Part shown: piece by piece, positions 1-64,000 of the stretch
Layout of the letters: every line of letters begins with the position of its first letter
Numbering within the stretch: position 1 is the first letter of the stretch
Assembly: GCF_030623445.1 (NCBI RefSeq)
Contig: NZ_CP130613.1
Location: forward strand, 3,038,001-3,102,000
Direction: 5' to 3'
Origin: Pseudogemmatithrix spongiicola
GTDB taxonomy: Bacteria; Gemmatimonadota; Gemmatimonadetes; Gemmatimonadales; Gemmatimonadaceae
DNA length: 64,000 bases
The notes under the pieces: model-generated
Told to the model about the DNA's origin: nothing
The model's input: the letters and a program-made list of their open reading frames with translations, nothing else
Database searches by the model: none
Program-made: the position numbers and the translations under genes

Positions 1-1785
1 CACGTAGACGCTACTGCCCGTGAGGTCTTCGACCACGCCGACCACCGGCTGCGCGATACGCCGACGCCGCCCGTCGAGGAACTCGAGGTCCACCGTGTCA
101 CCGACGCCGGCTGCCAGCACGCGGCTGAGCGACGCGCTCAGCGTCACGCCGCCGGGATGGATGGTCGGGATGCGCGCCGCGAGATCGGACACCTGGCGCA
201 TCCGCGCAGACGAGTCGACGCCCACCAGCGCCGTCTGTCGCTTGCGATGGCCGTGCCAGGCGCGCACCGCAGCCTCGCGATGCGGCTCCACGCGCAGCAC
301 GCCCGGGAGCGCCAGCAAATCGGCGACCACCGCGGGGCCCTGCGGGGCCGCGAACACCACGGTCACGTCGGCCCGCGCGGCGATGTCGAACATGACGTGC
401 TTCATGCGCCCGATGGCATCGAAGCCGAAGGTGCCGACGACGACCACCGCGGCGCCGAATCCGATGCCTAGCGCGGAGAGCGCCGTGCGCCAGGGCCGGT
501 GCGTGACGCCGCGCGCGATCATGCGCGCGATTGGCGAGCCGTGCCGCCCGAGCACGGTCTCGACGATGCCGCTCGCGTACAGCGCCGGCTGCTCCGGTCG
601 CATGGCCTCCGCTGGCGGCAGGCGCAGCACGCGGCGCAGCGCGCCGAGCGCCCCGACCACCGCGGCGACCACGCCGATGCCCACGCCCGCGGCAATCACC
701 GCGGGATACAGCGGCGCCGTCAGCGATGGGAAGCGGAAGAACTCCTGGTACATCTCGCTCAGGAACGCCGCCAGCCAGATGCCGAGCCCGACGCCCGCGA
801 CGCTGCCGACCATCACGGGCACCAGCGCGAACAGCGTGTAGTGGCGCACCAACGCCGCCGTCGGGAGGCCGAAGGCCTTGAGCGTGCCGATCTGGTCGCG
901 CTGCGGGATGACCACGCGGCTCAGCACCAAGTGGACGAGGAAGGCCGCGACGCCGAGAAAGATCGTCGGCAGGACGCTCGCGAAGGTCCGGTTCTCGTCG
1001 ATCTCCGAACTCAGGAACTGGTGCGAGGGATGCAGCCTGCGCGTGGTCGCGCCGAAGCTGCCGTAGCGCTGCAGCGCGTCGTCGAGCGCGGCGACGACGG
1101 CGGCGGTATCCGCGCCGGGCTCGAGCGTCAGCGCAAGCTCGTTCCACGCCTGCTCGAGGTCGAAGGCCTGCTCGGCCTCGGCGTCCGGCAACCAGAGCAC
1201 GCCGTAGCGCTTGGAATCGGGCAGCATGTCGCCGGGCCGCAGCTCGTAGACGAACTCCGCGGAGATCCCGACGCCCACCACGCGCAGGTGGCGCCAGCGT
1301 CCGCCGATCACGGCACCCAACGTGTCGCCGAGGACGAGGCCGTTGGCGTCGGCGAAGCCCTGACTCACGGTCACGGCGTCGGCCTCGTCGGCGGCGGGCA
1401 GGCGTCCGCGCCGCAGCACCACGCGGTTCAGCGAGCCTGGCGTCTCGTCGTGAATGCCGACCAGCCGCGCCGTCGCCGGTTCGCGCAGGCCGGGCACGCG
1501 CACGACGACCTCGCCGCCGGCGCGGGTCTCGAGCCGCTCGACGCCGACGATGTCGCGCAACGCGGGGACGATCGCATCCGGCGCGCGGCGCACGCGCGCG
1601 AACACGTCGGGGAACCGCGAACGCTCGTAGTACGCCAGCTGTGCGTCGCCGAGGACGTGGACCATGGAGCGCATGCCCACGAATGCCGCGATGCCGCAGG
1701 TGACGACGACGGCGATCGCCAGCATCGAACCGAAGTGCCGCCGCAGGTCGCGGCGCAGCTTCTTGTCGAGGAGACGTCTCACCAT
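1..1785 (-). CDS. FtsX/MacB-type ABC transporter permease (C-terminus off window)
   Basis: Inner-membrane permease of an ABC exporter, paired with the ATPase encoded just upstream. About 595 codons are visible and the C-terminus lies beyond position 1. The N-terminus reads [20 protein letters not shown], followed by a membrane helix and a long periplasmic MacB-like domain. A block of helices comes next (around [20 protein letters not shown], then [20 protein letters not shown]), which is an FtsX domain. A second hydrophobic helix after [19 protein letters not shown] opens a second FtsX half, so it is a duplicated-FtsX permease rather than single-domain MacB. The ATG at 1783-1785 overlaps the ATPase stop (ATGGTGA), which fixes the start and suggests translational coupling. 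Substrate unknown; lipoprotein, peptide or lipid export are the usual options for this family. Confidence 0.85.
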
Positions 1786-2504
1786 GCCAGCGCCTCCGGA
1801 TCCACCGGCGCCGCGACAGCCTCGTCGCTCACGATCTGGCCGTCGCGCAGCTTGAGCACGCGGTCGGCCATCGCGGCCACGGCGACGTTGTGCGTGATGA
1901 CCACCGTCAGCGTGCCAAACTCCCGATTCGCCGTCTTGAGCGCCTGCAGCACGAGCTTGCCCGTGCCCACGTCGAGCGCGCCGGTGGGCTCGTCGCAGAG
2001 CAGCACGTCCGGACGCTTGGCGACGGCGCGGGCGATGGCGACGCGCTGCTGCTCGCCGCCGGAGAGCTGCGCGGGGAAGTTGTCCATGCGCTCCCCCAGC
2101 CCGACGAGCCGCAGCACCTGGGCGGGATCTGCCGTCGCCTTGCCGTGCTTCTCCGTGGCCAGCGCCGTCACCAGCGCGACGTTCTCGAACGCGGTGAGGG
2201 CCGGGATCAGGTTGTAGAATTGGAACACGAAGCCCACGTGCTCGCGCCGATACTGCGTCAGTGCGCGGTCGTCCGCGTCGGTGAGGACGTGGTCGCGGAA
2301 CTCCACGGTGCCGGCCGTCGGCGCATCGAGCCCACCGAGGATGTTGAGCAGCGTGGACTTGCCCGAGCCCGAGGGCCCGAGAATCACCACGAACTCGCCG
2401 GCGTAGAGGTCGAGGTCCACGTTGCGCAGGGCGTGCACCTGCACCTCGCCCATCGTGTACGTCTTGGCGAGTCCGCGGGCGTGGAAGACCGGGGCGGTAG
2501 TCAC
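1779..2504 (-). CDS. ABC transporter ATP-binding protein, MacB/LolD family
   Basis: Cytoplasmic ATPase energising the permease encoded immediately downstream. Visible motifs: Walker [11 protein letters not shown]-loop region [16 protein letters not shown], signature [14 protein letters not shown], Walker [13 protein letters not shown] and switch VITHN. The [14 protein letters not shown] stretch and about 241 aa length are typical of the MacB/LolD/FtsE branch. No ATG is available near the N-terminus; a GTG at 2502-2504 gives [16 protein letters not shown], and a TTG two codons earlier (2508-2510) is the alternative. It is divergent from the gamma-glutamyltransferase gene across about 128 bp that should hold both promoters; no clear -35/-10 pair was picked there. 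Confidence 0.92.
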
Positions 2505-2632
2505 ACTCAACGCTGGACCCCGGCGGCCCCGGCGTCTGTCAGGAAAATCAATGCTGATGTGTCGGGTCTATCCCAAGCGTCCCGCCCCGTACAGCTTTCT
2601 CCGAGCCTCCCTTCAACTGTCCGGATTCCGCC

Positions 2633-4510
2633 ATGCGTCTACACGCCCGCCTGATCGTCGCCCTCACGCTCCTCGCGCCGTTCACCACTGCTGACGCCCA
2701 GCGCACCGAGCGCCCTCCGCTCCACGGCCAGCACTGGGTCGCCGTCACCGGAAAGCCGCTCGCCGCCACCGCCGGCGCGATGATCTTCCAGCAGGGCGGC
2801 AACGCCGTGGACGCCGCCGTCGCGATGCTCGCCGCGACCTGCACCATGTGGGACACGCTGGGCTGCGGCGGCGAGACGCAGGCGCTGATCTACCATCCGG
2901 GCCTCAAGAAAGTCATCGGCATCAACGGACTGGGTGTCGCGCCTACCGGCGCAACCGCTGAGTACTTCCGTTCCCGCGGCATGCAGTTCCCGCCGGAGTT
3001 CGGGCCGCTGGCGGCGGTGACGCCGGGCACCCCCGGCGCGCTGATGGTGATGCTTGCCGAATACGGCACGATGTCGCTGGCGCAGGTGCTCGCGCCGGCG
3101 CTCCAGATGGCCGAGCAGGGCTATCCGATCGAAGCGCAGCTCGCCAACGGCATCCATGCGAACCGCGAGCGCATCAAACAGTGGAAGTACTCGCCGTCCG
3201 TGTTCCTGCCGAACACCGGCCAGGAGCGCGAGGCACCGGTGGCGGGGCAGATCTTCCGGCAGGCGGATCTCGCGGCGACGTTCCGCAAGTTGATCGACGC
3301 CGAAGCGCAGGCACTGCGCCGCCGCCGGCCGCGCAAGGAGGCGATCATGGCCGCCTACGAGCGCTTCTACCGCGGCGACATCGCCGAGGAGATCGTGCGC
3401 GCGGTGCAGGAAGAGGGCGGCCTCTTCACGCGCGAGGACCTCGCGAACTGGCAGGTGAAAATCGAGGAACCTTTCTCGACGACGTACCGCGGCGTCGAGG
3501 TCTACAAGCTGCAGCAGTGGCAGCAGGGTCCCGTGATGCTGCAGGCGCTCAACATCCTCGAGAACGCCGATCTGCGCGGCATGGGCTACAACTCGGCGCA
3601 GTACATCCACACCGTGTACCAGGCGATGAACCTCGCCTACGCCGACCGCGACTTCTACTACGGCGATCCGGCCTTCGCGCCGGAGGAGCCGATGCGCGGG
3701 TTGCTGAGCAAGGAATACGCGCGCAGCCGTTGGGGGCAGATGAGCCTCACGCGCAACGACGCGCGCGTGAAGCCGGGCGACCCGTATCCGTTCCAGGGCG
3801 GCACGAATCCGTACACGGCACTGCTCGAACGCTGGAGCACCGAGGGGCCGCGGGCGATGGCGCGCGCGGGTGCCGCGGGTGGCGAGACGCTGCGTTCCGA
3901 CGACGCCACGTTCGACGACGCCTTCACGCGCGGCACGACGAGCATCCAGGCCGCCGACAAGAACGGCTGGATGGTCAGCATCACGCCGAGCGGCGGTTGG
4001 GTGCCGGCGGTGATCGCCGGCCGCACGGGCATCGGGCTCTCGCAGCGCATGCAGAGCTTCGTGACCGATCCGGAAGACGGGCCGTTCAACGTGATCGAGC
4101 CGGGCAAGCGCCCGCGCGTCACGCTCACGCCGACGATCGCCATGAAGGACGGCGAGCCGTGGATGGCCTTCTCCGTGCAGGGCGGCGACACACAGGACCA
4201 GGACCTGCTGCAGTTCTTCCTCGCGATGGTCGAGTTCAACCAGACGCCGCAGCAGGCGGCGGAGCATCCGGGCTTCCACTCGTACCAGATGCGCTCGAGC
4301 TTCGGCGCGCACGAGGCGCGCCCGGGCCGCCTGCAGCTGAACGAGCGCATTCCGAGCTGGGTGCGCGATGAGCTGCGCACCAAGGGCTACTCGCTAGAGT
4401 TCGCGACGCATACCTCGGGACCGATCACGGCGATCATGTGGGATCGGCGGAACCGGTCGTTCTGGGGGGCGGCGAGCAACAACGGGGAGGATTACGGAAT
4501 CGCGTGGTAA
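2633..4510 (+). CDS. ggt: Gamma-glutamyltransferase family protein
   Basis: Periplasmic N-terminal-nucleophile hydrolase that transfers or hydrolyses gamma-glutamyl groups such as that of glutathione. 625 aa with a signal peptide (MRLHARLIVALTLLAPFTTADAQ). Family landmarks: GGNAVDAAVAM near the N-terminus, TPGTPGALMVMLAEYG, and the processing/active-site block FTRGTTSIQAADKNG, where the Thr of TTS is the expected autocleavage nucleophile (E. coli has TTHYS). A late SVQGGDTQDQ segment corresponds to the conserved glycine-rich loop of the small subunit. The downstream gene's possible GTG start overlaps the stop codon, so the two may be co-transcribed. Substrate specificity within the family cannot be told from sequence; cephalosporin-acylase-like paralogues look similar. 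Confidence 0.9.
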   Translation: MRLHARLIVALTLLAPFTTADAQRTERPPLHGQHWVAVTGKPLAATAGAMIFQQGGNAVDAAVAMLAATCTMWDTLGCGGETQALIYHPGLKKVIGINGLGVAPTGATAEYFRSRGMQFPPEFGPLAAVTPGTPGALMVMLAEYGTMSLAQVLAPALQMAEQGYPIEAQLANGIHANRERIKQWKYSPSVFLPNTGQEREAPVAGQIFRQADLAATFRKLIDAEAQALRRRRPRKEAIMAAYERFYRGDIAEEIVRAVQEEGGLFTREDLANWQVKIEEPFSTTYRGVEVYKLQQWQQGPVMLQALNILENADLRGMGYNSAQYIHTVYQAMNLAYADRDFYYGDPAFAPEEPMRGLLSKEYARSRWGQMSLTRNDARVKPGDPYPFQGGTNPYTALLERWSTEGPRAMARAGAAGGETLRSDDATFDDAFTRGTTSIQAADKNGWMVSITPSGGWVPAVIAGRTGIGLSQRMQSFVTDPEDGPFNVIEPGKRPRVTLTPTIAMKDGEPWMAFSVQGGDTQDQDLLQFFLAMVEFNQTPQQAAEHPGFHSYQMRSSFGAHEARPGRLQLNERIPSWVRDELRTKGYSLEFATHTSGPITAIMWDRRNRSFWGAASNNGEDYGIAW

Positions 4511-6117
4511 GCGCGGCGGCGATGCGTAGCGTCGGCGCGTTGGGCGCGCTGGCGCTGTTCGTGGTGGCCGGGCTGTGGACGGCGCGCGCGGGGGAGGCGG
4601 GCAGCCTCTGGAACGATCTGGCCGCGTCTGTCGCCGTGGCGTGGGGCGTCGCATTCGTCGCGTGAGCGTTCGCGAGACGGCTGACAGCCGACCCGGCGCG
4701 TGCCTTCCTGATTGCGGTGTTGGCGCTCGGGTGGCTGGCACTCGGCGGCACGTTCGGACTCTTCGTCACGCGCCTCTTCAGCCCCATTCCGGTCGACGGC
4801 ACCAGCATCGCCATCACGTGGACGCTCGTGCTTGGCCTTCTCGCCGTCGGCATCGTGAAGGCGAGCGGTCCGGCGGCGCGGTTCGCCGACGCCATCGAGG
4901 TCGGCGCCGCGCTGCTCGCCGTGCTCACCATCGGGCGCCTCGGCGCCTCGGCGCTGGCAACGCAGCGCGACGCCGGTGCCAGTGCCGAGGCCGCCGAAGC
5001 GTGGGAAGACGCGCGGCAACCCGCGCGACCCGACATCTACTTGGTCGTCCTCGACATGCGCGCGTCGGTCGGGTGGATGGCGTCGGAGTACGGCTACGAC
5101 CAATCGCGATTCCTGGATTCACTGCGTGCGCTCGGATTCTCGATCCCCACCGCGGCATACGCGAACTACACGCACACACAGCTCGCGCTCCCATCGCTGC
5201 TGAACGGTCGCCTGCTCGAGGATGACTCGACCACCGCGACGGTGGAAGGCAGCGCCGTGTACGACCTGGTCGGCGAGTCGTCGCTGTGGCCGACGGTGCA
5301 CGAACGCGGCTATCGCATCGCCTTCTTCCCGACACCGTATCCAGCGACCCGGGAACTGCCCGAATCCGACCTCGACCTGCCCGCTCCGTCCACGCGGCGC
5401 ATTCCGTGGGCCGAGACCTTAGTCGCGCACTCGCCGTTCGCCCTGAGTCCTGAGCTGCGCTGCCATGTCTTCGAATGCGAGGAGTCCATCCTGGCGCCGT
5501 TTCCCTTCGAGTCGGCGTCGGCGCTCGAGTGGAAGTTCAAGATGCTTGCGACGTTGCCCGATAGCGCGGGACCGGTGTTTGCCTTCCTACACGTCTTGAG
5601 TCCTCACGAGCCCTACCTCTACGCCGACGACTGCTCGCATCGGACGCCGTGGTGGCCGCTTGATGAGGTCGATTCGGACGAGCAGGACGCGCTGCGCCGC
5701 GCCTATGGGGCACAGGCCCGCTGCGTCGACTCGCTGACGCTGGGCGCGGTCAGCGAGATCCTGCGTCGGTCGGAAATCCCGCCGGTCATCGTCATCACCA
5801 GCGACCATGGGCACGGCCGGATCGGCCGTGATGTGCTCCGGGGCATCACGTTCGAACTGGACGAACTCCCGCCCGCACGCTTGGCGGAACGCTTGCGCGT
5901 CTTCACGGCCGTGCACCTACCCCGCGGAGCGGCTGCGATCCCCGACACGATCTCGCTCGTGGAGCTCATGCCCCTTGTCCGACGTGCGGCTTGGGGCGAT
6001 ACCGTCAACGTGCACCGGGAGGCGCCGTCGTATTGGTCGCCGTTCCATCGGATGCACGACTTCGTTCCGGTACCTCGGAGTCAGCTTGACGAGCCACCGC
6101 TCACCGACCGCCCGTGA
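4504..6117 (+). pseudogene. Membrane sulfatase-like hydrolase gene interrupted by an in-frame TGA
   Basis: Reads as an N-terminal membrane region followed by an alkaline-phosphatase-superfamily (sulfatase-like) domain. An in-frame TGA at 4663-4665 splits it: codons before it give VVSAAAMRSVGALGALALFV and more hydrophobic sequence; codons after it continue a membrane segment (RAFLIAVLALGWLALGG) and then the enzyme domain. Domain landmarks are PDIYLVVLDMRASVGWM (first metal-ligand strand), HVLSPHEPYLY and VIVITSDHGHGR (the late D-H metal pair). Possible starts are GTG 4504, overlapping the ggt stop, and ATG 4522. If the TGA is real, a shorter product from ATG 4717 (466 aa) keeps the whole hydrolase domain but loses the first helices. 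Nonsense mutation, assembly error or natural shortening cannot be separated here. The 3' end overlaps the convergent GT39 gene by 17 bp. Confidence 0.65.
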
Positions 6118-7609
6118 GCGTCATCTCGTTCTCGTCGAGGATGTACGGACGTCGACCGCCCGCGTGTTGCAGTAGGCGTGAGTTCAGCTCGGCGCCAAGG
6201 TCGCGGACGACCCACGTGGGGGTCGTGCTTGGCGGCCCGAGGATGTCGATGAGCGTGAAATGCGGCGTCCTCGACTCGGAGCGCCGCACGAAGATCACGG
6301 CGAACGGATCGTCAAGCCCGCGGATGAGCGACTGCGCGCCTCGCTGATGGGCCGTCAGTCTCGACTTGATGCGATGCTCACGCGGCCAACCCTGTACGTT
6401 GCCGATCACCAGCGCGGCGAACGCCACGCCCGCCACCGGCAGCAGCAGCCGCGGGAATCGCGCCAGTGCGACCACAGCGGCGGCGGCAACGAGCGGGAAC
6501 AGCTCTAGGTAGTACAGGGTCCAGTGCACCGGGTGCGGCATCAGCGTGTAGACCACGAGCATCGCTGACACCGAACCCACGGCGAACCACGCCACGCCCG
6601 CGCCGAGCAGGGCGAATCCCACCGGTGCAAGCAGCCAGGCATGCACCCACACCCTCGTGCCGACGACTTGGGCGCCGAGCGCGGTCCCGCGCCCGAGGAT
6701 ATAGTCGGGTATGCGCTGGGGGCGGTGGTCTGCGTAGAGGAGCTCGAGCTCCCCGCTCAGCGCTTGGAAATCCGCAGGCAAGGGTTGGCGCGGCGCCGAC
6801 GTGTCGCGTGCGAACCCCGGCATATCGAGCGGAAAGTACTCTCTCGAGTACTCGCTGTAGGGCATGCGCCCGGGGCTCCCCAAGGTCCGCATGCTCCAGT
6901 ACGGAACGATGCTGCAGATCACGATGCCGACGACGACGGCCGCACGCCATCCATCCAGTTGCCGTTCGCGCCAGACGCGACGCATCAGCAGGGCGGCGAT
7001 CGGCACCGCCAGCGCCATGCCGGTGACAGGCCGGGAGATGCCTATCCAACCCATGCAGGCGACGAGCAGGACCAAGAGCGTCGCGCGCGGTCGCTGCCAC
7101 CAATGATGCAGGGCCAGCAGCGCACCGAGGTACAGGGTGGTGGTGGCCGTCTCCGAGAAATAGCTCGCATGCCACGCCGCAGCGGGTGCGCTGCTGGTCC
7201 ACAGCAACCATGCCCCTGCCGCTGGCCATGGTCCGGCGAGACGACGCACCAGCAGGACCAGCAAGGCGGCCGCACCTCCGGCGAGGAGGACGGGCATCAA
7301 CCCAGGCAGTCCGATCCAGATGCCTGGCACGAGGAGCGGCGCGAAGCCGGGCGGATACTTCGCGAATATCGCTGGCTCCATGAACACATGGGGCATCGCC
7401 CAGGCGAGCGGCTGCGGTGGAGTCGCTGCGGTCCAGCTGCCGCCGGCCAACAGCCGCGCCTGCACGACGTACGCGCGCTCGTCGTGAAATGCGCCTGGCT
7501 GGTCGAGTCCGCCCCACATCCAGGTGACCGCCAGCGCGGTGACGAGGGCGGCGACCGCAGGAAACGCCGGCGACGAGACGAACGACTCGAGGCGCCCGCG
7601 CCGGCTCAC
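6101..7609 (-). CDS. GT39-like (ArnT/PMT-type) membrane glycosyltransferase
   Basis: Multi-spanning inner-membrane protein of 502 aa, likely moving a sugar from a polyprenyl-phosphate donor to an acceptor on the periplasmic face. After the first helix (VAALVTALAVTWMWGGLDQP) comes FHDERAYVVQARLLA, matching the DE-x-x-Y luminal loop of GT39/ArnT-like enzymes whose acidic residues are catalytic. About ten further hydrophobic stretches follow and a short periplasmic C-terminal domain ends the protein. GTG start at 7607-7609 overlaps the desaturase stop as GTGA. The same run holds a GT2 gene of the polyprenyl-phosphate-sugar synthase type, a natural donor supplier. Acceptor (lipid A, polysaccharide or protein) unknown. 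Confidence 0.75.
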   Translation of the reverse strand: MSRRGRLESFVSSPAFPAVAALVTALAVTWMWGGLDQPGAFHDERAYVVQARLLAGGSWTAATPPQPLAWAMPHVFMEPAIFAKYPPGFAPLLVPGIWIGLPGLMPVLLAGGAAALLVLLVRRLAGPWPAAGAWLLWTSSAPAAAWHASYFSETATTTLYLGALLALHHWWQRPRATLLVLLVACMGWIGISRPVTGMALAVPIAALLMRRVWRERQLDGWRAAVVVGIVICSIVPYWSMRTLGSPGRMPYSEYSREYFPLDMPGFARDTSAPRQPLPADFQALSGELELLYADHRPQRIPDYILGRGTALGAQVVGTRVWVHAWLLAPVGFALLGAGVAWFAVGSVSAMLVVYTLMPHPVHWTLYYLELFPLVAAAAVVALARFPRLLLPVAGVAFAALVIGNVQGWPREHRIKSRLTAHQRGAQSLIRGLDDPFAVIFVRRSESRTPHFTLIDILGPPSTTPTWVVRDLGAELNSRLLQHAGGRRPYILDENEMTLTGGR

Positions 7610-8568
7610 GCCAGTCGCCCGGCCGGTTTACACTCGTCGAGCGGCAGCGCGCGCCAGTACCGCCAGAGGTAGGCGAGATAGCTGCCCCGCCGCTCCAGTT
7701 CGCGCGCCAGCGGATGCTGGCTCATCTCGGCGTCCGCGACGGGCAGGTTGTAGTATGGGATGCCGACCCAGAGATGATGCGCGACGTGGAGGTTCATGTG
7801 CATCGGCGCCAGGAACCATCGCTCGAACGCGTTGCTTTCGAACGTGATCAGGCGATGGTGATCCGCCGTGGCGTCGGCCTCGGGATGCGAATGCTCGAGG
7901 AACGACCGGCAGAGGTCGGCGAGATACGTGAAGACGAACACGGGCAGCAGCCACATGAGTGGATAGCCCCACCAGCCGAATGCCGCCGTCAGCCCACCGA
8001 TCAAGGCGACCTGCCAGCCCCCGAGGATCGCCAGGTCTCGGACGGTGTAGCCGTCACCCGTGGCACGGTTGCCCACCAACACGTTGTGCGCGGCCCGCCA
8101 CACGCTCGTGATGCCCACCAGGAAGGCGGCCAGCTCGAGACGCTCTGACTTGTTGAAGCAGGCGTGCTTGAAGCGGTCGGGATCCTCTGCGTGGCCCAGG
8201 TACTGGTGGTGCGCGAGATGGTTCCTGTTGTTCAGTCGCGTGATCGCGCCGATCGGCCCGAGGATCACGAGATCGTTGAATCGGTCGTTGGCGGCCCGCG
8301 TCGGGAAGAGGCGCCGATGGAGGCCATCGTGCCCCATGATGTACAGGGCGTAGTAGCGCGAGCCGACGAACACGGCGGCCAGCAGACAGACCCACGCCCG
8401 ACCGTCCCAGCTCGCGATGGTCCAGGCCGCGATGATCGTCGCCCAGCAGAGCACGGCATCGCGCACGACGATGCCCGGCCGCAGCTGGCTGAGCGCTCGC
8501 ACCCGTTCCGGCGTCAGGAGGGTCGAGCGATACGGTTGATAGGGGTCGAAGCCGTCAACCTCTGCCAT
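7606..8568 (-). CDS. Membrane fatty acid desaturase / beta-carotene hydroxylase-like di-iron enzyme
   Basis: 320 aa integral membrane di-iron oxygenase. The three histidine boxes are intact: GHDGLH after the second helix, HLAHH (with NNRNHLAHHQYLGH around it) and HVAHH near the C-terminus (MNLHVAHHLWVGIPYYNLP). This spacing is that of the FA_desaturase family, which introduces double bonds into acyl chains or hydroxylates lipids. It lies inside a run of glycosyltransferase and methyltransferase genes, so its substrate may be the lipid part of a surface glycolipid; that is inference. ATG start at 8566-8568 lies 9 bp after the methyltransferase stop; the 3' end overlaps the GT39 start by 4 bp. 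Confidence 0.88.
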   Translation of the reverse strand: MAEVDGFDPYQPYRSTLLTPERVRALSQLRPGIVVRDAVLCWATIIAAWTIASWDGRAWVCLLAAVFVGSRYYALYIMGHDGLHRRLFPTRAANDRFNDLVILGPIGAITRLNNRNHLAHHQYLGHAEDPDRFKHACFNKSERLELAAFLVGITSVWRAAHNVLVGNRATGDGYTVRDLAILGGWQVALIGGLTAAFGWWGYPLMWLLPVFVFTYLADLCRSFLEHSHPEADATADHHRLITFESNAFERWFLAPMHMNLHVAHHLWVGIPYYNLPVADAEMSQHPLARELERRGSYLAYLWRYWRALPLDECKPAGRLA

Positions 8569-8577
8569 GCCGGGAAT

Positions 8578-9582
8578 CTATGCGGCCGGACGCCGTGCCA
8601 GCACGAGCATCGCGGACGTAGACGCGCCGAGGGCACCGCGCAGAAGGTCGAATGCCGTGAAGGCTGCCAACGGCAGCACGTTCCGCAATGGGTCGAACAA
8701 CCGCGCGAGCCGCGGCCGCGGCCGCGGCCCGTATCGCAGCCGATGGTGCAGTGAGTACATCCAGAAGGAATGTCCCGTCTGATAGCGCACGGCGAACGGT
8801 TCGAGGCCCTGCGCCCGCAACATCGCCTGCAGGCCTTCCGGCGTGAACAGCGTCCAATGTCGCGGGATGTGGTAGCCACCCCACCAGCGGTCGTGGAACA
8901 ACCGTGCATCGAGGCTGTCGAGGTTCGGTGTCTCCAGCGCGAGCACGCCGCCCGGCGCGAGCCAGCGCGCCACCCGACCGAGCACGGCCGCCGGGGACTC
9001 CACGTGTTCGATCACGTGGAACATGGTCGCGAGGTCCAGCGATCCATCGGGCACCTGCGTGCAGGTCTCGACGCGCTCACAGTGCACCTGGTATCCGGCG
9101 ACACGAAGCCGCTCGACGGTCGCGGCGTCGAGCTCGAGACCATAGATCTGCGCCTTCGGCACGCCGATGGCGTGCATGGCGTCGAGGTAACGACCGGTCC
9201 CGCAGCCGATGTCGGCGTAGCTGCGCACGGGCCGCCCCGTATCCCGGAGGATGCGCCCGAGCTTCCGGCGGTCCAGGAGGGCCTTGGCCGTCCGCGCCAC
9301 CCAGGGGATGCGTTCGTATTCGTACGCGTAGTACGTCGCCGGATAGATGGTATCGAGGGCCGTGAGGGCCGGCCGCGGATGCAGCCGCACGAGGCCGCAG
9401 TCCGCGCAGCGCACGAACCGCCACTCGTTCCGGCAGGTGCGCAACTCGTAGTCGCGACCGCTGGCGTAGACCGTGAATGCCTCGCTCGCGCAGTGGTCGC
9501 AGCGCGGCACCGCCTCTTCGGCAATCGACGGGATGTCCGGACGCTCGAACTCCGCGCGTTCGGCTGCCGCCGCGTCGATCAT
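8578..9582 (-). CDS. Zinc-ribbon plus SAM-dependent methyltransferase
   Basis: 334 aa. The N-terminus carries a four-cysteine ribbon (CDHCASEAFTVY, then FVRCADCGLVRLHPRP), followed by a Rossmann methyltransferase with motif I YADIGCGTGRYLDAM and motif II/III region LATMFHVIEHVESP. The C-terminal part has a hydrophobic stretch after PRLARLFDPLRNVLPL. This ribbon-methyltransferase arrangement is common among enzymes in polysaccharide and O-antigen clusters that modify sugars. The ATG at 9580-9582 overlaps the preceding stop as ATGA, so it is preferred over the GTG at 9591. Exact substrate is not determinable; the neighbouring GT2 and GT39 genes favour a cell-surface glycan. Confidence 0.82.
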   Translation of the reverse strand: MIDAAAAERAEFERPDIPSIAEEAVPRCDHCASEAFTVYASGRDYELRTCRNEWRFVRCADCGLVRLHPRPALTALDTIYPATYYAYEYERIPWVARTAKALLDRRKLGRILRDTGRPVRSYADIGCGTGRYLDAMHAIGVPKAQIYGLELDAATVERLRVAGYQVHCERVETCTQVPDGSLDLATMFHVIEHVESPAAVLGRVARWLAPGGVLALETPNLDSLDARLFHDRWWGGYHIPRHWTLFTPEGLQAMLRAQGLEPFAVRYQTGHSFWMYSLHHRLRYGPRPRPRLARLFDPLRNVLPLAAFTAFDLLRGALGASTSAMLVLARRPAA

Positions 9583-10277
9583 TGCGCGCACGCGAGCACC
9601 ATGAACTGCCCGCCCAAGGGGAGGCGCGAGACGAGCCGCTCCGCCCGACGGACGACGGGGACGCTCAACGGCAGCACGAAGAGATGGTCCGTCCGGACCA
9701 CCCTGAACCCCGCCGACCGCAGCAGCCTGCGAGCCGTCGGCGGGTTCAGCATGTCGGCGTCACGGTCAAATCGCACCCGCGACATCACGAACCGCGTGCC
9801 GGGATTCCATGGATTGTTCTCCCAGAATCCCCAGACACCGCCCGCACCCAGCGCGTCGTGCACGGCCACCGCCGCGGCATGGCGCGCAGCCCGCGGGATG
9901 TGGTGAAAGACGCCGTTGCAGTAGGCGACATCGAAGGAGCCGAGTGTCGGAAGGTCCGTGACCCTGCCCCACTGCGCCCACGGATGACGGGCTCGCGCAC
10001 GCGCGAGCATCTCGTCGCTCACGTCGACGCCCACCACGTCGGCCGCCTCGAGCCCATCGCGGAGCAGCGGGGCGGTGTCGCCGTCACCGCAACCGTAGTC
10101 GAGCACGCGACGCACCGGCCAGCGGCCGATCTCGATGAGCCGGTCGCGGAGCAGGCGCACCCGCTCCTCGGCATAGTGCTGCTTGTCCCCGCCCGTGAGG
10201 CGGAGGCCCGCCGCGAGGTCGGCATCGTACTCCGCCGCGTACGCGTCGAACTCCGCGCCCGCCCCCGACTCAGCCAT
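9579..10277 (-). CDS. SAM-dependent methyltransferase (Methyltransf_11/25 type)
   Basis: 232 aa class I methyltransferase. Motif I is RVLDYGCGDGDTAPLL, the acidic ribose-binding position is VVGVDVSDEMLARAR, and the post-motif region is FDVAYCNGVFHHIPRA. It lacks the zinc ribbon of its downstream neighbour. The start chosen is ATG 10275-10277 (MAESGAGAEFDAYAAEYDAD), overlapping the GT2 stop by 8 nt; the reading frame remains open 22 codons further upstream but that stretch lies inside the GT2 gene and does not look like a methyltransferase N-terminus. Ends in an ATGA overlap with the next gene. Possibly acts on the same glycan or lipid as its neighbours. Confidence 0.82.
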   Translation of the reverse strand: MAESGAGAEFDAYAAEYDADLAAGLRLTGGDKQHYAEERVRLLRDRLIEIGRWPVRRVLDYGCGDGDTAPLLRDGLEAADVVGVDVSDEMLARARARHPWAQWGRVTDLPTLGSFDVAYCNGVFHHIPRAARHAAAVAVHDALGAGGVWGFWENNPWNPGTRFVMSRVRFDRDADMLNPPTARRLLRSAGFRVVRTDHLFVLPLSVPVVRRAERLVSRLPLGGQFMVLACAQ

Positions 10278-11493
10278 CGGCGCGCCCGAGCCCTTCCGGT
10301 GACACGATAGCCTGCGAGGAGGCCACGCGTTTCTGCATCCCAAGGATGCCCAGGAAGAACGACCCGAAGACGGCCTGCACGCCGAGCAAGGCGAGCAACG
10401 CGCCCGGGATCACCGTCCGCAGCATGCGCGAAAGGTCCATCGGACCCCAAGCCGCCGCGCGCCAGTCCAGCACGGCACTCCCGAGGATGGCAAAGCCGAC
10501 GGCCGCGACCACCGCGCCGCCAAGCATCCCGCTCTCCAGCGACAGCGCCCGGAACGTCCGCAGCAGCCGCTGGTCCGCGGGCAACAGGTCTTCGTTGATG
10601 GCAAAGACCTTCGTGAAGACGGCGAACTGCACGAGCAGGAATCCCGTCGACACGAACAGGCTGCCGAACAGCATCGTGCTCTCGGCGAATCGCGCCGGCC
10701 CGAGCGAGAGGTTGAAGAAGCCAGCGATGAACGCCAATGCGCCCGCGAGCATCAACGCGACCCCCGGCACCAAGAACAGCCAACGGGGCGAGAGCAGCAG
10801 GTAGAACCGCAACGTGCGCCACCCGTCACGCCACGTGCGGAGATGCGGCGGATGCTTCGTGCGTCCATCCACATGCAACGTGATCGGCACGTTGGTGATC
10901 CGCGCACCGGCGAGCGCCATCTTGATCACCATCTCGTTCGCGAACTCCATGCCGGTGCATCGCTGGCGCAGGCGAGCCTGGAACGCACGCGAGAAGCCCC
11001 GCAGCCCGCAGTTCACGTCATCCACGGGGGCGCGGAACCAGCGCCGCGCCATCCACGTGAACATCGGGTTGCCCCACCAGCGATGCAGGAACGGCATCGC
11101 GCCCGGGACGATGGTGCCGCCACCGCTCGGCAAGCGGCACCCCTGCACGAGGTCATACCCCTCGCGCAACTTCGCCACGAACTTGCCGATCTCCCGGAAG
11201 TCGTAGGAATCGTCGGCGTCGCCCATGATCACGTATCGCCCCTCCGCAGCCGCGATACCCGCGAGCAACGCGGCTCCGTACCCGCGCTCAGGCGCGGCGA
11301 CCACGCGGGCGCCGGCCGCGCGCGCGAGCTCCTGCGATCCGTCGGTGCTGCCGTTGTCGGCGACGATCACCTCGCCGACGACCCCTGCGGACGCGAGTCC
11401 CTCCCGCGCCTTCTGCACGCAGGTGACGACGGTCTCCGCCTCGTTGAGACACGGCAACACGACCGAGACCTCGATCGGCCCATTGCTCAGCAC
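10270..11493 (-). CDS. GT2 glycosyltransferase, polyprenyl-phosphate sugar synthase type, with C-terminal membrane domain
   Basis: 407 aa. The catalytic GT-A domain opens VSVVLPCLNEAETV, has the nucleotide-binding VIVADNGSTDGS and the DxD-like metal site MGDADDSYDF, and continues through VDDVNCGLRGFSRAFQ, a pattern seen in dolichyl-phosphate-mannose/glucose synthase-like enzymes. From about residue 230 there are four membrane helices in two pairs. Such enzymes load a sugar on polyprenyl phosphate at the cytoplasmic face; the product would suit the GT39-like enzyme encoded at the end of the same run. GTG start at 11491-11493 overlaps the wtpC stop by 7 nt. Confidence 0.87.
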   Translation of the reverse strand: MLSNGPIEVSVVLPCLNEAETVVTCVQKAREGLASAGVVGEVIVADNGSTDGSQELARAAGARVVAAPERGYGAALLAGIAAAEGRYVIMGDADDSYDFREIGKFVAKLREGYDLVQGCRLPSGGGTIVPGAMPFLHRWWGNPMFTWMARRWFRAPVDDVNCGLRGFSRAFQARLRQRCTGMEFANEMVIKMALAGARITNVPITLHVDGRTKHPPHLRTWRDGWRTLRFYLLLSPRWLFLVPGVALMLAGALAFIAGFFNLSLGPARFAESTMLFGSLFVSTGFLLVQFAVFTKVFAINEDLLPADQRLLRTFRALSLESGMLGGAVVAAVGFAILGSAVLDWRAAAWGPMDLSRMLRTVIPGALLALLGVQAVFGSFFLGILGMQKRVASSQAIVSPEGLGRADG

Positions 11494-12566
11494 AGATGCA
11501 CCGCCATGGCCTTGAAGCTAGCCACCACCGCCAACCCCGGCTCCAACCGCAGCTCCAACGCCGATCGCGTCGTCAGCGCCGCCACCAACGGCACCCCGCG
11601 CACGTCGAGCGTCACGCGCGTCAGGGCGCCGAGCGCCTGCACTTCCGTCACCCGCCCGGCGAGGCGGTTGCGCGCCGAGTCGTGCACGTGGTCGCGCGAG
11701 ATCGTGATCTCCTCGGCCCGGATCACCGCGTGCCCCACGCCCGGCGCGAAGTCGCCCACGGCATAGAGCGTCAGCCCCTCCGTCTCGAACGCGAAGGCGC
11801 GGTGCCCACGCGCATACTGCGCGGGATCGCCCTCGACCCAATCCGGCGACACCTCGCCGAGCTCGCGTGCGATGCCGCCGAACACGTTCTCCGCCCCGAG
11901 GAACTCCGCCACGTACGGCGAGGCCGGCCGCCGGAACACCTCCGCCGGCGTGCCTTGCTGCAGCACGCGGCCGGCGTCGAGCAGGATGGCCCGGTCGCCG
12001 AGCATGCCGGCCTCGGCGAAGTCGTGCGTGACCTGCAGCGTCGTGAGCCCCCAGTCGCGGTGCAGCTGCCGCACCTCGCGCCGCACGAGCATGCGCCGCC
12101 GCGGGTCGAGCGCGGAGAAGGGCTCGTCGAGCAGCAGCAGGCGCGGGCGGCGCGCCAGCGCCCGCGCGAGGGCGACGATCTGCCGCTCGCCGCCGCTCAG
12201 TCCGAGGATGTCGCGCGAGTAGTACGCGCCGACGTCGAGCCGCTCCTCGACTTCCTGCAGGCTGCGGGCGTCGGCCGTCCCATAGGCGACGTTGTCGCGC
12301 ACCGAGAGGTGCGGAAAGAGGTACGCGTGCTGGTACACCAGCGAGAGGTGGCGATCCTCCGGCGCGAGCCGGCGCGCGTCCACGCCGCCCACTTGCACCG
12401 TGCCCGCCGCGGGCACGAGCAATCCGGCGATGACCTCGAGCAGCGTCGTCTTGCCCGATCCCGCCGGCCCGATCACCACGCCGTACTCGCCCTCGGCGAG
12501 CGAGACGCTCACGTCGGCGAGCGCGAAGCGCCCCTTCCGCGCCGTGACACCCGAGAGCGCGATCAT
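11487..12566 (-). CDS. wtpC: Tungstate/molybdate ABC transporter ATP-binding protein with C-terminal TOBE region
   Basis: Cytoplasmic ATPase of the oxyanion importer encoded by the three-gene set 14328-11487. Walker A GPAGSGKTT, signature LSGGERQIVALARALARR, Walker B LLLLDEPFSALDP, switch VTHDF. The C-terminal about 100 residues, with HAVIRAEEITISR and LAGRVTEVQALGALTRVTLD, form a TOBE/molybdate-binding domain like that of ModC/WtpC, which in some homologues gives feedback inhibition by oxyanion. Start: ATG 12564-12566 (MIALSGVTARKG) one base after the wtpB stop (TGAGATG) is preferred; an in-frame ATG at 12590 would add 8 residues and overlap wtpB. Followed with a 7-nt overlap by the GT2 gene. 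Confidence 0.85.
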   Translation of the reverse strand: MIALSGVTARKGRFALADVSVSLAEGEYGVVIGPAGSGKTTLLEVIAGLLVPAAGTVQVGGVDARRLAPEDRHLSLVYQHAYLFPHLSVRDNVAYGTADARSLQEVEERLDVGAYYSRDILGLSGGERQIVALARALARRPRLLLLDEPFSALDPRRRMLVRREVRQLHRDWGLTTLQVTHDFAEAGMLGDRAILLDAGRVLQQGTPAEVFRRPASPYVAEFLGAENVFGGIARELGEVSPDWVEGDPAQYARGHRAFAFETEGLTLYAVGDFAPGVGHAVIRAEEITISRDHVHDSARNRLAGRVTEVQALGALTRVTLDVRGVPLVAALTTRSALELRLEPGLAVVASFKAMAVHLC

Positions 12567-12567
12567 C

Positions 12568-13365
12568 TCAGGTCTTCCGCCGGCCGTCATCGGTACGCAG
12601 CGCGCGCAGCAGCGTGAGCGGCACCAAGGCCAGCAGCGCCAGCGCGGCGGCGACGGGCAGCGCCTCCTGCAGCCCGTAGCTCGTGAAGCGGTCGTAACTG
12701 AGCACGCTGACGACCTTCGGGTTGTACGTGAGGATGACGATCGCCCCGAACTCCGAGACCGCGCGCGCCCACATCACGACGGCGCTGGCGAGCAGGCCCC
12801 GCGAGGCCAGCGGCAGCGTGACCCGGCGGAAGGCCCGCCACGGCGAGTCGCCAAGCGTGCGCGCCACGCCCTCGTAGCGCGCGTCCACCTTGGCGAAGGC
12901 CTCGCGCGCGCCGCTCACGAACAGCGGCGCGCTCACGAACAGCATCGCCGCGATGATGCCGACCGGCGTGCCGACGATGCGCAGGCCGAGGTCCAGGGCC
13001 GCGCCGCCGACGGCGCTGTCGCGGCCGAGCAGGAGGAGGAGCGCAATGCCCGCGACCGGATGCGGGATCAGCAGCGGCAGGTCGAGCAGCGCCGAGAGCG
13101 CCGCGCGGCCGGGAAACTCCTTGCGCGCCAGCAGCCAGGCCAGCGGCGTGCCGCCGAGGACGCCGAGCCCGGTGGCCGCCGTCGCCGTAAGCCCGGTCAA
13201 CAGCAGCGAGCGGCGCAACTCGGCGTCGCTGCCCAGTCGCGCGAGGCCCGCCGCCCCGCCTTCCGTCACGAGCCGCAGGATCGGCGCCGCGAGGAACACG
13301 AGCAGCAGCGACGCCATCAGCGCCGCCACGATGCTCAGCAGGGCTTGCATGCCGCGATGCCGCAT
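12568..13365 (-). CDS. wtpB: Tungstate/molybdate ABC transporter permease
   Basis: 265 aa, about six membrane helices. The BPD_transp_1 cytoplasmic coupling loop is clear as ARTLGDSPWRAFRRVTLPLA (the EAA-type loop). Sequence such as GTPVGIIAAMLFVSAPLFVSG and LLDLPLLIPHPVAGIALLLL is typical of ModB/WtpB/CysU-like oxyanion permeases. The start ATG at 13363-13365 follows the wtpA stop by 3 nt. Together with the substrate-binding lipoprotein and WtpC it forms a complete importer. Confidence 0.86.
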   Translation of the reverse strand: MRHRGMQALLSIVAALMASLLLVFLAAPILRLVTEGGAAGLARLGSDAELRRSLLLTGLTATAATGLGVLGGTPLAWLLARKEFPGRAALSALLDLPLLIPHPVAGIALLLLLGRDSAVGGAALDLGLRIVGTPVGIIAAMLFVSAPLFVSGAREAFAKVDARYEGVARTLGDSPWRAFRRVTLPLASRGLLASAVVMWARAVSEFGAIVILTYNPKVVSVLSYDRFTSYGLQEALPVAAALALLALVPLTLLRALRTDDGRRKT

Positions 13366-13368
13366 CGT

Positions 13369-14328
13369 TCAGCGCGAGCCGCTCGAACGCAGGCCCGCGC
13401 GAGGTGCCGCCGCGAGCATCCCGCTGCGCTGCGTGCCCGTCACGACTTCCGGCAGGTCCATCACCTCGAGGCCCTCGCGGCGCAGGATCGCCTTGCCCTC
13501 GGTGGAGACAAGGAAATCCGCGAAGCGCTGCGCGAGCGCCGGCTGCGGCGCCTCGCGCGGCACCGCGAAGGCGTACACGATCGGCGCGCCCGTGAACGTC
13601 ACGCGACTGCCCGACACCGCGCCGCGCACCGACACGCTGGCCGCGCGGTAGACGTCGGCGAGTTCCGGCACCGACAGGTCCACCGAATCGCCCAGCAGCA
13701 CGTAGCGGAAGCCGATCGCCTTGGCCATCGACTCGTAGGACCAGATGTAGTCGAGCTCGCCGGCCTCGAGCAGCCCGACGAGGTCCGCCTCCTTCGGGCG
13801 CACGTTGCGCGCCACGGCCCGCGCCTCGAGCCGGGCGGCGAGCCCCGGCACGCCGCGGCTGCGCTCGACGAGCTGCCAGACCATCAGCGTGCGGTAGCCG
13901 TTGGGGTCGAGCTCGGGGTCCGAGCGCCCGACCTCCACGTCGGGGCGCGTCAGGATATCGGACCACGTCGAAGTCTGCATCTCCTGCGCGTAGCGGGAAC
14001 GCTCGGTGTACGCGACCACCATGCGGTTGCGGGCGAAGAGCGTGTAGCTCGCGACGTGCGTGGGCACGAGGTACTGCGGGAACACGTCGGCGTCGGCGAG
14101 GGCGATCACATCGGGAATCTTGCCGAGTTCGGTGAGCTTGCGCGCGCTCTCGAGCGAGCCGGCGATTTCCTGCGCGACGGCCACGCCCTCACGCCGCGCG
14201 AAGGTGTCGAGCACGGCGCGCATCGGCCGCGCCAGTGACCCGGCGTTGAACACGGTGAGCGTGCGTTCCGGCGTGCGCGACCCGCCGCAGCCGACGAGGG
14301 CGAGCACCACGAGCAGCAGGACTGGCAT
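13369..14328 (-). CDS. wtpA: Tungstate/molybdate-binding lipoprotein
   Basis: 319 aa substrate-binding protein anchored as a lipoprotein: the short hydrophobic N-terminus ends in the lipobox LVGC. The mature part begins LTVFNAGSLARPM, the oxyanion-binding Ser loop of the family, and carries GRSDPELDPNGYRT, a hallmark of WtpA/archaeal-type ModA proteins in which an Asp and a Glu complete octahedral coordination of the metal. YIWSYESMAKAIGFRYV is the later hinge block. Tungstate versus molybdate preference cannot be decided from sequence. Start ATG 14326-14328 has no Shine-Dalgarno sequence but a TAACTT box 5 nt upstream (14334-14339). Confidence 0.83.
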   Translation of the reverse strand: MPVLLLVVLALVGCGGSRTPERTLTVFNAGSLARPMRAVLDTFARREGVAVAQEIAGSLESARKLTELGKIPDVIALADADVFPQYLVPTHVASYTLFARNRMVVAYTERSRYAQEMQTSTWSDILTRPDVEVGRSDPELDPNGYRTLMVWQLVERSRGVPGLAARLEARAVARNVRPKEADLVGLLEAGELDYIWSYESMAKAIGFRYVLLGDSVDLSVPELADVYRAASVSVRGAVSGSRVTFTGAPIVYAFAVPREAPQPALAQRFADFLVSTEGKAILRREGLEVMDLPEVVTGTQRSGMLAAAPRAGLRSSGSR

Positions 14329-14333
14329 GCCGA

Positions 14334-14339
14334 AAGTTA
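14334..14339 (-). promoter_or_regulatory. TAACTT -10-like box, 5 nt from the wtpA start
   Basis: On the minus strand TAACTT is followed by five bases (TCGGC) and the wtpA ATG. At this spacing transcription would start at or next to the A of the ATG, giving a leaderless mRNA. No convincing -35 was found. The same arrangement recurs at four other genes in the window. Confidence 0.45.
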
Positions 14340-14381
14340 GCGCCCACCCGTATCTTGATGCGTCCCTCTCCCCGGACCTTC

Positions 14382-15347
14382 ATGTCCCAACTCGCCCTCG
14401 ACATCCGCGGCGTCAACAAGCGCTACGCCGAGCACGTCGCCGTCCGCGACCTCTCGCTCGCCGTGCCCACGGGCACCGTGTACGGCCTCCTCGGTCCCAA
14501 CGGCGCCGGCAAGACGACGACCATCCGCATGATCCTCAACGTGATCGCCCCGGACTCGGGCAGCATCACGCTGCTCGGCCGCTCGAACCGCGACACATCC
14601 ATCCAGGATCGGCTCGGCTACCTCCCCGAGGAACGCGGCCTCTACAAGAAGATGAACGTGCGCGACGTGCTGCGTTTCCTCGCCGAGCTGAAGGGCGTGG
14701 CCCGCAAGGACGCCGACCGCCGCATCGACGAGTGGCTCGAGCGCCTCACGCTGCGCACGGCCGAGAAGGACTGGAGCAAGAGCAAGGTCGACGAACTCTC
14801 GCGCGGCATGCAGCAGAAGGTGCAGTTCATCGGCACGCTGCTGCACGACCCCGAGCTGGTCATCCTCGACGAGCCCTTCTCGGGCCTCGACCCGATCAAT
14901 GCGCAGGCGCTGAAGGACACCGTGGTCGAGCTGCGGCGCCGCGGCAAGACGGTGATCTTCTCGACGCACCTGATGGACAACGCCGAGCGTCTCTGCGACG
15001 CCGTGTGCATCATCGCGCGGGGCGAGAAGGTGCTCGACGGCAGCGTGGCGGCGGTGAAGGCCGAGAATGCCGGCCGCACCGTGGCCTTGGCCCTCGACGG
15101 CGGCGCGACGCCGGCCGTGATGCAGGTGCTCGGCGACCGCGAGCTGGTGGACCGCGTGGACGACCACTCGCGCTATTTCGAGGTGGAACTGCGCCAGGGC
15201 GCCGACGCGCAGGCGCTGCTGCAGCGGCTGGTCGCCGCCGGCGCGACGATCAATCGCTTCGAGAAGGTGCAGCCGTCGTTGCACCAGATCTTCCTGCAAC
15301 GCGTCGGCGCCACGGGCGTCGAGGAGGGGATGAGCGGACATGGCTAA
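14382..15347 (+). CDS. ABC transporter ATP-binding protein, NatA-like
   Basis: Cytoplasmic ATPase of an ABC-2 exporter formed with the permease encoded downstream. Walker A GPNGAGKTT, signature LSRGMQQKVQFIGTLLHDP, Walker B LVILDEPFSGLDP, switch STHLM. The RLGYLPEERGLYKKM stretch and C-terminal DUF4162-like extension match the NatA subgroup (Na+ or drug export). Start ATG 14382 (MSQLALDIRGVNKRY) is preferred; an in-frame ATG at 14358 would overlap the probable promoter box TATCTT at 14351-14356. The gene ends with an 8-nt overlap of the permease start. It is divergent from wtpA across about 53 bp. Confidence 0.9.
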   Translation: MSQLALDIRGVNKRYAEHVAVRDLSLAVPTGTVYGLLGPNGAGKTTTIRMILNVIAPDSGSITLLGRSNRDTSIQDRLGYLPEERGLYKKMNVRDVLRFLAELKGVARKDADRRIDEWLERLTLRTAEKDWSKSKVDELSRGMQQKVQFIGTLLHDPELVILDEPFSGLDPINAQALKDTVVELRRRGKTVIFSTHLMDNAERLCDAVCIIARGEKVLDGSVAAVKAENAGRTVALALDGGATPAVMQVLGDRELVDRVDDHSRYFEVELRQGADAQALLQRLVAAGATINRFEKVQPSLHQIFLQRVGATGVEEGMSGHG

Positions 15348-16638
15348 GCTCTGGACGGTCATCAAGCGCGAGTATCTGGAGCGCGTGCGCACGGTGTGGT
15401 TCCTCATCGTGACGCTGTTCGGCCCGGTGTTCTTCGCGGCGATCATGATCCTTCCCGGCTACCTGTCGGTGAAGGGGATGCGCGAGGCCCGCGTCACGGG
15501 CCTGACCATCGTGGACGCCAGCGGTGCGGGGCTGGGGCAGCGCGTCGCCGAGCGCTTGGCCACGCCGGCGCTGACCAGCGGCAGCGACGCCGCCGCGATG
15601 GCGCGGGTGGACACGGTGGCGCAGGGCGACCTGCCCGCCATCGAGGCGACCTTGCTCGAAGCCGTGCGCACGAAGCAGATCAGCGGCGTGCTGGTGCTCG
15701 ACACCGGGACCGTGGCGAGCGGGCGCGCCCGCTACTTCGGGCGTGACGCCGGGTCGGTGGGCCAGATCGATGCGATCGAAGGCGCCGCCCGCACGGCCAT
15801 CCTCGCGACGCGGCTTGAGGGGGCTGGCCTCGATGCGCAGTCTGCCAGCGCGCTGGCCCGCGTGCGGGTGAGCATCGCGACGCAGAAGGTCACGGACAAG
15901 GGACTCGAGGGCTCAGGCCTCGCGGCGACGATCTTCGGCTTCGGCGTGACCTTCCTGCTCTACATGAGCATCCTGCTCTATGGCCAGAACGTCCTGCGCG
16001 GCGTGCTGGAGGAGAAGACCACGCGCGTGGCCGAGGTGGTGGTCTCCAGCGTGAGCCCCGACAAGCTGCTCGCCGGCAAGATCATCGGCGTCGGCGCCGT
16101 GGGTCTCACGCAGATGCTCGTGTGGACCACCAGCGGCATCCTGTTCTGGACCCAGCGCGCGCGCATCTTCGAGGCCATGGGACTCCCGGCCTTGCCCAGC
16201 CTGGTGTTCCCGACGATCGACCCGCTGGTGCTGGCCGCGCTGCTGCTGTTCTTCGTGCTCGGCTACGCGTTCTACGCGACGCTCTTCGCCGCCGTCGGCG
16301 CGATGGTCGGCTCGCTGGAAGAGGCGCAGCAGGCGGCGCAGCCGGTGATGATGCTGCTGGTGTTCAGCATCATCTTCGTCCAGCCGGTGGCGACCAGTCC
16401 CGACGGCCAGCTGGCGCACACGATGAGCTGGCTGCCGTTCTCGTCGCCGATCATCATGCCCATGCGCATGACCGCTTCGCCGGTTCCGGCCTGGGAGATC
16501 GTCGGCTCGCTTGCGGTCCTCGCGCTGGCCTGCGCCTTCGTGACCTGGCTCTCGGCCCGGATCTACCGCGTGGGCCTGCTCATGTACGGCAAGCGTCCGA
16601 GCATCAAGGAGCTCATGCGCTGGATCAAGCAGGCGTAA
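15340..16638 (+). CDS. ABC-2 type exporter permease, NatB-like
   Basis: 432 aa membrane partner of the preceding ATPase. One N-terminal helix (VWFLIVTLFGPVFFAAIMIL), a large extracytoplasmic domain of about 180 residues, then five to six helices, with the conserved EEKTTRVAEVVVSSVSPDKLLAGKIIG segment that marks the NatB/ABC2_membrane_3 family. The C-terminal helix is followed by a basic tail (RPSIKELMRWIKQA). ATG 15340 overlaps the ATPase stop. A REP-like palindrome starts 7 nt after the stop codon. Exported substrate unknown. Confidence 0.88.
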   Translation: MAKLWTVIKREYLERVRTVWFLIVTLFGPVFFAAIMILPGYLSVKGMREARVTGLTIVDASGAGLGQRVAERLATPALTSGSDAAAMARVDTVAQGDLPAIEATLLEAVRTKQISGVLVLDTGTVASGRARYFGRDAGSVGQIDAIEGAARTAILATRLEGAGLDAQSASALARVRVSIATQKVTDKGLEGSGLAATIFGFGVTFLLYMSILLYGQNVLRGVLEEKTTRVAEVVVSSVSPDKLLAGKIIGVGAVGLTQMLVWTTSGILFWTQRARIFEAMGLPALPSLVFPTIDPLVLAALLLFFVLGYAFYATLFAAVGAMVGSLEEAQQAAQPVMMLLVFSIIFVQPVATSPDGQLAHTMSWLPFSSPIIMPMRMTASPVPAWEIVGSLAVLALACAFVTWLSARIYRVGLLMYGKRPSIKELMRWIKQA

Positions 16639-16645
16639 CTGCGAC

Positions 16646-16778
16646 GGCCTTCACCACGAAGGCACGAAGGGCCTCGCGACAATCGTTCGGGCCCGCGACC
16701 CCAAGAAGCATTGCTTCTTTGGCGTTGCGGGCCCGAGAGTCTACTGCGGCTCCCTTCGTGCCTTCGTGGTGAAAGGCC
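16646..16778. repeat. REP-like palindrome, copy 1
   Basis: A 133-bp imperfect palindrome between the convergent natB-like and bacilliredoxin genes. Outer arms at 16646-16670 and 16753-16778 read GGCCTTCACCACGAAGG and its complement (one bulged base). Nested inner arms pair GGGCCCGC with GCGGGCCC and CCAAGAAGCA with TGCTTCTTTGG. It would form a long hairpin in RNA from either strand, so it may serve as a shared transcription terminator or mRNA 3'-end stabiliser. Each arm contains the CGTGCCTTCGTGG sequence used as target by the IS110 elements in copy 3. Confidence 0.85.
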
Positions 16779-16785
16779 GTGAGGC

Positions 16786-17217
16786 TTACACCGCCGCCGG
16801 CGCGCAGTGCTTGTCGAACGCCGCCGTCAGGTCCTGCGCGATCTCTTCCGCCGCGCGCCCTTCGATCTGCCAGCGCTCGATCATGTGCACTAGCTTGCCG
16901 TCCTTGAGCAATGCAATGGACGGCGAGCTCGGCGCGTAGCCCGTGAAGTACGCGCGGGCCTGACGGGTGGCGTCCACGTCGTTGCCGGCGAACACGGTGA
17001 ACTTGTGGTTCGGCGTCACGCTGTGCTTGAGGGCCATGGCCACGGCGGGACGCATGTTGCGCGCCGCACAGCCGCACATCGAGTTCACGACCATCAACTG
17101 CGTGCCCTTGGTGCCCTTGAGGGCGTCGTCGACCGCCTGGGCGGACTTCAGCTCCGCCACGCCGAGCTGTGCGATCTCCGCGCGCATGGGACCGATGAAC
17201 CGTTCGTCGTACATCAT
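16786..17217 (-). CDS. Bacilliredoxin, BrxA/BrxB (YphP/YqiW) family
   Basis: 143 aa thioredoxin-fold protein. The family motif is present as NSMCGCAARNMRPAV, with the CGC active site. Ends in EIAQDLTAAFDKHC. Bacilliredoxins remove bacillithiol from oxidised protein thiols; family members also occur in phyla for which bacillithiol use is only predicted, so the thiol partner here is an inference. The N-terminus MMYDERFIGPMRAEIAQLG is the usual YDxxxxxPMR start. The upstream AGACGCAC is preceded by GGAGAG, a usable ribosome-binding site. Last gene of the lepB run, 30 nt after the GroES-like gene. Confidence 0.9.
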   Translation of the reverse strand: MMYDERFIGPMRAEIAQLGVAELKSAQAVDDALKGTKGTQLMVVNSMCGCAARNMRPAVAMALKHSVTPNHKFTVFAGNDVDATRQARAYFTGYAPSSPSIALLKDGKLVHMIERWQIEGRAAEEIAQDLTAAFDKHCAPAAV

Positions 17218-17247
17218 GTGCGTCTCTCCGTATGGGTCTGGTGAGGC

Positions 17248-17607
17248 CTATTCGCGGCTCAGGGCCAGCAACGCCGCCTGAGGCACCACGAGATAGCGCT
17301 CGTTCTCGAACGTGATTTCTACGGCCGCCTTGCGAAAGAACAGGGCATAGTCCCCGACCTGCGCCTGCATCGGGATGTGCCGCGTTTCCTTCTGGCCGGT
17401 GATGCGCCAGGGCTCGTCGAGGTGGTCGGTCACCTCCGGGAGCGGCGTGCCCGGACCCGTGGCGACGATCCGCCCGCCCTGCACCGCCTGGCTGTCCACG
17501 GCCGTGGCCGGAAGGTACAGCCCTACCTTCGAGCGCTCCTCGCCCTCTTCGATCTTGATGAGGACGCGGTCGCCGACGACGATCAGCTCCTTCTTGCCTT
17601 TGCGCAT
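17248..17607 (-). CDS. GroES-like co-chaperone family protein
   Basis: 119 aa from ATG 17605-17607 (MRKGKKELIVVGDRVLIKIE); a GTG three codons upstream is possible. The GroES/Cpn10 beta-barrel is recognisable from VGDRVLIKIEEGEERSKVGLYLP and GGRIVATGPGTPLP, but there is an insertion (TDHLDEPWRITGQKETRHIPMQ) before VGDYALFFRKAAVEITFENERYLVVP. True GroES is about 95 aa and next to groEL; neither holds here. It is probably a GroES-fold paralogue of unknown job rather than the main chaperonin partner. Confidence 0.78.
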   Translation of the reverse strand: MRKGKKELIVVGDRVLIKIEEGEERSKVGLYLPATAVDSQAVQGGRIVATGPGTPLPEVTDHLDEPWRITGQKETRHIPMQAQVGDYALFFRKAAVEITFENERYLVVPQAALLALSRE

Positions 17608-17620
17608 ACGAGGCACAAAC

Positions 17621-19051
17621 TCACCGGACGAGGAAAAGGTTCGACTGCCGACGCAGGGCCCAGCGCGTCCGGCCGTCGGGGCCGATGATCGCGTCTTCCT
17701 CCTGCGCCATGCGGACGGGCTGGTTGCCCCACTCGGGCACCGGCGTCGTGACCTGCAGTTCGATCGAGTACCACATGTTCGGGATCACCAGCGGCTCGCC
17801 CTGCGGCCCGGTGCCCTCCTGCGCGTCCCAGCGGCCGATCAGCGCGCCCGCCCCGTGCCCGTGCATGCCGATCGGGTGCGAATAGAGCGTGCCATTCAGG
17901 CCCTCGGCGCGCATGCGCGAGAGCGACGCCGCGAGGATCGCGTTGCCGCTGCGCCCGGGGCGCAGCTCTTCCATCGTGATGTCCTGCAGCCGGTTGGCGT
18001 TCCGCAGCGCCCGCTGCAGCCCCGCCGGCGGCGCCGTCTCGCCCTCGAGCAGCACGTAGGCGTTGTGCTGCGTGTCGGTGTTGAGGCCCAGTGCCGTGAT
18101 GCCGACATCGCAATGCAGCACGTCGCCGCGCTGGATGACCGGGTCGGCGCCCAGCTGCGCCGCACTCACGCCGCGCCGCTGCACGCTGATGCTGGGCTGG
18201 AACCAGGTCCCGAGCCCGAGGTCGTTCACCTGCTGCCGCCACCACCACACGAGGTCGCCGGTCTTCGTGACGCCCGGCGTGATGGCCTCGTTCGAGAACA
18301 TCCGCTGCGTGAGCGTCCACACCAGCTCCTGCAGCTTGGCGTAGAACTCCGCCTCCTCGGGCAACCGCGTGGCGATGAAGTCCAGCGCCAGCGCGTCGTT
18401 GCTCGTGAAGCGCGAGGTCCACGTCGGCCCCAGCGCCTCGCTCATGCCATCGCGTTCACCGGCCGTGAGGCCATCGGAGAACGCGAAGTTGCGCGACACA
18501 TTGATCGCGACCTTCCGTGGATTGCGCTCTTCGAGCACGCTCTTGAGCGCGTTCCACTGCTCGGCGCCCACCAACTCCGCCTGCCGCGCCTCGGCGCCGG
18601 CGTCCACGGCGGCCATCGCCCGGCGCGCATCGTAGAGGCCGCCCTGGGAGGTGCCGCCGAGCGCGATGCGCTCCACGCAGCTGCCGTCGCCCGGATCCAC
18701 GCGACCGCCCGCGGCGCACTTGTCGAAGAACACGTAGATCGTCCGCCGCCGCGCCGCAAAGGTCTCCGGCGCCACCAACGACGAGAACATCGGATCGTGG
18801 TTGTACTCCCGCATGGGGATCACCCACGCATCCACGCCGTGCCGGCGCATCACCGCCGGCAGCACCGTCTTGAGGCGACTCTCCAACCAAGCCTGCTGCA
18901 GCACCGCCTTCTCGCGCAGCGTCCCGAAGGGCCGCTGCTGCGCCGCGACTTGAGGTGCAAGCGTCAGCAACGACACGGCGCACAGCGCGAAGCCGCCGAT
19001 GACGCCACGCAATCCTCCGTGCCTCTGTGCCTCTGTGGCAAAGCCGTTCAT
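17621..19051 (-). CDS. Secreted M24-family metallopeptidase (Xaa-Pro aminopeptidase-like)
   Basis: 476 aa. A creatinase-type N-terminal domain is followed by the pita-bread fold. Metal ligands visible in order: Asp in HCDVGITALGLNTDTQ (two Asp), His in YSHPIGMHGHGAG, Glu in YSIELQVTTP and Glu in AQEEDAIIG. The signal peptide (GFALCAVSLLTLAPQVAAQ) is preceded by about 15 residues (MNGFATEAQRHGGLRG) encoded by a copy of the widespread GCCACAGAGGCACAGAGG repeat. The ATG start is supported by GAGGTG 9 nt upstream and by an ATGA overlap with the preceding gene. Probably cleaves N-terminal residues next to proline in the periplasm. Confidence 0.85.
   Translation of the reverse strand: MNGFATEAQRHGGLRGVIGGFALCAVSLLTLAPQVAAQQRPFGTLREKAVLQQAWLESRLKTVLPAVMRRHGVDAWVIPMREYNHDPMFSSLVAPETFAARRRTIYVFFDKCAAGGRVDPGDGSCVERIALGGTSQGGLYDARRAMAAVDAGAEARQAELVGAEQWNALKSVLEERNPRKVAINVSRNFAFSDGLTAGERDGMSEALGPTWTSRFTSNDALALDFIATRLPEEAEFYAKLQELVWTLTQRMFSNEAITPGVTKTGDLVWWWRQQVNDLGLGTWFQPSISVQRRGVSAAQLGADPVIQRGDVLHCDVGITALGLNTDTQHNAYVLLEGETAPPAGLQRALRNANRLQDITMEELRPGRSGNAILAASLSRMRAEGLNGTLYSHPIGMHGHGAGALIGRWDAQEGTGPQGEPLVIPNMWYSIELQVTTPVPEWGNQPVRMAQEEDAIIGPDGRTRWALRRQSNLFLVR
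19003..19041. repeat. GCCACAGAGGCACAGAGG-type repeat inside the M24 gene 5' end
   Basis: On the minus strand the bases after the M24 start codon read GCCACAGAGGCACAGAGG followed by CACGGAGG. This near-tandem GAGGCACAG unit resembles the GAAGGCACGAAG unit of the REP-like arms but is a different sequence family. It is translated here as ATEAQRHGG. Confidence 0.5.
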
Positions 19052-19560
19052 GTATGCGTCACCTCACGCTTCTTGAGCAGAAGCCATCGAACCACCGTGG
19101 ACACCAACGCGAGCACCAGCGCGAACAGCGAGATACCCGCGAACCGGAAGAACAACGTCCGCAACGACGTCACCTGCCAGTCCTCGAGCGTCGCCTGCAT
19201 CGAACCCACCACCTCGAGCCCCAGATAGGTCAGCACCAGCGACACCAGGATCTCCGTCCCCGCCTCGACCAGCGCGAAGACCGGCGTCCGCCACCACCAC
19301 GCCTTCACGGGATAGTTCCCCAGATGCAGCGTCGCCATGAGGAACAGGATCATCGCGCCGCCGATGAACGTGCCGCCGATCCACAGCCAGGAGTCGCTCC
19401 AGCCGAACGTCAACACCAGCGCGCGGTACATGCGCAGGCTGGCGCCCGTAAGGATCGCCATGGCCACCAGCGAGAGGCCCAGCCGTCGCCAGAGCCCCGG
19501 CTTCTCCAGGGCTTCGATGTCCTCGAGGCTCAGGACGGCGGTCGGGCGCAGCAGCGGCAT
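19048..19560 (-). CDS. Hypothetical four-helix membrane protein
   Basis: 170 aa, not recognised. Four hydrophobic segments (around LGLSLVAMAILTGASL, WLWIGGTFIGGAMILFLMA, VFALVEAGTEILVSLVLTYL and ISLFALVLALVSTVVRWLLL) with a cytoplasmic N-terminus and a basic C-terminal tail (KKREVTHT). It begins 14 nt after the RidA gene and overlaps the M24 start by 4 nt, so it is in the same transcription unit. No catalytic motif is seen. Confidence 0.7.
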   Translation of the reverse strand: MPLLRPTAVLSLEDIEALEKPGLWRRLGLSLVAMAILTGASLRMYRALVLTFGWSDSWLWIGGTFIGGAMILFLMATLHLGNYPVKAWWWRTPVFALVEAGTEILVSLVLTYLGLEVVGSMQATLEDWQVTSLRTLFFRFAGISLFALVLALVSTVVRWLLLKKREVTHT

Positions 19561-19574
19561 CGGCGTGCTCTAGT

Positions 19575-20072
19575 TCAGCGGGTGGCGATGCACTCGATCT
19601 CCACGCGCGCGCCGAGCGCGAGGCCCGAGGCCCCGAACGCCGAGCGCGCCGGCAACCGCCCCTCGGGGAAGAACTCGCGGTACACGACGTTCATGCGGTC
19701 CCACTCGGCCATGTCGGCCATCATCACCGTGCACTTCACGACCTTGTCCATCGACGAGCCCACGGCCTCGACCGTACGCTTGATGTTCTCCAGCGTCTGC
19801 CGCGTCTCGGCTTCGATGCCGCCCGCGATGAGCCCGCCATTGGCGGACGCGTCGGTGCCGATCTGCCCGGAGAGGAACAGCAGGTCGCCGACGCGCACGG
19901 CCGGCGAGAACGGCCGCGTCGGCTTGCCGAAGGGCGTGAGGTACTCGACGTCAGCGCCCTGCGGCAGCGTCCCGTCGCGCGCCGCGCCTTCGCGGAGAAA
20001 CAGCGCGACGGCGAGTCCCGCGGCGGCGACGGCGACGCCACTGGCCAATGCCGCGATCCGGAGGTCTCTCAT
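19575..20072 (-). CDS. Membrane-anchored or exported RidA/YjgF family protein
   Basis: 165 aa from ATG 20070-20072. The N-terminus (MRDLRIAALASGVAVAAAGLAVALFL) is a signal peptide or anchor, unlike cytosolic RidA. The Rid domain follows: PTRPFSPAVRVGDLLFLSGQIG, then ETRQTLENIKRTVEAVGSSMDKVVKCTVMMADMAEWDRMNVVY, then FGASGLALGARVEIECIATR. The Arg that binds the imine substrate carboxylate in RidA enzymes aligns with the R of LPARSAFGASGLALGARVEIE. RidA hydrolyses reactive enamines and imines; an extracytoplasmic member may do something else. Start overlaps the lepB stop as ATGA. Confidence 0.85.
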   Translation of the reverse strand: MRDLRIAALASGVAVAAAGLAVALFLREGAARDGTLPQGADVEYLTPFGKPTRPFSPAVRVGDLLFLSGQIGTDASANGGLIAGGIEAETRQTLENIKRTVEAVGSSMDKVVKCTVMMADMAEWDRMNVVYREFFPEGRLPARSAFGASGLALGARVEIECIATR

Positions 20073-20863
20073 CTGAACACGTGCCCGATGCGCGACCAGC
20101 GGATGTCCGTCAGGAACGGCAACGGCCGGTCGGAGTCGTCGGCGTTCCACGAGTAGTACACGAACAGCGGCTTGCCGCGCACGTTCTTGCGCGGCACGAT
20201 GCCCCAGTAGCGCGAATCCTTCGACTGATAGCGGTTGTCGCCCATCATCCAGAAGTAGCCCTCGGGGATGACCAGCGGGCCCCAGTCGTCGAGCGTGGGC
20301 CGCGCCGGTGCCGGCCCGAAGCGCGACGAATCCAGCGCGATGCGCTTCTGCCAGTCGAAGAGCGGATGCCACTCGTCGCCCGGCGCGCCGGAGCGGTCGG
20401 CCGTCTGGAAGCCGAGGCGCTGCGGCGCGCCGTTCACGTGCACCACGCCGTCGCGCGAGTAGATCGTGTCGCCCGGCATGCCGATGAGCCGCTTCACGAG
20501 GATCGGCGTCGGGTCCTCCGGCTGGTCGATCTGCAGCGGCGAGATGAACACCACGATCTCGCCGCGCTGCGGGTCGGCGTAGCCCGGCAAGTTGATGTCC
20601 GTGAACGGCACGTGCGGGCCGTAGCGCAGCTTGTTCACGAACAGCCAATCGCCGATCAGCATCGACGGGATCATCGAGCCCGAGGGAATCCGATACGCCT
20701 CGATGAGGAAGGTCCGCAGGAGCAGGAAGATCGCCAGCGTCGCGGCGATCGACTTGAAGCCCTCCCAGAACTTCTTGGCGTCGAACTTCGAGCCGCCGCC
20801 CTCGCGGGCCGCGGCGACCACGTTCTTCGGGGCGGCCTTCGAGCCGCGCTTCTTGCTTGCCAT
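20069..20863 (-). CDS. lepB: Signal peptidase I
   Basis: 264 aa inner-membrane serine protease that removes signal peptides from secreted proteins. One membrane helix (SIAATLAIFLLLRTFLIEAY) follows a basic N-terminus. Catalytic dyad: Ser63 in RIPSGSMIPSM and Lys124 in ILVKRLIGMPGD. Box E is GYFWMMGDNRYQSKDSRYWG. ATG 20861-20863 is preceded by GAGATTCCCCGT, a degenerate form of the TANNTT-N6-start pattern seen elsewhere. It heads the run lepB, ridA, membrane protein, M24, GroES-like, bacilliredoxin. A terminator for the gene upstream (SWIB) lies 36 bp away. Confidence 0.95.
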   Translation of the reverse strand: MASKKRGSKAAPKNVVAAAREGGGSKFDAKKFWEGFKSIAATLAIFLLLRTFLIEAYRIPSGSMIPSMLIGDWLFVNKLRYGPHVPFTDINLPGYADPQRGEIVVFISPLQIDQPEDPTPILVKRLIGMPGDTIYSRDGVVHVNGAPQRLGFQTADRSGAPGDEWHPLFDWQKRIALDSSRFGPAPARPTLDDWGPLVIPEGYFWMMGDNRYQSKDSRYWGIVPRKNVRGKPLFVYYSWNADDSDRPLPFLTDIRWSRIGHVFR

Positions 20864-20898
20864 ACGGGGAATCTCGCCGGAGACGGGCCCGAAAACGA

Positions 20899-20926
20899 GA
20901 GGGGCGCGCCTCGCGGCGCGCCCCTC
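20899..20926 (-). terminator. Rho-independent terminator of the SWIB gene
   Basis: Perfect 12-bp stem GAGGGGCGCGCC / GGCGCGCCCCTC with a four-base loop, 23 bp past the SWIB stop. On the minus strand the stem is followed by TCGTTTTCG, giving the U-rich tail. Confidence 0.8.
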
Positions 20927-20948
20927 AGGTCTACCAAGGACCCCGAGC

Positions 20949-21287
20949 TTACTTGAGGTTCTTGGAGACGAGCTTGGTCATGTCGAACATCGAGACCTGG
21001 CCCTTGCCGCCGAAGACGACCTTGAGCTTGTCGTCGGCGTTGATCATGCGGCGGTTCTTCTTGTCCTGCAGGCCGTTCTTCTTGATGTAGGCCCAGAGCT
21101 TCTTGGTGAGCTCGGTGCGCGGCAGCGGCGCAGCGCCGACGACGGCGGCGAGCTTCTCGTTCGGCGTCACCGGCTTCATGAACGCGGCATTCGGCTTGCG
21201 CTTCGTGGCCTTCTTCGCGGCCTTCTTCGCCGGCTTCTTCGCGGCCTTCTTCGCCGGCTTCTTCGCAGCCTTCTTCTTGGCAGCCAT
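20949..21287 (-). CDS. SWIB/MDM2-domain protein with lysine-alanine-proline histone-like tail
   Basis: 112 aa from ATG 21285-21287, fixed by an AGGAGAAG ribosome-binding site just upstream. Residues 3-32 are a repetitive basic tail of AAKK and PAKK units, like the tails of histone H1 or HU-like proteins. Residues 38-112 form a SWIB domain (FMKPVTPNEKLAAVVGAAPLPRTELTKKLWAYIKKNGLQD). SWIB domains are known from eukaryotic chromatin remodelling complexes and from some bacteria including Chlamydiae. The tail should bind DNA or RNA non-specifically, so a nucleoid-associated role is likely but unproven. Monocistronic: own ribosome-binding site and own terminator. Confidence 0.88.
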   Translation of the reverse strand: MAAKKKAAKKPAKKAAKKPAKKAAKKATKRKPNAAFMKPVTPNEKLAAVVGAAPLPRTELTKKLWAYIKKNGLQDKKNRRMINADDKLKVVFGGKGQVSMFDMTKLVSKNLK

Positions 21288-21425
21288 TCGAACTTCTCCT
21301 CGAAAGGAAGTTTGTCGAACGCGCTGCTTCGCCCGGTCGAGCGCTGCGCGTTCTGCTCTCGAAAGTAAGGGGCGCCGCGTACCGCGCAAGAGCGAGAACT
21401 GCCGCTTTTCCCTCTGGGGCGGCCC

Positions 21426-22331
21426 TCAGGCGCCCAGGAAACCCCTCAGGAGCGCCACCATCCGGGCGTCCGCCGGGTCGGCACTCGCATCGTCCTCGGC
21501 CACCTCCGTGCGCTCGCTCGGCGTCTCGAGAATGCAGGGAATTCCCCTCGTACGCGCGTCCTCCAGCAGCCAGCGGAACGGCTCGGCGCCGAGCATGCCC
21601 TCGCCGAGCAGCGCGTGCCGATCCTTGTTCGAGCCGAAGGCGTGCTGACTGTCGTTCAGGTGGAAGAACGCGGGTGGTTCGCCGATCGTCCGCTCGAAGG
21701 CGTCGAGCACCTCGCGGAGTCGCACGGCGCTCTCGTGAATGGGATGTCCCGCGGCGAAGAGGTGGCAGGTATCGAGGCCGTAGCCCGTGCGATGCCGCAG
21801 CGCCGCCGGCACCTGCGCGAGCATGATCGCGATCTCCTCGGGCGTGCGGCCCATCGTCTTGCCCGCCCCCGCCGTGTTCTCGATCAGCACGCGCGTGCCC
21901 GCGGCCGTCTCGGGCACCGCCTCCAGCGCCTGTGCGATCGCGCGGCCGACGCGCACCGCCGCATCCTCCGGCGCGCTCTCGCCCGCCGAGCCGGGGTGAA
22001 AGCAGCAGCCGAAGGCGCCGAGGGCGGTCGTGCGCTCGTACTCCTTGGCGAGGCCGCTCGCCGCACGGCGCGCCTTCTCCTCTTCGGCGGACGCGGTGTT
22101 GAGCACGTACGCGGCGTGCACGAAGATGGCCCGCGGCGTCAGCCCGACGTCGGCGAGCGCCGCGTGCGCCGCCGCGACCTTCGGCGGCTTCAGCGTCACC
22201 TTCTCGTTGTAGTACGTCGGCGGCGCGGTGAAGACCTGCACCGCCTCCGCACCCGCCGCGGCCGCCCGACGGATCGCCATCGGCATCCCGCCCTCGTCGG
22301 CAGGATGCACGCCGATCAGCGGCCGGTTCAC
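21426..22331 (-). CDS. nfo: Endonuclease IV / AP endonuclease 2 family protein
   Basis: 301 aa TIM-barrel metal enzyme that nicks DNA 5' to abasic sites. Family features: GVHPADEGGMPMAIRRAAAAGAEAVQVF at the N-terminus, IFVHAAYVLNTAS, CCFHPGSAG, VLIENTAGAGKTMG, YGLDTCHLFAAGH, FHLNDSQHAFGSNKDRH and CILETPSE, which together supply the His, Glu and Asp zinc ligands. GTG start at 22329-22331 overlaps the receiver-DHp stop as GTGA; no ATG fits better. The coupling to a signalling gene may be incidental. Confidence 0.92.
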   Translation of the reverse strand: MNRPLIGVHPADEGGMPMAIRRAAAAGAEAVQVFTAPPTYYNEKVTLKPPKVAAAHAALADVGLTPRAIFVHAAYVLNTASAEEEKARRAASGLAKEYERTTALGAFGCCFHPGSAGESAPEDAAVRVGRAIAQALEAVPETAAGTRVLIENTAGAGKTMGRTPEEIAIMLAQVPAALRHRTGYGLDTCHLFAAGHPIHESAVRLREVLDAFERTIGEPPAFFHLNDSQHAFGSNKDRHALLGEGMLGAEPFRWLLEDARTRGIPCILETPSERTEVAEDDASADPADARMVALLRGFLGA

Positions 22332-23014
22332 GGCTTGCGCCCCGAGAGATCCACCATGCGCTGCCCGTGCGCGTACTCCACCGACTTGTCCGTCTGGACC
22401 TCGCGCAGGCGCTTCAGCACCTCGACGATGCGCTTCGCCTGCGTCTCGATCGTCGCGAGGGCGGCGGGAATTTCCTCGGCCGGGACCATGCCCTGCTTCA
22501 CGATCTCGGCGGTCGTGAGCAGCGCGGCGAGCGGATTGTTGATCTCGTGCTGCAGCGCGAGCGAGATCTCGCCGACGCCGGCGAGATACCGCGCCTTGCG
22601 CAGCTCTTCCTCGGCCCGTCGCCGCGCCGTCGCGACCTCGATGCGCTTCTCGGCGATGCGCAGGCGCGCCGCGATGTCGCTGGGCGTCACGGGCTTCGAG
22701 AGGTAGTCGTCGGCGCCGGCCTTCAGCACGTCTTCCAGGTCCGCCGCCTTCGAGCGCGCCGTGATGACGAGCAGGTAGGTGTCCTCGCCTGCGTCGTGGT
22801 CCCGGATGCGCCGGCAGACCTCGAGGCCGTCCATGCGCGGCATCTCCCAGTCGAGCACGACCATCGGGGCGGGCGCCTCGTTGAACGCCGCCCACGCCTC
22901 GGCGCCGTCATCGAAGACCTCGACCTCATGCCCATAGGCGGCGAACACCGTCTGCAGCAGCTCGCGCATGAGCAAGTCGTCGTCGGCGAGGAGGATGCGC
23001 AAAGCCGTGCTCAC
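22328..23014 (-). CDS. Response-regulator receiver fused to a histidine-kinase DHp domain lacking the ATPase domain
   Basis: 228 aa. Residues 1-125 are a receiver with acidic pocket LLADDDL, phospho-acceptor Asp in MVVLDWEMPRMDG, Thr in LVITARS and Lys in YLSKPVTP. A coiled linker (RIEVATARRRAEEELRKARYLA) leads into a HisKA dimerisation domain with an intact H-box LQHEINNPLAALL. The protein then stops after the second DHp helix (AKRIVEVLKRLREVQTDK); no HATPase N, G1 or G2 boxes follow. It cannot be a self-sufficient kinase; a phosphotransfer or phosphatase role is possible. GTG start at 23012-23014 overlaps the lipoprotein stop (TGGTGA). Confidence 0.85.
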   Translation of the reverse strand: MSTALRILLADDDLLMRELLQTVFAAYGHEVEVFDDGAEAWAAFNEAPAPMVVLDWEMPRMDGLEVCRRIRDHDAGEDTYLLVITARSKAADLEDVLKAGADDYLSKPVTPSDIAARLRIAEKRIEVATARRRAEEELRKARYLAGVGEISLALQHEINNPLAALLTTAEIVKQGMVPAEEIPAALATIETQAKRIVEVLKRLREVQTDKSVEYAHGQRMVDLSGRKP

Positions 23015-23829
23015 CAGGTCAGGGTTCCGGCGCGAATGGCCGTGCGCGGCGAGGTCCCCCCGCGCGAGGTCGCCGTCCATGCCACCACCAGCTGCGTCCC
23101 ACGCAGGGCGACGCGCGGCGTGCGCGCCTCGCCCGTCTCGTCGGACGCCGGAATGCGATGCTCGAAAATGTGGCCTTGCACCCGCGAGAGCGCGAGACCG
23201 AGGCGTGGCAGGCGGGAGTTGGGATCCTCATACGCGACAATCACCGTGTCGCCGCGCGACGCGACCGCGGCCTGCGACGGCCGGTCACCGTACACGATGG
23301 GGACGGGCTCGTGGAACAAGGCACCGCGCTCCATCGTGTGCGTGAAGAACACCCCGGCCCCTTCCCGCGCATCGAGGAAGTAGACGAGGTGCACATAGCC
23401 GTTGAGCGAATCCGCGGCGATGTACGGCACCGGCCGCGCACAGCCCGCGCGCCCGACGTCCAACGAGTCCGCCGTCACGGCGGGTTGCCAGGTGTGCCCG
23501 CCGTCGTCAGAGCGTGCAACACGCAGCAGGACGCTCGAATCGGCGCGCACGGTGAACCAGCTCGCGTAGGCTTCCTCGCCGAGCGCGCGCGTGGCGCGGC
23601 GCGTCGCGGTGCAGGCCGAGGGCTCCTCCGGCCATGCCGGCGGCGTCCACTGCGGTACCAGCTGGACCCCATCCGCCGCGTCGGCGTCGAGCACCAGCAC
23701 GCTGCTCTCGGCGACGATACCGTCGCGTCGTCGCGTCTCCTCGGCCCACTCGACCGGCTGCGGGAGACAGGCCGAGAGGCCCAGCAGCGCAAGCAGGTAC
23801 ACCGCATGGCGCGAAACGCGTATGGACAT
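23011..23829 (-). CDS. Hypothetical lipoprotein with BNR/sialidase-like repeat
   Basis: 272 aa. The N-terminus MSIRVSRHAVYLLALLGLSAC is a lipoprotein signal with lipobox LSAC. The body is beta-rich; RSDDGGHTWQPAV is an Asp-box (BNR) motif as found in sialidases and photosystem-assembly-like propellers, and the later blocks VHLVYFLDAREGAGVFFTHT and VIVAYEDPNSRLPRLGLAL look like further blades. No sialidase catalytic residues could be identified, so enzymatic activity is not claimed. Divergent from pruA over 62 bp. Confidence 0.7.
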   Translation of the reverse strand: MSIRVSRHAVYLLALLGLSACLPQPVEWAEETRRRDGIVAESSVLVLDADAADGVQLVPQWTPPAWPEEPSACTATRRATRALGEEAYASWFTVRADSSVLLRVARSDDGGHTWQPAVTADSLDVGRAGCARPVPYIAADSLNGYVHLVYFLDAREGAGVFFTHTMERGALFHEPVPIVYGDRPSQAAVASRGDTVIVAYEDPNSRLPRLGLALSRVQGHIFEHRIPASDETGEARTPRVALRGTQLVVAWTATSRGGTSPRTAIRAGTLTW

Positions 23830-23891
23830 GCTGAAGTATCGCCCGGCGGGCCATTAGATTTCCACGTCTTCTCCCTCTTCGGACCCAGACC

Positions 23892-25523
23892 ATGTCGACC
23901 TTTTCGCCCAACGGCGTCCGTCAGCTGCCGCCGATCGTGAACGAACCGATCCGCAGCTATGCCCCGGGTTCCCCCGAGCGCGCTTCCCTCCAAGCCCGCA
24001 TCAAGGCCATGGAAGGCGAGCGCCCCGACATCGCCGTCGTCGTGCACGGCGAGGAGCGCCGCAGCGGCAAGGCCGTCAACGCCGTCTCGCCGCACAAGCA
24101 CCAGCACGTCACGGCCACCTGGCACCACGCCACGGCGCAGGACGTGCACGATGCCATCGAGAGCGGCAAGAAGGCGTACAAGGAATGGAGCGAGTGGACC
24201 TGGGAGGAGCGCGCCGCCGTGTTCCTCAAGGCCGCCGACCTGCTCGCCGGCCCCTGGCGCGACACGATCAACGCCGCCACCATGCTCGGCCAGTCGAAGA
24301 ACGTCTTCCAGTCGGAGATCGACGCCGCCTGCGAGATGACGGACTTTTTCCGCTTCAACGTGCAGTTCGCACGCGAGCTCTACAGCGAGCAGCCGATCTC
24401 CGGCCCCGGCATGTGGAACCAGAGCGAATACCGCGCGCTCGAAGGCTTCGTCTACGCGGTGACGCCGTTCAACTTCACGGCCATCGGCGGCAACCTCGCC
24501 GGCGCGCCGGCGCTGATGGGCAACACCGTGCTCTGGAAGCCGGCCGCCAGCGCCATGCTCTCCGCCTGGTACACGCTGCAGCTCCTGCACGAGGCCGGGC
24601 TTCCGAAGGGCGTCATCAACTTCCTGCCCGGCGACCCGGTAATGATCAGCGACATCGCGCTGAAGCACCGCGACCTCGCCGGCGTGCACTTCACCGGCTC
24701 CACCGGCGTGTTCAACTCGATGTGGAACACGATCGGTACGAACATGAGCAGCTACCGCTCGTATCCGCGCATCGTCGGCGAGACGGGCGGCAAGGACTTC
24801 ATGATCGCGCACGCCAGCGCCGACGTGCAGGCCTTCGCGGTGGGCGTCGTGCGCGGCGCCTTCGAGTACCAGGGCCAGAAGTGCTCGGCCTGCTCGCGCA
24901 TCTACGTGCCCAAGAGCATCTGGCCCGAGGTGAAGGCGCGCATCACCGCCATGATCGACGAGATCAAGGTCGGCGACACGAACGACTTCTCGAATTTCAT
25001 GGGCGCCGTCATCGACCAGCGCGCCTTCGATCGCATCAGCGGGTACCTCGCCGACGCCAAGCAGAACGCGAAGGTGATCGCCGGCGGGACGGCCGACGGC
25101 TCGACCGGCTGGTTCGTGAAGCCCACGCTCGTCGAGACCACGGATCCGAAGTACCGCCTCATGTGCGAGGAGATCTTCGGCCCCATCGTCACGGCCTACG
25201 TGTACGACGACGCCAAGTGGGAAGAGACGCTGAAGCTCGTCGACGAGACCTCGCCGTACGCGCTCACGGGCGCGGTGTTCGCGCAGGACCGCAGCGCGCT
25301 CAAGCAGGCGCATGCGGCGCTGCGCCACGCCGCCGGCAACTTCTACATCAACGACAAGTGCACGGGTGCCGTCGTCGGCCAGCAGCCGTTCGGCGGCGCG
25401 CGCGCCTCGGGCACCAACGACAAGGCGGGCTCGAAGCTCAACCTGCTGCGCTGGGTCAGCGCGCGGACCGTGAAGGAGACCTTCGTGCCGCCGCGGGATT
25501 ACAAGTATCCGCACATGGGCTAG
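23892..25523 (+). CDS. pruA: L-glutamate gamma-semialdehyde (1-pyrroline-5-carboxylate) dehydrogenase
   Basis: 543 aa NAD-dependent aldehyde dehydrogenase completing proline degradation to glutamate. Landmarks: VTPFNFTAIGGNLAGAPALMGN, the NAD-binding VHFTGSTGVFNSMW, catalytic Glu in VGETGGKDFMIAH, catalytic Cys in YQGQKCSACSR, and the C-terminal QQPFGGARASGTNDKAGS. This is the monofunctional 1-pyrroline-5-carboxylate dehydrogenase of the mitochondrial/Gram-positive type, not the PutA fusion; no proline dehydrogenase gene is in the window. A TAGATT box lies at 23857-23862, 29 bp before the start. Confidence 0.95.
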   Translation: MSTFSPNGVRQLPPIVNEPIRSYAPGSPERASLQARIKAMEGERPDIAVVVHGEERRSGKAVNAVSPHKHQHVTATWHHATAQDVHDAIESGKKAYKEWSEWTWEERAAVFLKAADLLAGPWRDTINAATMLGQSKNVFQSEIDAACEMTDFFRFNVQFARELYSEQPISGPGMWNQSEYRALEGFVYAVTPFNFTAIGGNLAGAPALMGNTVLWKPAASAMLSAWYTLQLLHEAGLPKGVINFLPGDPVMISDIALKHRDLAGVHFTGSTGVFNSMWNTIGTNMSSYRSYPRIVGETGGKDFMIAHASADVQAFAVGVVRGAFEYQGQKCSACSRIYVPKSIWPEVKARITAMIDEIKVGDTNDFSNFMGAVIDQRAFDRISGYLADAKQNAKVIAGGTADGSTGWFVKPTLVETTDPKYRLMCEEIFGPIVTAYVYDDAKWEETLKLVDETSPYALTGAVFAQDRSALKQAHAALRHAAGNFYINDKCTGAVVGQQPFGGARASGTNDKAGSKLNLLRWVSARTVKETFVPPRDYKYPHMG

Positions 25524-25561
25524 GCCCCGCGTCGTCCGCTCACCCTTCACCGTCCACGCTT

Positions 25562-26473
25562 CTGCGCTACCTCACGCTCGACGTCTTCACCGCCACGCCC
25601 TTCGGCGGCAACCAGCTCGCGGTCTTCCCCGACGCGAGCGGCATTCCCGAGGAGTTGCTGCTCCCCATCACGCGGGAGTTCAACTTCTCGGAGGTGACCT
25701 TCGTGTATCCCGCGAAGGACGCCGCGCATACGCGGACGGTGCGCATCTTCACGCCGGAGAAGGAAATGCCCTTCGCCGGCCATCCGACGATCGGCACGGC
25801 GGCCGCGCTGGCGCTGGTCGAGGGCGCCCTCGGCGGCGCGACGCAGGGCACCCTGACCCTCGACCTCAAGATCGGCACGGTCCCGGTCGATGTGCGCGTC
25901 GAAGGCGACGGGCTCGCGTGGGCCGAGCTTTCGGCGGCGAAGATGCCCGAGATCGGGCCCTCGGTGCCGACGCTGAACACCTTGGCCGAGATCCTCTCGC
26001 TCGACGCCAAGGATCTGGTCGGCGGCTCGCTCTCGCCGGCCGCGGTGAGCTGCGGCTATCCGTTCCTGATGGTGCCGCTCAAGAGCGTGGACGCCGTGCG
26101 CCGCGCGCGCGTGCGCGTGGACCTGTGGGAACAGACGCTGAAGCGTTCATGGGCCCCGGAGATCCTCGTCGCGGCGCGGGACGCCGAGCACGGGGAGCAG
26201 GCCTGGCACGCGCGGATGTTCGCGCCGGGCATCAACGTGCCGGAGGATCCCGCCACGGGGTCGGCGATCGCGGCCTTCGGCGGCTGGCTGGCCACGAAGG
26301 AATCGAAGCCGGACGGGGAGTTCGCCTGGACGGTGCGGCAGGGCATCGAGATGGGACGTCCCAGCCTGCTCGAGGTGCGCGCGACGAAGGTCGGCGGCGC
26401 CGTGACGGCGGTGAAGGTGGCGGGGCGTGCCGTGCTGACCGGCGAGGGCCGACTGCGGCTACCGGCGCGCTGA
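25562..26473 (+). CDS. PhzF-family isomerase/epimerase, apparent CTG start
   Basis: About 303 aa. PhzF fold signatures: YLTLDVFTATPFGGNQLAVF at the N-terminus, REFNFSEVTFVYP with the catalytic Glu, RIFTPEKEMPFAGHPTIGTA, and EDPATGSAIAAFGGWL in the second half. Family members include the phenazine-pathway isomerase PhzF, but most are of unknown substrate; no other phenazine genes are present. No ATG, GTG or TTG precedes the conserved RYLTLDVF in frame within this gap; a CTG at 25562-25564 is at the position where relatives start. 38 bp after pruA, so probably co-transcribed. Confidence 0.85.
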   Translation: MRYLTLDVFTATPFGGNQLAVFPDASGIPEELLLPITREFNFSEVTFVYPAKDAAHTRTVRIFTPEKEMPFAGHPTIGTAAALALVEGALGGATQGTLTLDLKIGTVPVDVRVEGDGLAWAELSAAKMPEIGPSVPTLNTLAEILSLDAKDLVGGSLSPAAVSCGYPFLMVPLKSVDAVRRARVRVDLWEQTLKRSWAPEILVAARDAEHGEQAWHARMFAPGINVPEDPATGSAIAAFGGWLATKESKPDGEFAWTVRQGIEMGRPSLLEVRATKVGGAVTAVKVAGRAVLTGEGRLRLPAR

Positions 26474-26499
26474 TCGGCGAGCGCGCGCGGCGGCGCGCG

Positions 26500-27801
26500 C
26501 TAGTCGTTGATCCGCAGCATCCCCACGACGGAGCTCCGCACCTTGGGGGGCGTGCCGTCGAAGGCGCGCATGCCGGCATGCCACACGACCGCTTGATCGC
26601 GCCCGTTGCGCTTCGCGACGTACAAGGCCTCGTCAGCTCGGGCGAGCAGCGTCTTCGAGACGTCGTCGTCGCGCGCCCAATCGGCGGCCAAGCCGATGCT
26701 CGCCGTGATGCGGATGTCCGGCGGTAGCGAGCGGAACCGGTAGTTGCGGAAGGCCTGCATCACGCGGTCCGCGAGGATGAGCGCGCCCTCCTCGTTCGAA
26801 TCGGGAGCCAAGATCGTGAACTCCTCGCCGCCGAAGCGGGCCACGATGTCCGCCTCGCGGGCGGTCGTGCGGAGCAGCGCGCCGACCTCACGGATCACCT
26901 CGTCCCCCGTGAGGTGGCCGTAGTCGTCGTTGATGCGCTTGAAGTGGTCGAGGTCGATGGCCAGCACCGCGAGTTCCTTCTTCTGCCGGATGGCGCGTGA
27001 GACCTCGCGCTCGGCGAGCTGGTTGAGACCGCGCCGGTTGTAGCAACCCGAGAGCGGATCGGTGAGGACGATCGCCTGCAACCGCTCGCGCATCTGGTTG
27101 TACGCACGGCCAATGACGCTCACCGGGTCCGGCATCTGGTCCGGCTCTTCCTCGTAGCGCGCCGAGAAGTCCCCATCCTGGGCGCGCTGGAAGATCTCCA
27201 CGAGGCGCCGCATCCGCGCGGCGACATGGCCCTGCAGCGCCACGTAGAGCAGCACGCCGATGCCATACAGCGCCAGCGTCCACAGCTCTTCCGCCGGCGT
27301 CGCGATCATGCTGGCGTCGGCCGCCACCGCGACCAGCGTGGTGTAGCCGGCGCCGATGAGGATGAGGTTGGCGATGGTCGCCGTCCACCCGAAGAAGATC
27401 TGCGTGAACTGCACCGTGAAGATCGAGAGCAGCAAGGCGCGATCGAAATGCTCGGGCGGCGTGATGAGCAGCGCGCTGCCGAAGAGGATCACCGTATCGG
27501 ACGCGATGGCGCCGACGACGACGCCCATCGGCGCGTGACCACGCCGCATGAGCACGGCCACGAGCACGCGGTGCCCTACGACGTACGCGACGACGAGCCC
27601 GAGCATCGCCAGCAGCACGCCGCGGAGGCCGTAACGTGCCATCAGCACGGATTCGGCGGAGACCACGCCGAACCACTTGAGGGTGATGGTCCCGAAGCCG
27701 ATCAGTGACGCGAACAGCATCCGGTACCGCGCTTGCCAGCGCAGGATCTCGGCGTAGTGCTCGTCGCTGCTGCGTGAGGGGGGGGTCAGCGGGACTGTCA
27801 C
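26500..27801 (-). CDS. Membrane diguanylate cyclase (GGDEF)
   Basis: 433 aa. About six N-terminal membrane helices (residues 30-205) form a MASE-like sensor, followed by a HAMP-like linker (RMRRLVEIFQRAQDGDFSARYEEEP) and a GGDEF domain opening LTDPLSGCYNRRGLNQL. The active site is FGGEEF with substrate-binding DLDHFKRINDDYGH, and the inhibitory RxxD site (READ) sits exactly five residues before GGEEF, so product inhibition is expected. It makes cyclic di-GMP from two GTP. GTG start at 27799-27801; no good ribosome-binding site. No EAL domain partner in the window. Confidence 0.92.
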   Translation of the reverse strand: MTVPLTPPSRSSDEHYAEILRWQARYRMLFASLIGFGTITLKWFGVVSAESVLMARYGLRGVLLAMLGLVVAYVVGHRVLVAVLMRRGHAPMGVVVGAIASDTVILFGSALLITPPEHFDRALLLSIFTVQFTQIFFGWTATIANLILIGAGYTTLVAVAADASMIATPAEELWTLALYGIGVLLYVALQGHVAARMRRLVEIFQRAQDGDFSARYEEEPDQMPDPVSVIGRAYNQMRERLQAIVLTDPLSGCYNRRGLNQLAEREVSRAIRQKKELAVLAIDLDHFKRINDDYGHLTGDEVIREVGALLRTTAREADIVARFGGEEFTILAPDSNEEGALILADRVMQAFRNYRFRSLPPDIRITASIGLAADWARDDDVSKTLLARADEALYVAKRNGRDQAVVWHAGMRAFDGTPPKVRSSVVGMLRIND

Positions 27802-27913
27802 GAGGGGGAGGGTGGGACCGACTTAGCCCGGCGATGGACCGTAGCCCTTGAAAAGGCCACTATCCCGACAGTCTCGCAAGGGCATACGTCACAACCCCAC
27901 ACCCTGCGCGCGT

Positions 27914-30259
27914 CTAGAACCTGGCCTCGAGGTACAGGTCGAGTCGCGTCTGCCAGCGGGGATGCATGCCGCGCGAGAGGTCGATGCGCGCCATCCCGTC
28001 GAAGAAGCTCGCCCCGACGCCGACACCGCTCATCGGGCGCCCCATCGCATTCCAGCCGTCGCGAGGCCCCGCCCAACCCAAGTCGCCGAACAGCACTGGC
28101 CGCGCGGCCACGCTGCCCGTGCCCAACTCGACGCGGCTCAGCCAGAATGCCTCACCGACCCCCGTGCCCGCCGTCTGGCCGCGCACGCTCCACAGGCCAC
28201 CGAGAAAGAACTGGCGCTGCGCCGGCAGTTCGCCTTCGCTGGTGCCGGCCGCCGCGGTGACCGACGCGGTCACGGGGCCGAGGCCACGGCTCACGATGGT
28301 CTCGAGGAAGGCGCGGCCGTAGTCCATCTGGCCGGTCGCTCCCTCGAGCCGCAGGTCGGCGCTCATGCGCCACCCGCGCGGATCCAGGCCGCGGCTGCCG
28401 CGCCAGCGCAGGCCCGCACCATAGAACCAACCGGTGTCCGCGACGACATTGCCGAGAAAGCGATCGTCGTTGGCACCACCGAACAGCGACCAGCGGCTAT
28501 CGACACGCGCGTTCCACTGCTGCTCGGCGAAGACGCGCCACTCCAGCCCGCCGCGCGGCACGCGCTCGCGCGTGAGCTCCGCACCCCAACTGCGATGGTA
28601 GAAGCCCTCGTCGCGCGCGTAGAAGAGGTTCGGGAGCGAGGCACCGAACGACAGCGGATCGCCGAAATCCGAACTCACGTTCAAGCGACGGAACACGCCC
28701 GCGTGGTACTGCGTGCGGCCGTTGCTGCGGGCGACGGACAGGCCACCGTTGAGTTGCAGGTCGCCACCCGAGGCGCGGCCATCGAGCGCCACGCTGTAGC
28801 CCTTGCCGAGCGTCGTGCTCATCCGGGCGCCTGTGCCGAAGCCCTCGATGCGGTTGTAGCGCGTGTAGGCCAGGCCGTACTCGAGCGTCGGCTTGCGCGG
28901 CGCCCACGCCGGCTGCAGGCCGAAGTCGAGCATCCGCATGAGCTCGTCGCGCTGCGCGGCGCCGAAGAGTTCTTCGCCAGGGTCGTAGATGGACGGCGGC
29001 AGCTCGGCGGACTCGGTGAGTTGCTTCATGTCGCAGGGCACGTCGACGGCCATCGAGAGCGCACCGTTGCCGCGCGTCTCGTACACGCGGTACGTGCCCG
29101 TGCGCGCGCAGCCTGCAGCCCGTTCCACCTTGAACAGCTCCTCGCGCGCGGCGTAGAACGCCCGCACGGAATCGCGCACGGCGGCGGAATCCAGCCCGCG
29201 GTCGCGGAAGGACTGCGTCAACGAATCGTTGTCGACGCGGTTGACCCTCGGCACCTCCGGCAGGTCATCGAAGCCGTTCACGCTTTCATAGCGATACCGC
29301 TGCTCGATCCGGAACGGCACGCGCATGAAGCTCACCCGCGCATAGCCCTCCGCGCCCTGCGTGCGCGGCAGCCAGTACCGTTGCTCGAAGAGGCCGTACT
29401 CGATGGTCACGGCCGTGATCTCCGCGCGCATCGGCGTCAGCATGCCCCGCACGGGGGCCGGCATGTCCTTCCGGGCGTCGGGATCCTCGGCCTCGACGGT
29501 CTCCCAGATGTCCATCGGTGCCGAGAAGCGCATCACGGCGCGCGCGAGCTGCGCGCTCTCCGTCTCGAACCAGAACGACCCCACGACGAGATTCCACACG
29601 GCCCGCCGCGGCGTCGCGATGAGTTCGCGCAACTTGAGGCGCTTCCCGTCGGGCAGCACGATGTCCACCGAGTCGCCGCTGGCGAAGGTGAAGTATGCTT
29701 CCGACCCCTCGGCCACCGGGTGGATCAGCATCGGCGACCCGTCGTTGTCCGACGAGCCGACCATCTCGAACAGCCAGAGCTGGTCCTTGCCCGGGTAGTA
29801 CGGCACCGCGAGCATGTCGTCGAGCTCGGAGGCCATCTCGCTCTCGAGCTCCGCCTCGGCTTCCTTGATGCCCTGCGTGATCGGCGCGACCATGCGGGCA
29901 CCGAGCACCTCGACCCGCGCCCCGCGTCCACGCTGCCAGCGCACCCGCGACGCATTCTCGCCTCGCCAGACCAAGCGCTCGCGCGCCGTCTCGCGCAACG
30001 ACATGCCGGCCGAGATGCGCTGGTAGCTCTTGACCTCATAGCTGTACAGCGAGGAGTCCTGCTGCAGCCGGGCTGCGCGCGCGCGCAGCAGCAGCTCGCG
30101 CGCCGCGTTGTCCTTGAATGCCGTGCGGCGGTGCTCGTCGGTGACGGCGATGCGCTCTCGCGATGGCGGACGCACCGAAATGCTGCCGCTGGCAGTGCTG
30201 GAGTCTCGGTTCACTTGCACCGTGACCTGGAAGGCGAGCAGTAAGCCGAGCGCGACCAT
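27914..30259 (-). CDS. Outer-membrane protein with DUF5686-like N-terminus and D15/Omp85-like barrel
   Basis: 781 aa. A weak signal peptide is followed by a periplasmic portion (about residues 30-400) that resembles the region preceding the barrel in DUF5686/carboxypeptidase-like outer-membrane proteins. The C-terminal half alternates polar and hydrophobic residues with aromatic girdles, contains FFLGGLWSVRGQTAGTGVGEAFW and FGDLGWAGPRDGW (bacterial surface antigen D15-type strands) and ends in a terminal Phe (LDLYLEARF), as expected for BAM substrates. Role unknown; such proteins may take part in outer-membrane assembly or transport. It follows the DUF2157-like gene by 66 bp on the same strand. 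Confidence 0.65.
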   Translation of the reverse strand: MVALGLLLAFQVTVQVNRDSSTASGSISVRPPSRERIAVTDEHRRTAFKDNAARELLLRARAARLQQDSSLYSYEVKSYQRISAGMSLRETARERLVWRGENASRVRWQRGRGARVEVLGARMVAPITQGIKEAEAELESEMASELDDMLAVPYYPGKDQLWLFEMVGSSDNDGSPMLIHPVAEGSEAYFTFASGDSVDIVLPDGKRLKLRELIATPRRAVWNLVVGSFWFETESAQLARAVMRFSAPMDIWETVEAEDPDARKDMPAPVRGMLTPMRAEITAVTIEYGLFEQRYWLPRTQGAEGYARVSFMRVPFRIEQRYRYESVNGFDDLPEVPRVNRVDNDSLTQSFRDRGLDSAAVRDSVRAFYAAREELFKVERAAGCARTGTYRVYETRGNGALSMAVDVPCDMKQLTESAELPPSIYDPGEELFGAAQRDELMRMLDFGLQPAWAPRKPTLEYGLAYTRYNRIEGFGTGARMSTTLGKGYSVALDGRASGGDLQLNGGLSVARSNGRTQYHAGVFRRLNVSSDFGDPLSFGASLPNLFYARDEGFYHRSWGAELTRERVPRGGLEWRVFAEQQWNARVDSRWSLFGGANDDRFLGNVVADTGWFYGAGLRWRGSRGLDPRGWRMSADLRLEGATGQMDYGRAFLETIVSRGLGPVTASVTAAAGTSEGELPAQRQFFLGGLWSVRGQTAGTGVGEAFWLSRVELGTGSVAARPVLFGDLGWAGPRDGWNAMGRPMSGVGVGASFFDGMARIDLSRGMHPRWQTRLDLYLEARF

Positions 30260-30325
30260 CAGTCTGATACCCCGTCTGGAATGCCTTGACGCCCCCGACT
30301 GGCGCGGTGGCGACGATGTCGGGAC

Positions 30326-31564
30326 CTACGGCCTGCGCGGGGGAGGGGTTTCCCGGGTCGAGTCCGCCGCAGCGGCCTGCCGCCGCTGGGTCTCCACCCG
30401 AGCGAGCATCCCGCGCCGGTTCGCGGCATCCAAGGCCGCGGCCGCCGGCAGCTGCAGCGCGCCAACGAGTACCGGGAGCAGCAGCAATCCGGCGCCACCC
30501 GGGAAGGTCGGCCGCCCGTCGGGAGAGATGACGCCAAACCGCGCGACCAGCATCGCCGCGTTCCGCTGGATCCACACCGTGCCAATGATCACCGCGAGCC
30601 CGAGCGCGGCGAGGATGATCGGGAAGACCGGCGTGTCGCGGAACACATCCGCGGCGAGCCATCCGAGATAGGCCACGAACCAGCCCAAGCCGAGCAGGGT
30701 CCACGGCATGCGGCGCATGCGCAGCGAGAACAGGAACGCGACCAGCGCCGCCGGCGGGAGCAGGTGCCGGAACACCTCGTACTCCCCGAGGAGCATCGCC
30801 GATGCGGTCGCCGCGGCGAAGACGGCGAGCGCATGCAGCCACAGGGCGTAATCCTCGCCGCGCGGCTGGACGCGGTCGGCGACATACGCCCCCGCCGTCA
30901 CCAGGCTCGCGGCGATCCACCACACCCAGCCCGTGCCGACGGCGCCGAGCTCTCCGGCCAGCGCGGCATCGGCGGCGTGGAAGAGAAACCGCAGCAGGAG
31001 GCCGGCGATCAGCAGCGCGAAGAGCGGGAAGCGCACGCGGCGCACGGCCACCAGCGCCGCCGCCAGCGTCGCGAGTTCGACGACGATCTCGAGTCCGCGA
31101 CAGCGCCCGAGGTGGAAGTCGAAGACGAGGTCGAACCGGGAGTTGCGGCACGACGCCGGGACGTCCGCTGCTATCCATCGCGTCAGCTCGTTCAGGGCGA
31201 CGACGCCAATCGGGACCATCGCCACGGCGAGGAGCACGGCAAGTCCGCCCGCGGTCTGGAAGCCCTCGCGTCGGAGCCGCTGCGCGACGCCAAGGAACAG
31301 CGCCATGTACAGCCCGACCACCGCCAGCACGCCACCCGCCCCCAGCCAGTCCCAGCGGTCCGCGAGGAACCAGCCCATCGCCGAGAGCACGGTCACGGCC
31401 CCGAGGATGTAGCCGATGACCGAGGCGTCCACCGGACGCGGAGACGTCGTGGCGCGGCGTGCGGGGGCCAGCGCGCGGATCGCTGCCGCCTGCTCAGCCG
31501 AGATGATGCCGAGCGACACGGCGGCATCGAGCCGTCGATCGTCGTCTTCGTACATTTCTGCCAT
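30326..31564 (-). CDS. DUF2157-like integral membrane protein
   Basis: 412 aa from ATG 31562-31564 (MAEMYEDDDRRLDAAVSLG). A short cytoplasmic N-terminal segment with GIISAEQAAAIRAL, typical of DUF2157, precedes about eleven membrane helices. A GGGGAGG sequence seven bases upstream supports this start. Its ATG is the complement of the CAT in the CATG that also holds the ATG of the divergent decarboxylase gene, so the two coding regions overlap by two bases. Function unknown. One hydrophilic loop (ADVPASCRNSRFDLVFDFH) contains a cysteine pair with GRCRG that might form a periplasmic disulphide. Confidence 0.7.
   Translation of the reverse strand: MAEMYEDDDRRLDAAVSLGIISAEQAAAIRALAPARRATTSPRPVDASVIGYILGAVTVLSAMGWFLADRWDWLGAGGVLAVVGLYMALFLGVAQRLRREGFQTAGGLAVLLAVAMVPIGVVALNELTRWIAADVPASCRNSRFDLVFDFHLGRCRGLEIVVELATLAAALVAVRRVRFPLFALLIAGLLLRFLFHAADAALAGELGAVGTGWVWWIAASLVTAGAYVADRVQPRGEDYALWLHALAVFAAATASAMLLGEYEVFRHLLPPAALVAFLFSLRMRRMPWTLLGLGWFVAYLGWLAADVFRDTPVFPIILAALGLAVIIGTVWIQRNAAMLVARFGVISPDGRPTFPGGAGLLLLPVLVGALQLPAAAALDAANRRGMLARVETQRRQAAAADSTRETPPPRRP
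31551..31556 (+). promoter_or_regulatory. TACATT -10-like box, 6 nt before the decarboxylase start
   Basis: TACATT, six bases (TTCTGCC less the last base of the box run, i.e. 31557-31562), then ATG at 31563. A start site at the A of the ATG would make a leaderless transcript. The box lies inside the coding region of the divergent gene. Confidence 0.45.
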
Positions 31565-33020
31565 GAGTGCGCCTCCCCGTCCCGCCGAGCACGGCGACCT
31601 GCCGCTCGAGGAGTTCGAGCGACACGCCACGCAGCTGGCGCATTGGATCGCGACGTACCTCGGATCTCCCGAACGCTACGCCGTCCTCGCTCCGGTTGCA
31701 CCGGGGGCCGTCGCCGCCTCGCTGCCGGCGGCGATGCCGCCCGAGGCGGAATCGCTCGACGCGATCCTCGCGGACCTCGACCGCGTCGTGATGCCGGGCG
31801 TTACGCACTGGAACCATCCGGGCTTCTTCGCCTACTTCGCGAACACGGCGTCGGTCCCCGGCATCCTCGGTGAGCTGGTGAGCGCCGCCCTCAACCAGGT
31901 CGGCATCCTCTGGCGCACGTCGCCCGTGCTCGCCGAGATGGAGCAGGTCACCACCGGATGGCTGCGCGACGCCATGGGCCTGCCGCGCGAGTGGTTCGGC
32001 ATGCTCACCGACACGGCGAGCACGAGCACCTTGCAGGCGCTGGCGGCAGCGCGCGAGCGCGACGCGACCCTCGACATCCGCGAGCGCGGCATGGCGGGCC
32101 GCAGCGACCTGCCCGCGCTGCGCGTGTACTGCTCGGACCAAGCGCACTCATCGGTCGACAAGGCCGTGATCACCCTCGGGCTCGGCCGCGCGAACTGCGT
32201 GCGCATCGCAAGCGACGGCGCGCAGCGCATGCGCGTCGATGCGCTGCGCGCGCAGGTCGAGGCCGATGTCGCGGCCGGCATGCGACCTATGGCCGTGGTC
32301 GCGACGCTCGGCACGACCTCGAGCACCGCGGTGGATCCGATCGCCGAGATCGCCGCGCTCTGCGAGCGCCACGGCCTGTGGCTGCACGCGGACGCGGCGT
32401 ACGGCGGCGTGCTCGCGATGCTGCCGGAGCGTCGCGCGATGTTCGCCGGGCTGGAGCGGGCGGATTCACTCGTCGTGAACCCGCACAAGTGGCTGTTCAC
32501 GCCGATGGACTGCAGCGTGCTGTGGACGCGGCATCCGGACGTGCTGCGCCGCGCATTCTCGCTGACGCCGGAGTACCTGCGCACGCGCGAGCAGGACGTG
32601 GCGCTGTCGTACTCCGACTACTCCTTCCAACTCGGCCGTCGGTTCCGGGCCCTCAAGCTCTGGTTCGTGCTGCGGGCCTTCGGGCTCGCGGGCATCCAGG
32701 CGCGGCTGCGCTTCCACTGTGCGCTGGCCGAGCGTGCGGCGGAATGGATCGCCGCCGAGCCCGGCTGGGAGTTGCTCGCGCCGGTCACGATGTCGGTGGT
32801 GTGCTTCCGGCACCGGCCGACGGGCGTGGTTGACGAGGCGGCGCTCGAGCGCCACAACGCGGCCATCCTCGAGCGCGTGAACGCCAGCGGGCGCGTGTTC
32901 CTCTCGCACACCAAACTCGACGGGCGCTACACGTTGCGCATCGCCATCGGCAACCTGCGCACGGAGGAGCGGCACGTGGCCGAGGCTTGGCGACTGCTGC
33001 GTGAGGCGGCGCAGGCATGA
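31563..33020 (+). CDS. PLP-dependent aromatic-L-amino-acid decarboxylase family protein
   Basis: 485 aa fold-type I group II decarboxylase. The PLP-binding Lys is in SLVVNPHKWLFTPMDCS; other landmarks are THWNHPGFFAYFANTASVPGILGE, LTDTASTSTLQALAAARE, VYCSDQAHSSVDKA, ATLGTTSSTAVDPI and LWLHADAAYGG. The TSP.LAEME segment and overall length match aromatic amino acid (DOPA/tryptophan/phenylacetaldehyde synthase) decarboxylases rather than glutamate decarboxylase. Product would be an aromatic amine; phenylacetaldehyde-synthase-like activity cannot be excluded. No Shine-Dalgarno is seen; a TACATT box lies six bases before the ATG. Ends in an ATGA overlap with the next gene. Confidence 0.9.
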   Translation: MSAPPRPAEHGDLPLEEFERHATQLAHWIATYLGSPERYAVLAPVAPGAVAASLPAAMPPEAESLDAILADLDRVVMPGVTHWNHPGFFAYFANTASVPGILGELVSAALNQVGILWRTSPVLAEMEQVTTGWLRDAMGLPREWFGMLTDTASTSTLQALAAARERDATLDIRERGMAGRSDLPALRVYCSDQAHSSVDKAVITLGLGRANCVRIASDGAQRMRVDALRAQVEADVAAGMRPMAVVATLGTTSSTAVDPIAEIAALCERHGLWLHADAAYGGVLAMLPERRAMFAGLERADSLVVNPHKWLFTPMDCSVLWTRHPDVLRRAFSLTPEYLRTREQDVALSYSDYSFQLGRRFRALKLWFVLRAFGLAGIQARLRFHCALAERAAEWIAAEPGWELLAPVTMSVVCFRHRPTGVVDEAALERHNAAILERVNASGRVFLSHTKLDGRYTLRIAIGNLRTEERHVAEAWRLLREAAQA

Positions 33021-34210
33021 CCGCGCCCCTGTTTCCTCCCAAGCCGGAATCGCGAACGGGGCGGCGTTTCCCGGTCGTGCGCGTGACGCTGCTCGTGGTC
33101 CTGGTTGCGCTCCTCGTGTTGCCGACGGTCTGGTGGCACCTGACGCCGGCGCGGTCGGTCGGGGTCGTCGTCATCGACAAGACCCTGCCGCATGCCGCAT
33201 GGCGCGAGCATGAGCGCGTGCACTGGTGGCTGGACCACCGGCGCGTGATGGATCCGCGCGGTGGCGTCGCCTGGCGCTACGCCGAGGACTATGTGGGCTA
33301 CGCGCCGCTCACCAAGGTCGGCACCGACCTCGACAGCACGCATCTCGCCGGCGCACGCCTGGTGTACATCGCCGATGCCTACGGCGTGTACACGGGTGAT
33401 TATCTCGCGGATGACGACTCGACCACTCATGGCGAGCTCGAGCCCTCGCAGTTGATCTACGGCGGGATGAAGGACGCCGAGGTGACGGCGCTCGAACGAT
33501 TCGTCGCGCGCGGCGGCAGCGTGGTGGCGGAGTTCAACACACTCGAGGATCCGACGGCGGGCACGGCAGCCGGCGATCGGCTCGGCGCCCTGCTCGGCGT
33601 GCGCTTCGACCGTTGGCTCGGACGCTGGTACGGCGACCTCTCGTCGCCCGACGAGATCCCGTCGTGGATGAAGGAGCGCTACGAGCGCGTCTATTGGAAG
33701 CCATGGAACTTCCGCGGGCCCGGCGTGGTGATGTTCTCCGACCGCGAGGATCGCATCGTCGTCATCGACTCCAGCGAGTTCACGTCGCGCTGGCCGATCA
33801 CGCTCGAGGTCGATGACCCCGACGATCCTTTGACGCGCCGGGTCCGCAGCGGCCAGCCGTATTGGTATTGGGTCTCCGGCGTATCACCGACCGACAGCGG
33901 CGAGGTGCTCGCGCACTTCCACCTGCACGTCACCGATGCGGCCAAGCAGCGGCTGCGGGCGATGGGCTTCTCGTCGCTGCCGCCGGCCGTCGTGCGGCAC
34001 CGCGGCGCCGGGGTGCGTGCGTACTTCGCGGGCGACTTTGCGGACGTCGGTGCGACGCCGCCCCCGCTGCGGCGCACCCGCGGCATGGATTGGATGGGTC
34101 GGCTGCAGGCGCGCACGAAGAAGCCAGGTCGGCAGCAGCGTTTCTTCTGGAGGGTCACGATGCCGCTGTGGGACGGAATGCTGGACGAAGTCATGGCCAC
34201 GTCCCGGTGA
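33017..34210 (+). CDS. Hypothetical membrane-anchored protein
   Basis: 397 aa, not assigned to a known family. A basic N-terminus and one membrane helix (VTLLVVLVALLVLPTVWWHL) place the rest outside the cytoplasm. The segment YIADAYGVYTGDY ... EVTALERFVARGGSVVAEFNTLEDPT resembles the glutamine-amidotransferase-like/ThuA-like Rossmann fold of DUF4350 or gliding-type GldG proteins, where a loop decides whether to show or hide content; catalytic residues were not recognised. Start overlaps the decarboxylase stop as ATGA, implying co-expression. Confidence 0.65.
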   Translation: MTAPLFPPKPESRTGRRFPVVRVTLLVVLVALLVLPTVWWHLTPARSVGVVVIDKTLPHAAWREHERVHWWLDHRRVMDPRGGVAWRYAEDYVGYAPLTKVGTDLDSTHLAGARLVYIADAYGVYTGDYLADDDSTTHGELEPSQLIYGGMKDAEVTALERFVARGGSVVAEFNTLEDPTAGTAAGDRLGALLGVRFDRWLGRWYGDLSSPDEIPSWMKERYERVYWKPWNFRGPGVVMFSDREDRIVVIDSSEFTSRWPITLEVDDPDDPLTRRVRSGQPYWYWVSGVSPTDSGEVLAHFHLHVTDAAKQRLRAMGFSSLPPAVVRHRGAGVRAYFAGDFADVGATPPPLRRTRGMDWMGRLQARTKKPGRQQRFFWRVTMPLWDGMLDEVMATSR

Positions 34211-34338
34211 CCTGAATCACGGCTGCCGCAGTCCCATTAACGACCGAGGGTTTGCGGCATCCAACTGGCACACCCCGCGCAGGCTCCCACCCTGCCGCGC
34301 TTCACACCGGGTCCCCACGGCCCGAAGGAGATGTTCCG

Positions 34339-34845
34339 ATGTTGCGTCGATTCGCGTTGTTCCCCACCCTGGCTCTCGCGCTCGTGCTCGCCGCCTGCGG
34401 CGAGGCGCCGACGGCGACCACGCTGACCGATGACTTCGCGCTCGTGATGTTCGGCGAGCAGGGCGAGGCGTTGGACGGCACCATGGGCCCGCAGCCGGGC
34501 GCACCGTTCGACGGTCGCACGCGCCGCCCGATCTTCCCGGATTCGCTGGCGCTCACGGACGCGCAGCGCGCCGAGATGCTCGCCCTGCGCATGGCCTTCC
34601 GTGCCGACCACGAGGCGCAGCTCGATTCGCTGCGGGCGATCTTCCAGGAAGCGCGGTTGGCGCGCCTTGAAGGCGCCACGCGCGCCGAGGTCCGCGCGAT
34701 CCTCGAGACGGGCCGCCCGATCGCCGAGGCGCTGCGTCCTGACGTGCAGGCCCTGCACGCGGCCCTGCGCGCGGTGCTCACCGATGCCCAGCGCGCGTGG
34801 CTCGACGCACAGCGCCGGCCGCGACGGTTTGGTCCGCGGCCGTAA
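34339..34845 (+). CDS. Small lipoprotein, Spy/CpxP-like helical periplasmic protein
   Basis: 168 aa from ATG 34339, supported by GAAGGAG 8 nt upstream. Lipoprotein signal MLRRFALFPTLALALVLAAC with lipobox LAAC. The mature protein is helical and rich in Ala, Arg and Glu; LTDAQRAEMLALRMAFRADHEAQLDSLRAIFQEAR and AVLTDAQRAWLDA resemble the LTxxQ repeats of Spy/CpxP envelope-stress chaperones. Function is inferred only from this resemblance. A REP-like palindrome starts five bases after its stop. Confidence 0.7.
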   Translation: MLRRFALFPTLALALVLAACGEAPTATTLTDDFALVMFGEQGEALDGTMGPQPGAPFDGRTRRPIFPDSLALTDAQRAEMLALRMAFRADHEAQLDSLRAIFQEARLARLEGATRAEVRAILETGRPIAEALRPDVQALHAALRAVLTDAQRAWLDAQRRPRRFGPRP

Positions 34846-34850
34846 CGGCA

Positions 34851-34988
34851 ACGGCGTTCACCACGAAGGCACGAAGGGAGTCGCGAAAATCTCTCGGGCC
34901 CGCAACGCCAAGGAAGCAATGCTTCTTGGAGTCGCAGGCCCGAAAGTCTGTTGCAGAGCCCTTCGTGCCTTCGTGGTGAAATCCGTTA
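34851..34988. repeat. REP-like palindrome, copy 2
   Basis: About 138 bp between the convergent lipoprotein and RND pump genes, reaching the pump stop codon. Outer arms ACGGCGTTCACCACGAAGG / CCTTCGTGGTGAAATCCGT; nested arms GGGCCCGCAACGCC with its partner and CCAAGGAAGCA with TGCTTCTTGG. Same layout as copy 1, with compensating differences on both sides of the stem, which argues for selection on folding. Confidence 0.85.
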
Positions 34989-37900
34989 CGAGGTCTTGGT
35001 CGGAATCATGAACTCCTCGGTCTTCGGCCGCACCGGGAACTTGAACCACCCCGACACCTTCTCGCGCCACTCGTCCATGATCTCGTAGATCGTCGGGATC
35101 ACAAGCAGCGTCAGGACCGTGGACGTGATGGTTCCACCGATGACCGCACGCCCCAACGGAGCCCGGAAGTCCGCGCCTTCGCCGAGGCCCAGCGCCACGG
35201 GGATCATGCCGGCGATGAGTGCGAAGGTCGTCATCAGGATCGGCCGCAGGCGCACGCGCCCCGCCTCGATGATCGCCGCGCGGCGCTCCATGCCCTGCTC
35301 CTGCCCCCACTTCGCGAAGTCGATGAGCAGGATGGCGTTCTTCGCCACGATGCCCATCAGCAGGATCACGCCGATCATCGACATGATGTTCAGCGTGTCG
35401 TTCGTGATGATCAGCGCCAGCACCACGCCGATCAGCGACAGCGGCAGCGAGATGAGGATGGCGATCGGCTCGAGGAACGAGCCGAACTGCATCACGAGGA
35501 TCAGGTACATCAGCAGCAGCGCGATGCCCAGCGCCGCCAGGATGTCGCCGAAGACCTGCGCCTGGTCCTTCGCCTCGCCGCCGAAGCTCCAACGGATGCC
35601 GTCCGGCACCTGCATGCGCTGCAGTTCACGCGTGATGTCGCTGGTGACTTCGCCGAGCGAACGGCCGGAGACGTTGCCCTGCACGACGACCACGTTGTCG
35701 CGGTCGAGGTGCGAGATCTTCGCCGGTCCCAAGCCCTGCGTGACCGTCGCCAGCTGCCCCAGCGGCATCATGCGCATCGGCGCACCGCCCTGGCCACCCA
35801 CGGCGATCGGCAGGCGCTCGATGTCGCTCACCTTGGTGCGCGACTCCGGCGCGAGGCGCACGCGCACCTTGCGGTTCTCGCCCGCCGGGTCGACCCAGTC
35901 GCCGGCGTCGATGCCCGCGAAGGCCGGACGCAGCGACTGGGCGATCTGCCCCACGCTCACGCCCAGCGAACCGGCCAGCGCGCGGTCGAGCGTGATCTCG
36001 AGCTCGGGCTTCTGGCCCTTGGTCGAGAGCGACACGTCCACCGCGCCCGGCACGGCGCGCACCACCTTGAGCACCGAGTCGGCGAACGCCTGCAGCTGGC
36101 GGCCGTCGAAGCCGCGCAGCTCGAGCTGCACCTGCTTGATCGCACCACCGAAGCCCGAGGTGAACACGGCCACCGTCGCGCCGCCGATCGTCTTCACGTC
36201 CTCACGCAGGATCGCGCCGAGCTGCTCCTGCGAGATCTCGCGCGTGGCCTTGGGTGTCATGCGTACATACACGGAGCCCAGGTCCACGGCCCCGAGCGCT
36301 TCCGACGGATCCAGGCCGCCGCCCGCGCCGATCGTCGCGAACGTGTAGCGCACCTCGCCGTGCTTGCGCGCCACCTGCGCGGCCTCCTCCGTCTTCATCC
36401 GCGTGTACTCGAGGTTCGACCCCGGCGGCGTCTCCACCTGGATGATGAGCTCCGAGTTGTCGCTCACCGGCACGAAGCCGAACCCGCCGATCGTCGCCTG
36501 CAGCGCGAGCGCGCCCACGAGCGAGCCGACGGCGAGCAGGATCATCGCGAGACGATGGTCCAGCGCCCAGCCGATGACCTTGGTGTACCCGCCGGCCATG
36601 CGGTCGAACCAATTGTTGAACTTCACGAGCTGCCGCGAGATCCAGCTGCGGTGCTCGTGGTTCTCGATCTCCGGGTCCGGCCAGTACGCCGAGAGCATCG
36701 GGTCGAGCGAGAATGACACGAACAGCGACACGAGCACCGCGCAGGCGATGGTCAACGCGAAGGGCTTGAACCACTGGCCCGACAGACCGGCCATGAAGCC
36801 GATCGGCACGAACACCGCGACGATCGAGAACGTCGTCGCGGCGACGGCGAGGCCGATTTCGTCGGTGCCCTCGTGCGCCGCCCGGAAATGGTCTTTCCCC
36901 ATCTCCACGTGTCGCACGATGTTCTCGCGCACCACGATGGCGTCGTCGATCAGGATGCCGATGGCCAGCGAGAGGCCGAGCAGCGACATCGTGTTGAGCG
37001 TGAAGCCGAAGGCCCACACGGCCACGAAGCTGGCGAGCACGGAGATCGGCAGCGCGAGGCCGGTGATCACCGTCGAGCGCCAGGAATTCAGGAACAGGAA
37101 CACCACGAGCACCGTCAGCACCGCGCCTTCGACCAGCGTGCTCTGCACGTTGGCCACCGACGCCTCGACGCGCTCGCCGGAGTTGCGCACCACGTCCAGC
37201 GTGGTGCCCGTCGGCAGGCCCGGGCGCAGTTCATCGATTGCCGCGACCACGCGCTCGGCCACCGCCGTCGTCGAATAGCCCTTCGACTTCTTCACCTGGA
37301 TGCCGATGGCATCGCGGCCGTTGAACATCGCCGCCGTGCGCGGCTCGGCCGTGCCGTCGCGCGCGGTGGCGACTTCGCCGAGGCGGATGGCGCGACCACC
37401 CTTCTCGGCGACCACCAACTGCAGGAAGTCTTCCGGCGTCTCGAGCTTGCCCTTGAGGCGGATCGAGCGCTCGTCGAGCGCGCCGGTGATGCGGCCGACC
37501 GGCGCCGCGAGGTTCTGCGACTGCAGCGCGCCGACGAGCTGGGCCACGGAGATGCCCGCCGCCTCCATCGCCTCGGGACGGATCTCGACGGTGAGCTCGC
37601 GCTCCACGCCGCCGATGACGTTCGCTTCCGCGACGCCCGGGATGCCGCGCAGGATGCGCGTGATGCCAGGATCGGCGATGCGCGTGAGCGCCGGCGCGTC
37701 GAGCGTGCTCGAGTTGAGCGACATCTCGATGATCGGCTGGTCCGCGGGGTCGAAGCGCGTGAGCACCGGCTCCTTCATTTCCACCGGGAGCTCGGAGCGG
37801 ATGGCGCTGATCTTGTCGCGGATGTCCTGCGAGGCCTGCTGCAGGTCCTTCTCGAACACGAAGAACACCGTGACGTTGGCGAAGCCGTCCTGCGCCGCGC

Positions 37901-38144
37901 CGCTGATGCGGTCCACGCCCGAGATGCCGCTCACCGCCTCCTCGACGCGGTCGAGCACTTCGCGCTCGACGACGTCAGGCGAGGCGCCCGGATACGGAAT
38001 CGCGACGTTGATGATCGGCTGCTGGACGTCCGGGAACTCGTCCGTCTCCAGCTGCCAGAGCGAGAACAGCCCGAACACCACCAGTGCCAGCATCGACACG
38101 ACGGTGACCAGCGGCCGCTTGATCGCAAAGTCTGAGATGAACAT
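34986..38144 (-). CDS. RND efflux pump, HAE-1/AcrB family
   Basis: 1052 aa inner-membrane proton antiporter of a tripartite exporter. Twelve helices in two halves; the first half shows VVFLFLNSWRSTVITGLALPISVL and GILIDDAIVVRENIVRH (the helix 4 Asp pair used in proton relay), the second LMYLILVMQFGSFLEPIAILISLPLSLIG and LMGIVAKNAILLIDFA. Large periplasmic loops carry PIINVAIPYPGASPDVVEREV at the start, as in MdtBC/AcrB homologues. Metal-pump (CusA) Met triads were not seen, so a hydrophobic or drug-like substrate is expected. 12 nt after the adaptor gene; last gene of the TetR-TolC operon. Confidence 0.95.
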   Translation of the reverse strand: MFISDFAIKRPLVTVVSMLALVVFGLFSLWQLETDEFPDVQQPIINVAIPYPGASPDVVEREVLDRVEEAVSGISGVDRISGAAQDGFANVTVFFVFEKDLQQASQDIRDKISAIRSELPVEMKEPVLTRFDPADQPIIEMSLNSSTLDAPALTRIADPGITRILRGIPGVAEANVIGGVERELTVEIRPEAMEAAGISVAQLVGALQSQNLAAPVGRITGALDERSIRLKGKLETPEDFLQLVVAEKGGRAIRLGEVATARDGTAEPRTAAMFNGRDAIGIQVKKSKGYSTTAVAERVVAAIDELRPGLPTGTTLDVVRNSGERVEASVANVQSTLVEGAVLTVLVVFLFLNSWRSTVITGLALPISVLASFVAVWAFGFTLNTMSLLGLSLAIGILIDDAIVVRENIVRHVEMGKDHFRAAHEGTDEIGLAVAATTFSIVAVFVPIGFMAGLSGQWFKPFALTIACAVLVSLFVSFSLDPMLSAYWPDPEIENHEHRSWISRQLVKFNNWFDRMAGGYTKVIGWALDHRLAMILLAVGSLVGALALQATIGGFGFVPVSDNSELIIQVETPPGSNLEYTRMKTEEAAQVARKHGEVRYTFATIGAGGGLDPSEALGAVDLGSVYVRMTPKATREISQEQLGAILREDVKTIGGATVAVFTSGFGGAIKQVQLELRGFDGRQLQAFADSVLKVVRAVPGAVDVSLSTKGQKPELEITLDRALAGSLGVSVGQIAQSLRPAFAGIDAGDWVDPAGENRKVRVRLAPESRTKVSDIERLPIAVGGQGGAPMRMMPLGQLATVTQGLGPAKISHLDRDNVVVVQGNVSGRSLGEVTSDITRELQRMQVPDGIRWSFGGEAKDQAQVFGDILAALGIALLLMYLILVMQFGSFLEPIAILISLPLSLIGVVLALIITNDTLNIMSMIGVILLMGIVAKNAILLIDFAKWGQEQGMERRAAIIEAGRVRLRPILMTTFALIAGMIPVALGLGEGADFRAPLGRAVIGGTITSTVLTLLVIPTIYEIMDEWREKVSGWFKFPVRPKTEEFMIPTKTS

Positions 38145-38156
38145 CTGCTATGCGCC

Positions 38157-39332
38157 TCAGCGCTGAGTCGAAGTGTCTGACGGCGCGCTCACCTTCACGC
38201 GCGACCCGATGGTGATGCCGAGCGCGGCGCCCACGAGCACGGTGTCGCCGGCGGCGAGGCCCGTCGTGATCTCGACGCGGCCGGTGCTGCCGTCGCGCGC
38301 GCCGAGCTGCACGGGCACGCGCTCCGTGACACCGCTCTTGAGGCGCACGACCTGCGGCTGCAGCCCGCGCTCGTCCACGGCCTCCGCGGGCACCGTGAGC
38401 GTCTCCCGCGTCTCGCTGGCCACGCGCCCTTCGGCGAAGAGACCGGCGACGAGTCGCTGGCCTTGGTTGGGGATGCGCACGAAGAGCCGCACCTGCCGCG
38501 TCTGCGGATCGGCCTGCGGGTTCACGCTGGAGATGCGGCCCTCGAAGCTGCGGCCCGGGTAGCCCGTCACGCTGAAGCGCACGGGCGCGCCGATGCGCAG
38601 CATCGCGAGTTCACTGGCCGGCACGGCCGCCTCGAGGCGCATCGTGCTCGGATCGACGATCGCAAACAGCGGCGCGCCGGGGTTCACGATGTCACCCGGA
38701 TTCACGAAGCGCTCGGAGACCACGCCGTCGTACGGCGCGAGCACGTTCGCCGCATCGCGGGACTTCTCGGCCTGCGAGAGGCGCGCGCGGGCGTCGTCGA
38801 GCATGGAGCGGGCACCGAGGTCGGCACGGCGGGCGTTCTCGAGATCGCGGTCGGCGAGCGCGCCGGCCGCGTGCAGGCGCTCGGCCCGCGTGAGTTCGCG
38901 CGCCGCGAGGTCCGCCGCCTGCTGCGCGGCGGTGAAGCCGCTGCGCGCGCCGAGGTAGGCGTCCTGGATGGCACGGTCATCGATCTTGGCCAGCGACGTG
39001 CCTTTGGTGACGACGGCGCCGGGATCCACGTTCACGGCCAGCACCGCGCCCGGCACCTCGGCGCGGATCTGCGCCGTGCGCTCGGCGACGAGCGAGCCCG
39101 AGAGGATCGGCCCGATCGAGAGCGAGGTCTGTTCGGCAACGGCGACGCCTTCCGGCCCGACGTTGACGGTGACGGCCTCGGAGACGGGCGCCTCGTTGGC
39201 GTCGCCGCGTCCGCAGGCGGAGAGAGACACGAGGAGCGCGAGTGCGGCAACGCCGGCGGCGCGGAACGAACGCGAAGACATCGAAAGCATCCCCCGCAGG
39301 GCGGGCGTGTGGGAAATCATGGGAATGGACAT
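38157..39332 (-). CDS. RND efflux membrane-fusion (periplasmic adaptor) lipoprotein
   Basis: 391 aa. Lipobox LSAC after a hydrophobic segment (AAGVAALALLVSLSAC) places it as a lipid-anchored adaptor. Order: barrel-sandwich half (IRAEVPGAVLAVNVDPGAVVTKGTSLAKID), alpha-hairpin (about 100-170), second half-motif (NVLAPYDGVVSERFVNPGDIVNPGAPLFAI), beta-barrel and membrane-proximal domain. It bridges the RND pump and the TolC-like channel encoded on either side. The ATG at 39330-39332 overlaps the TetR-TolC stop as ATGA; a later Met nearer the signal (MSSRSFRAAG) is an alternative start. Confidence 0.92.
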   Translation of the reverse strand: MSIPMISHTPALRGMLSMSSRSFRAAGVAALALLVSLSACGRGDANEAPVSEAVTVNVGPEGVAVAEQTSLSIGPILSGSLVAERTAQIRAEVPGAVLAVNVDPGAVVTKGTSLAKIDDRAIQDAYLGARSGFTAAQQAADLAARELTRAERLHAAGALADRDLENARRADLGARSMLDDARARLSQAEKSRDAANVLAPYDGVVSERFVNPGDIVNPGAPLFAIVDPSTMRLEAAVPASELAMLRIGAPVRFSVTGYPGRSFEGRISSVNPQADPQTRQVRLFVRIPNQGQRLVAGLFAEGRVASETRETLTVPAEAVDERGLQPQVVRLKSGVTERVPVQLGARDGSTGRVEITTGLAAGDTVLVGAALGITIGSRVKVSAPSDTSTQR

Positions 39333-41332
39333 CAGCGGGCGCCTCCGATGGCCAGCGGGAGGTCCTTCAGGAGCGCGAGGCGCATGCGCGCGACCTCGAG
39401 GTCACGCGCCGTGGTGACGCGCTGCAGGCGGGCCTGCTCGAGTTGCACGCGGGCCTCGGTGAGTTCGACAGGCGTCGAGATGCCCTCGCTGAAGCGCACT
39501 TCGGCGATGGCGTAGGCGCGCGCGGCCTGCGCATCGGTGCCGACGGCGGCTTGGTACGCCGCCGCGGCCTGCTCGTAGGCGTTGACGGCGAGCACGGCAT
39601 CGAGCTCGGCGCCATCGCGCGTCTGCTCGAGCCGCGCGCGGGCTTCGGCGACGTTCGCTTGCGCGACCATCTTCTGGCCGGAGGTCAGCCCGCCGTTGAA
39701 CACGGGGAAGCTGAGCCCGAGCGTGACGGTCCAGTTCGGGAAGTAGAGATTGAAGTCGCTCGGCAAGAAGGTGCCGTCGGGCGGATACGCGAAGCGCTGA
39801 TAGGTGGAGCTCAGCTGCAACGCGGGCAGTCGGGCGAGACGCGCGGCGGTGAGGGCCTTCTCGGCAGCGTCGAGCTGCGCGGCGGCCTGGCGCACGGTCG
39901 CGCGCGCGGTGGCCGACGTGTCGGGTGCGAGGCTACGCGCGCCAGCGAGCGTGACGGGGGCGAGCGGCGCGGCCATCGCGGCACCTTCGTCGCGGATGGG
40001 GGTGGTGAGCGTCAGCGGCTGCGCGAGCGGCAGGCGCAGCAACTGCTTGAGGCGCAGTTGCGCGGCCTGACGGGCGCCGCGGGCCTGGATGGCCGCGGGG
40101 CGCTGGTTGTCGCGCGTGACCTGCGCCCGGAGCAGATCGAACTCCGACGCCGTGCCGACCTCGCGCGCGAGGCGCACCTGCGAGAGCGTGCGCTCGGTGA
40201 GGGCGAGCGTGGAGTCGGCGATCTCGGCAAAGCGTTCGGCGGCGACGGCGTCGTAGTAGGCCTGCGCGACGTCGAGCAGCGCCTGCGCCTTGGCCGACGA
40301 GAGCGCGATGTCCGCGGCGGAGAGTCCGGCCTCGGCGCCGGCGCGCTGCGCGGTCAGGCGGCCTGCGGTCCAGAGGTTCTGCGTCGCGCTGAGCGTGAAG
40401 ATGAAGGTGTTGGGCGCCGCGAAGATCTGCGCGAGCGGCGAGTTCGCGATGCCATCGTCACCGCCGCCGCTGCCGGAGTCGGGCGCGAACTGCTCGGAGA
40501 TGGCCTGGAACTGGTTCTGGATGGCGCGCTGGTAGTTGGCGGCGCCGTTGATTTGCGGCAGCAGTTGGCTGTTGGCCTGACGCAGCTGTCCGCGCGCGCG
40601 GTCGGCACCGGCCGCAGCGGCACGCACGCCGGCGCTACGCTGCTCCGCCATCTGCAGTGCCTCGGCGAGCGAGAGCGCCGCCGGGGCCGCGTTGGGCGCA
40701 GTGCCCTGCGCCTGCAGCGTCGATGACGCGAGGGGCAGCACGAGTAAGAGCAGTGCGACGGCCGTCGCACCGATGGCGCGCAGGACGAGGCGAACGTACG
40801 TCGCCGGCGCCTTGTCGCGCGGCGGGAACATGGAGGGCATGAGGTCTCGTCCCATGGCGTCGGCGAAGATGGTGCCGAGCAGCATCGTGGCCGCCGCCTT
40901 GAGGTCGGCAGAGGGTGGAATGAAGCGGTGCTCGACCAGCCGTTCGAAGTAGCGCAGGACTTCCGCGCGGGACTCTTCGGGGCGCTCGGCGGTGGTGTCG
41001 GCGCACTCCGGATGCTGATGCATCTCGGCGAGCGAGGAGCGGATCATGCCGGCGGACTCGAGCATGAACGCGTGGTCGGCGGCGGCCCACTCGGTGAGTT
41101 CGCCCTGCGGATCCACGGGCACCGCGGGCGGCGTCGGGCGGTCGACCGTCGCGGCGCGCGACCGCAGGGCTTCTTCGATGAGTGTCGCCTTGGAGCCAAA
41201 GAGCCGGAAGAGCGTGACTTCGTTGACACCGGCTGCTTCGGCGATGCGTCGCGTGGTTGCGCCGCGGAATCCACCCTCGGCGTAGACGCGTAGCGCCGCG
41301 TCGATGAGCTGCTGTTTGGTTGGTTCTGTCAT
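39332..41332 (-). CDS. Fusion protein: TetR-family regulator joined to TolC-like outer-membrane efflux channel
   Basis: 666 aa from ATG 41330-41332 (MTEPTKQQLIDAALRVYAEG). Residues 1-45 hold a TetR helix-turn-helix (GATTRRIAEAAGVNEVTLFRLF); residues 46-188 are an all-helical TetR ligand domain, whose final helix (APATYVRLVLRAIG) runs straight into a hydrophobic stretch (ATAVALLLLVLPLASSTLQAQ, 189-209) that looks like a signal peptide with a possible cleavage after LQA. Residues 215-666 form a complete TolC/OEP channel (SLAEALQMAEQRSAGV ... VTLGLSFPVFNGGLTSG ... FSEGISTPVELTEARVQLEQARL). First gene of the operon with adaptor and RND pump. A 20-bp palindrome lies in its promoter. Internal Met codons at residues 165 and 168 could restart translation to make TolC alone. 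Confidence 0.88.
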   Translation of the reverse strand: MTEPTKQQLIDAALRVYAEGGFRGATTRRIAEAAGVNEVTLFRLFGSKATLIEEALRSRAATVDRPTPPAVPVDPQGELTEWAAADHAFMLESAGMIRSSLAEMHQHPECADTTAERPEESRAEVLRYFERLVEHRFIPPSADLKAAATMLLGTIFADAMGRDLMPSMFPPRDKAPATYVRLVLRAIGATAVALLLLVLPLASSTLQAQGTAPNAAPAALSLAEALQMAEQRSAGVRAAAAGADRARGQLRQANSQLLPQINGAANYQRAIQNQFQAISEQFAPDSGSGGGDDGIANSPLAQIFAAPNTFIFTLSATQNLWTAGRLTAQRAGAEAGLSAADIALSSAKAQALLDVAQAYYDAVAAERFAEIADSTLALTERTLSQVRLAREVGTASEFDLLRAQVTRDNQRPAAIQARGARQAAQLRLKQLLRLPLAQPLTLTTPIRDEGAAMAAPLAPVTLAGARSLAPDTSATARATVRQAAAQLDAAEKALTAARLARLPALQLSSTYQRFAYPPDGTFLPSDFNLYFPNWTVTLGLSFPVFNGGLTSGQKMVAQANVAEARARLEQTRDGAELDAVLAVNAYEQAAAAYQAAVGTDAQAARAYAIAEVRFSEGISTPVELTEARVQLEQARLQRVTTARDLEVARMRLALLKDLPLAIGGAR

Positions 41333-41364
41333 ACGGAGATCTGGGGAACGAACTGGAGGCAGCA

Positions 41365-41392
41365 ATTAAAGCAAGCGACCACTTGCTTACAA
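41365..41392 (-). promoter_or_regulatory. Promoter of the tetR-tolC efflux operon
   Basis: Minus-strand -35 TTGTAA (complement at 41387-41392) and -10 TTTAAT (41365-41370) with a 16-bp spacer; four and five of six bases match the sigma-70 consensus. The predicted start site lies about 26 bp before the ATG at 41332. The surrounding 41333-41550 region is visibly richer in A+T than the rest of the window. Confidence 0.55.
41369..41388. promoter_or_regulatory. Candidate TetR operator: AAGCAAG-N6-CTTGCTT
   Basis: Perfect inverted repeat with 7-bp arms (41369-41375 and 41382-41388) and 6-bp spacer. It fills the spacer between the -35 and -10 boxes of the operon promoter and touches both, the classical position for TetR-family repression. 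Repressor would be the TetR half of the fusion protein encoded 37 bp downstream; this pairing is inference. Confidence 0.6.
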
Positions 41393-41550
41393 CGGGTGAG
41401 GTTGTGTTTGGGTTTCAGCCCTGCACAACGTGCTGTGATGTAGAATTTCGTCCATTGATATACGGTATTTGTTCGGTAATGAATCAGCAACTGTGGGATT
41501 TCCGTGGTGTGCTTGTCGCCCGCCCGCACTTCAGTATTGAGGAATCGTCG

Positions 41551-41949
41551 ATGCCACCACGCCCCTTCTGGCCCCGCTTGCTGCTCGCCACGCTCTTCAC
41601 CGTGAGCGGCCTCAACCAGCTGATTCAGGTGCCAGGCGAGTTCCGTGGGGACGACGCGCTACCGATGCTCGGTATACTGCACGTGGTCGCCGGGGTCCCG
41701 GGCATCCTCACGGCGATCGGCGCGTGGCGGATGACGCGATGGGCATGGATGGCCGCGCTCGCGTGGGCGGCGGCGACCTCGACGCTGATTCTCTCGCTGG
41801 AATCGCTACTGCAACTCTCGCCCGAAGACGCCCAAGGCTTCGTGCCGGCGGTGATCGGCATCGCGCTCGTCGGAACCTGTGCCGCGTGGTATCTCTTCCG
41901 CAGCGCGCGGCGAGTCGCGGGGAACGCCGCATCCACCGCCGCGGATTGA
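41551..41949 (+). CDS. Small four-helix membrane protein, unknown
   Basis: 132 aa from ATG 41551 ([20 protein letters not shown]), with GAGG 8-11 nt upstream. Four hydrophobic segments; no conserved catalytic motif seen. It is divergent from the tetR-tolC operon, and the operator palindrome lies 163 bp upstream, so shared regulation is possible. The reading frame is open further upstream to 41320 but that part covers the operator and promoter region and is unlikely to be coding. Followed after 31 bp by msrB. Confidence 0.65.
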
Positions 41950-41980
41950 TGCCGTACGCCTCCCTCCGAGCCTTTCGCCC

Positions 41981-42439
41981 ATGAAGAAGAAGCCTGACGA
42001 TCCGCAGCTCGCCTCCAAGCTCACACCGTTGCAGTACGAGGTAACGCAGTGCAGCGCGACCGAGCCGCCGTTCCGCAACGAGTTCTGGGACCATCACGAA
42101 CCCGGCATCTATGTAGATGTCGTCTCCGGTGAGCCCTTGTTCTCGTCCACCGACAAGTTCGACTCCGGCACGGGGTGGCCGTCGTTCACGCAGCCGCTGC
42201 TGCGCGAGCGCGTGACGGAGCACACCGACTCGTCGTACGGCATGCGCCGCGTCGAGGTGCGCTCCGCCGACGCGGACTCGCATCTCGGGCATGTGTTTCC
42301 CGATGGCCCGGGACCCTCGGGCCTGCGCTACTGCATCAACTCGGCGTCGTTGCGCTTCATCCCGGCGGCGCGCCTGACGGCGGAGGGCTACGCACAGTTC
42401 GCGGGGCTGTTTCCGGGCATCGCGCAGGAGTCGGCATGA
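41981..42439 (+). CDS. msrB: Peptide-methionine (R)-S-oxide reductase MsrB
   Basis: 152 aa from ATG 41981 ([21 protein letters not shown]). Family blocks: [68 protein letters not shown] with the catalytic Cys in RYCINS. The two CxxC zinc motifs of many MsrB proteins are absent; Cys in VTQCSATE may be the resolving residue. Reduces methionine R-sulfoxide in proteins using thioredoxin. No signal peptide, so cytosolic. ATGA overlap with msrA: the pair repairs both stereoisomers. Confidence 0.95.
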
Positions 42440-42966
42440 GCGGCGAAGTCGCGACGCTGGCCGGCGGATGTTTCTGGTGCCTCGAGGCGGTGTACCTCGA
42501 ACTGCGTGGCGTGGAGCGCGTGAAGAGCGGCTATGCCGGTGGCCATGTGCCCAACCCGACCTACGAGCAGGTCTGCGGCAAGCAGACGGGGCACGCCGAG
42601 GTGGTGCAGGTGACCTTCGATCCGGCGGTGATCGGGTATGGAGAGTTGCTGGATGTGTTCTTCACCATCCACGATCCGACGACGTTGAATCGCCAGGGCA
42701 ACGACGTCGGGCCGCAATATCGCTCGGCGATCTTCACGCACTCGGAGAGCCAGGCGCGCGTGGCGCGCGAGAAGCTCGCGGCGGCGCAGGCGCACTGGGA
42801 AGACCCGATCGTGACGGAGCTGCAGCCGCTGGAGACGTTCTGGCCGGCGGAGACCTACCACGACAACTATCTCGCGCGGAATCCACAGAATCCCTACTGC
42901 GCCGTGGTGGTCGCGCCGAAGGTGGCAAAGGCGCGCAAGGTGTTCTTCGACAAGCTGAAGAAGTAA
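42436..42966 (+). CDS. msrA: Peptide-methionine (S)-S-oxide reductase MsrA
   Basis: 176 aa from ATG 42436. Active site [28 protein letters not shown] with catalytic Cys of GCFW; further conserved blocks [44 protein letters not shown] and the substrate-pocket [15 protein letters not shown]. Overlaps msrB by 4 nt. The downstream REP-like palindrome begins about nine bases after the stop and has been split by IS110 insertion. Confidence 0.96.
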
Positions 42967-42974
42967 CGGCGGAC

Positions 42975-42990
42975 GGCCTTCACCACGAAG
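42975..42990. repeat. REP-like palindrome copy 3, outer left part (split by IS110-A)
   Basis: GGCCTTCACCACGAAG ends abruptly at 42990; the expected continuation GCACGAAGGGAGCCGC resumes at 44172, on the far side of the IS110-A element. Preceded, as in copies 1 and 2, by TAACGGC just after a stop codon. Confidence 0.85.
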
Positions 42991-43014
42991 CAACCGTGTC
43001 TCGAAGGTGAGGAG

Positions 43015-45404
<2,390 letters not shown>

Positions 45405-45419
45405 CTTCCAACACAGCCA

Positions 45420-45434
45420 CTTCGTGGTGAATGT
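45420..45434. repeat. REP-like palindrome copy 3, outer right part (split by IS110-B)
   Basis: CTTCGTGGTGAATG resumes the right arm interrupted at 44271-44274. It is complementary to the outer left part at 42976-42990. Confidence 0.8.
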
Positions 45435-45442
45435 TGTTGGAG

Positions 45443-45448
45443 TACGTT
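45443..45448 (+). promoter_or_regulatory. TACGTT -10-like box, 6 nt before the 45455 start
   Basis: TACGTT, six bases (TCCCGT), then ATG at 45455. Lies 24 bp from the right end of IS110-B, so any -35 would fall in REP or IS sequence. Confidence 0.4.
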
Positions 45449-45454
45449 TCCCGT

Positions 45455-46018
45455 ATGAACGCTCTCAAGACGCTCGTCCTGCTCGCCCTCTCGGCGACGG
45501 CCCTCTCCGCGCAATCCGCGCCGGACGATTTCCTCGCAGCGCTGCGCGCGCACTGCGGCAAGGCGTACGAGGGCCGTATCATCGACCCGCAACCGGCGGA
45601 CACGGCATTCGCGCGGCAGCGGCTCGTGATGCACGTGCGCGGCTGCGGTGACACGCTGCGGGTGCCGTTCCATGTGGGCGACGATCGCTCGCGCACCTGG
45701 GTGCTGACGCGAACGGCATCGGGCCTGCGGCTCAAGCACGATCACCGGCATCGGGACGGCAGCGAGGACCGCGTCACGCAGTACGGCGGTGACGCGCGGC
45801 CCGGCGGCACGGCGATGCGCATGGAGTTCCCGGCGGACAGCTTCACGGCGGCGCTGCTGCCGGCCTCGCGCACGAACGTCTGGACCGTCGAGATCACGCC
45901 GACGCAGTTCGTCTACCAACTCACGCGCGCGGGTTCGGACCGCCGCTTCCGCGTGGAGTTCGATGTCACGCGTCCCGTGCCGGCACCGCCCGCGCCGTGG
46001 GGCTTCGAGGGACGCTGA
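45455..46018 (+). CDS. Hypothetical secreted protein
   Basis: 187 aa from ATG 45455. Signal peptide MNALKTLVLLALSATALSAQ. The mature part is polar, with two cysteines (AHCGKAYEG and VRGCGDTLRV) placed to form a disulphide, and blocks HDHRHRDGSEDRVTQYGG and RRFRVEFDVTRPVPAPPAPWGFE. Not recognised as a named family from sequence; proteins of this style occur as secreted unknowns. It starts 35 bp after the IS110-B end, so the insertion may have altered its upstream control. GGAG lies 11 nt before the ATG but an in-frame ATG at 45431 in REP sequence is less likely. Confidence 0.68.
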   Translation: MNALKTLVLLALSATALSAQSAPDDFLAALRAHCGKAYEGRIIDPQPADTAFARQRLVMHVRGCGDTLRVPFHVGDDRSRTWVLTRTASGLRLKHDHRHRDGSEDRVTQYGGDARPGGTAMRMEFPADSFTAALLPASRTNVWTVEITPTQFVYQLTRAGSDRRFRVEFDVTRPVPAPPAPWGFEGR

Positions 46019-46063
46019 CGCGGAGATGAGGGACGGTCGCGGCACATTCGCGGCGCATCGGCG

Positions 46064-46069
46064 TAAATT
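46064..46069 (+). promoter_or_regulatory. TAAATT -10-like box, 6 nt before the 46076 start
   Basis: TAAATT-CCGGGT-ATG. Nearly the same string (TAGATT-CCGCGC-GTG) precedes the next gene. No Shine-Dalgarno sequence fits between. Confidence 0.5.
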
Positions 46070-46075
46070 CCGGGT

Positions 46076-46897
46076 ATGACGTCCGTGATGCCTTCCCTCC
46101 GCCCTCTCCTTCGCGCCCTCGCCGTGGCCGCCGCGGTGCTGTTGCCCGGCGCGCTCCTGCCCAACGCGCTTGCGGCGCAGACGGCCGTCGTGCGCGGCAT
46201 CGTCACGGACTCGGTCGGCAATCCGATCCGCGGCGTGGAGGTGCTCGCGCTGCAGCAGGAGCGTTCGGTGCGCACCGGGGCCGATGGCCGCTTCGTGCTG
46301 CGGAACATGCCGTGGGGCCAGGTGGTGCTGATGGCCCGCCTCCCGGGCTGGCGCGCGCAGGAGCAGGTGGTGCGCATCAACGACGACGGCACGTCCCGCG
46401 AGGTGCGCTTCGCGATGGTGCGCGCCGTCCAACTGCTCGACACGCTGCGCATCGTCTCGCAGGACGGCTGCGCGGCCACGCAGATCGAGGGCTTCGAATG
46501 CCGACGCCGCGCGGGGATCGGGCAGTTCCGCGGGCCCGAGGAGCTGGAGGCGATCCGGGCGCAGCACATGGCGGACATGTTCGAGGGCATGACCGGTCTC
46601 CGCCGCGAGCCGTTCCGCGACGTCGCGCGCGGGCGCCTCGACTGGACGGTGGCGTCGACCACCGGCTGGCGCTGCCTCACCGAGGCGTTCAATGGCCGCT
46701 TCCGCACGGCGCGCGAGGAGATCATCTACCCCGAGCAGATCTACGCGATCGAGTACTACGACGTCTACGAGCGCGTGCCGGAGATCTACAAGCGCTTCGC
46801 CTGGCCCAACACGACTGACAGGCCCTGTGCCCTCGTGGTGTACTGGACCAAGGCCTACGTCGAGGAGAACGGCGGGCCGCCGCGTCAGCGCCCGTAG
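46076..46897 (+). CDS. Secreted protein with carboxypeptidase-regulatory-like domain
   Basis: 273 aa. Signal peptide (LRALAVAAAVLLPGALLPNALAAQ) then a CarboxypepD_reg beta-sandwich: AVVRGIVTDSVGNPIRGVEVLALQQERSVRTGADGRFVLRNMPWGQVVLMARLPG. The remaining 150 residues contain four cysteines (DGCAATQIEGFECRRR, TGWRCLTEAF, DRPCALVVYW) and a TonB-plug-like phrase (IIYPEQIYAIEYYDVYERVPEIYK), but no barrel follows. Probably a periplasmic or surface protein of a plug-without-barrel type. Function unknown. Confidence 0.75.
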   Translation: MTSVMPSLRPLLRALAVAAAVLLPGALLPNALAAQTAVVRGIVTDSVGNPIRGVEVLALQQERSVRTGADGRFVLRNMPWGQVVLMARLPGWRAQEQVVRINDDGTSREVRFAMVRAVQLLDTLRIVSQDGCAATQIEGFECRRRAGIGQFRGPEELEAIRAQHMADMFEGMTGLRREPFRDVARGRLDWTVASTTGWRCLTEAFNGRFRTAREEIIYPEQIYAIEYYDVYERVPEIYKRFAWPNTTDRPCALVVYWTKAYVEENGGPPRQRP

Positions 46898-46906
46898 CCC
46901 TCGCGC

Positions 46907-46912
46907 TAGATT
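46907..46912 (+). promoter_or_regulatory. TAGATT -10-like box, 6 nt before the 46919 GTG start
   Basis: TAGATT-CCGCGC-GTG, placing a transcription start at the start codon itself. It lies in the 21-bp gap after the preceding gene, so that gene and this one may be separate transcripts. Confidence 0.5.
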
Positions 46913-46918
46913 CCGCGC

Positions 46919-49900
46919 GTGACGCTGCTTCTCACGCTGCTCTTCATCTGCTCGGGCGCGGCCGGGCTGGTCTACGAATCCCTGTGGAGCCGCTACCTCG
47001 GGCTCCTCGTCGGCCACGGGGCGTACGCGCAGATCCTCGTGCTCGTCATCTTCCTCGGGGGGATGGCCGGCGGCGCCGCATGGATCGCGCGCCGCGCGAC
47101 GCGCATCGGCGATCCGCTGCGCTGGTACGCCATCGTCGAGGCGCTGGTCGGCCTGCTCGGCCTCGCGTTCCATGACGTGTTCGTGGCGACCAGCGCGTTC
47201 GCCTACGACACGCTGTTCCCCGCGCTCGGCGGCACGGCGACGGTCACGATCGCCAAGTGGACCATTGCCGCCCTGCTGATCCTGCCGCAATCGCTGCTGC
47301 TGGGCGCGACCTTCCCGCTCATGACGGCGGGCGTGCTGCGCCGCCAGGCGGCGGACCGCGCGGGCCGGACCATCGGGCTGCTGTACTTCGCGAACTCGTT
47401 GGGCGCGGCGATCGGCGTGCTCGTCGCCGGGTTCTGGTTGCTCGAGATCGCGGGACTGCCGGGCACGCTTATCGTGGCGGCCGTCGTGAACCTGCTCGTC
47501 GCCGCTGCGGCGTACCTGCTCTCGGGACGGCAGCCACTCGCCGCGCGCGACGCCGCCGATACGCCGAGCGTCGCTGCGGCACCCGACGCTACGGACGCAG
47601 GCGCCGCGCTGCCCAGCGGGGCGTTTGCGCAGCTCCTGCTCAGCGTCGCGTTCGGCACGGCGGTGGCCTCGTTCATCTACGAGATCGCCTGGATCCGCAT
47701 GCTCTCGCTCGTGCTGGGCAGCGCCACGCACGCATTTGAGTTGATGCTCTCGGCGTTCATCCTCGGCTTGGCGATCGGCGCCTTCGTGATTCGCCGCCGT
47801 GCTGATGGCAGCGGCGATCCGCTGCGCCAGCTCGGACTCGTGCAGGTAGCGATGGGCGCGGCGGCGATCCTCTCGCTGGGCTGGTATCTCGATGCGTTCG
47901 GGTGGATGGCCACGCTGATGGAAACCGTGCAGCGCAACGAAGCGGGCTACGCGGCATTCCATGTGGGGCGCTACGCGTTGGCGATGGCCATCATGCTGCC
48001 CGCGACGATCTGCGCGGGCATGACGCTGCCGCTCATCACGCGTGCGCTGCTGCGCAGCGCCCGCGGCGAACGCGCCATCGGGACGGTGTACGCCTGGAAC
48101 ACCGTCGGGTCGATCATCGGCGCGAGTGCGGCAGGACTCTGGTTACTGCCCGCCATCGGCGTGCGCGGCACGTTGATCCTCGGCGGGACGATCGATCTCG
48201 CGTTGGGTTGCTGGCTGCTGTGGGTCGCCGCGCCGTTGCGCGCCGGTGGCCGACGCACCGCCACTCTCGCCCTCGGCGCGACGGCGGCGCTGGTGCTCGT
48301 GTCGTCGCTGAGCCCCGGCTTCGACCCCTCGGTGCTCTCGAGCGGCGTGTTCCGCTACGGCACGGTTGCGGAGGCCGGTTCGCGCGACATCCTCTTCTAC
48401 CGCGACGGACGCACCGCCAGCGTGAGCGTGCAGATGGGCAGCGACAGCGGCTTCACGCTGGCCACCAACGGCAAGCCCGATGCTTCGCTGCAGGCGGTGT
48501 GGTTCGAGCCACCGCGCCCGGATTCGCTGCGGCCGGCACTGGCCAGCGACAACGCCACGCAGGCACTGCTCGCGCTCATCACGCTGGCGCATGCGCCGAC
48601 GGCGCGCGAGGCCGCGGTGATCGGGCACGGCGCGGGCATGACGACGCACTTCCTGCTCGGGTCGCCGACGATGGAGCGCGTAACGACCATCGAGATCGAG
48701 CCGGAGATGGTCGAGGCCGCGAAGCAACTCATGCCGGCGAACGCCCGTGCCTTCGAGGACCCGCGATCGGTCACGGTGATTGACGACGCGCGCGCCTTCT
48801 TCGCGGCGACGAGCCACCGCTTCGATGTGATCGTGTCGGAACCGTCGAATCCCTGGGTGAGCGGCGTGTCGGCGCTGTTCACCGAGGAGTTCTACGCGCG
48901 GGCGGCACGCCAGCTCGCACCGGGCGGCGTGTTCGGGCAGTGGCTGCACTTGTATGAGATCGAGGACGCGCTGGTCTTGGGCATCCTCAAGGCGCTGTCC
49001 ACGCAGTTCCGGTCGTATGAGCTGTATCTCACGAACGACGTCGACGTGCTGGTCGTCGCCTCGAATGCCGATTCACTGCCCACGCCGGACTGGTCGGTGT
49101 TCCGCACGGAGGACGTCGCGCTGGATCTCGCGCGCTTCCGTCCGCTCAGCGACGCCGCGCTACGCGCGACTTGGCTCGTGGGCCATCGCCAGCTCGGGCC
49201 GGCACTCGCGCGCGACTCCGCGTCGAACAGCGATTTCTACCCACAGCTCGACCTGCGCGCGGAGCGGGCGCGGTTCCTGGGCGTGGAGGCCGATGCCTTC
49301 GCTTCGATGCACAGTGATCGCTTTGCGCTCGCCGATGCAATGGCCGAGCGGGTGATTGCGCCGTTGGGACTGGCCCGCGCGCCGCTTTCGCACGCGCGCT
49401 TCGATGCGCAGGCGAAGTCGGTGCAGATGCGGCAGCGTGTCTCCGGCAACGACACCAGCGCGGTGCTGGTCGGCGTGCGCGCCGCGCAGCTGCGCGATGC
49501 GCGCCTTTCGCTCGAGCTCGCGAGCGATCGTCCGCCGCCGGACTGGCCGCTCTGGTTCGCCGAGGTGTTGCAGGTGGAGCGCGACCGGCACCAAGGCACG
49601 ATGGGTGTGGTAGACGCGGCCTGGTATGCGCAAGTCGAGCGCTATCTCACACGGCAGCGCGCCCCAGAGGGTGCGCAGTCGGCGTGGCGCTTCTTGCGCG
49701 CGGCGGTGACCTACGATTGGCCGACAGCGGCAGCGGAGGTGCGCACGCAGATCGCCGAGCGTGACCGCGGCCGTGCGTGGCTACCGCCGGCGTTGCTGTT
49801 GGACGCTGCAGTGCTCGCGCGCCTGCGCACCGGGGACGTGACCGGCGCGCAGGCGGCGTTTGCGCGGCTGGGCAATGCCGCGGGGCGCAGGCCCGAAGAC

Positions 49901-49936
49901 CTGCGCACCCGCATGCTCGACGCCCTGGTGAACTAG
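46919..49936 (+). CDS. Large fusion: MFS-like membrane domain plus spermidine synthase-like domain
   Basis: 1005 aa, GTG start. Residues 1-430 form about twelve helices in two repeats beginning LLFICSGAAGLVYESLWSRYL and SVAFGTAVASFIYEIAWIRML, typical of MFS-like spermidine-synthase proteins. A Rossmann aminopropyl/methyl-transferase domain follows: AAVIGHGAGMTTHFLLG, VTTIEIEPEMVEAAKQ, VTVIDDARAFFAAT, DVIVSEPSNPWVSGVSALFTEEFY. The last 200 residues are helical and unassigned. The motif-I loop GHGAG replaces the GxGDG of true spermidine synthases, so polyamine synthesis is uncertain; a membrane-linked SAM-dependent modification is an alternative. Overlaps the convergent M16 gene by 4 nt. Confidence 0.8.
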   Translation: MTLLLTLLFICSGAAGLVYESLWSRYLGLLVGHGAYAQILVLVIFLGGMAGGAAWIARRATRIGDPLRWYAIVEALVGLLGLAFHDVFVATSAFAYDTLFPALGGTATVTIAKWTIAALLILPQSLLLGATFPLMTAGVLRRQAADRAGRTIGLLYFANSLGAAIGVLVAGFWLLEIAGLPGTLIVAAVVNLLVAAAAYLLSGRQPLAARDAADTPSVAAAPDATDAGAALPSGAFAQLLLSVAFGTAVASFIYEIAWIRMLSLVLGSATHAFELMLSAFILGLAIGAFVIRRRADGSGDPLRQLGLVQVAMGAAAILSLGWYLDAFGWMATLMETVQRNEAGYAAFHVGRYALAMAIMLPATICAGMTLPLITRALLRSARGERAIGTVYAWNTVGSIIGASAAGLWLLPAIGVRGTLILGGTIDLALGCWLLWVAAPLRAGGRRTATLALGATAALVLVSSLSPGFDPSVLSSGVFRYGTVAEAGSRDILFYRDGRTASVSVQMGSDSGFTLATNGKPDASLQAVWFEPPRPDSLRPALASDNATQALLALITLAHAPTAREAAVIGHGAGMTTHFLLGSPTMERVTTIEIEPEMVEAAKQLMPANARAFEDPRSVTVIDDARAFFAATSHRFDVIVSEPSNPWVSGVSALFTEEFYARAARQLAPGGVFGQWLHLYEIEDALVLGILKALSTQFRSYELYLTNDVDVLVVASNADSLPTPDWSVFRTEDVALDLARFRPLSDAALRATWLVGHRQLGPALARDSASNSDFYPQLDLRAERARFLGVEADAFASMHSDRFALADAMAERVIAPLGLARAPLSHARFDAQAKSVQMRQRVSGNDTSAVLVGVRAAQLRDARLSLELASDRPPPDWPLWFAEVLQVERDRHQGTMGVVDAAWYAQVERYLTRQRAPEGAQSAWRFLRAAVTYDWPTAAAEVRTQIAERDRGRAWLPPALLLDAAVLARLRTGDVTGAQAAFARLGNAAGRRPEDLRTRMLDALVN

Positions 49937-52773
49937 GGGCGCGTCGGCGGCGCGACCGGCGGCTTGTTCTTGAAGTCGCCGGCCTTGACGGTCGAGATGC
50001 GCGCCAGGTTGATGTGCCGGCGCATGGCCGCGTTGACGTCGTTCACCGTGAGCGCGCGCACCTTGTCGTCGAGCTGCTGCTCGAAGGCCATGGTCCGCCC
50101 CGTGATGTACTGCGCGGCAAACATGGACGCGACGAAGCCGTCGTTCGCCCGCATTTGCACGCGCTGCTGGAGCCAGGCGTTGCGCGCGGCCTCGAGCTCC
50201 TCGGCCGTGATGCCCTCGCTGAGAATGCGGCCGATCTCCTCGCCGAAGGCCGTCTCGAGCCGCAGCACGTTCTCGGGCGCGTAGATGGCGTTGGCCGAGA
50301 ACGAGCCGACCTGGTCGAGCGACTGTGCGCTGAGCCCGGAACCGACGCCGTAACTGATGCCGTCGCGCTGGCGGATGCGCGTGGCGAGGCGCGAGTTGAG
50401 GAAGCCGCCGCCGAGGATGAAGTTGCCGATCGTCAGCGCCGGATAGTCCGGCGAATCATCCCGGAGCCGCAGGTTCTGCCCGGCGATGAAGAACGCGTTG
50501 GCCTTGTCCGGCGTCTCGATCGAGACGTTGAACTGCGGGACGTCGAAGAACTGGCGCTCGGCGCGTGCGAAGGGCTTCGGGCTGCGCCAGCCCTCGAAAG
50601 TCTCCTTCGCCCAGGCCTCGACCTCGGCGCGGTCGAAGTCGCCGACGATCGCCAGGTCGCCGTAGCTCGCGCCGACGAGCTCGGTGTAGATGCTCCGCAC
50701 CTGTTCGACCGTCATGGCCTGCAGGTTCGCGATGTCTTCCTCGAAGGACGTGACGGCGAGCGGGTGGCCCTTCGGGTACGGGCTCATGCGCCGCTGGTAC
50801 TCGGTGGCGGCGAGCGCCACCGGTTCGGACTTGTTCGACTCGATGGCTGCGAGTTGCTGGCGGCGCAGTTCCTCGAACTCTTCCGCTGGGAAGGTCGGCG
50901 TCTTGAGGATCTCGCCGACCAGCCGCAGCGTCGGCATGAGGTTCTCGCGCGTGGTCGTCACCGACGCCTGGATGTTGTTACCCGCGCCGACGAAGGACAC
51001 CTGCGCCTTCAGGCGGTCGAACTCCTCGCGGATCTGCTGGCGTGAGCGGGTCCGCGTGCCCTTGTCGAGCATCCCCGGCATGAAGGCCGCGATGTGGTTG
51101 CGGCCGCTGAGCGTCTCGAGGTTGCCGTGGCGCAGCGAGATGCGTGCGACGACTTGGTTGCCGCGCGTCTGCTTGGGCAGCATGGCGAGCTTGAAACCGT
51201 TGGCCAACTGGCCGCGCACGGTGCGCGCGTCGATGTTGGACGGCGAGGGATCGAAGGCTTCGCCGGCGGCCATCGCCGCGCGGCCGCGGTAGGCGCGCGC
51301 GACGGAGTCCACCGTGGCCTGCGCAATCGTCGGGATGGTGACGCGCGCCGGTGCGTCCGTCGGAATGAACGTGCCGACGGTGCGGTTGTCGGGCTTGAAG
51401 TACGTGGTGGCGACGCGCTGCACGTCCGCCGGCGTGACGGCTTCGATGCGGTCGCGATGGATGAAAAGCAGGCGCCAATCGCCCATCGACGCCCACTCGG
51501 AGAGATCGAGCGCGATGTTCTGCGAGTTGTTCATCGAGAGTTCGATCTGCCGGGTCAGCGCGGCCTTGGCCTGCGTCACCTCATCGGCCGTGACGGGGCG
51601 GGCGGCGAAGCCCTCCATCGTCGCGAGCAGCACGCGGCGTGCCGAGTCGACCGACTGCTCCTTGCGGAGCAGTGCGAGACCGAAGAGCAGGCCGGGTTCG
51701 GCGAGCTGGAAGGCCTGGCTGCCCGCCTGCGCCACGAGCCCCGGCTGGACCAACGCCGAGTGCAGACGACCGCCCGGCGTGCGGGTGAGGACCTGGGCGA
51801 GCACGTCGATGGCGGCGAAATCCGGATGCGTGCCCGCCGGGACCTTGTACGCGGCGATCACGGCCTGCTGGTCGCCGACGCGGCGCACGGTGACCTCGCG
51901 CTCGCCGTCCTGATCGGGATCGCGCGTGTAGGTCGGGAACAGCAGGTTGCCGCGATCGAGCGAGCGCTGCGGCCGCGGAATGCTGCCGAACTTGGTCGCG
52001 ATGAGGCGCAACGCCGCCGCTTCGTCGAACTTGCCCGCGACGACGAGGATGGCGTTGTCCGGCTGGTAGTACCGGCGGTAGAAGGCCTGCAGGCGCTCGA
52101 TCGGCACGTTCTCGATGTCGGCGCGCGCGCCGATCGTGCTCTTGCCGTAGTTGTGCCAGTCGAAGGCCGCGGCCATGGTGCGCTGCAGCGTGACGTTCAC
52201 GGGGCTGTTCTCGCCCGACTCGAACTCGTTGCGCACCACCGTGAACTCGCTTTCGAGGTCCTTCTTCGCGATGTACGAGTTCACCATGCGGTCGGCCTCG
52301 AGGTCGAGCGCCCACTCGAGGTTGGCGTCCGACGCAGGCATCGTCTCGAAGTAGTTGGTGCGATCGTACCAGGTGGTGCCGTTGGGAAACGCGCCACGCT
52401 CGGTGAGTTCCTGCGGGATGTTCGGATGCTTCGGCGTGCCCTTGAACACGAGGTGCTCGAGCAGGTGCGCCATGCCCGTCTCACCGTAGCCTTCGTGCCG
52501 GGACCCCACGAGGTACGTGATGTTCACCGTGACCGTCGGCTTCGACTGGTCGGGGAAGAGCAGGACCTTGAGTCCGTTGGCGAGCGCGTACTCGGTGATG
52601 CCTTCGACGCTGGCGCCACGGGTGATGCCGGCGGGCAGGGCGGCGGGGCGCGCGGCGGCGGCCGGCTGCTGCGCGAGCGCGATGCACGGGACACTGGCAA
52701 GCGCGAGCGCCGTCGCGAACAAGCCGACGGCAAGACGGTAGTTCAGAGATGCATGCTGCACAGAATTCCTCAC
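49933..52773 (-). CDS. Periplasmic M16-family zinc peptidase, two-domain (pitrilysin/PqqL-like)
   Basis: 946 aa with a signal peptide (LAVGLFATALALASVPCIALAQ). The first half holds the inverted zinc motif HxxEH as GMAHLLEHLVFKGTPKHPN (about residues 103-107) with the distal Glu in the AKKDLESEFTVVRNEFESGENSP region. The second half (from about MLPKQTRGNQVVARISLRHGN) repeats the fold without the motif, as in other double-M16 proteins, and includes DLAIVGDFDRAEVEAWAKETFEGW and SRLATRIRQRDGISYGVGSGL. Degrades peptides in the periplasm. GTG start at 52771-52773; a second GTG four codons on is possible. No Shine-Dalgarno stands out. Confidence 0.92.
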   Translation of the reverse strand: MRNSVQHASLNYRLAVGLFATALALASVPCIALAQQPAAAARPAALPAGITRGASVEGITEYALANGLKVLLFPDQSKPTVTVNITYLVGSRHEGYGETGMAHLLEHLVFKGTPKHPNIPQELTERGAFPNGTTWYDRTNYFETMPASDANLEWALDLEADRMVNSYIAKKDLESEFTVVRNEFESGENSPVNVTLQRTMAAAFDWHNYGKSTIGARADIENVPIERLQAFYRRYYQPDNAILVVAGKFDEAAALRLIATKFGSIPRPQRSLDRGNLLFPTYTRDPDQDGEREVTVRRVGDQQAVIAAYKVPAGTHPDFAAIDVLAQVLTRTPGGRLHSALVQPGLVAQAGSQAFQLAEPGLLFGLALLRKEQSVDSARRVLLATMEGFAARPVTADEVTQAKAALTRQIELSMNNSQNIALDLSEWASMGDWRLLFIHRDRIEAVTPADVQRVATTYFKPDNRTVGTFIPTDAPARVTIPTIAQATVDSVARAYRGRAAMAAGEAFDPSPSNIDARTVRGQLANGFKLAMLPKQTRGNQVVARISLRHGNLETLSGRNHIAAFMPGMLDKGTRTRSRQQIREEFDRLKAQVSFVGAGNNIQASVTTTRENLMPTLRLVGEILKTPTFPAEEFEELRRQQLAAIESNKSEPVALAATEYQRRMSPYPKGHPLAVTSFEEDIANLQAMTVEQVRSIYTELVGASYGDLAIVGDFDRAEVEAWAKETFEGWRSPKPFARAERQFFDVPQFNVSIETPDKANAFFIAGQNLRLRDDSPDYPALTIGNFILGGGFLNSRLATRIRQRDGISYGVGSGLSAQSLDQVGSFSANAIYAPENVLRLETAFGEEIGRILSEGITAEELEAARNAWLQQRVQMRANDGFVASMFAAQYITGRTMAFEQQLDDKVRALTVNDVNAAMRRHINLARISTVKAGDFKNKPPVAPPTRP

Positions 52774-52943
52774 AGGTGATGATCCAAGGATTCAAGACCG
52801 TAGGACGCCCACTATGGTAGCGTCGGGGACGGCAATCCGCAGCAGCGGCGGGGCATACGTGCTAGGGCAGGTGACTAGCCGTATTGCACTCGAAGTCGAA
52901 CGAGTCCTAGCGTAGCGCAGCCCCCTCTCCACCCGGAGCCTCC

Positions 52944-53474
52944 GTGCGCATCGCCGTCCCGGTCATCGCTGTCCTGCTTGCCCTCACGGCAGCCCGCGCC
53001 CCGCTCGCAGCGCAAGAGCCGGGTCGCACGGTCGCCTACCTCGAGTTGCTCGGCAGCGGCGGCCCCTGGTCCATGAACCTCGAGCGCGCTATCGGCTCGT
53101 GGCGCATGCGCGGAGGATTCGCGAGCTGGAGCACGAGCGACTTCTGGAGCGACGTGTCGACGAGCTACACCACGGTGCCCGTCACCCTGAGCCGCGTGCT
53201 CGGCGACGGCAATCATCGGCTAGAGATCGGCGGCGGGGTCACGCTCGGGGGACGGTCCGGGGGTTCTTCATCGTCTGGCATCTTCGCCTCCGAGGAGAGC
53301 TCACGCTTCGTGACCCTGACGGGAATCTTCGGGTACCGGTACCAGAAGCCGGGTCGGGGTTTTGTGTTCCGCGCGGGGCTGATTCCGCTCTATGGCCTCG
53401 GGAGTCCTGAGATCGCGTACCCGGACAAGGGACTTCTGCCCTCGATTGGCCTCAGCTTCGGCGCCGCGTTCTAG
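52944..53474 (+). CDS. Hypothetical outer-membrane protein, small beta-barrel
   Basis: 176 aa, GTG start at 52944 with CCGGAG upstream. Signal peptide MRIAVPVIAVLLALTAARAPLAAQ. The mature part alternates in beta-strand fashion (YTTVPVTLSRVLGDGNHRLEIGGGVTLGG, RFVTLTGIFGYRYQ, GRGFVFRAGLIPLYG) and ends ...IGLSFGAAF, a terminal Phe as for barrel insertion. Similar short barrel proteins are annotated in many Gram-negative genomes without function. 43 bp before the TonB receptor gene. Confidence 0.7.
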   Translation: MRIAVPVIAVLLALTAARAPLAAQEPGRTVAYLELLGSGGPWSMNLERAIGSWRMRGGFASWSTSDFWSDVSTSYTTVPVTLSRVLGDGNHRLEIGGGVTLGGRSGGSSSSGIFASEESSRFVTLTGIFGYRYQKPGRGFVFRAGLIPLYGLGSPEIAYPDKGLLPSIGLSFGAAF

Positions 53475-53517
53475 GGCCCGGAAGAAACCGAGGCTGCCCG
53501 CCCGGTGTTCGTGAAGG

Positions 53518-55806
53518 ATGCGTCTTCTGCTCGCGCTCCTCGCACTTCCCCTCGCCACGGCCCTCGCCCAGCCCAGCGGCACGATCACCGGCACCGTCGT
53601 GGCCACGGGCACTGAGCAGCCCATCGCGGGCGCGCAGCTCGTCGTCGAGGGCGCCGATCGCCGCGCCGTCGCCGACGACCAAGGCCGCTTCGTCATCCTC
53701 GGCGTCGCGCCGGGCGTGTGGCGCCTGCAGGTGCGCGCCATCGGCTATCGTCCGGTGATCATCCCGGACGTCGTCGTCGGCAGCGGCAAGCCGACCACAT
53801 TGGCCATTCGGTTGCTGCCCGCGCCCATCGACGTCGCCGCCGTGGAGGTGCGCGCCGCGTACTTCACCCCGGCCGTCGAAGGCACGACCTCCACGCAGAC
53901 GCTGACCGCCGAGGCGATCCGCCGCGCACCGGGTGTGCAGGAAGACGTCGTGCGCGCCGTGGCATTGCTGCCGGGCGTGGGCGTCACGCAACCGGGCCGC
54001 AACGATCTCGTCGTGCGCGGCGGCGCGCCGTTCGAGAACCTGTTCCTTGTGGACGGCATCGAAGTGCCGAACATCAATCACTTCGGCACGCAGGGCTCGA
54101 CGGGCGGTCCGCTCTCGCTCATCAACGTCGATGCCGTCGAGCAGGCGTCGTTCTCCGCGGGCGGCTTCGCAGCCAAGTACGGTGACCGCACGGCGTCCGT
54201 CACGAGCATCACGCTGCGCGAGGGCAATCGGCGGCAGTTCGGCGGCGAGTTCAACATCTCCGCCACCGGTGGATTCGCGATCGCCGAAGGCCCACTGGGC
54301 GAGCGCGGATCCTTCTATGTCAGTGCGCGGCGCAGCTACCTCGACCTGCTCTTCAAGGCGGCGGGCTTCGGCTTCGTCCCGGCGTACAGCGACCTGCAGG
54401 TCAAGGCGGTGCAGGATCTCGGCACGCGCGACAAGCTGTCGTTCCTGTTCATCGGCGCGGACGGCACGGTCACGTTCTTCAACGACGACGAGGACCAGCG
54501 CTACGACAACTCACGCGTCGCGGCCCCGACGCAGCAGCAGTACTTCTCTGGGCTCACGTGGCGGCGCCTCGTGCCGCGCGGGATCCTCGACCTCACGCTC
54601 GGCCGCACATGGACGTCGTTCCAGACGATCCAGAATGATTCGTTGAACCCGCCGAACACGATCTTCCGCGCCTTCAGCACGGAAGGCGAACAGTCGCTGC
54701 GCGCCGATCTCACGCTGCAGACGTCGACGCGGACGGAACTCAACGTGGGCGCCGTCGCGCGCTACGCCAGCGACCTCTCGTACGACCTGCTGCTGCCAGG
54801 CCCGCTGCGCACCGACGCGACGGGCGCGCCGCAGCCGCTCAGCGTCGACACTTCATTCACCGCGGATCGACAGGCGCTGTACGGGTCGATCGCCTACCAG
54901 GCCACGCCGAAGCTGCGCGCCACGCTCGGCCTGCGCGGCGATCGCTACGGCTTCCTCGAGGGCACGCTGCGCGCCAGCCCGCGCCTCGGCCTGCGTTACG
55001 CGCTCAACGATCGCACCGCGCTTACGGCGAGCGCCGGACGCTACTGGCAGACGCCGAGCTTCATCTGGCTCGTGGGCGATCCGTCGAACGCGCAGCTCGA
55101 TCCGTTCCGCGCGGACCAAGCGGTGGCGGGCATCGAGCACTTGCTGCGCGACGACGTGAAGCTGCAGTTCGAGGTGTATGCCAAGGGCTATGCGCAGTAT
55201 CCGCGGCGGCTGTTCCGTCCCCAGGCGGTGCTCTCACCGAGCGGCTTCGATGACGTGACGAGCGACATCCCATTCGGCCTCGAACCGTTGGCCGCGACGG
55301 CGAAGGGCCGTTCGATCGGTGCGGAGCTCTTCGTGCAGAAGCAGTTGAGCGAGATCCCGCTGTTCGGGCTCGCGAGCGTGAGCGTGGCCCGGACGACTTT
55401 CGACGGGGCCGACGGCGTCGCGCGGCCGGGCAGCTTCGATACGCGTGCGATCGGCAACGCCGTCCTCGGCTGGCGTCCCAACGCGAAGTGGGAGCTCTCG
55501 GGCAAGTTCCGTATCGCGAGCGGCTTGCCGACGACGCCGTTCATCACGACGGGTGCGGACGCGGGCCGCCAAGACTTCTCGCAGTGGAATGAAGGCGAGC
55601 GGCTGCCGGTGTTCCATGCACTCGATGTCCGCGTGGACCGGCGCTGGAGCCTGCGCAGCGTGCAGCTGGTGGGCTACCTCGACATCCAGAACGTGTACAG
55701 CCGCGAGAACGTCTCGGGCCTGCAGTGGGACCAGCGCGAGCGCACGGTGCTACGGAACACCTCGATCGGCCTGCTGCCGAGCATCGGGTTCAGCATCGAC
55801 TTCTGA
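53518..55806 (+). CDS. TonB-dependent receptor with N-terminal carboxypeptidase-regulatory domain
   Basis: 762 aa. Signal peptide MRLLLALLALPLATALAQ, then CarboxypepD_reg (SGTITGTVVATGTEQPIAGAQLVVEGADRRAVADDQGRFVILG), then a plug domain (RRAPGVQEDVVRAVALLPGVGV, NDLVVRGGAPFENLFLVDGIEVPNINHFG) and a C-terminal barrel ending LPSIGFSIDF. Takes up a large or scarce solute across the outer membrane with TonB energy; ligand unknown. The organisation is SusC-like but no SusD partner is adjacent. The next gene is a secreted S9 peptidase, so a peptide ligand is conceivable. Confidence 0.9.
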   Translation: MRLLLALLALPLATALAQPSGTITGTVVATGTEQPIAGAQLVVEGADRRAVADDQGRFVILGVAPGVWRLQVRAIGYRPVIIPDVVVGSGKPTTLAIRLLPAPIDVAAVEVRAAYFTPAVEGTTSTQTLTAEAIRRAPGVQEDVVRAVALLPGVGVTQPGRNDLVVRGGAPFENLFLVDGIEVPNINHFGTQGSTGGPLSLINVDAVEQASFSAGGFAAKYGDRTASVTSITLREGNRRQFGGEFNISATGGFAIAEGPLGERGSFYVSARRSYLDLLFKAAGFGFVPAYSDLQVKAVQDLGTRDKLSFLFIGADGTVTFFNDDEDQRYDNSRVAAPTQQQYFSGLTWRRLVPRGILDLTLGRTWTSFQTIQNDSLNPPNTIFRAFSTEGEQSLRADLTLQTSTRTELNVGAVARYASDLSYDLLLPGPLRTDATGAPQPLSVDTSFTADRQALYGSIAYQATPKLRATLGLRGDRYGFLEGTLRASPRLGLRYALNDRTALTASAGRYWQTPSFIWLVGDPSNAQLDPFRADQAVAGIEHLLRDDVKLQFEVYAKGYAQYPRRLFRPQAVLSPSGFDDVTSDIPFGLEPLAATAKGRSIGAELFVQKQLSEIPLFGLASVSVARTTFDGADGVARPGSFDTRAIGNAVLGWRPNAKWELSGKFRIASGLPTTPFITTGADAGRQDFSQWNEGERLPVFHALDVRVDRRWSLRSVQLVGYLDIQNVYSRENVSGLQWDQRERTVLRNTSIGLLPSIGFSIDF

Positions 55807-55869
55807 CCGAACGGGGCGAGGGTCCGCCGCGTATCTTGGAGCGGACCCCTCACCACGGAGTACGCGTTC

Positions 55870-58302
55870 GTGTCCGTCCTCACGCAGCGTCTGTCCCTGA
55901 CCGGCATTCTCGTCGCGATCGCTTCGCCGCTGGTCGCGCAGCAGGGCTACCAGCAGCCGCCGGCCAATGTCGCGCAGATTCTCGACGCGCCAGCTCGTCC
56001 GCAGATCCTCACGAGTCCCGACAAGTCGCTGCTCGTGCTGCTCGATCGGCCCGGCCTGCCGAGCATCGCGACGATCTCCGAACCGGAGTATCGGCTCGCC
56101 GGCATCCGGTTGAACCCGCGCACCAGCGGGCCCTCGCGGCAGAACCCGTCGCGCGGCATGCGCGTGATGCCGATGCGCGGCGGCGAGGCGCAGCCGATCG
56201 CGATGCAGCTGCCGGCGGGTGGCGGCATCAGCTATCCGAGCTGGTCGCCAAACGGCAAGCTCGTGGCGTTCGTGGTGAGCACGGATGATGCGCTCACGCT
56301 GTGGGTGGCCGACCCGACGGCCCGCACGGCGCGGCAGCTCAGCGCCCGCAAGCTCAATGCCGTGCTCGGCGCCCCGTGCAGTTGGATGACCGACGCGGCG
56401 TTAGTGTGCACGACGATTCCTGCGAACCGCGGCGCGGAGCCAACGGCCCCCTCGGTGCCGAGCGGACCGATCGTGCAGGAAGCGTTGTCGGGACGCGCGG
56501 ACCGGGTGGCGACGTATCAGGACCTGCTCAAGAGCCCGCACGACGAGGCGCTGTTCGAGCACTACGCCACGAGCCAGCTCGTGCGCTTCTCGCTCGACGG
56601 CCAAGCGACGAACATCGGCGCGGCCGCAATGCTGAGCGACGTTAGCCCAAGCCCCGACGGCCAGTGGATCCTCGTGACGTCGCTGGCGCGGCCGTTCAGC
56701 TACTCGGTGCCGCTCAACTATTTCCCGACGACGATTGCGGTGTGGCGCCCGGATGGCAGCGTGGCCCGCACGCTGGCGTCGCGGCCGTTGATCGAGCGCG
56801 TGCCGTGGGGCGGAGATGCCGCGCAGGTGGGCCCGCGCAATCCGTCGTGGCGTGCGGACGTGCCGGCGACGCTCACGTGGCTGGAGGCGCTGGATGGCGG
56901 CGACCCGACGCGCGAAGCGGCGAAGCGGGATCGCCTGCTCGCCCTCGATGCGCCGTTCGCCGGCGAGGCGCGCACGTTGCTCGAGACGGAGTGGCGCGCG
57001 CGGGGCGTGACCTGGGCGCGTGCGGACCTGGCGATCGCGCGCGAAGGCCAGTCGCGGCAGCGCAAGGCACGCGTGTGGGTGTTCGATCCCAGCGGCCGGA
57101 CCGCGCCGCGCATGCTGTGGGAGCGCTCGAGCGAGGACCGCTACGGCGACCCCGGCAACTTCCTGACGACGCGCAACGCGCTGGGCCAGAACGTGCTGCG
57201 CTTCACCCCGGACGGACGATCGGTGTTCCTCGTCGGCGCCGGTGCGTCGGATGAAGGCGATCGTCCGTTCATCGATCGCTACGAACTGGCGACGGGCCGC
57301 TCGGAGCGACTGTTCCGCTCGACGGCGCCGTACTATGAGAGTGTCGTGGACGTGCTCGACCCGCGCGGCACGGAGCTGTTGACGAGCCGCGAGTCGCAGA
57401 CGGAGCCGGCCAACTTCTGGATCCGCAACCTCGTGCGGCGCATCGCGCCGATCCAGGTGACGAAGTTCGAGGATCCGGCGCCCGCGTTCGCTAACGTGCG
57501 CCGCGAAGTTGTGCGCTACACGCGCCGAGACGGTGTGCAGCTGCAGGCCACCGTGTACCTGCCGCCCAATTACGACAAGGCGCGCGACGGCGCGATTCCC
57601 TTCCTGCTCTGGGCGTATCCGCTGGAGTTCGGCAGCGCCGAGGCGGCTTCGCAGGTGACGGGTTCGCCGTATCGCTTCACGCGGCCGGGGGGTTCGTCGC
57701 ACCTGTTTGCGCTGCTGCAGGGCTACGGCGTGATGGACGATCCGACCATGCCGATCGTCGCGATGGACGGCAAGGAATCGAACGACACGTATGTGGAGCA
57801 GTTGACGGCGAGCGCGCAGGCGGCGGTGGACAAGATCGTCGAGATGGGCGTCGCGGACCGCAATCGCATCGCGGTGGGCGGCCATTCGTACGGCGCGTTC
57901 ATGACGGCGAACCTGCTCGCGCACACGTCGCTGTTCCGGGCGGGCATCGCGCGCAGCGGCGCGTACAACCGCACGCTCACGCCTTTCGGCTTCCAGGGCG
58001 AGGAGCGCAGCTACTGGCAGGCACCGGACCTCTACGAGCGCATGTCGCCGTTCACGTATGCCGACAAGATCAAGACGCCGATCCTCTTGATCCACGGCAT
58101 GGCCGACAACAACACGGGCACGTATCCGATCCAGTCGGAGCGCATGTTCGCCGCGCTCAAGGGCAACGGCGGAACGGCGCGGTACATCCAGTTGCCGGCG
58201 GAGTCGCACGGGTATGCGGCGCGCGAGAGCGTGGGGCACACGTTGTTCGAAATGCTCAACTGGCTCGATCAGTACGTGAAGCCGCAGCGGCCGCGGATGT
58301 AA
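55870..58302 (+). CDS. Secreted S9-family serine peptidase (glutamyl-endopeptidase/prolyl-oligopeptidase type)
   Basis: 810 aa, GTG start. Signal peptide LSLTGILVAIASPLVAQ. A beta-propeller (residues about 90-540) is followed by an alpha/beta hydrolase. Catalytic triad: Ser673 in AVGGHSYGAFMTANLL, Asp in ILLIHGMADNNTGTYP, His in LPAESHGYAARE. The N-terminal block YQQPPANVAQILDAP and the RPGGSSHLFALLQGYGVMDDPTMPI segment match the subgroup related to plant chloroplast glutamyl endopeptidase. Hydrolyses peptides outside the cytoplasm. Follows the TonB receptor by 63 bp, with a TATCTT box at 55832-55837. REP-like copy 4 starts six bases after the stop. Confidence 0.9.
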   Translation: MSVLTQRLSLTGILVAIASPLVAQQGYQQPPANVAQILDAPARPQILTSPDKSLLVLLDRPGLPSIATISEPEYRLAGIRLNPRTSGPSRQNPSRGMRVMPMRGGEAQPIAMQLPAGGGISYPSWSPNGKLVAFVVSTDDALTLWVADPTARTARQLSARKLNAVLGAPCSWMTDAALVCTTIPANRGAEPTAPSVPSGPIVQEALSGRADRVATYQDLLKSPHDEALFEHYATSQLVRFSLDGQATNIGAAAMLSDVSPSPDGQWILVTSLARPFSYSVPLNYFPTTIAVWRPDGSVARTLASRPLIERVPWGGDAAQVGPRNPSWRADVPATLTWLEALDGGDPTREAAKRDRLLALDAPFAGEARTLLETEWRARGVTWARADLAIAREGQSRQRKARVWVFDPSGRTAPRMLWERSSEDRYGDPGNFLTTRNALGQNVLRFTPDGRSVFLVGAGASDEGDRPFIDRYELATGRSERLFRSTAPYYESVVDVLDPRGTELLTSRESQTEPANFWIRNLVRRIAPIQVTKFEDPAPAFANVRREVVRYTRRDGVQLQATVYLPPNYDKARDGAIPFLLWAYPLEFGSAEAASQVTGSPYRFTRPGGSSHLFALLQGYGVMDDPTMPIVAMDGKESNDTYVEQLTASAQAAVDKIVEMGVADRNRIAVGGHSYGAFMTANLLAHTSLFRAGIARSGAYNRTLTPFGFQGEERSYWQAPDLYERMSPFTYADKIKTPILLIHGMADNNTGTYPIQSERMFAALKGNGGTARYIQLPAESHGYAARESVGHTLFEMLNWLDQYVKPQRPRM

Positions 58303-58308
58303 CTGCAT

Positions 58309-58374
58309 GCACCACGAAGGCACGAAGACACGAAGGACATGGATCCTTCGTGCCTTCGTGCCTTCGTGGTGAAG
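58309..58374. repeat. REP-like palindrome, copy 4 (short form)
   Basis: 66 bp: left arm GCACCACGAAGGCACGAAG, an extra ACACGAAGG unit, centre ATGGAT, and right arm of CCTTCGTG units ending CTTCGTGGTGA. The centre of copies 1-3 is missing. Contains the IS110 target sequence intact. Confidence 0.8.
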
Positions 58375-58395
58375 CTTTGTGTATGTCCTACAGAA

Positions 58396-58421
58396 AACCC
58401 CCGACGGCTCGGTCGGGGGTT
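58396..58421 (-). terminator. Hairpin with U-tract, minus-strand terminator
   Basis: Stem AACCCCCGAC / GTCGGGGGTT, six-base loop. Minus-strand read-out gives TTTTCTG after the stem, a good terminator for transcripts coming from the right; on the plus strand only TTGTTCC follows. Confidence 0.65.
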
Positions 58422-58426
58422 GTTCC

Positions 58427-58688
58427 ATTGCGGGCGACGCGAGGCGGGTGAGTATTCGAGTTGCATTCACGCGACGGCTGGTGCGTGAATGGATTCCTCT
58501 CGCGGGACGCCGTCGGAGGAAACGCAACAGGGCCGTTCGAACCCGGTTGCCGGTCGTGAGGTCGCTGGAGACGACCGTAGATGTCCGACAGGGCAGCACC
58601 CGTGGCGGGCCGTCACGACACGGGAAGAAGCGGTGGATCCGGCTGTTTCGGCAGCGACGAACCGGACCCCACACTTCACCAGCGAGTT
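58427..58688. other. Structured intergenic region without a gene
   Basis: No convincing coding sequence. Several strong local stems can be drawn: ATTCACGC/GCGTGAAT, CGGTCGT/ACGACCG, CCGTG/CACGG and GTGG-TCCGG/CCGGA-CCCAC. Flanked on both sides by hairpins sharing CCCCCGA/TCGGGGG. A structured non-coding RNA is possible on either strand; it does not match RNase P, tmRNA or 6S signatures I could recall. Confidence 0.4.
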
Positions 58689-58725
58689 GAGGGCCCCCGA
58701 TGCCAATCTGACGTCGGGGGCTCTC
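58689..58725. terminator. Hairpin GAGGGCCCCCGA / TCGGGGGCTCTC
   Basis: Twelve-bp stem with one G-U pair and a 13-base loop, 10 bp beyond the D-aminoacylase stop. No T-run on the minus strand; the plus strand continues CTATT. It could end the D-aminoacylase transcript or one crossing the structured region from the left. Confidence 0.5.
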
Positions 58726-58734
58726 CTATTGCCG

Positions 58735-60327
58735 TCAGCGCCGCGGCCGCCGCAGCGCGCGGCCCGGCCGCGCGTCCGTGAACACACCTGCATCCACCAC
58801 GGGCACGCCGTTCACGATCACGAACGGAATGCCCGTCGCGTACTGATGCGGCTGCTCGAACGTCGCCGGACTGCCCACGGTCGCAGCGTCGAAGATCGCG
58901 ATGTCGGCAAAGCAGCCCGCCGCGAGGCAGCCACGCTGGCCGTCGAGTCCCAGACGCTTCGCCGGCATGCCCGTCATCTTGTGCACCGCGGTCTCGAGCG
59001 AGATCACGCGCTGTTCGCGCACGTAGTGCCCGAGCACGCGCGGGAACGTGCCATACGCTCTCGGATGCGGCACGCCCTGCCCCGGTCGCGTCAGTCGCCC
59101 ATCGCTGGCGATCATCGACTGCGGGTGCTGCATCACGCGGCGCACGTCGCCCTCATCGATGATGTGATACACCATCGACGCGCCGCCATTGAGTTCGCCC
59201 TCCAGCACGAGCGCCGCCGCCGCCTCGAGACTCGGCCCCACGCCGCGGCGCATCTGCCAGTCGTAGAGCGTCTTGCCCTCGAGGCTGCGGTCCCAGCTCA
59301 CAGACCCGAACTGCACCCGGCGCGTGTCGCCGCCGCCACGGTCCGTGCGGAGCAGCTCGACGATGCCGCGCAGGATGCTGTCGCGCAGCGCGGGTTGCTC
59401 CGTGCGCGCGCGCAGGCCATTGCGCCCGCCGGCCAACGCCCACGGCGGCAACAGCACGCTCAGCGACGTCTGGCTCGCCGTGTACGGATACTGATCGACC
59501 ATCACATCGAGCCCCGCCGCGCGCGCCGAATCCACCATGGCCAGCGTGACGCTCGTCTTGCCCCACATCAGCGCACCGACGGCCTTGTGGTGCGTGAGCA
59601 CCACGGGAATCCGCGCATCCCGCGCAATCGTGATCGCCTCGGCGACGCCCTCGAGGAGCCCAAGCCCTTCTTCGCGCAGGTGCGAGGTATAGATGCCGCC
59701 GGAATCCGCCGCCGCGCGGCTCAGCGCCACGACTTCGTCGGTCTTGGAATAGTAGCCCGGCACGTAGCGCAGTCCGGTGCTGATGCCGAAGGCGCCGTCG
59801 CCCATGCCGCGGCGAATCAGCGTCACCATGCGCGCGAGTTCGTCGGCCGTTGGCGCACGGTTCTCGGTGCCCATCTCCTCACGCCGAACCGTGTTGTGCC
59901 CGACGAGGTACGCGACGTTCATGCCGAGCCCAGCGCGCTGCGCCGAGTCGAGATACGCAGCGAGCGGAAATGGGCCGGAACCGTCAGGTCCACCGAGCGC
60001 GAGCGTGACGCCCTGCGTCACCGCACTCTTGGCGTCGGGCTGGTCGAGCAAGGGCTCGAGGTGCGCATGGAGGTCGATGAATCCCGGCGCGACGATCAGG
60101 CCTCGGGCATCGATCACCCGCGCGGCCCGCGTGCGGTCGAGCGGCGTTCGCGAGAGCAGCACCACGCGGTCCCCCGCGATGGCGACGTCGCCCGTGTACC
60201 GCGCCCCGCCGCTGCCGTCCACGATCGTTCCGCCGGCGATGAGCAACGACCACTCCGGCCGCGCCTGCGCCGCCGCGGGAGATGCGATGCTGAGCATCGC
60301 GAGCAGCAGCGGGATGGCGTGGCGCAT
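58735..60327 (-). CDS. Exported D-aminoacylase / N-acyl-D-amino-acid deacylase family amidohydrolase
   Basis: 530 aa from ATG 60325-60327. Signal peptide MRHAIPLLLAMLSIASPAAAQ. Amidohydrolase metal site begins with HxH in APGFIDLHAHLEPLLDQ; further ligands in YTSHLREEGLGLLEG, VVLTHHKAVG and MIASDGRLTRPGQGVPHPRAYGTFPRVLGHYVRE, the last block characteristic of D-aminoacylases. Removes acyl groups from N-acyl-D-amino acids or similar amides, possibly from peptidoglycan or peptide turnover. Start overlaps the stop of the PepSY-hydrolase gene as ATGA, so the two are coupled. Confidence 0.88.
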   Translation of the reverse strand: MRHAIPLLLAMLSIASPAAAQARPEWSLLIAGGTIVDGSGGARYTGDVAIAGDRVVLLSRTPLDRTRAARVIDARGLIVAPGFIDLHAHLEPLLDQPDAKSAVTQGVTLALGGPDGSGPFPLAAYLDSAQRAGLGMNVAYLVGHNTVRREEMGTENRAPTADELARMVTLIRRGMGDGAFGISTGLRYVPGYYSKTDEVVALSRAAADSGGIYTSHLREEGLGLLEGVAEAITIARDARIPVVLTHHKAVGALMWGKTSVTLAMVDSARAAGLDVMVDQYPYTASQTSLSVLLPPWALAGGRNGLRARTEQPALRDSILRGIVELLRTDRGGGDTRRVQFGSVSWDRSLEGKTLYDWQMRRGVGPSLEAAAALVLEGELNGGASMVYHIIDEGDVRRVMQHPQSMIASDGRLTRPGQGVPHPRAYGTFPRVLGHYVREQRVISLETAVHKMTGMPAKRLGLDGQRGCLAAGCFADIAIFDAATVGSPATFEQPHQYATGIPFVIVNGVPVVDAGVFTDARPGRALRRPRR

Positions 60328-62066
60328 CAGCGTAGCGCCCCCAGCACCATCCCCAGGAACTCGTCGATCGCCCGATTCTCGATCCACCGCACCACGATGA
60401 CGAGGTCCTGCTCCGGTGCCACGAACACCAGGTTCGTCCCGTTGCCCACGTGTCCGAACGCCGACGCCGGCGCGCTCGGCATCCACTTCCTGTCTGTATT
60501 CAGGAACCAGTTCATGTAGCCGTACGTCGGCTGCGCGGGCGTCGGCGTGAGCGAGCGCGTCACCCACTCCTCGGAGAGGATGCGCTGCGTACCCCACATG
60601 CCCCGCCGCTGCGTGAGCAGGCCGAAGCGCGCCATGTCCCAGGCGTTGATGAACATGCCGCCGCCCCAGTGCCCGCCGCCGCTCACCACCTGCACGGCGC
60701 GGCCATCGAGCGTGATCCAGGCGTTGTCGTAGCCGTTCCAGCGCCAGGTGCGCGACGCGCCGATCGGCGACATCACGAGTTCGTCCAGCACGTCCGGCAA
60801 CGGACGTCGCCACACATTCGTCGCGGCGAGCGCGAGCACGTTCACGCGCACGTCGTTGTACTCGTAGACGCTGCCCGGCGCGTTGCGCGCGCGCGTCGTC
60901 CAGGTGCTGGCATCCTGCGCCGGACGGTCGGCCCACTCCGGCTTGCCCCAGAGCGTGCCTTCCCAGTCGCTCACCTGCCGCAGCATGTGATCCCAGGTGA
61001 TGGAGCGGTTGTGCGGCGTGTTCCAGGGATCGATGAACATCGCGCGCCCGTAGGTCGAGCCGGGCTCGGAGGGCGCTTGCAGGCGCAGCGCGTACGTCGG
61101 CGCCTGCGACAGATGGACGGGCTCGTCGACGCTGCGGACCAAGCCGCGATCGAACGCGAGCCCCGTGACGACGGAGAGGAAGCTCTTCGTCACGCTGTGC
61201 GTCATGTCCACGCGATCGGGCTCACCCCAGCTCGCGACCACGTAGCCCCCGCGCAGGATGACACCCGTGGGTTCACCGCGCGGCTTGAACGGCCCGATCC
61301 CCTGGCCGAAGGGCTCGCGCCCGAAGCTGCGGTAGTGGCTTTCCTCCATGTCGCGCGGCGCGCGCGCCTCGTTCTGCACGGCGAAGGCGATCGCCGCGGC
61401 GAGCTTCGCGCTATCGACGTTCATCGCCGAGGGCGCGCGACGCTCCCAGGTGGCAGCGGGCACGTACGGCGTGGCGGCCGTGCCGCGCGGCGTGCGCGGC
61501 GCGTTCTGCGCGTCGAGCGCCACCGGGAGCACGAGGGCCAAGAGGCTCGCGGCCGCCTTGAGACGTGCGCGCTTTCGCTTGGTCAGCATGGGCAGGAAGA
61601 AGAGGTAGAGACCGGTGAGCCAGAGCGCGAACACCACGAGGCCCGACGGCAGGAAGATCCACAGCTTGGTCGCATCGCCGAAGAACGAGCCATCGTGCAA
61701 CTGCTCAATCAGATCCGACCGCCGGTACGCCGTCTGCAGCACGGCGCCGTCGGCGAGCGCGAGCTGCAGCTCCCAGCGCGACTTCGTGATCACCTTCACG
61801 ATGCCCTTCGACGGCCGGACGTCGAGGCGATCGATGTCCTCCCATCCGCTGACCGCGGCCTGCGGGACGGCCTGCGCCGCCGCGAGGATCGTCTCCCACG
61901 CGAGCCCCGGCACGGGCACATCGGTGCGCTGCTCCGCCGGCTGCACCCAGGGGACCTGCTTCTTCACCTGGAGCAGGAGGCCGGAGGCGATCACCACGAG
62001 AAACGGAAGGCCGACGGCGATCGCGCCCCAACGGTGGAGGCGGCGAGACAGGATGGACAGTTTCAT
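60327..62066 (-). CDS. Fusion protein: PepSY-associated membrane domain joined to class C beta-lactamase-like serine hydrolase
   Basis: 579 aa from ATG 62064-62066 (MKLSILSRRLHRWGAIAVGL). Residues 1-165 are a small PepSY_TM unit: helix 1, a periplasmic PepSY segment (WEDIDRLDVRPSKGIVKVITKSRWELQLA) and helix 2 (LPSGLVVFALWLTGLYLFFL). A basic loop TKRKRARLK leads to a third hydrophobic segment (AAASLLALVLPVALDAQ) that by itself would be a perfect signal peptide starting at Met160. Residues 205-579 are a beta-lactamase/transpeptidase fold with SxxK as Ser291-Val-Thr-Lys294 and Tyr-based motif YEYNDVRVN; the KTG-like position reads HVGNGTNL. A three-helix topology puts both domains in the periplasm. 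Coupled to the D-aminoacylase gene. Confidence 0.85.
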   Translation of the reverse strand: MKLSILSRRLHRWGAIAVGLPFLVVIASGLLLQVKKQVPWVQPAEQRTDVPVPGLAWETILAAAQAVPQAAVSGWEDIDRLDVRPSKGIVKVITKSRWELQLALADGAVLQTAYRRSDLIEQLHDGSFFGDATKLWIFLPSGLVVFALWLTGLYLFFLPMLTKRKRARLKAAASLLALVLPVALDAQNAPRTPRGTAATPYVPAATWERRAPSAMNVDSAKLAAAIAFAVQNEARAPRDMEESHYRSFGREPFGQGIGPFKPRGEPTGVILRGGYVVASWGEPDRVDMTHSVTKSFLSVVTGLAFDRGLVRSVDEPVHLSQAPTYALRLQAPSEPGSTYGRAMFIDPWNTPHNRSITWDHMLRQVSDWEGTLWGKPEWADRPAQDASTWTTRARNAPGSVYEYNDVRVNVLALAATNVWRRPLPDVLDELVMSPIGASRTWRWNGYDNAWITLDGRAVQVVSGGGHWGGGMFINAWDMARFGLLTQRRGMWGTQRILSEEWVTRSLTPTPAQPTYGYMNWFLNTDRKWMPSAPASAFGHVGNGTNLVFVAPEQDLVIVVRWIENRAIDEFLGMVLGALR

Positions 62067-62190
62067 CTTATAGGTACGTGGGGAGCGGATGCCGCGTTGC
62101 CCTGACATTCGCCTCCCACCCCTTCGCGCTCAACCCCGCGTCGCGCTGCTGCGTAGCACGGGGAGTCCCACCCCACCCAGGAGCCCGTAG

Positions 62191-63846
62191 ATGTCACTGT
62201 TCCGCCGCGCGACGCTCGCCGCCGCCTTGCTCGCCTTGGCCCCAGCCGTGGCCGCGCCGCTGGCCGCGCAAGCCACCGCCGACTCCGCGCGCCTCGAGCG
62301 CCTCAAGGCCGAGGCGCTGACGCGCGTCGAAGGCCGCGCCAAGCTCGTGCAGGAGATCATCGACCATCTGTTCTCGTTCTCCGAGCTCGGCTTCCAGGAG
62401 TTCGAGACGCAGCGCTACCTCACCGGATTGCTCGAGCAGAACGGCTTCCAGATCACGCGCGGCTACGCGGGGATGCCCAGCGCCTGGGTGGCCCGCTGGG
62501 TGAGCCCGGCCGGCGCGCGGCCCGTCATCACGATGGGCTCGGACGTGGACGGCATTCCGCAGTCGAACAACAAGCCGGGTGTCGCGTACCTCGATCCGCA
62601 GGTCCAGGGCGCGCCGGGCCACGGCGAAGGCCACAACACCGGCCAGGCGGTGAACATCGCCGCGGCGCTCTCGGTGAAGGAACTCATGATCCGCGACCGC
62701 ATCCCGGGCACGATCGTGATCTGGCCGGGCATCGCGGAGGAGCAGATGGCCGGTAAGGCCTTCCTCGTGCGCGAAGGCCTGTTCCGCGACGCCGACGTCG
62801 CGCTGTTCACGCACGTGGGCAACTCACTCGGCGTCAGCTGGGGCCAGAGCGGCCAGACCGCGCTCGTCTCGGCCATCTTCCGCTTCAAGGGCACCAGCGC
62901 ACACGCCGCCGGCGCGCCGTGGCGCGGCCGCTCGGCGCTCGACGCCGCGATGCTCATGGGCACGGGCTGGGAATACCAGCGCGAGCACAACGAGCTGCCC
63001 ACGCGCTCGCACTACGTGATTCTCGACGGCGGCGACCAGCCGAACGTCGTGCCGCCCACCGCGAGCATCTGGTTCTATTTCCGCGAAAGAGATTACCCGC
63101 GGACGATGGCGCTGTTCGAGGCCGGCAAGCGCATCGCGCGCGGCGCGGCCATGATGGCGAATGTGGAACTCGACACCGTGATGGTCGTCGGCTCTGGCTG
63201 GAGCGGCCACTTCAACAAGACGATCGCCGAAGTCACGTACGAGAACATCAAGCGCGTCGGCATGCCGACCTGGAGCGACGAAGACCAGGCACTGGCCCGC
63301 GGGCTGCAGCAGGAGCTGGGCGGGCAGCCGCGCGGTCTGTCGACGGCCGTGGAGTTCACGCTGCAGGGCCCGACGCCGGAGAGCCAGCGCATGGGCGGCG
63401 GCTCGGACGACATCGGCGACGTGAGCTGGAACGTGCCGACGGTGACGCTGCGCTACCCGAGCAACATCCCGGGCCTGCCGGGCCACAACTGGTCGAGCTC
63501 GATCGCCTCGGCCACGCCGATCGCCCACAAGGGCGCCCTGCAGGGCGCCAAGGTGCAGGCGCTGACGATGCTCGACATCCTGCTGCGGCCGCAGGTCGTG
63601 GCCGATGCGTGGAAGTACTTCCGCGAGGTGCAGACGGCGGAGACCAAGTACACGCCGTTCATCTCGCCGACGGACCAGCCGCCGATCTGGATGAACGCCG
63701 ACATCATGGCGCGCTACAAGCCGGAGCTGCAGAAGTACTACTATGACGCGCGGCGCTACCGCACGTACCTCGAGCAGCTGGGTATTCGCTACCCGACCAC
63801 GCGCGCGACGCCGAAGCCGAACATGGACGAGAACGACGGGCGGTAG
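62191..63846 (+). CDS. Exported M20-family amidohydrolase/peptidase (AbgB/HmrA-like)
   Basis: 551 aa from ATG 62191 with CAGGAG upstream. Signal peptide MSLFRRATLAAALLALAPAVAAPLAAQ. M20 domain: HLFSFSELGFQEFETQRYLTGLLEQNGF, VITMGSDVDGIPQSNN, GEGHNTGQAVNIAAAL (metal His), WPGIAEEQMAGKAFLV (Glu pair), then the dimerisation domain with GTSAHAAGAPWRGRSALDAAMLM, and a late GLPGHNWSSS His ligand. This set is typical of aminoacyl-aminobenzoate/indole-acetyl amidohydrolases. Exact amide substrate unknown. Divergent from the PepSY-hydrolase gene over 124 bp. Confidence 0.9.
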   Translation: MSLFRRATLAAALLALAPAVAAPLAAQATADSARLERLKAEALTRVEGRAKLVQEIIDHLFSFSELGFQEFETQRYLTGLLEQNGFQITRGYAGMPSAWVARWVSPAGARPVITMGSDVDGIPQSNNKPGVAYLDPQVQGAPGHGEGHNTGQAVNIAAALSVKELMIRDRIPGTIVIWPGIAEEQMAGKAFLVREGLFRDADVALFTHVGNSLGVSWGQSGQTALVSAIFRFKGTSAHAAGAPWRGRSALDAAMLMGTGWEYQREHNELPTRSHYVILDGGDQPNVVPPTASIWFYFRERDYPRTMALFEAGKRIARGAAMMANVELDTVMVVGSGWSGHFNKTIAEVTYENIKRVGMPTWSDEDQALARGLQQELGGQPRGLSTAVEFTLQGPTPESQRMGGGSDDIGDVSWNVPTVTLRYPSNIPGLPGHNWSSSIASATPIAHKGALQGAKVQALTMLDILLRPQVVADAWKYFREVQTAETKYTPFISPTDQPPIWMNADIMARYKPELQKYYYDARRYRTYLEQLGIRYPTTRATPKPNMDENDGR

Positions 63847-63873
63847 TCAATTGGCTGGGCTCCGTGACACTGC

Positions 63874-64000
63874 GTTCACCACGAAGGCACGAAGACACGA
63901 AGGAGATCGACCAGGGTAGTATCCCTTGGGGGTCCGCACCGAAACATCGGCGCGGACCCCCAAGGCCTTTCGCGCCACCCACAGAAGCACGTCCTTCGTG
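63874..64000. repeat. REP-like palindrome, copy 5 (runs off the window)
   Basis: Left arm GTTCACCACGAAGGCACGAAG plus an extra ACACGAAGG unit, starting 27 bases after the M20 stop; the right arm begins near 63988 (CACGTCCTTCGTG) and is cut by the window edge. Unlike copies 1-3 the centre holds a perfect GC-rich hairpin. Confidence 0.75.
63924..63965 (+). terminator. Perfect 14-bp hairpin after the M20 gene
   Basis: CCTTGGGGGTCCGC / GCGGACCCCCAAGG with a 14-base loop that can itself pair CCG/CGG; followed by CCTTTC. Probable terminator embedded in REP-like copy 5. Confidence 0.65.

Follow-up and report, generated by a model that had tools for sequence, protein, structure and literature searches.

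The fusion gene and its operon

The window (the whole 64,000-nt stretch of DNA that was analysed) contains a frame of 666 codons that runs without interruption from an ATG at position 41332 to a TGA ending at 39332; this gene and the genes and gene parts given below lie on the minus strand. Judged by its sequence, the frame is a genuine TetR-TolC gene fusion. The TetR half, residues 1-190 (40763..41332), was assigned from Pfam TetR_N, the TetR fold in a structure model, and dN/dS. Its HTH at residues 9-55 (41308-41168) was matched by Pfam TetR_N (PF00440) with an E value of 3.8e-14 and 52.6 bits against a cut-off of 24, and its ligand domain covers residues about 56-188. The mature TolC/outer membrane factor (OMF) half, residues 209-666 (39335..40708), was assigned from Pfam OEP, a TolC-type NCBIfam match, and Foldseek, the two OEP stretches (PF02321; E value, 1.3e-46) lying in the second part of the same chain that carries TetR_N. 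The junction between the halves, residues 181-208 (40709..40792), was delimited in an alignment of 21 fused proteins.

Both folds were recovered from one model of the fusion protein. The AlphaFold2 model, for which 21 fused homologues were used as input (mean pLDDT of 74.6 and pTM of 0.44), consists of a TetR-like helical bundle with helices from residues 6 to 187 and then an OMF-like half, with a low-confidence stretch at residues 192-216. Using Foldseek, the TetR half was matched to TetR structures, including a TetR-DNA complex, MexL, and NalC, at TM(target) values of 0.65-0.72, and the channel half to OprM/TolC/CusC at E values of 1e-8 to 1e-6, although here the model superposed only loosely. 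The fusion has the features of the TetR family (an N-terminal TetR_N HTH and an all-helical fold with a ligand-binding domain) and those of TolC/OMF proteins (two OEP repeats and a beta-barrel and long-helix fold), except that the signal-like segment is internal, at residues about 181-208, in 21/21 intact fused proteins, where a TolC/OMF chain would have its Sec signal at the N terminus. Since the mature half passes all other TolC/OMF tests, the departure lies in the precursor and not in the channel. A sequence-only reading of the window had described a complete TetR continuing uninterrupted into a complete TolC at 39332-41332; the coordinates are correct, and the description is borne out by the open reading frame, Pfam, AlphaFold2/Foldseek, and orthologues in the genus.

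The adaptor and pump genes of an RND tripartite pump lie directly downstream of the fusion gene. They are an RND periplasmic adaptor gene at 38157..39332 (NCBIfam RND_mfp, E value of 7e-65; Pfam HlyD_D23) and an RND pump gene at 34986..38144 (1052 aa; Pfam ACR_tran, E value of 6.4e-260). The final base of the fusion gene's stop codon is also the first base of the adaptor gene (TGATG), an overlap of 1 nt where the sequence-only reading had given 4 nt. No second tetR-tolC pair was found in the window's genome (a single 3.26-Mb contig rated 100% complete), whose remaining matches to TolC and TetR have identities of 26-38%. The genome encodes two signal peptidase I proteins (PF10502) and two site-2-protease-type M50 proteins (PF02163). 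In a promoter scan, a sigma-70 consensus was not found upstream of the fusion gene. The channel is the probable regulatory target of the repressor fused to it.

Conservation and origin of the fusion

Seventeen genomes of the genus, including the window's own, were compared; most relatives seem to be represented by draft or metagenome assemblies. The intact fused frame was found in 14 of the 17, with proteins 63-77% identical to that of the window. Two MAGs (G004 and G013) have the fused junction and a frame that breaks later, within the part for TolC; in one further genome, 71% complete, no match was found. The same architecture, which the sequence-only reading had proposed to look for in relatives, is therefore found in 13 further intact frames and 2 more intact junctions. 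The junction is in frame in 16/16 genomes of the genus carrying the locus, with no reversal in the sample, and the frame has been retained through several in-frame linker indels.

More distant relatives, which include other genera of the family as well as MAGs labelled Vicinamibacterales and Acidimicrobiia, have tetR and tolC as two separate neighbouring genes, in many cases with an overlap of 1 or 4 nt; gene pairs of this ancestral type overlap or lie within tens of nucleotides of each other, sometimes already in the same frame. Relatives with separate genes had been expected, if they existed, to indicate a local error in the window. Such relatives were indeed found, all of them outside the genus, and by this comparison adjacent separate tetR and tolC genes are the ancestral state.

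Three more fused groups were identified by searching 395 genomes of the window's own phylum and inspecting about 90 loci. Two of them are in a sister genus (L022, L069, L071, and L072; L086 and L087), and the third, L099, is from another genus and is represented by one draft genome only. Another 20 loci with a long TolC frame gave no further fusions, the two genes being separate in 19/19 that were readable in both. On a 70-locus tree of the two concatenated halves, there are four changes between fused and separate states, all forced by branches that are starred and have good support. For the main clade, a careful tree has three changes (5-95% range of 3-3 over 200 bootstrap trees), with no single-change topology among the 200 trees. 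Change counts alone cannot distinguish gain from loss, but if all fusions went back to one event, the fusion would have to have been lost several times, with both a stop and a start regained each time. Nor are the junctions alike in sequence or length. Fused genes of the window's genus have lost the tail and stop of TetR as well as the start and n-region of tolC, and the helix YVRLFLRALGAT leads directly into the hydrophobic core, while the other fused groups retain about 12-21 linker residues, many of them basic. One origin for all fusions was rejected because of the three changes in the main clade and the differing junctions; together with the four changes on the larger tree, the junctions point to a fusion that arose about four times independently in the family.

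Junction and predicted export signal

The junction is made up, in order, of RLVLRAIGAT, which closes the last TetR helix, a hydrophobic core AVALLLLVLPLA, and an LQA|Q cleavage motif. The segment is like the signal peptides of separate TolC proteins in hydropathy, in upstream positive charge, and in spacing to the A|Q site; the signal peptide call was based on hydropathy, charge, and motif, and RLVLRAIGAT is predicted to act as the n-region of the internal signal. The hydrophobic segment of the fusion protein has a KD19 value of 2.3. Mean core hydropathy (KD15) was 2.36 in fused proteins and 1.94 in separate TolC proteins, a difference to be taken as a trend only since the sequences are related.

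The xxA|Q cleavage motif is kept in fused forms. An AQ-type motif was found by automatic search in 21/23 fused and 47/49 separate loci; the two misses among the fused loci are those with broken frames, where AIAQ and TMAQ are present by eye, and fused member L099 has SQ instead of AQ. The signal-peptidase-type motif pointed out in the sequence-only reading at LQA|Q is thus a conserved one, and the cut in the window protein is predicted at A208|Q209. The fused sequences have, as RsiV-type regulators do, a signal-peptidase motif after an internal hydrophobic segment, with cleavage predicted there. When the positively charged end of a Sec signal lies in the cytoplasm, all residues before the signal stay inside, so the TetR half would not be exported.

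Repressor half and upstream palindrome

Median dN/dS within the genus was lowest in the HTH (0.135) and nearly equal in the TetR half (0.28) and TolC (0.29), figures that are rough because synonymous sites are near saturation. Upstream of the fusion gene, a palindrome match, AAGCAAG-N6-CTTGCTT, at 41369..41388 (no strand assigned) is the predicted operator; its core, GCAAGCGACCACTTGC, lies at 41371-41386, which is 39-54 nt upstream of the ATG. The palindrome GYAAGYNNNNRCTTRC has exactly one match in the window's 3.26-Mb genome, the one just upstream of the fusion gene, and 0-6 matches in other genomes of the family. Among the loci compared, 23/23 fused and 47/49 separate ones (70/72) have it upstream, often doubled with copies 22-23 nt apart, and another 304 kb of sequence taken from these loci contained no match. 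Given the low HTH dN/dS and the conserved palindrome, the TetR half remains under selection. TetR family repressors are homodimers that are released from DNA by a ligand. A local autorepressor acting through the upstream palindrome, to which binding is predicted, is the most economical reading.

Proposed products and alternatives

We infer that the frame is translated as a single chain, and consider it likely that this chain is one selected polypeptide from which signal peptidase frees TolC, the TetR half becoming a membrane-held autorepressor. The TetR half would fold in the cytoplasm, and the last TetR helix, with its conserved arginines, would form the n-region of an internal signal routing the remaining chain through Sec. 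Signal peptidase I would cut after residue 208 (LQA|QG), and the freed channel, of the normal TolC type, would move on to the outer membrane, leaving on the inner membrane a TetR repressor that ends in a hydrophobic tail, in a 1:1 ratio with the channel. By binding the one palindrome that precedes its gene, the repressor would keep its operon autorepressed until released by a ligand; a site-2 protease may free the tethered repressor later. To our knowledge, a cleavable signal peptide behind a folded domain of 180 residues is unusual, which counts against the single-chain model. The benefit of a tether might, speculatively, be the sensing of membrane-soluble pump substrates or the catching of the operon at the membrane during expression. 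Equally speculative are two further suggestions of the sequence-only reading for an uncut chain, that DNA binding might compete with export and that a jammed channel might feed back on expression. A stronger form of the proposal, which we put forward tentatively and think rather doubtful, is that each new channel leaves one repressor at its own export site, covalently linking export and transcription, and that this arose about four times. With such a built-in leader, the tethered repressor could encounter pump substrates dissolved in the membrane as well as its own operator, and coupled transcription, translation, and export would draw the operator to the membrane.

As a sub-case of the single-chain model, the protein could be made and cut in the same way with a tether that has no regulatory role, fusions recurring only because the closeness of tetR and tolC makes loss of a stop easy. 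We give this neutral case somewhat less than an even chance. It is compatible with all the data: the ancestral genes have overlaps of 1-4 nt or gaps of no more than tens of nucleotides, sometimes in frame, and neither the operator nor coding constraint seems to set fused forms apart from separate ones or one half from the other. However, the retention of the fusion without reversal in every genome of the genus with the locus, despite linker indels, speaks for more than ease of origin, as does the tendency of the fused signal cores towards higher hydrophobicity.

An unlikely alternative to the single chain is that two products are made, a TetR-containing chain and a TolC begun internally at Met165 (40840-40838) or Met168 (40831-40829), with a signal peptide of 40-44 residues starting inside tetR. 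These ATGs (40829..40840) are the closest to the junction and had been named as candidate internal starts in the sequence-only reading. Met164/165 is present in all fused proteins except one, and the frame from there to the signal core is open in all of them. Yet this Met sits within a TetR motif (RDxMP) that is also common to most separate TetR proteins, and so it did not originate with the fusion. Anti-Shine-Dalgarno pairing at Met165 in fused loci averaged -3.2 against a background of -2.2, and pairing of -5 or stronger was seen in 30% of them against 17% of background codons, but whole subclades (L018, L021, L022, L069, L071, and L072) have no Shine-Dalgarno sequence there, whereas the downstream adaptor genes have strong ones (mean of -7.7, with 76% at -5 or better). 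Because the tetR start itself has no Shine-Dalgarno-like sequence in any fused locus, the strength of this pairing is a weak guide here. In separate loci, tolC starts just ahead of its signal peptide, and this ordinary start has vanished in fused forms, no fused group having a conserved start codon between RDxMP and the signal core. No conserved internal tolC start with a Shine-Dalgarno sequence was found in the fused loci, and the absence of a conserved tolC start together with the weak pairing at Met165 favours one continuous translation. The internal start thus keeps a small share of the probability, weakened by the generality of the motif and the lack of a conserved Shine-Dalgarno sequence.

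That the TetR half is a decaying remnant, retained only as a long extension of the signal peptide, is very improbable. Its identity is below that of TolC (0.66 against 0.73), but the identity of the HTH is 0.80 at a dN/dS of about 0.14, and these values, with the conserved palindrome that is unique in the genome, rule out decay. An error of sequencing or assembly, or a local mutation, deleting a stop codon would fit the separate genes of other genera but has practically no probability, being ruled out by the 13 further genus assemblies with the same intact fused frame at 63-77% identity.

Relation to known systems and significance

Known TetR repressors of RND efflux operons, of the AcrR, MexL, and NalC type, are separate soluble dimers. 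The repressor half described here shares with them the TetR_N domain, the TetR fold, a palindrome at its own promoter region, and RND pump genes downstream, and differs in running on into an outer-membrane channel. With TolC/OprM outer membrane factors, the channel half shares the two OEP stretches, the OMF fold, an A-x-A-type signal site, and adaptor and RND pump genes in the same operon, but its signal peptide follows a DNA-binding protein, about 180 residues into the chain, and lacks a separate start codon. One-component regulators bound to the membrane are common (PMC10269533). Those of the ToxR, CadC, and TcpP kind likewise have an N-terminal cytoplasmic DNA-binding part, one hydrophobic segment, and an exported part (PMC10269533), whereas in the fusion the exported part is a pump component that cleavage is predicted to release. 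Neither TetR nor TolC is mentioned in the main text of that survey of transmembrane transcription regulators (PMC10269533). The anti-sigma factor RsiV has a cytoplasmic regulatory domain and one transmembrane segment, after which it is cut by signal peptidase and then at a second site by site-2 protease, lysozyme being the trigger for cleavage (PMC9044953). The likeness to the fusion extends to the cytoplasmic regulatory domain, a single putative transmembrane segment, the signal-peptidase motif after it, and a possible site-2 cut, and RsiV is a precedent for a cytoplasmic regulatory domain preceding a segment cut by signal peptidase. Unlike RsiV, the fusion has a channel as its exported half, and its cleavage should be constitutive. 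A search of an open library with few subscription journals turned up no earlier description of a TetR-TolC fusion.

For annotation, TetR-TolC frames of this kind should be treated as real and not as missed stops. The gene would encode a natural polyprotein made up of a cytoplasmic repressor and an outer-membrane channel, with end products in different compartments. Its recurrence and its conservation throughout the genus make testable both the usefulness of a tethered TetR repressor for sensing efflux substrates and the placing of a folded DNA-binding domain before a cleavable Sec signal.

The operator-like palindrome, a predicted TetR operator, is present in two copies, 22-23 nt apart, upstream of most loci in which tetR and tolC form one frame; the fused loci listed with this observation are L009, L012-L015, L017-L019, L021, and L022. 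A single intact copy is found in the window genome (41371-41386) and in its close relatives L010 and L011. In some fused loci, the palindrome ends about 8 nt upstream of the ATG. A Shine-Dalgarno-like sequence was sought before the first gene of the operon, at window 41332 and at the other fused loci, and was found at 0 of the 21. Because this gene has no such sequence and the palindrome lies so close to the start codon in some loci, the operon mRNA may be leaderless.

The window also contains a signal peptidase I gene (PF10502; 20153-20761, G000:C1:3058153-3058761), one of two in the genome. Two divergent IS110-family transposase genes (domains DEDD_Tnp_IS110 and Transposase_20), whose 5' ends overlap in the ORF finder listing, are located at 43015-45404, and a 1005-aa protein with hydrophobic stretches and a spermidine-synthase-like domain (residues 548-704) is encoded at 46919-49936.

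Among the relatives, the fused protein of L087 carries an 11-residue tandem duplication (AIAQANLIDAQ) in its TolC half, at about columns 632-642 of the fused-protein alignment A1, which is absent from its near twin L086. L042 and L070 are one and the same locus, where tetR and tolC are separate yet share a reading frame. The tolC ATG lies a few nucleotides past the tetR stop, and a single stop codon separates the locus from a fusion. This arrangement likely pictures the fusion intermediate.
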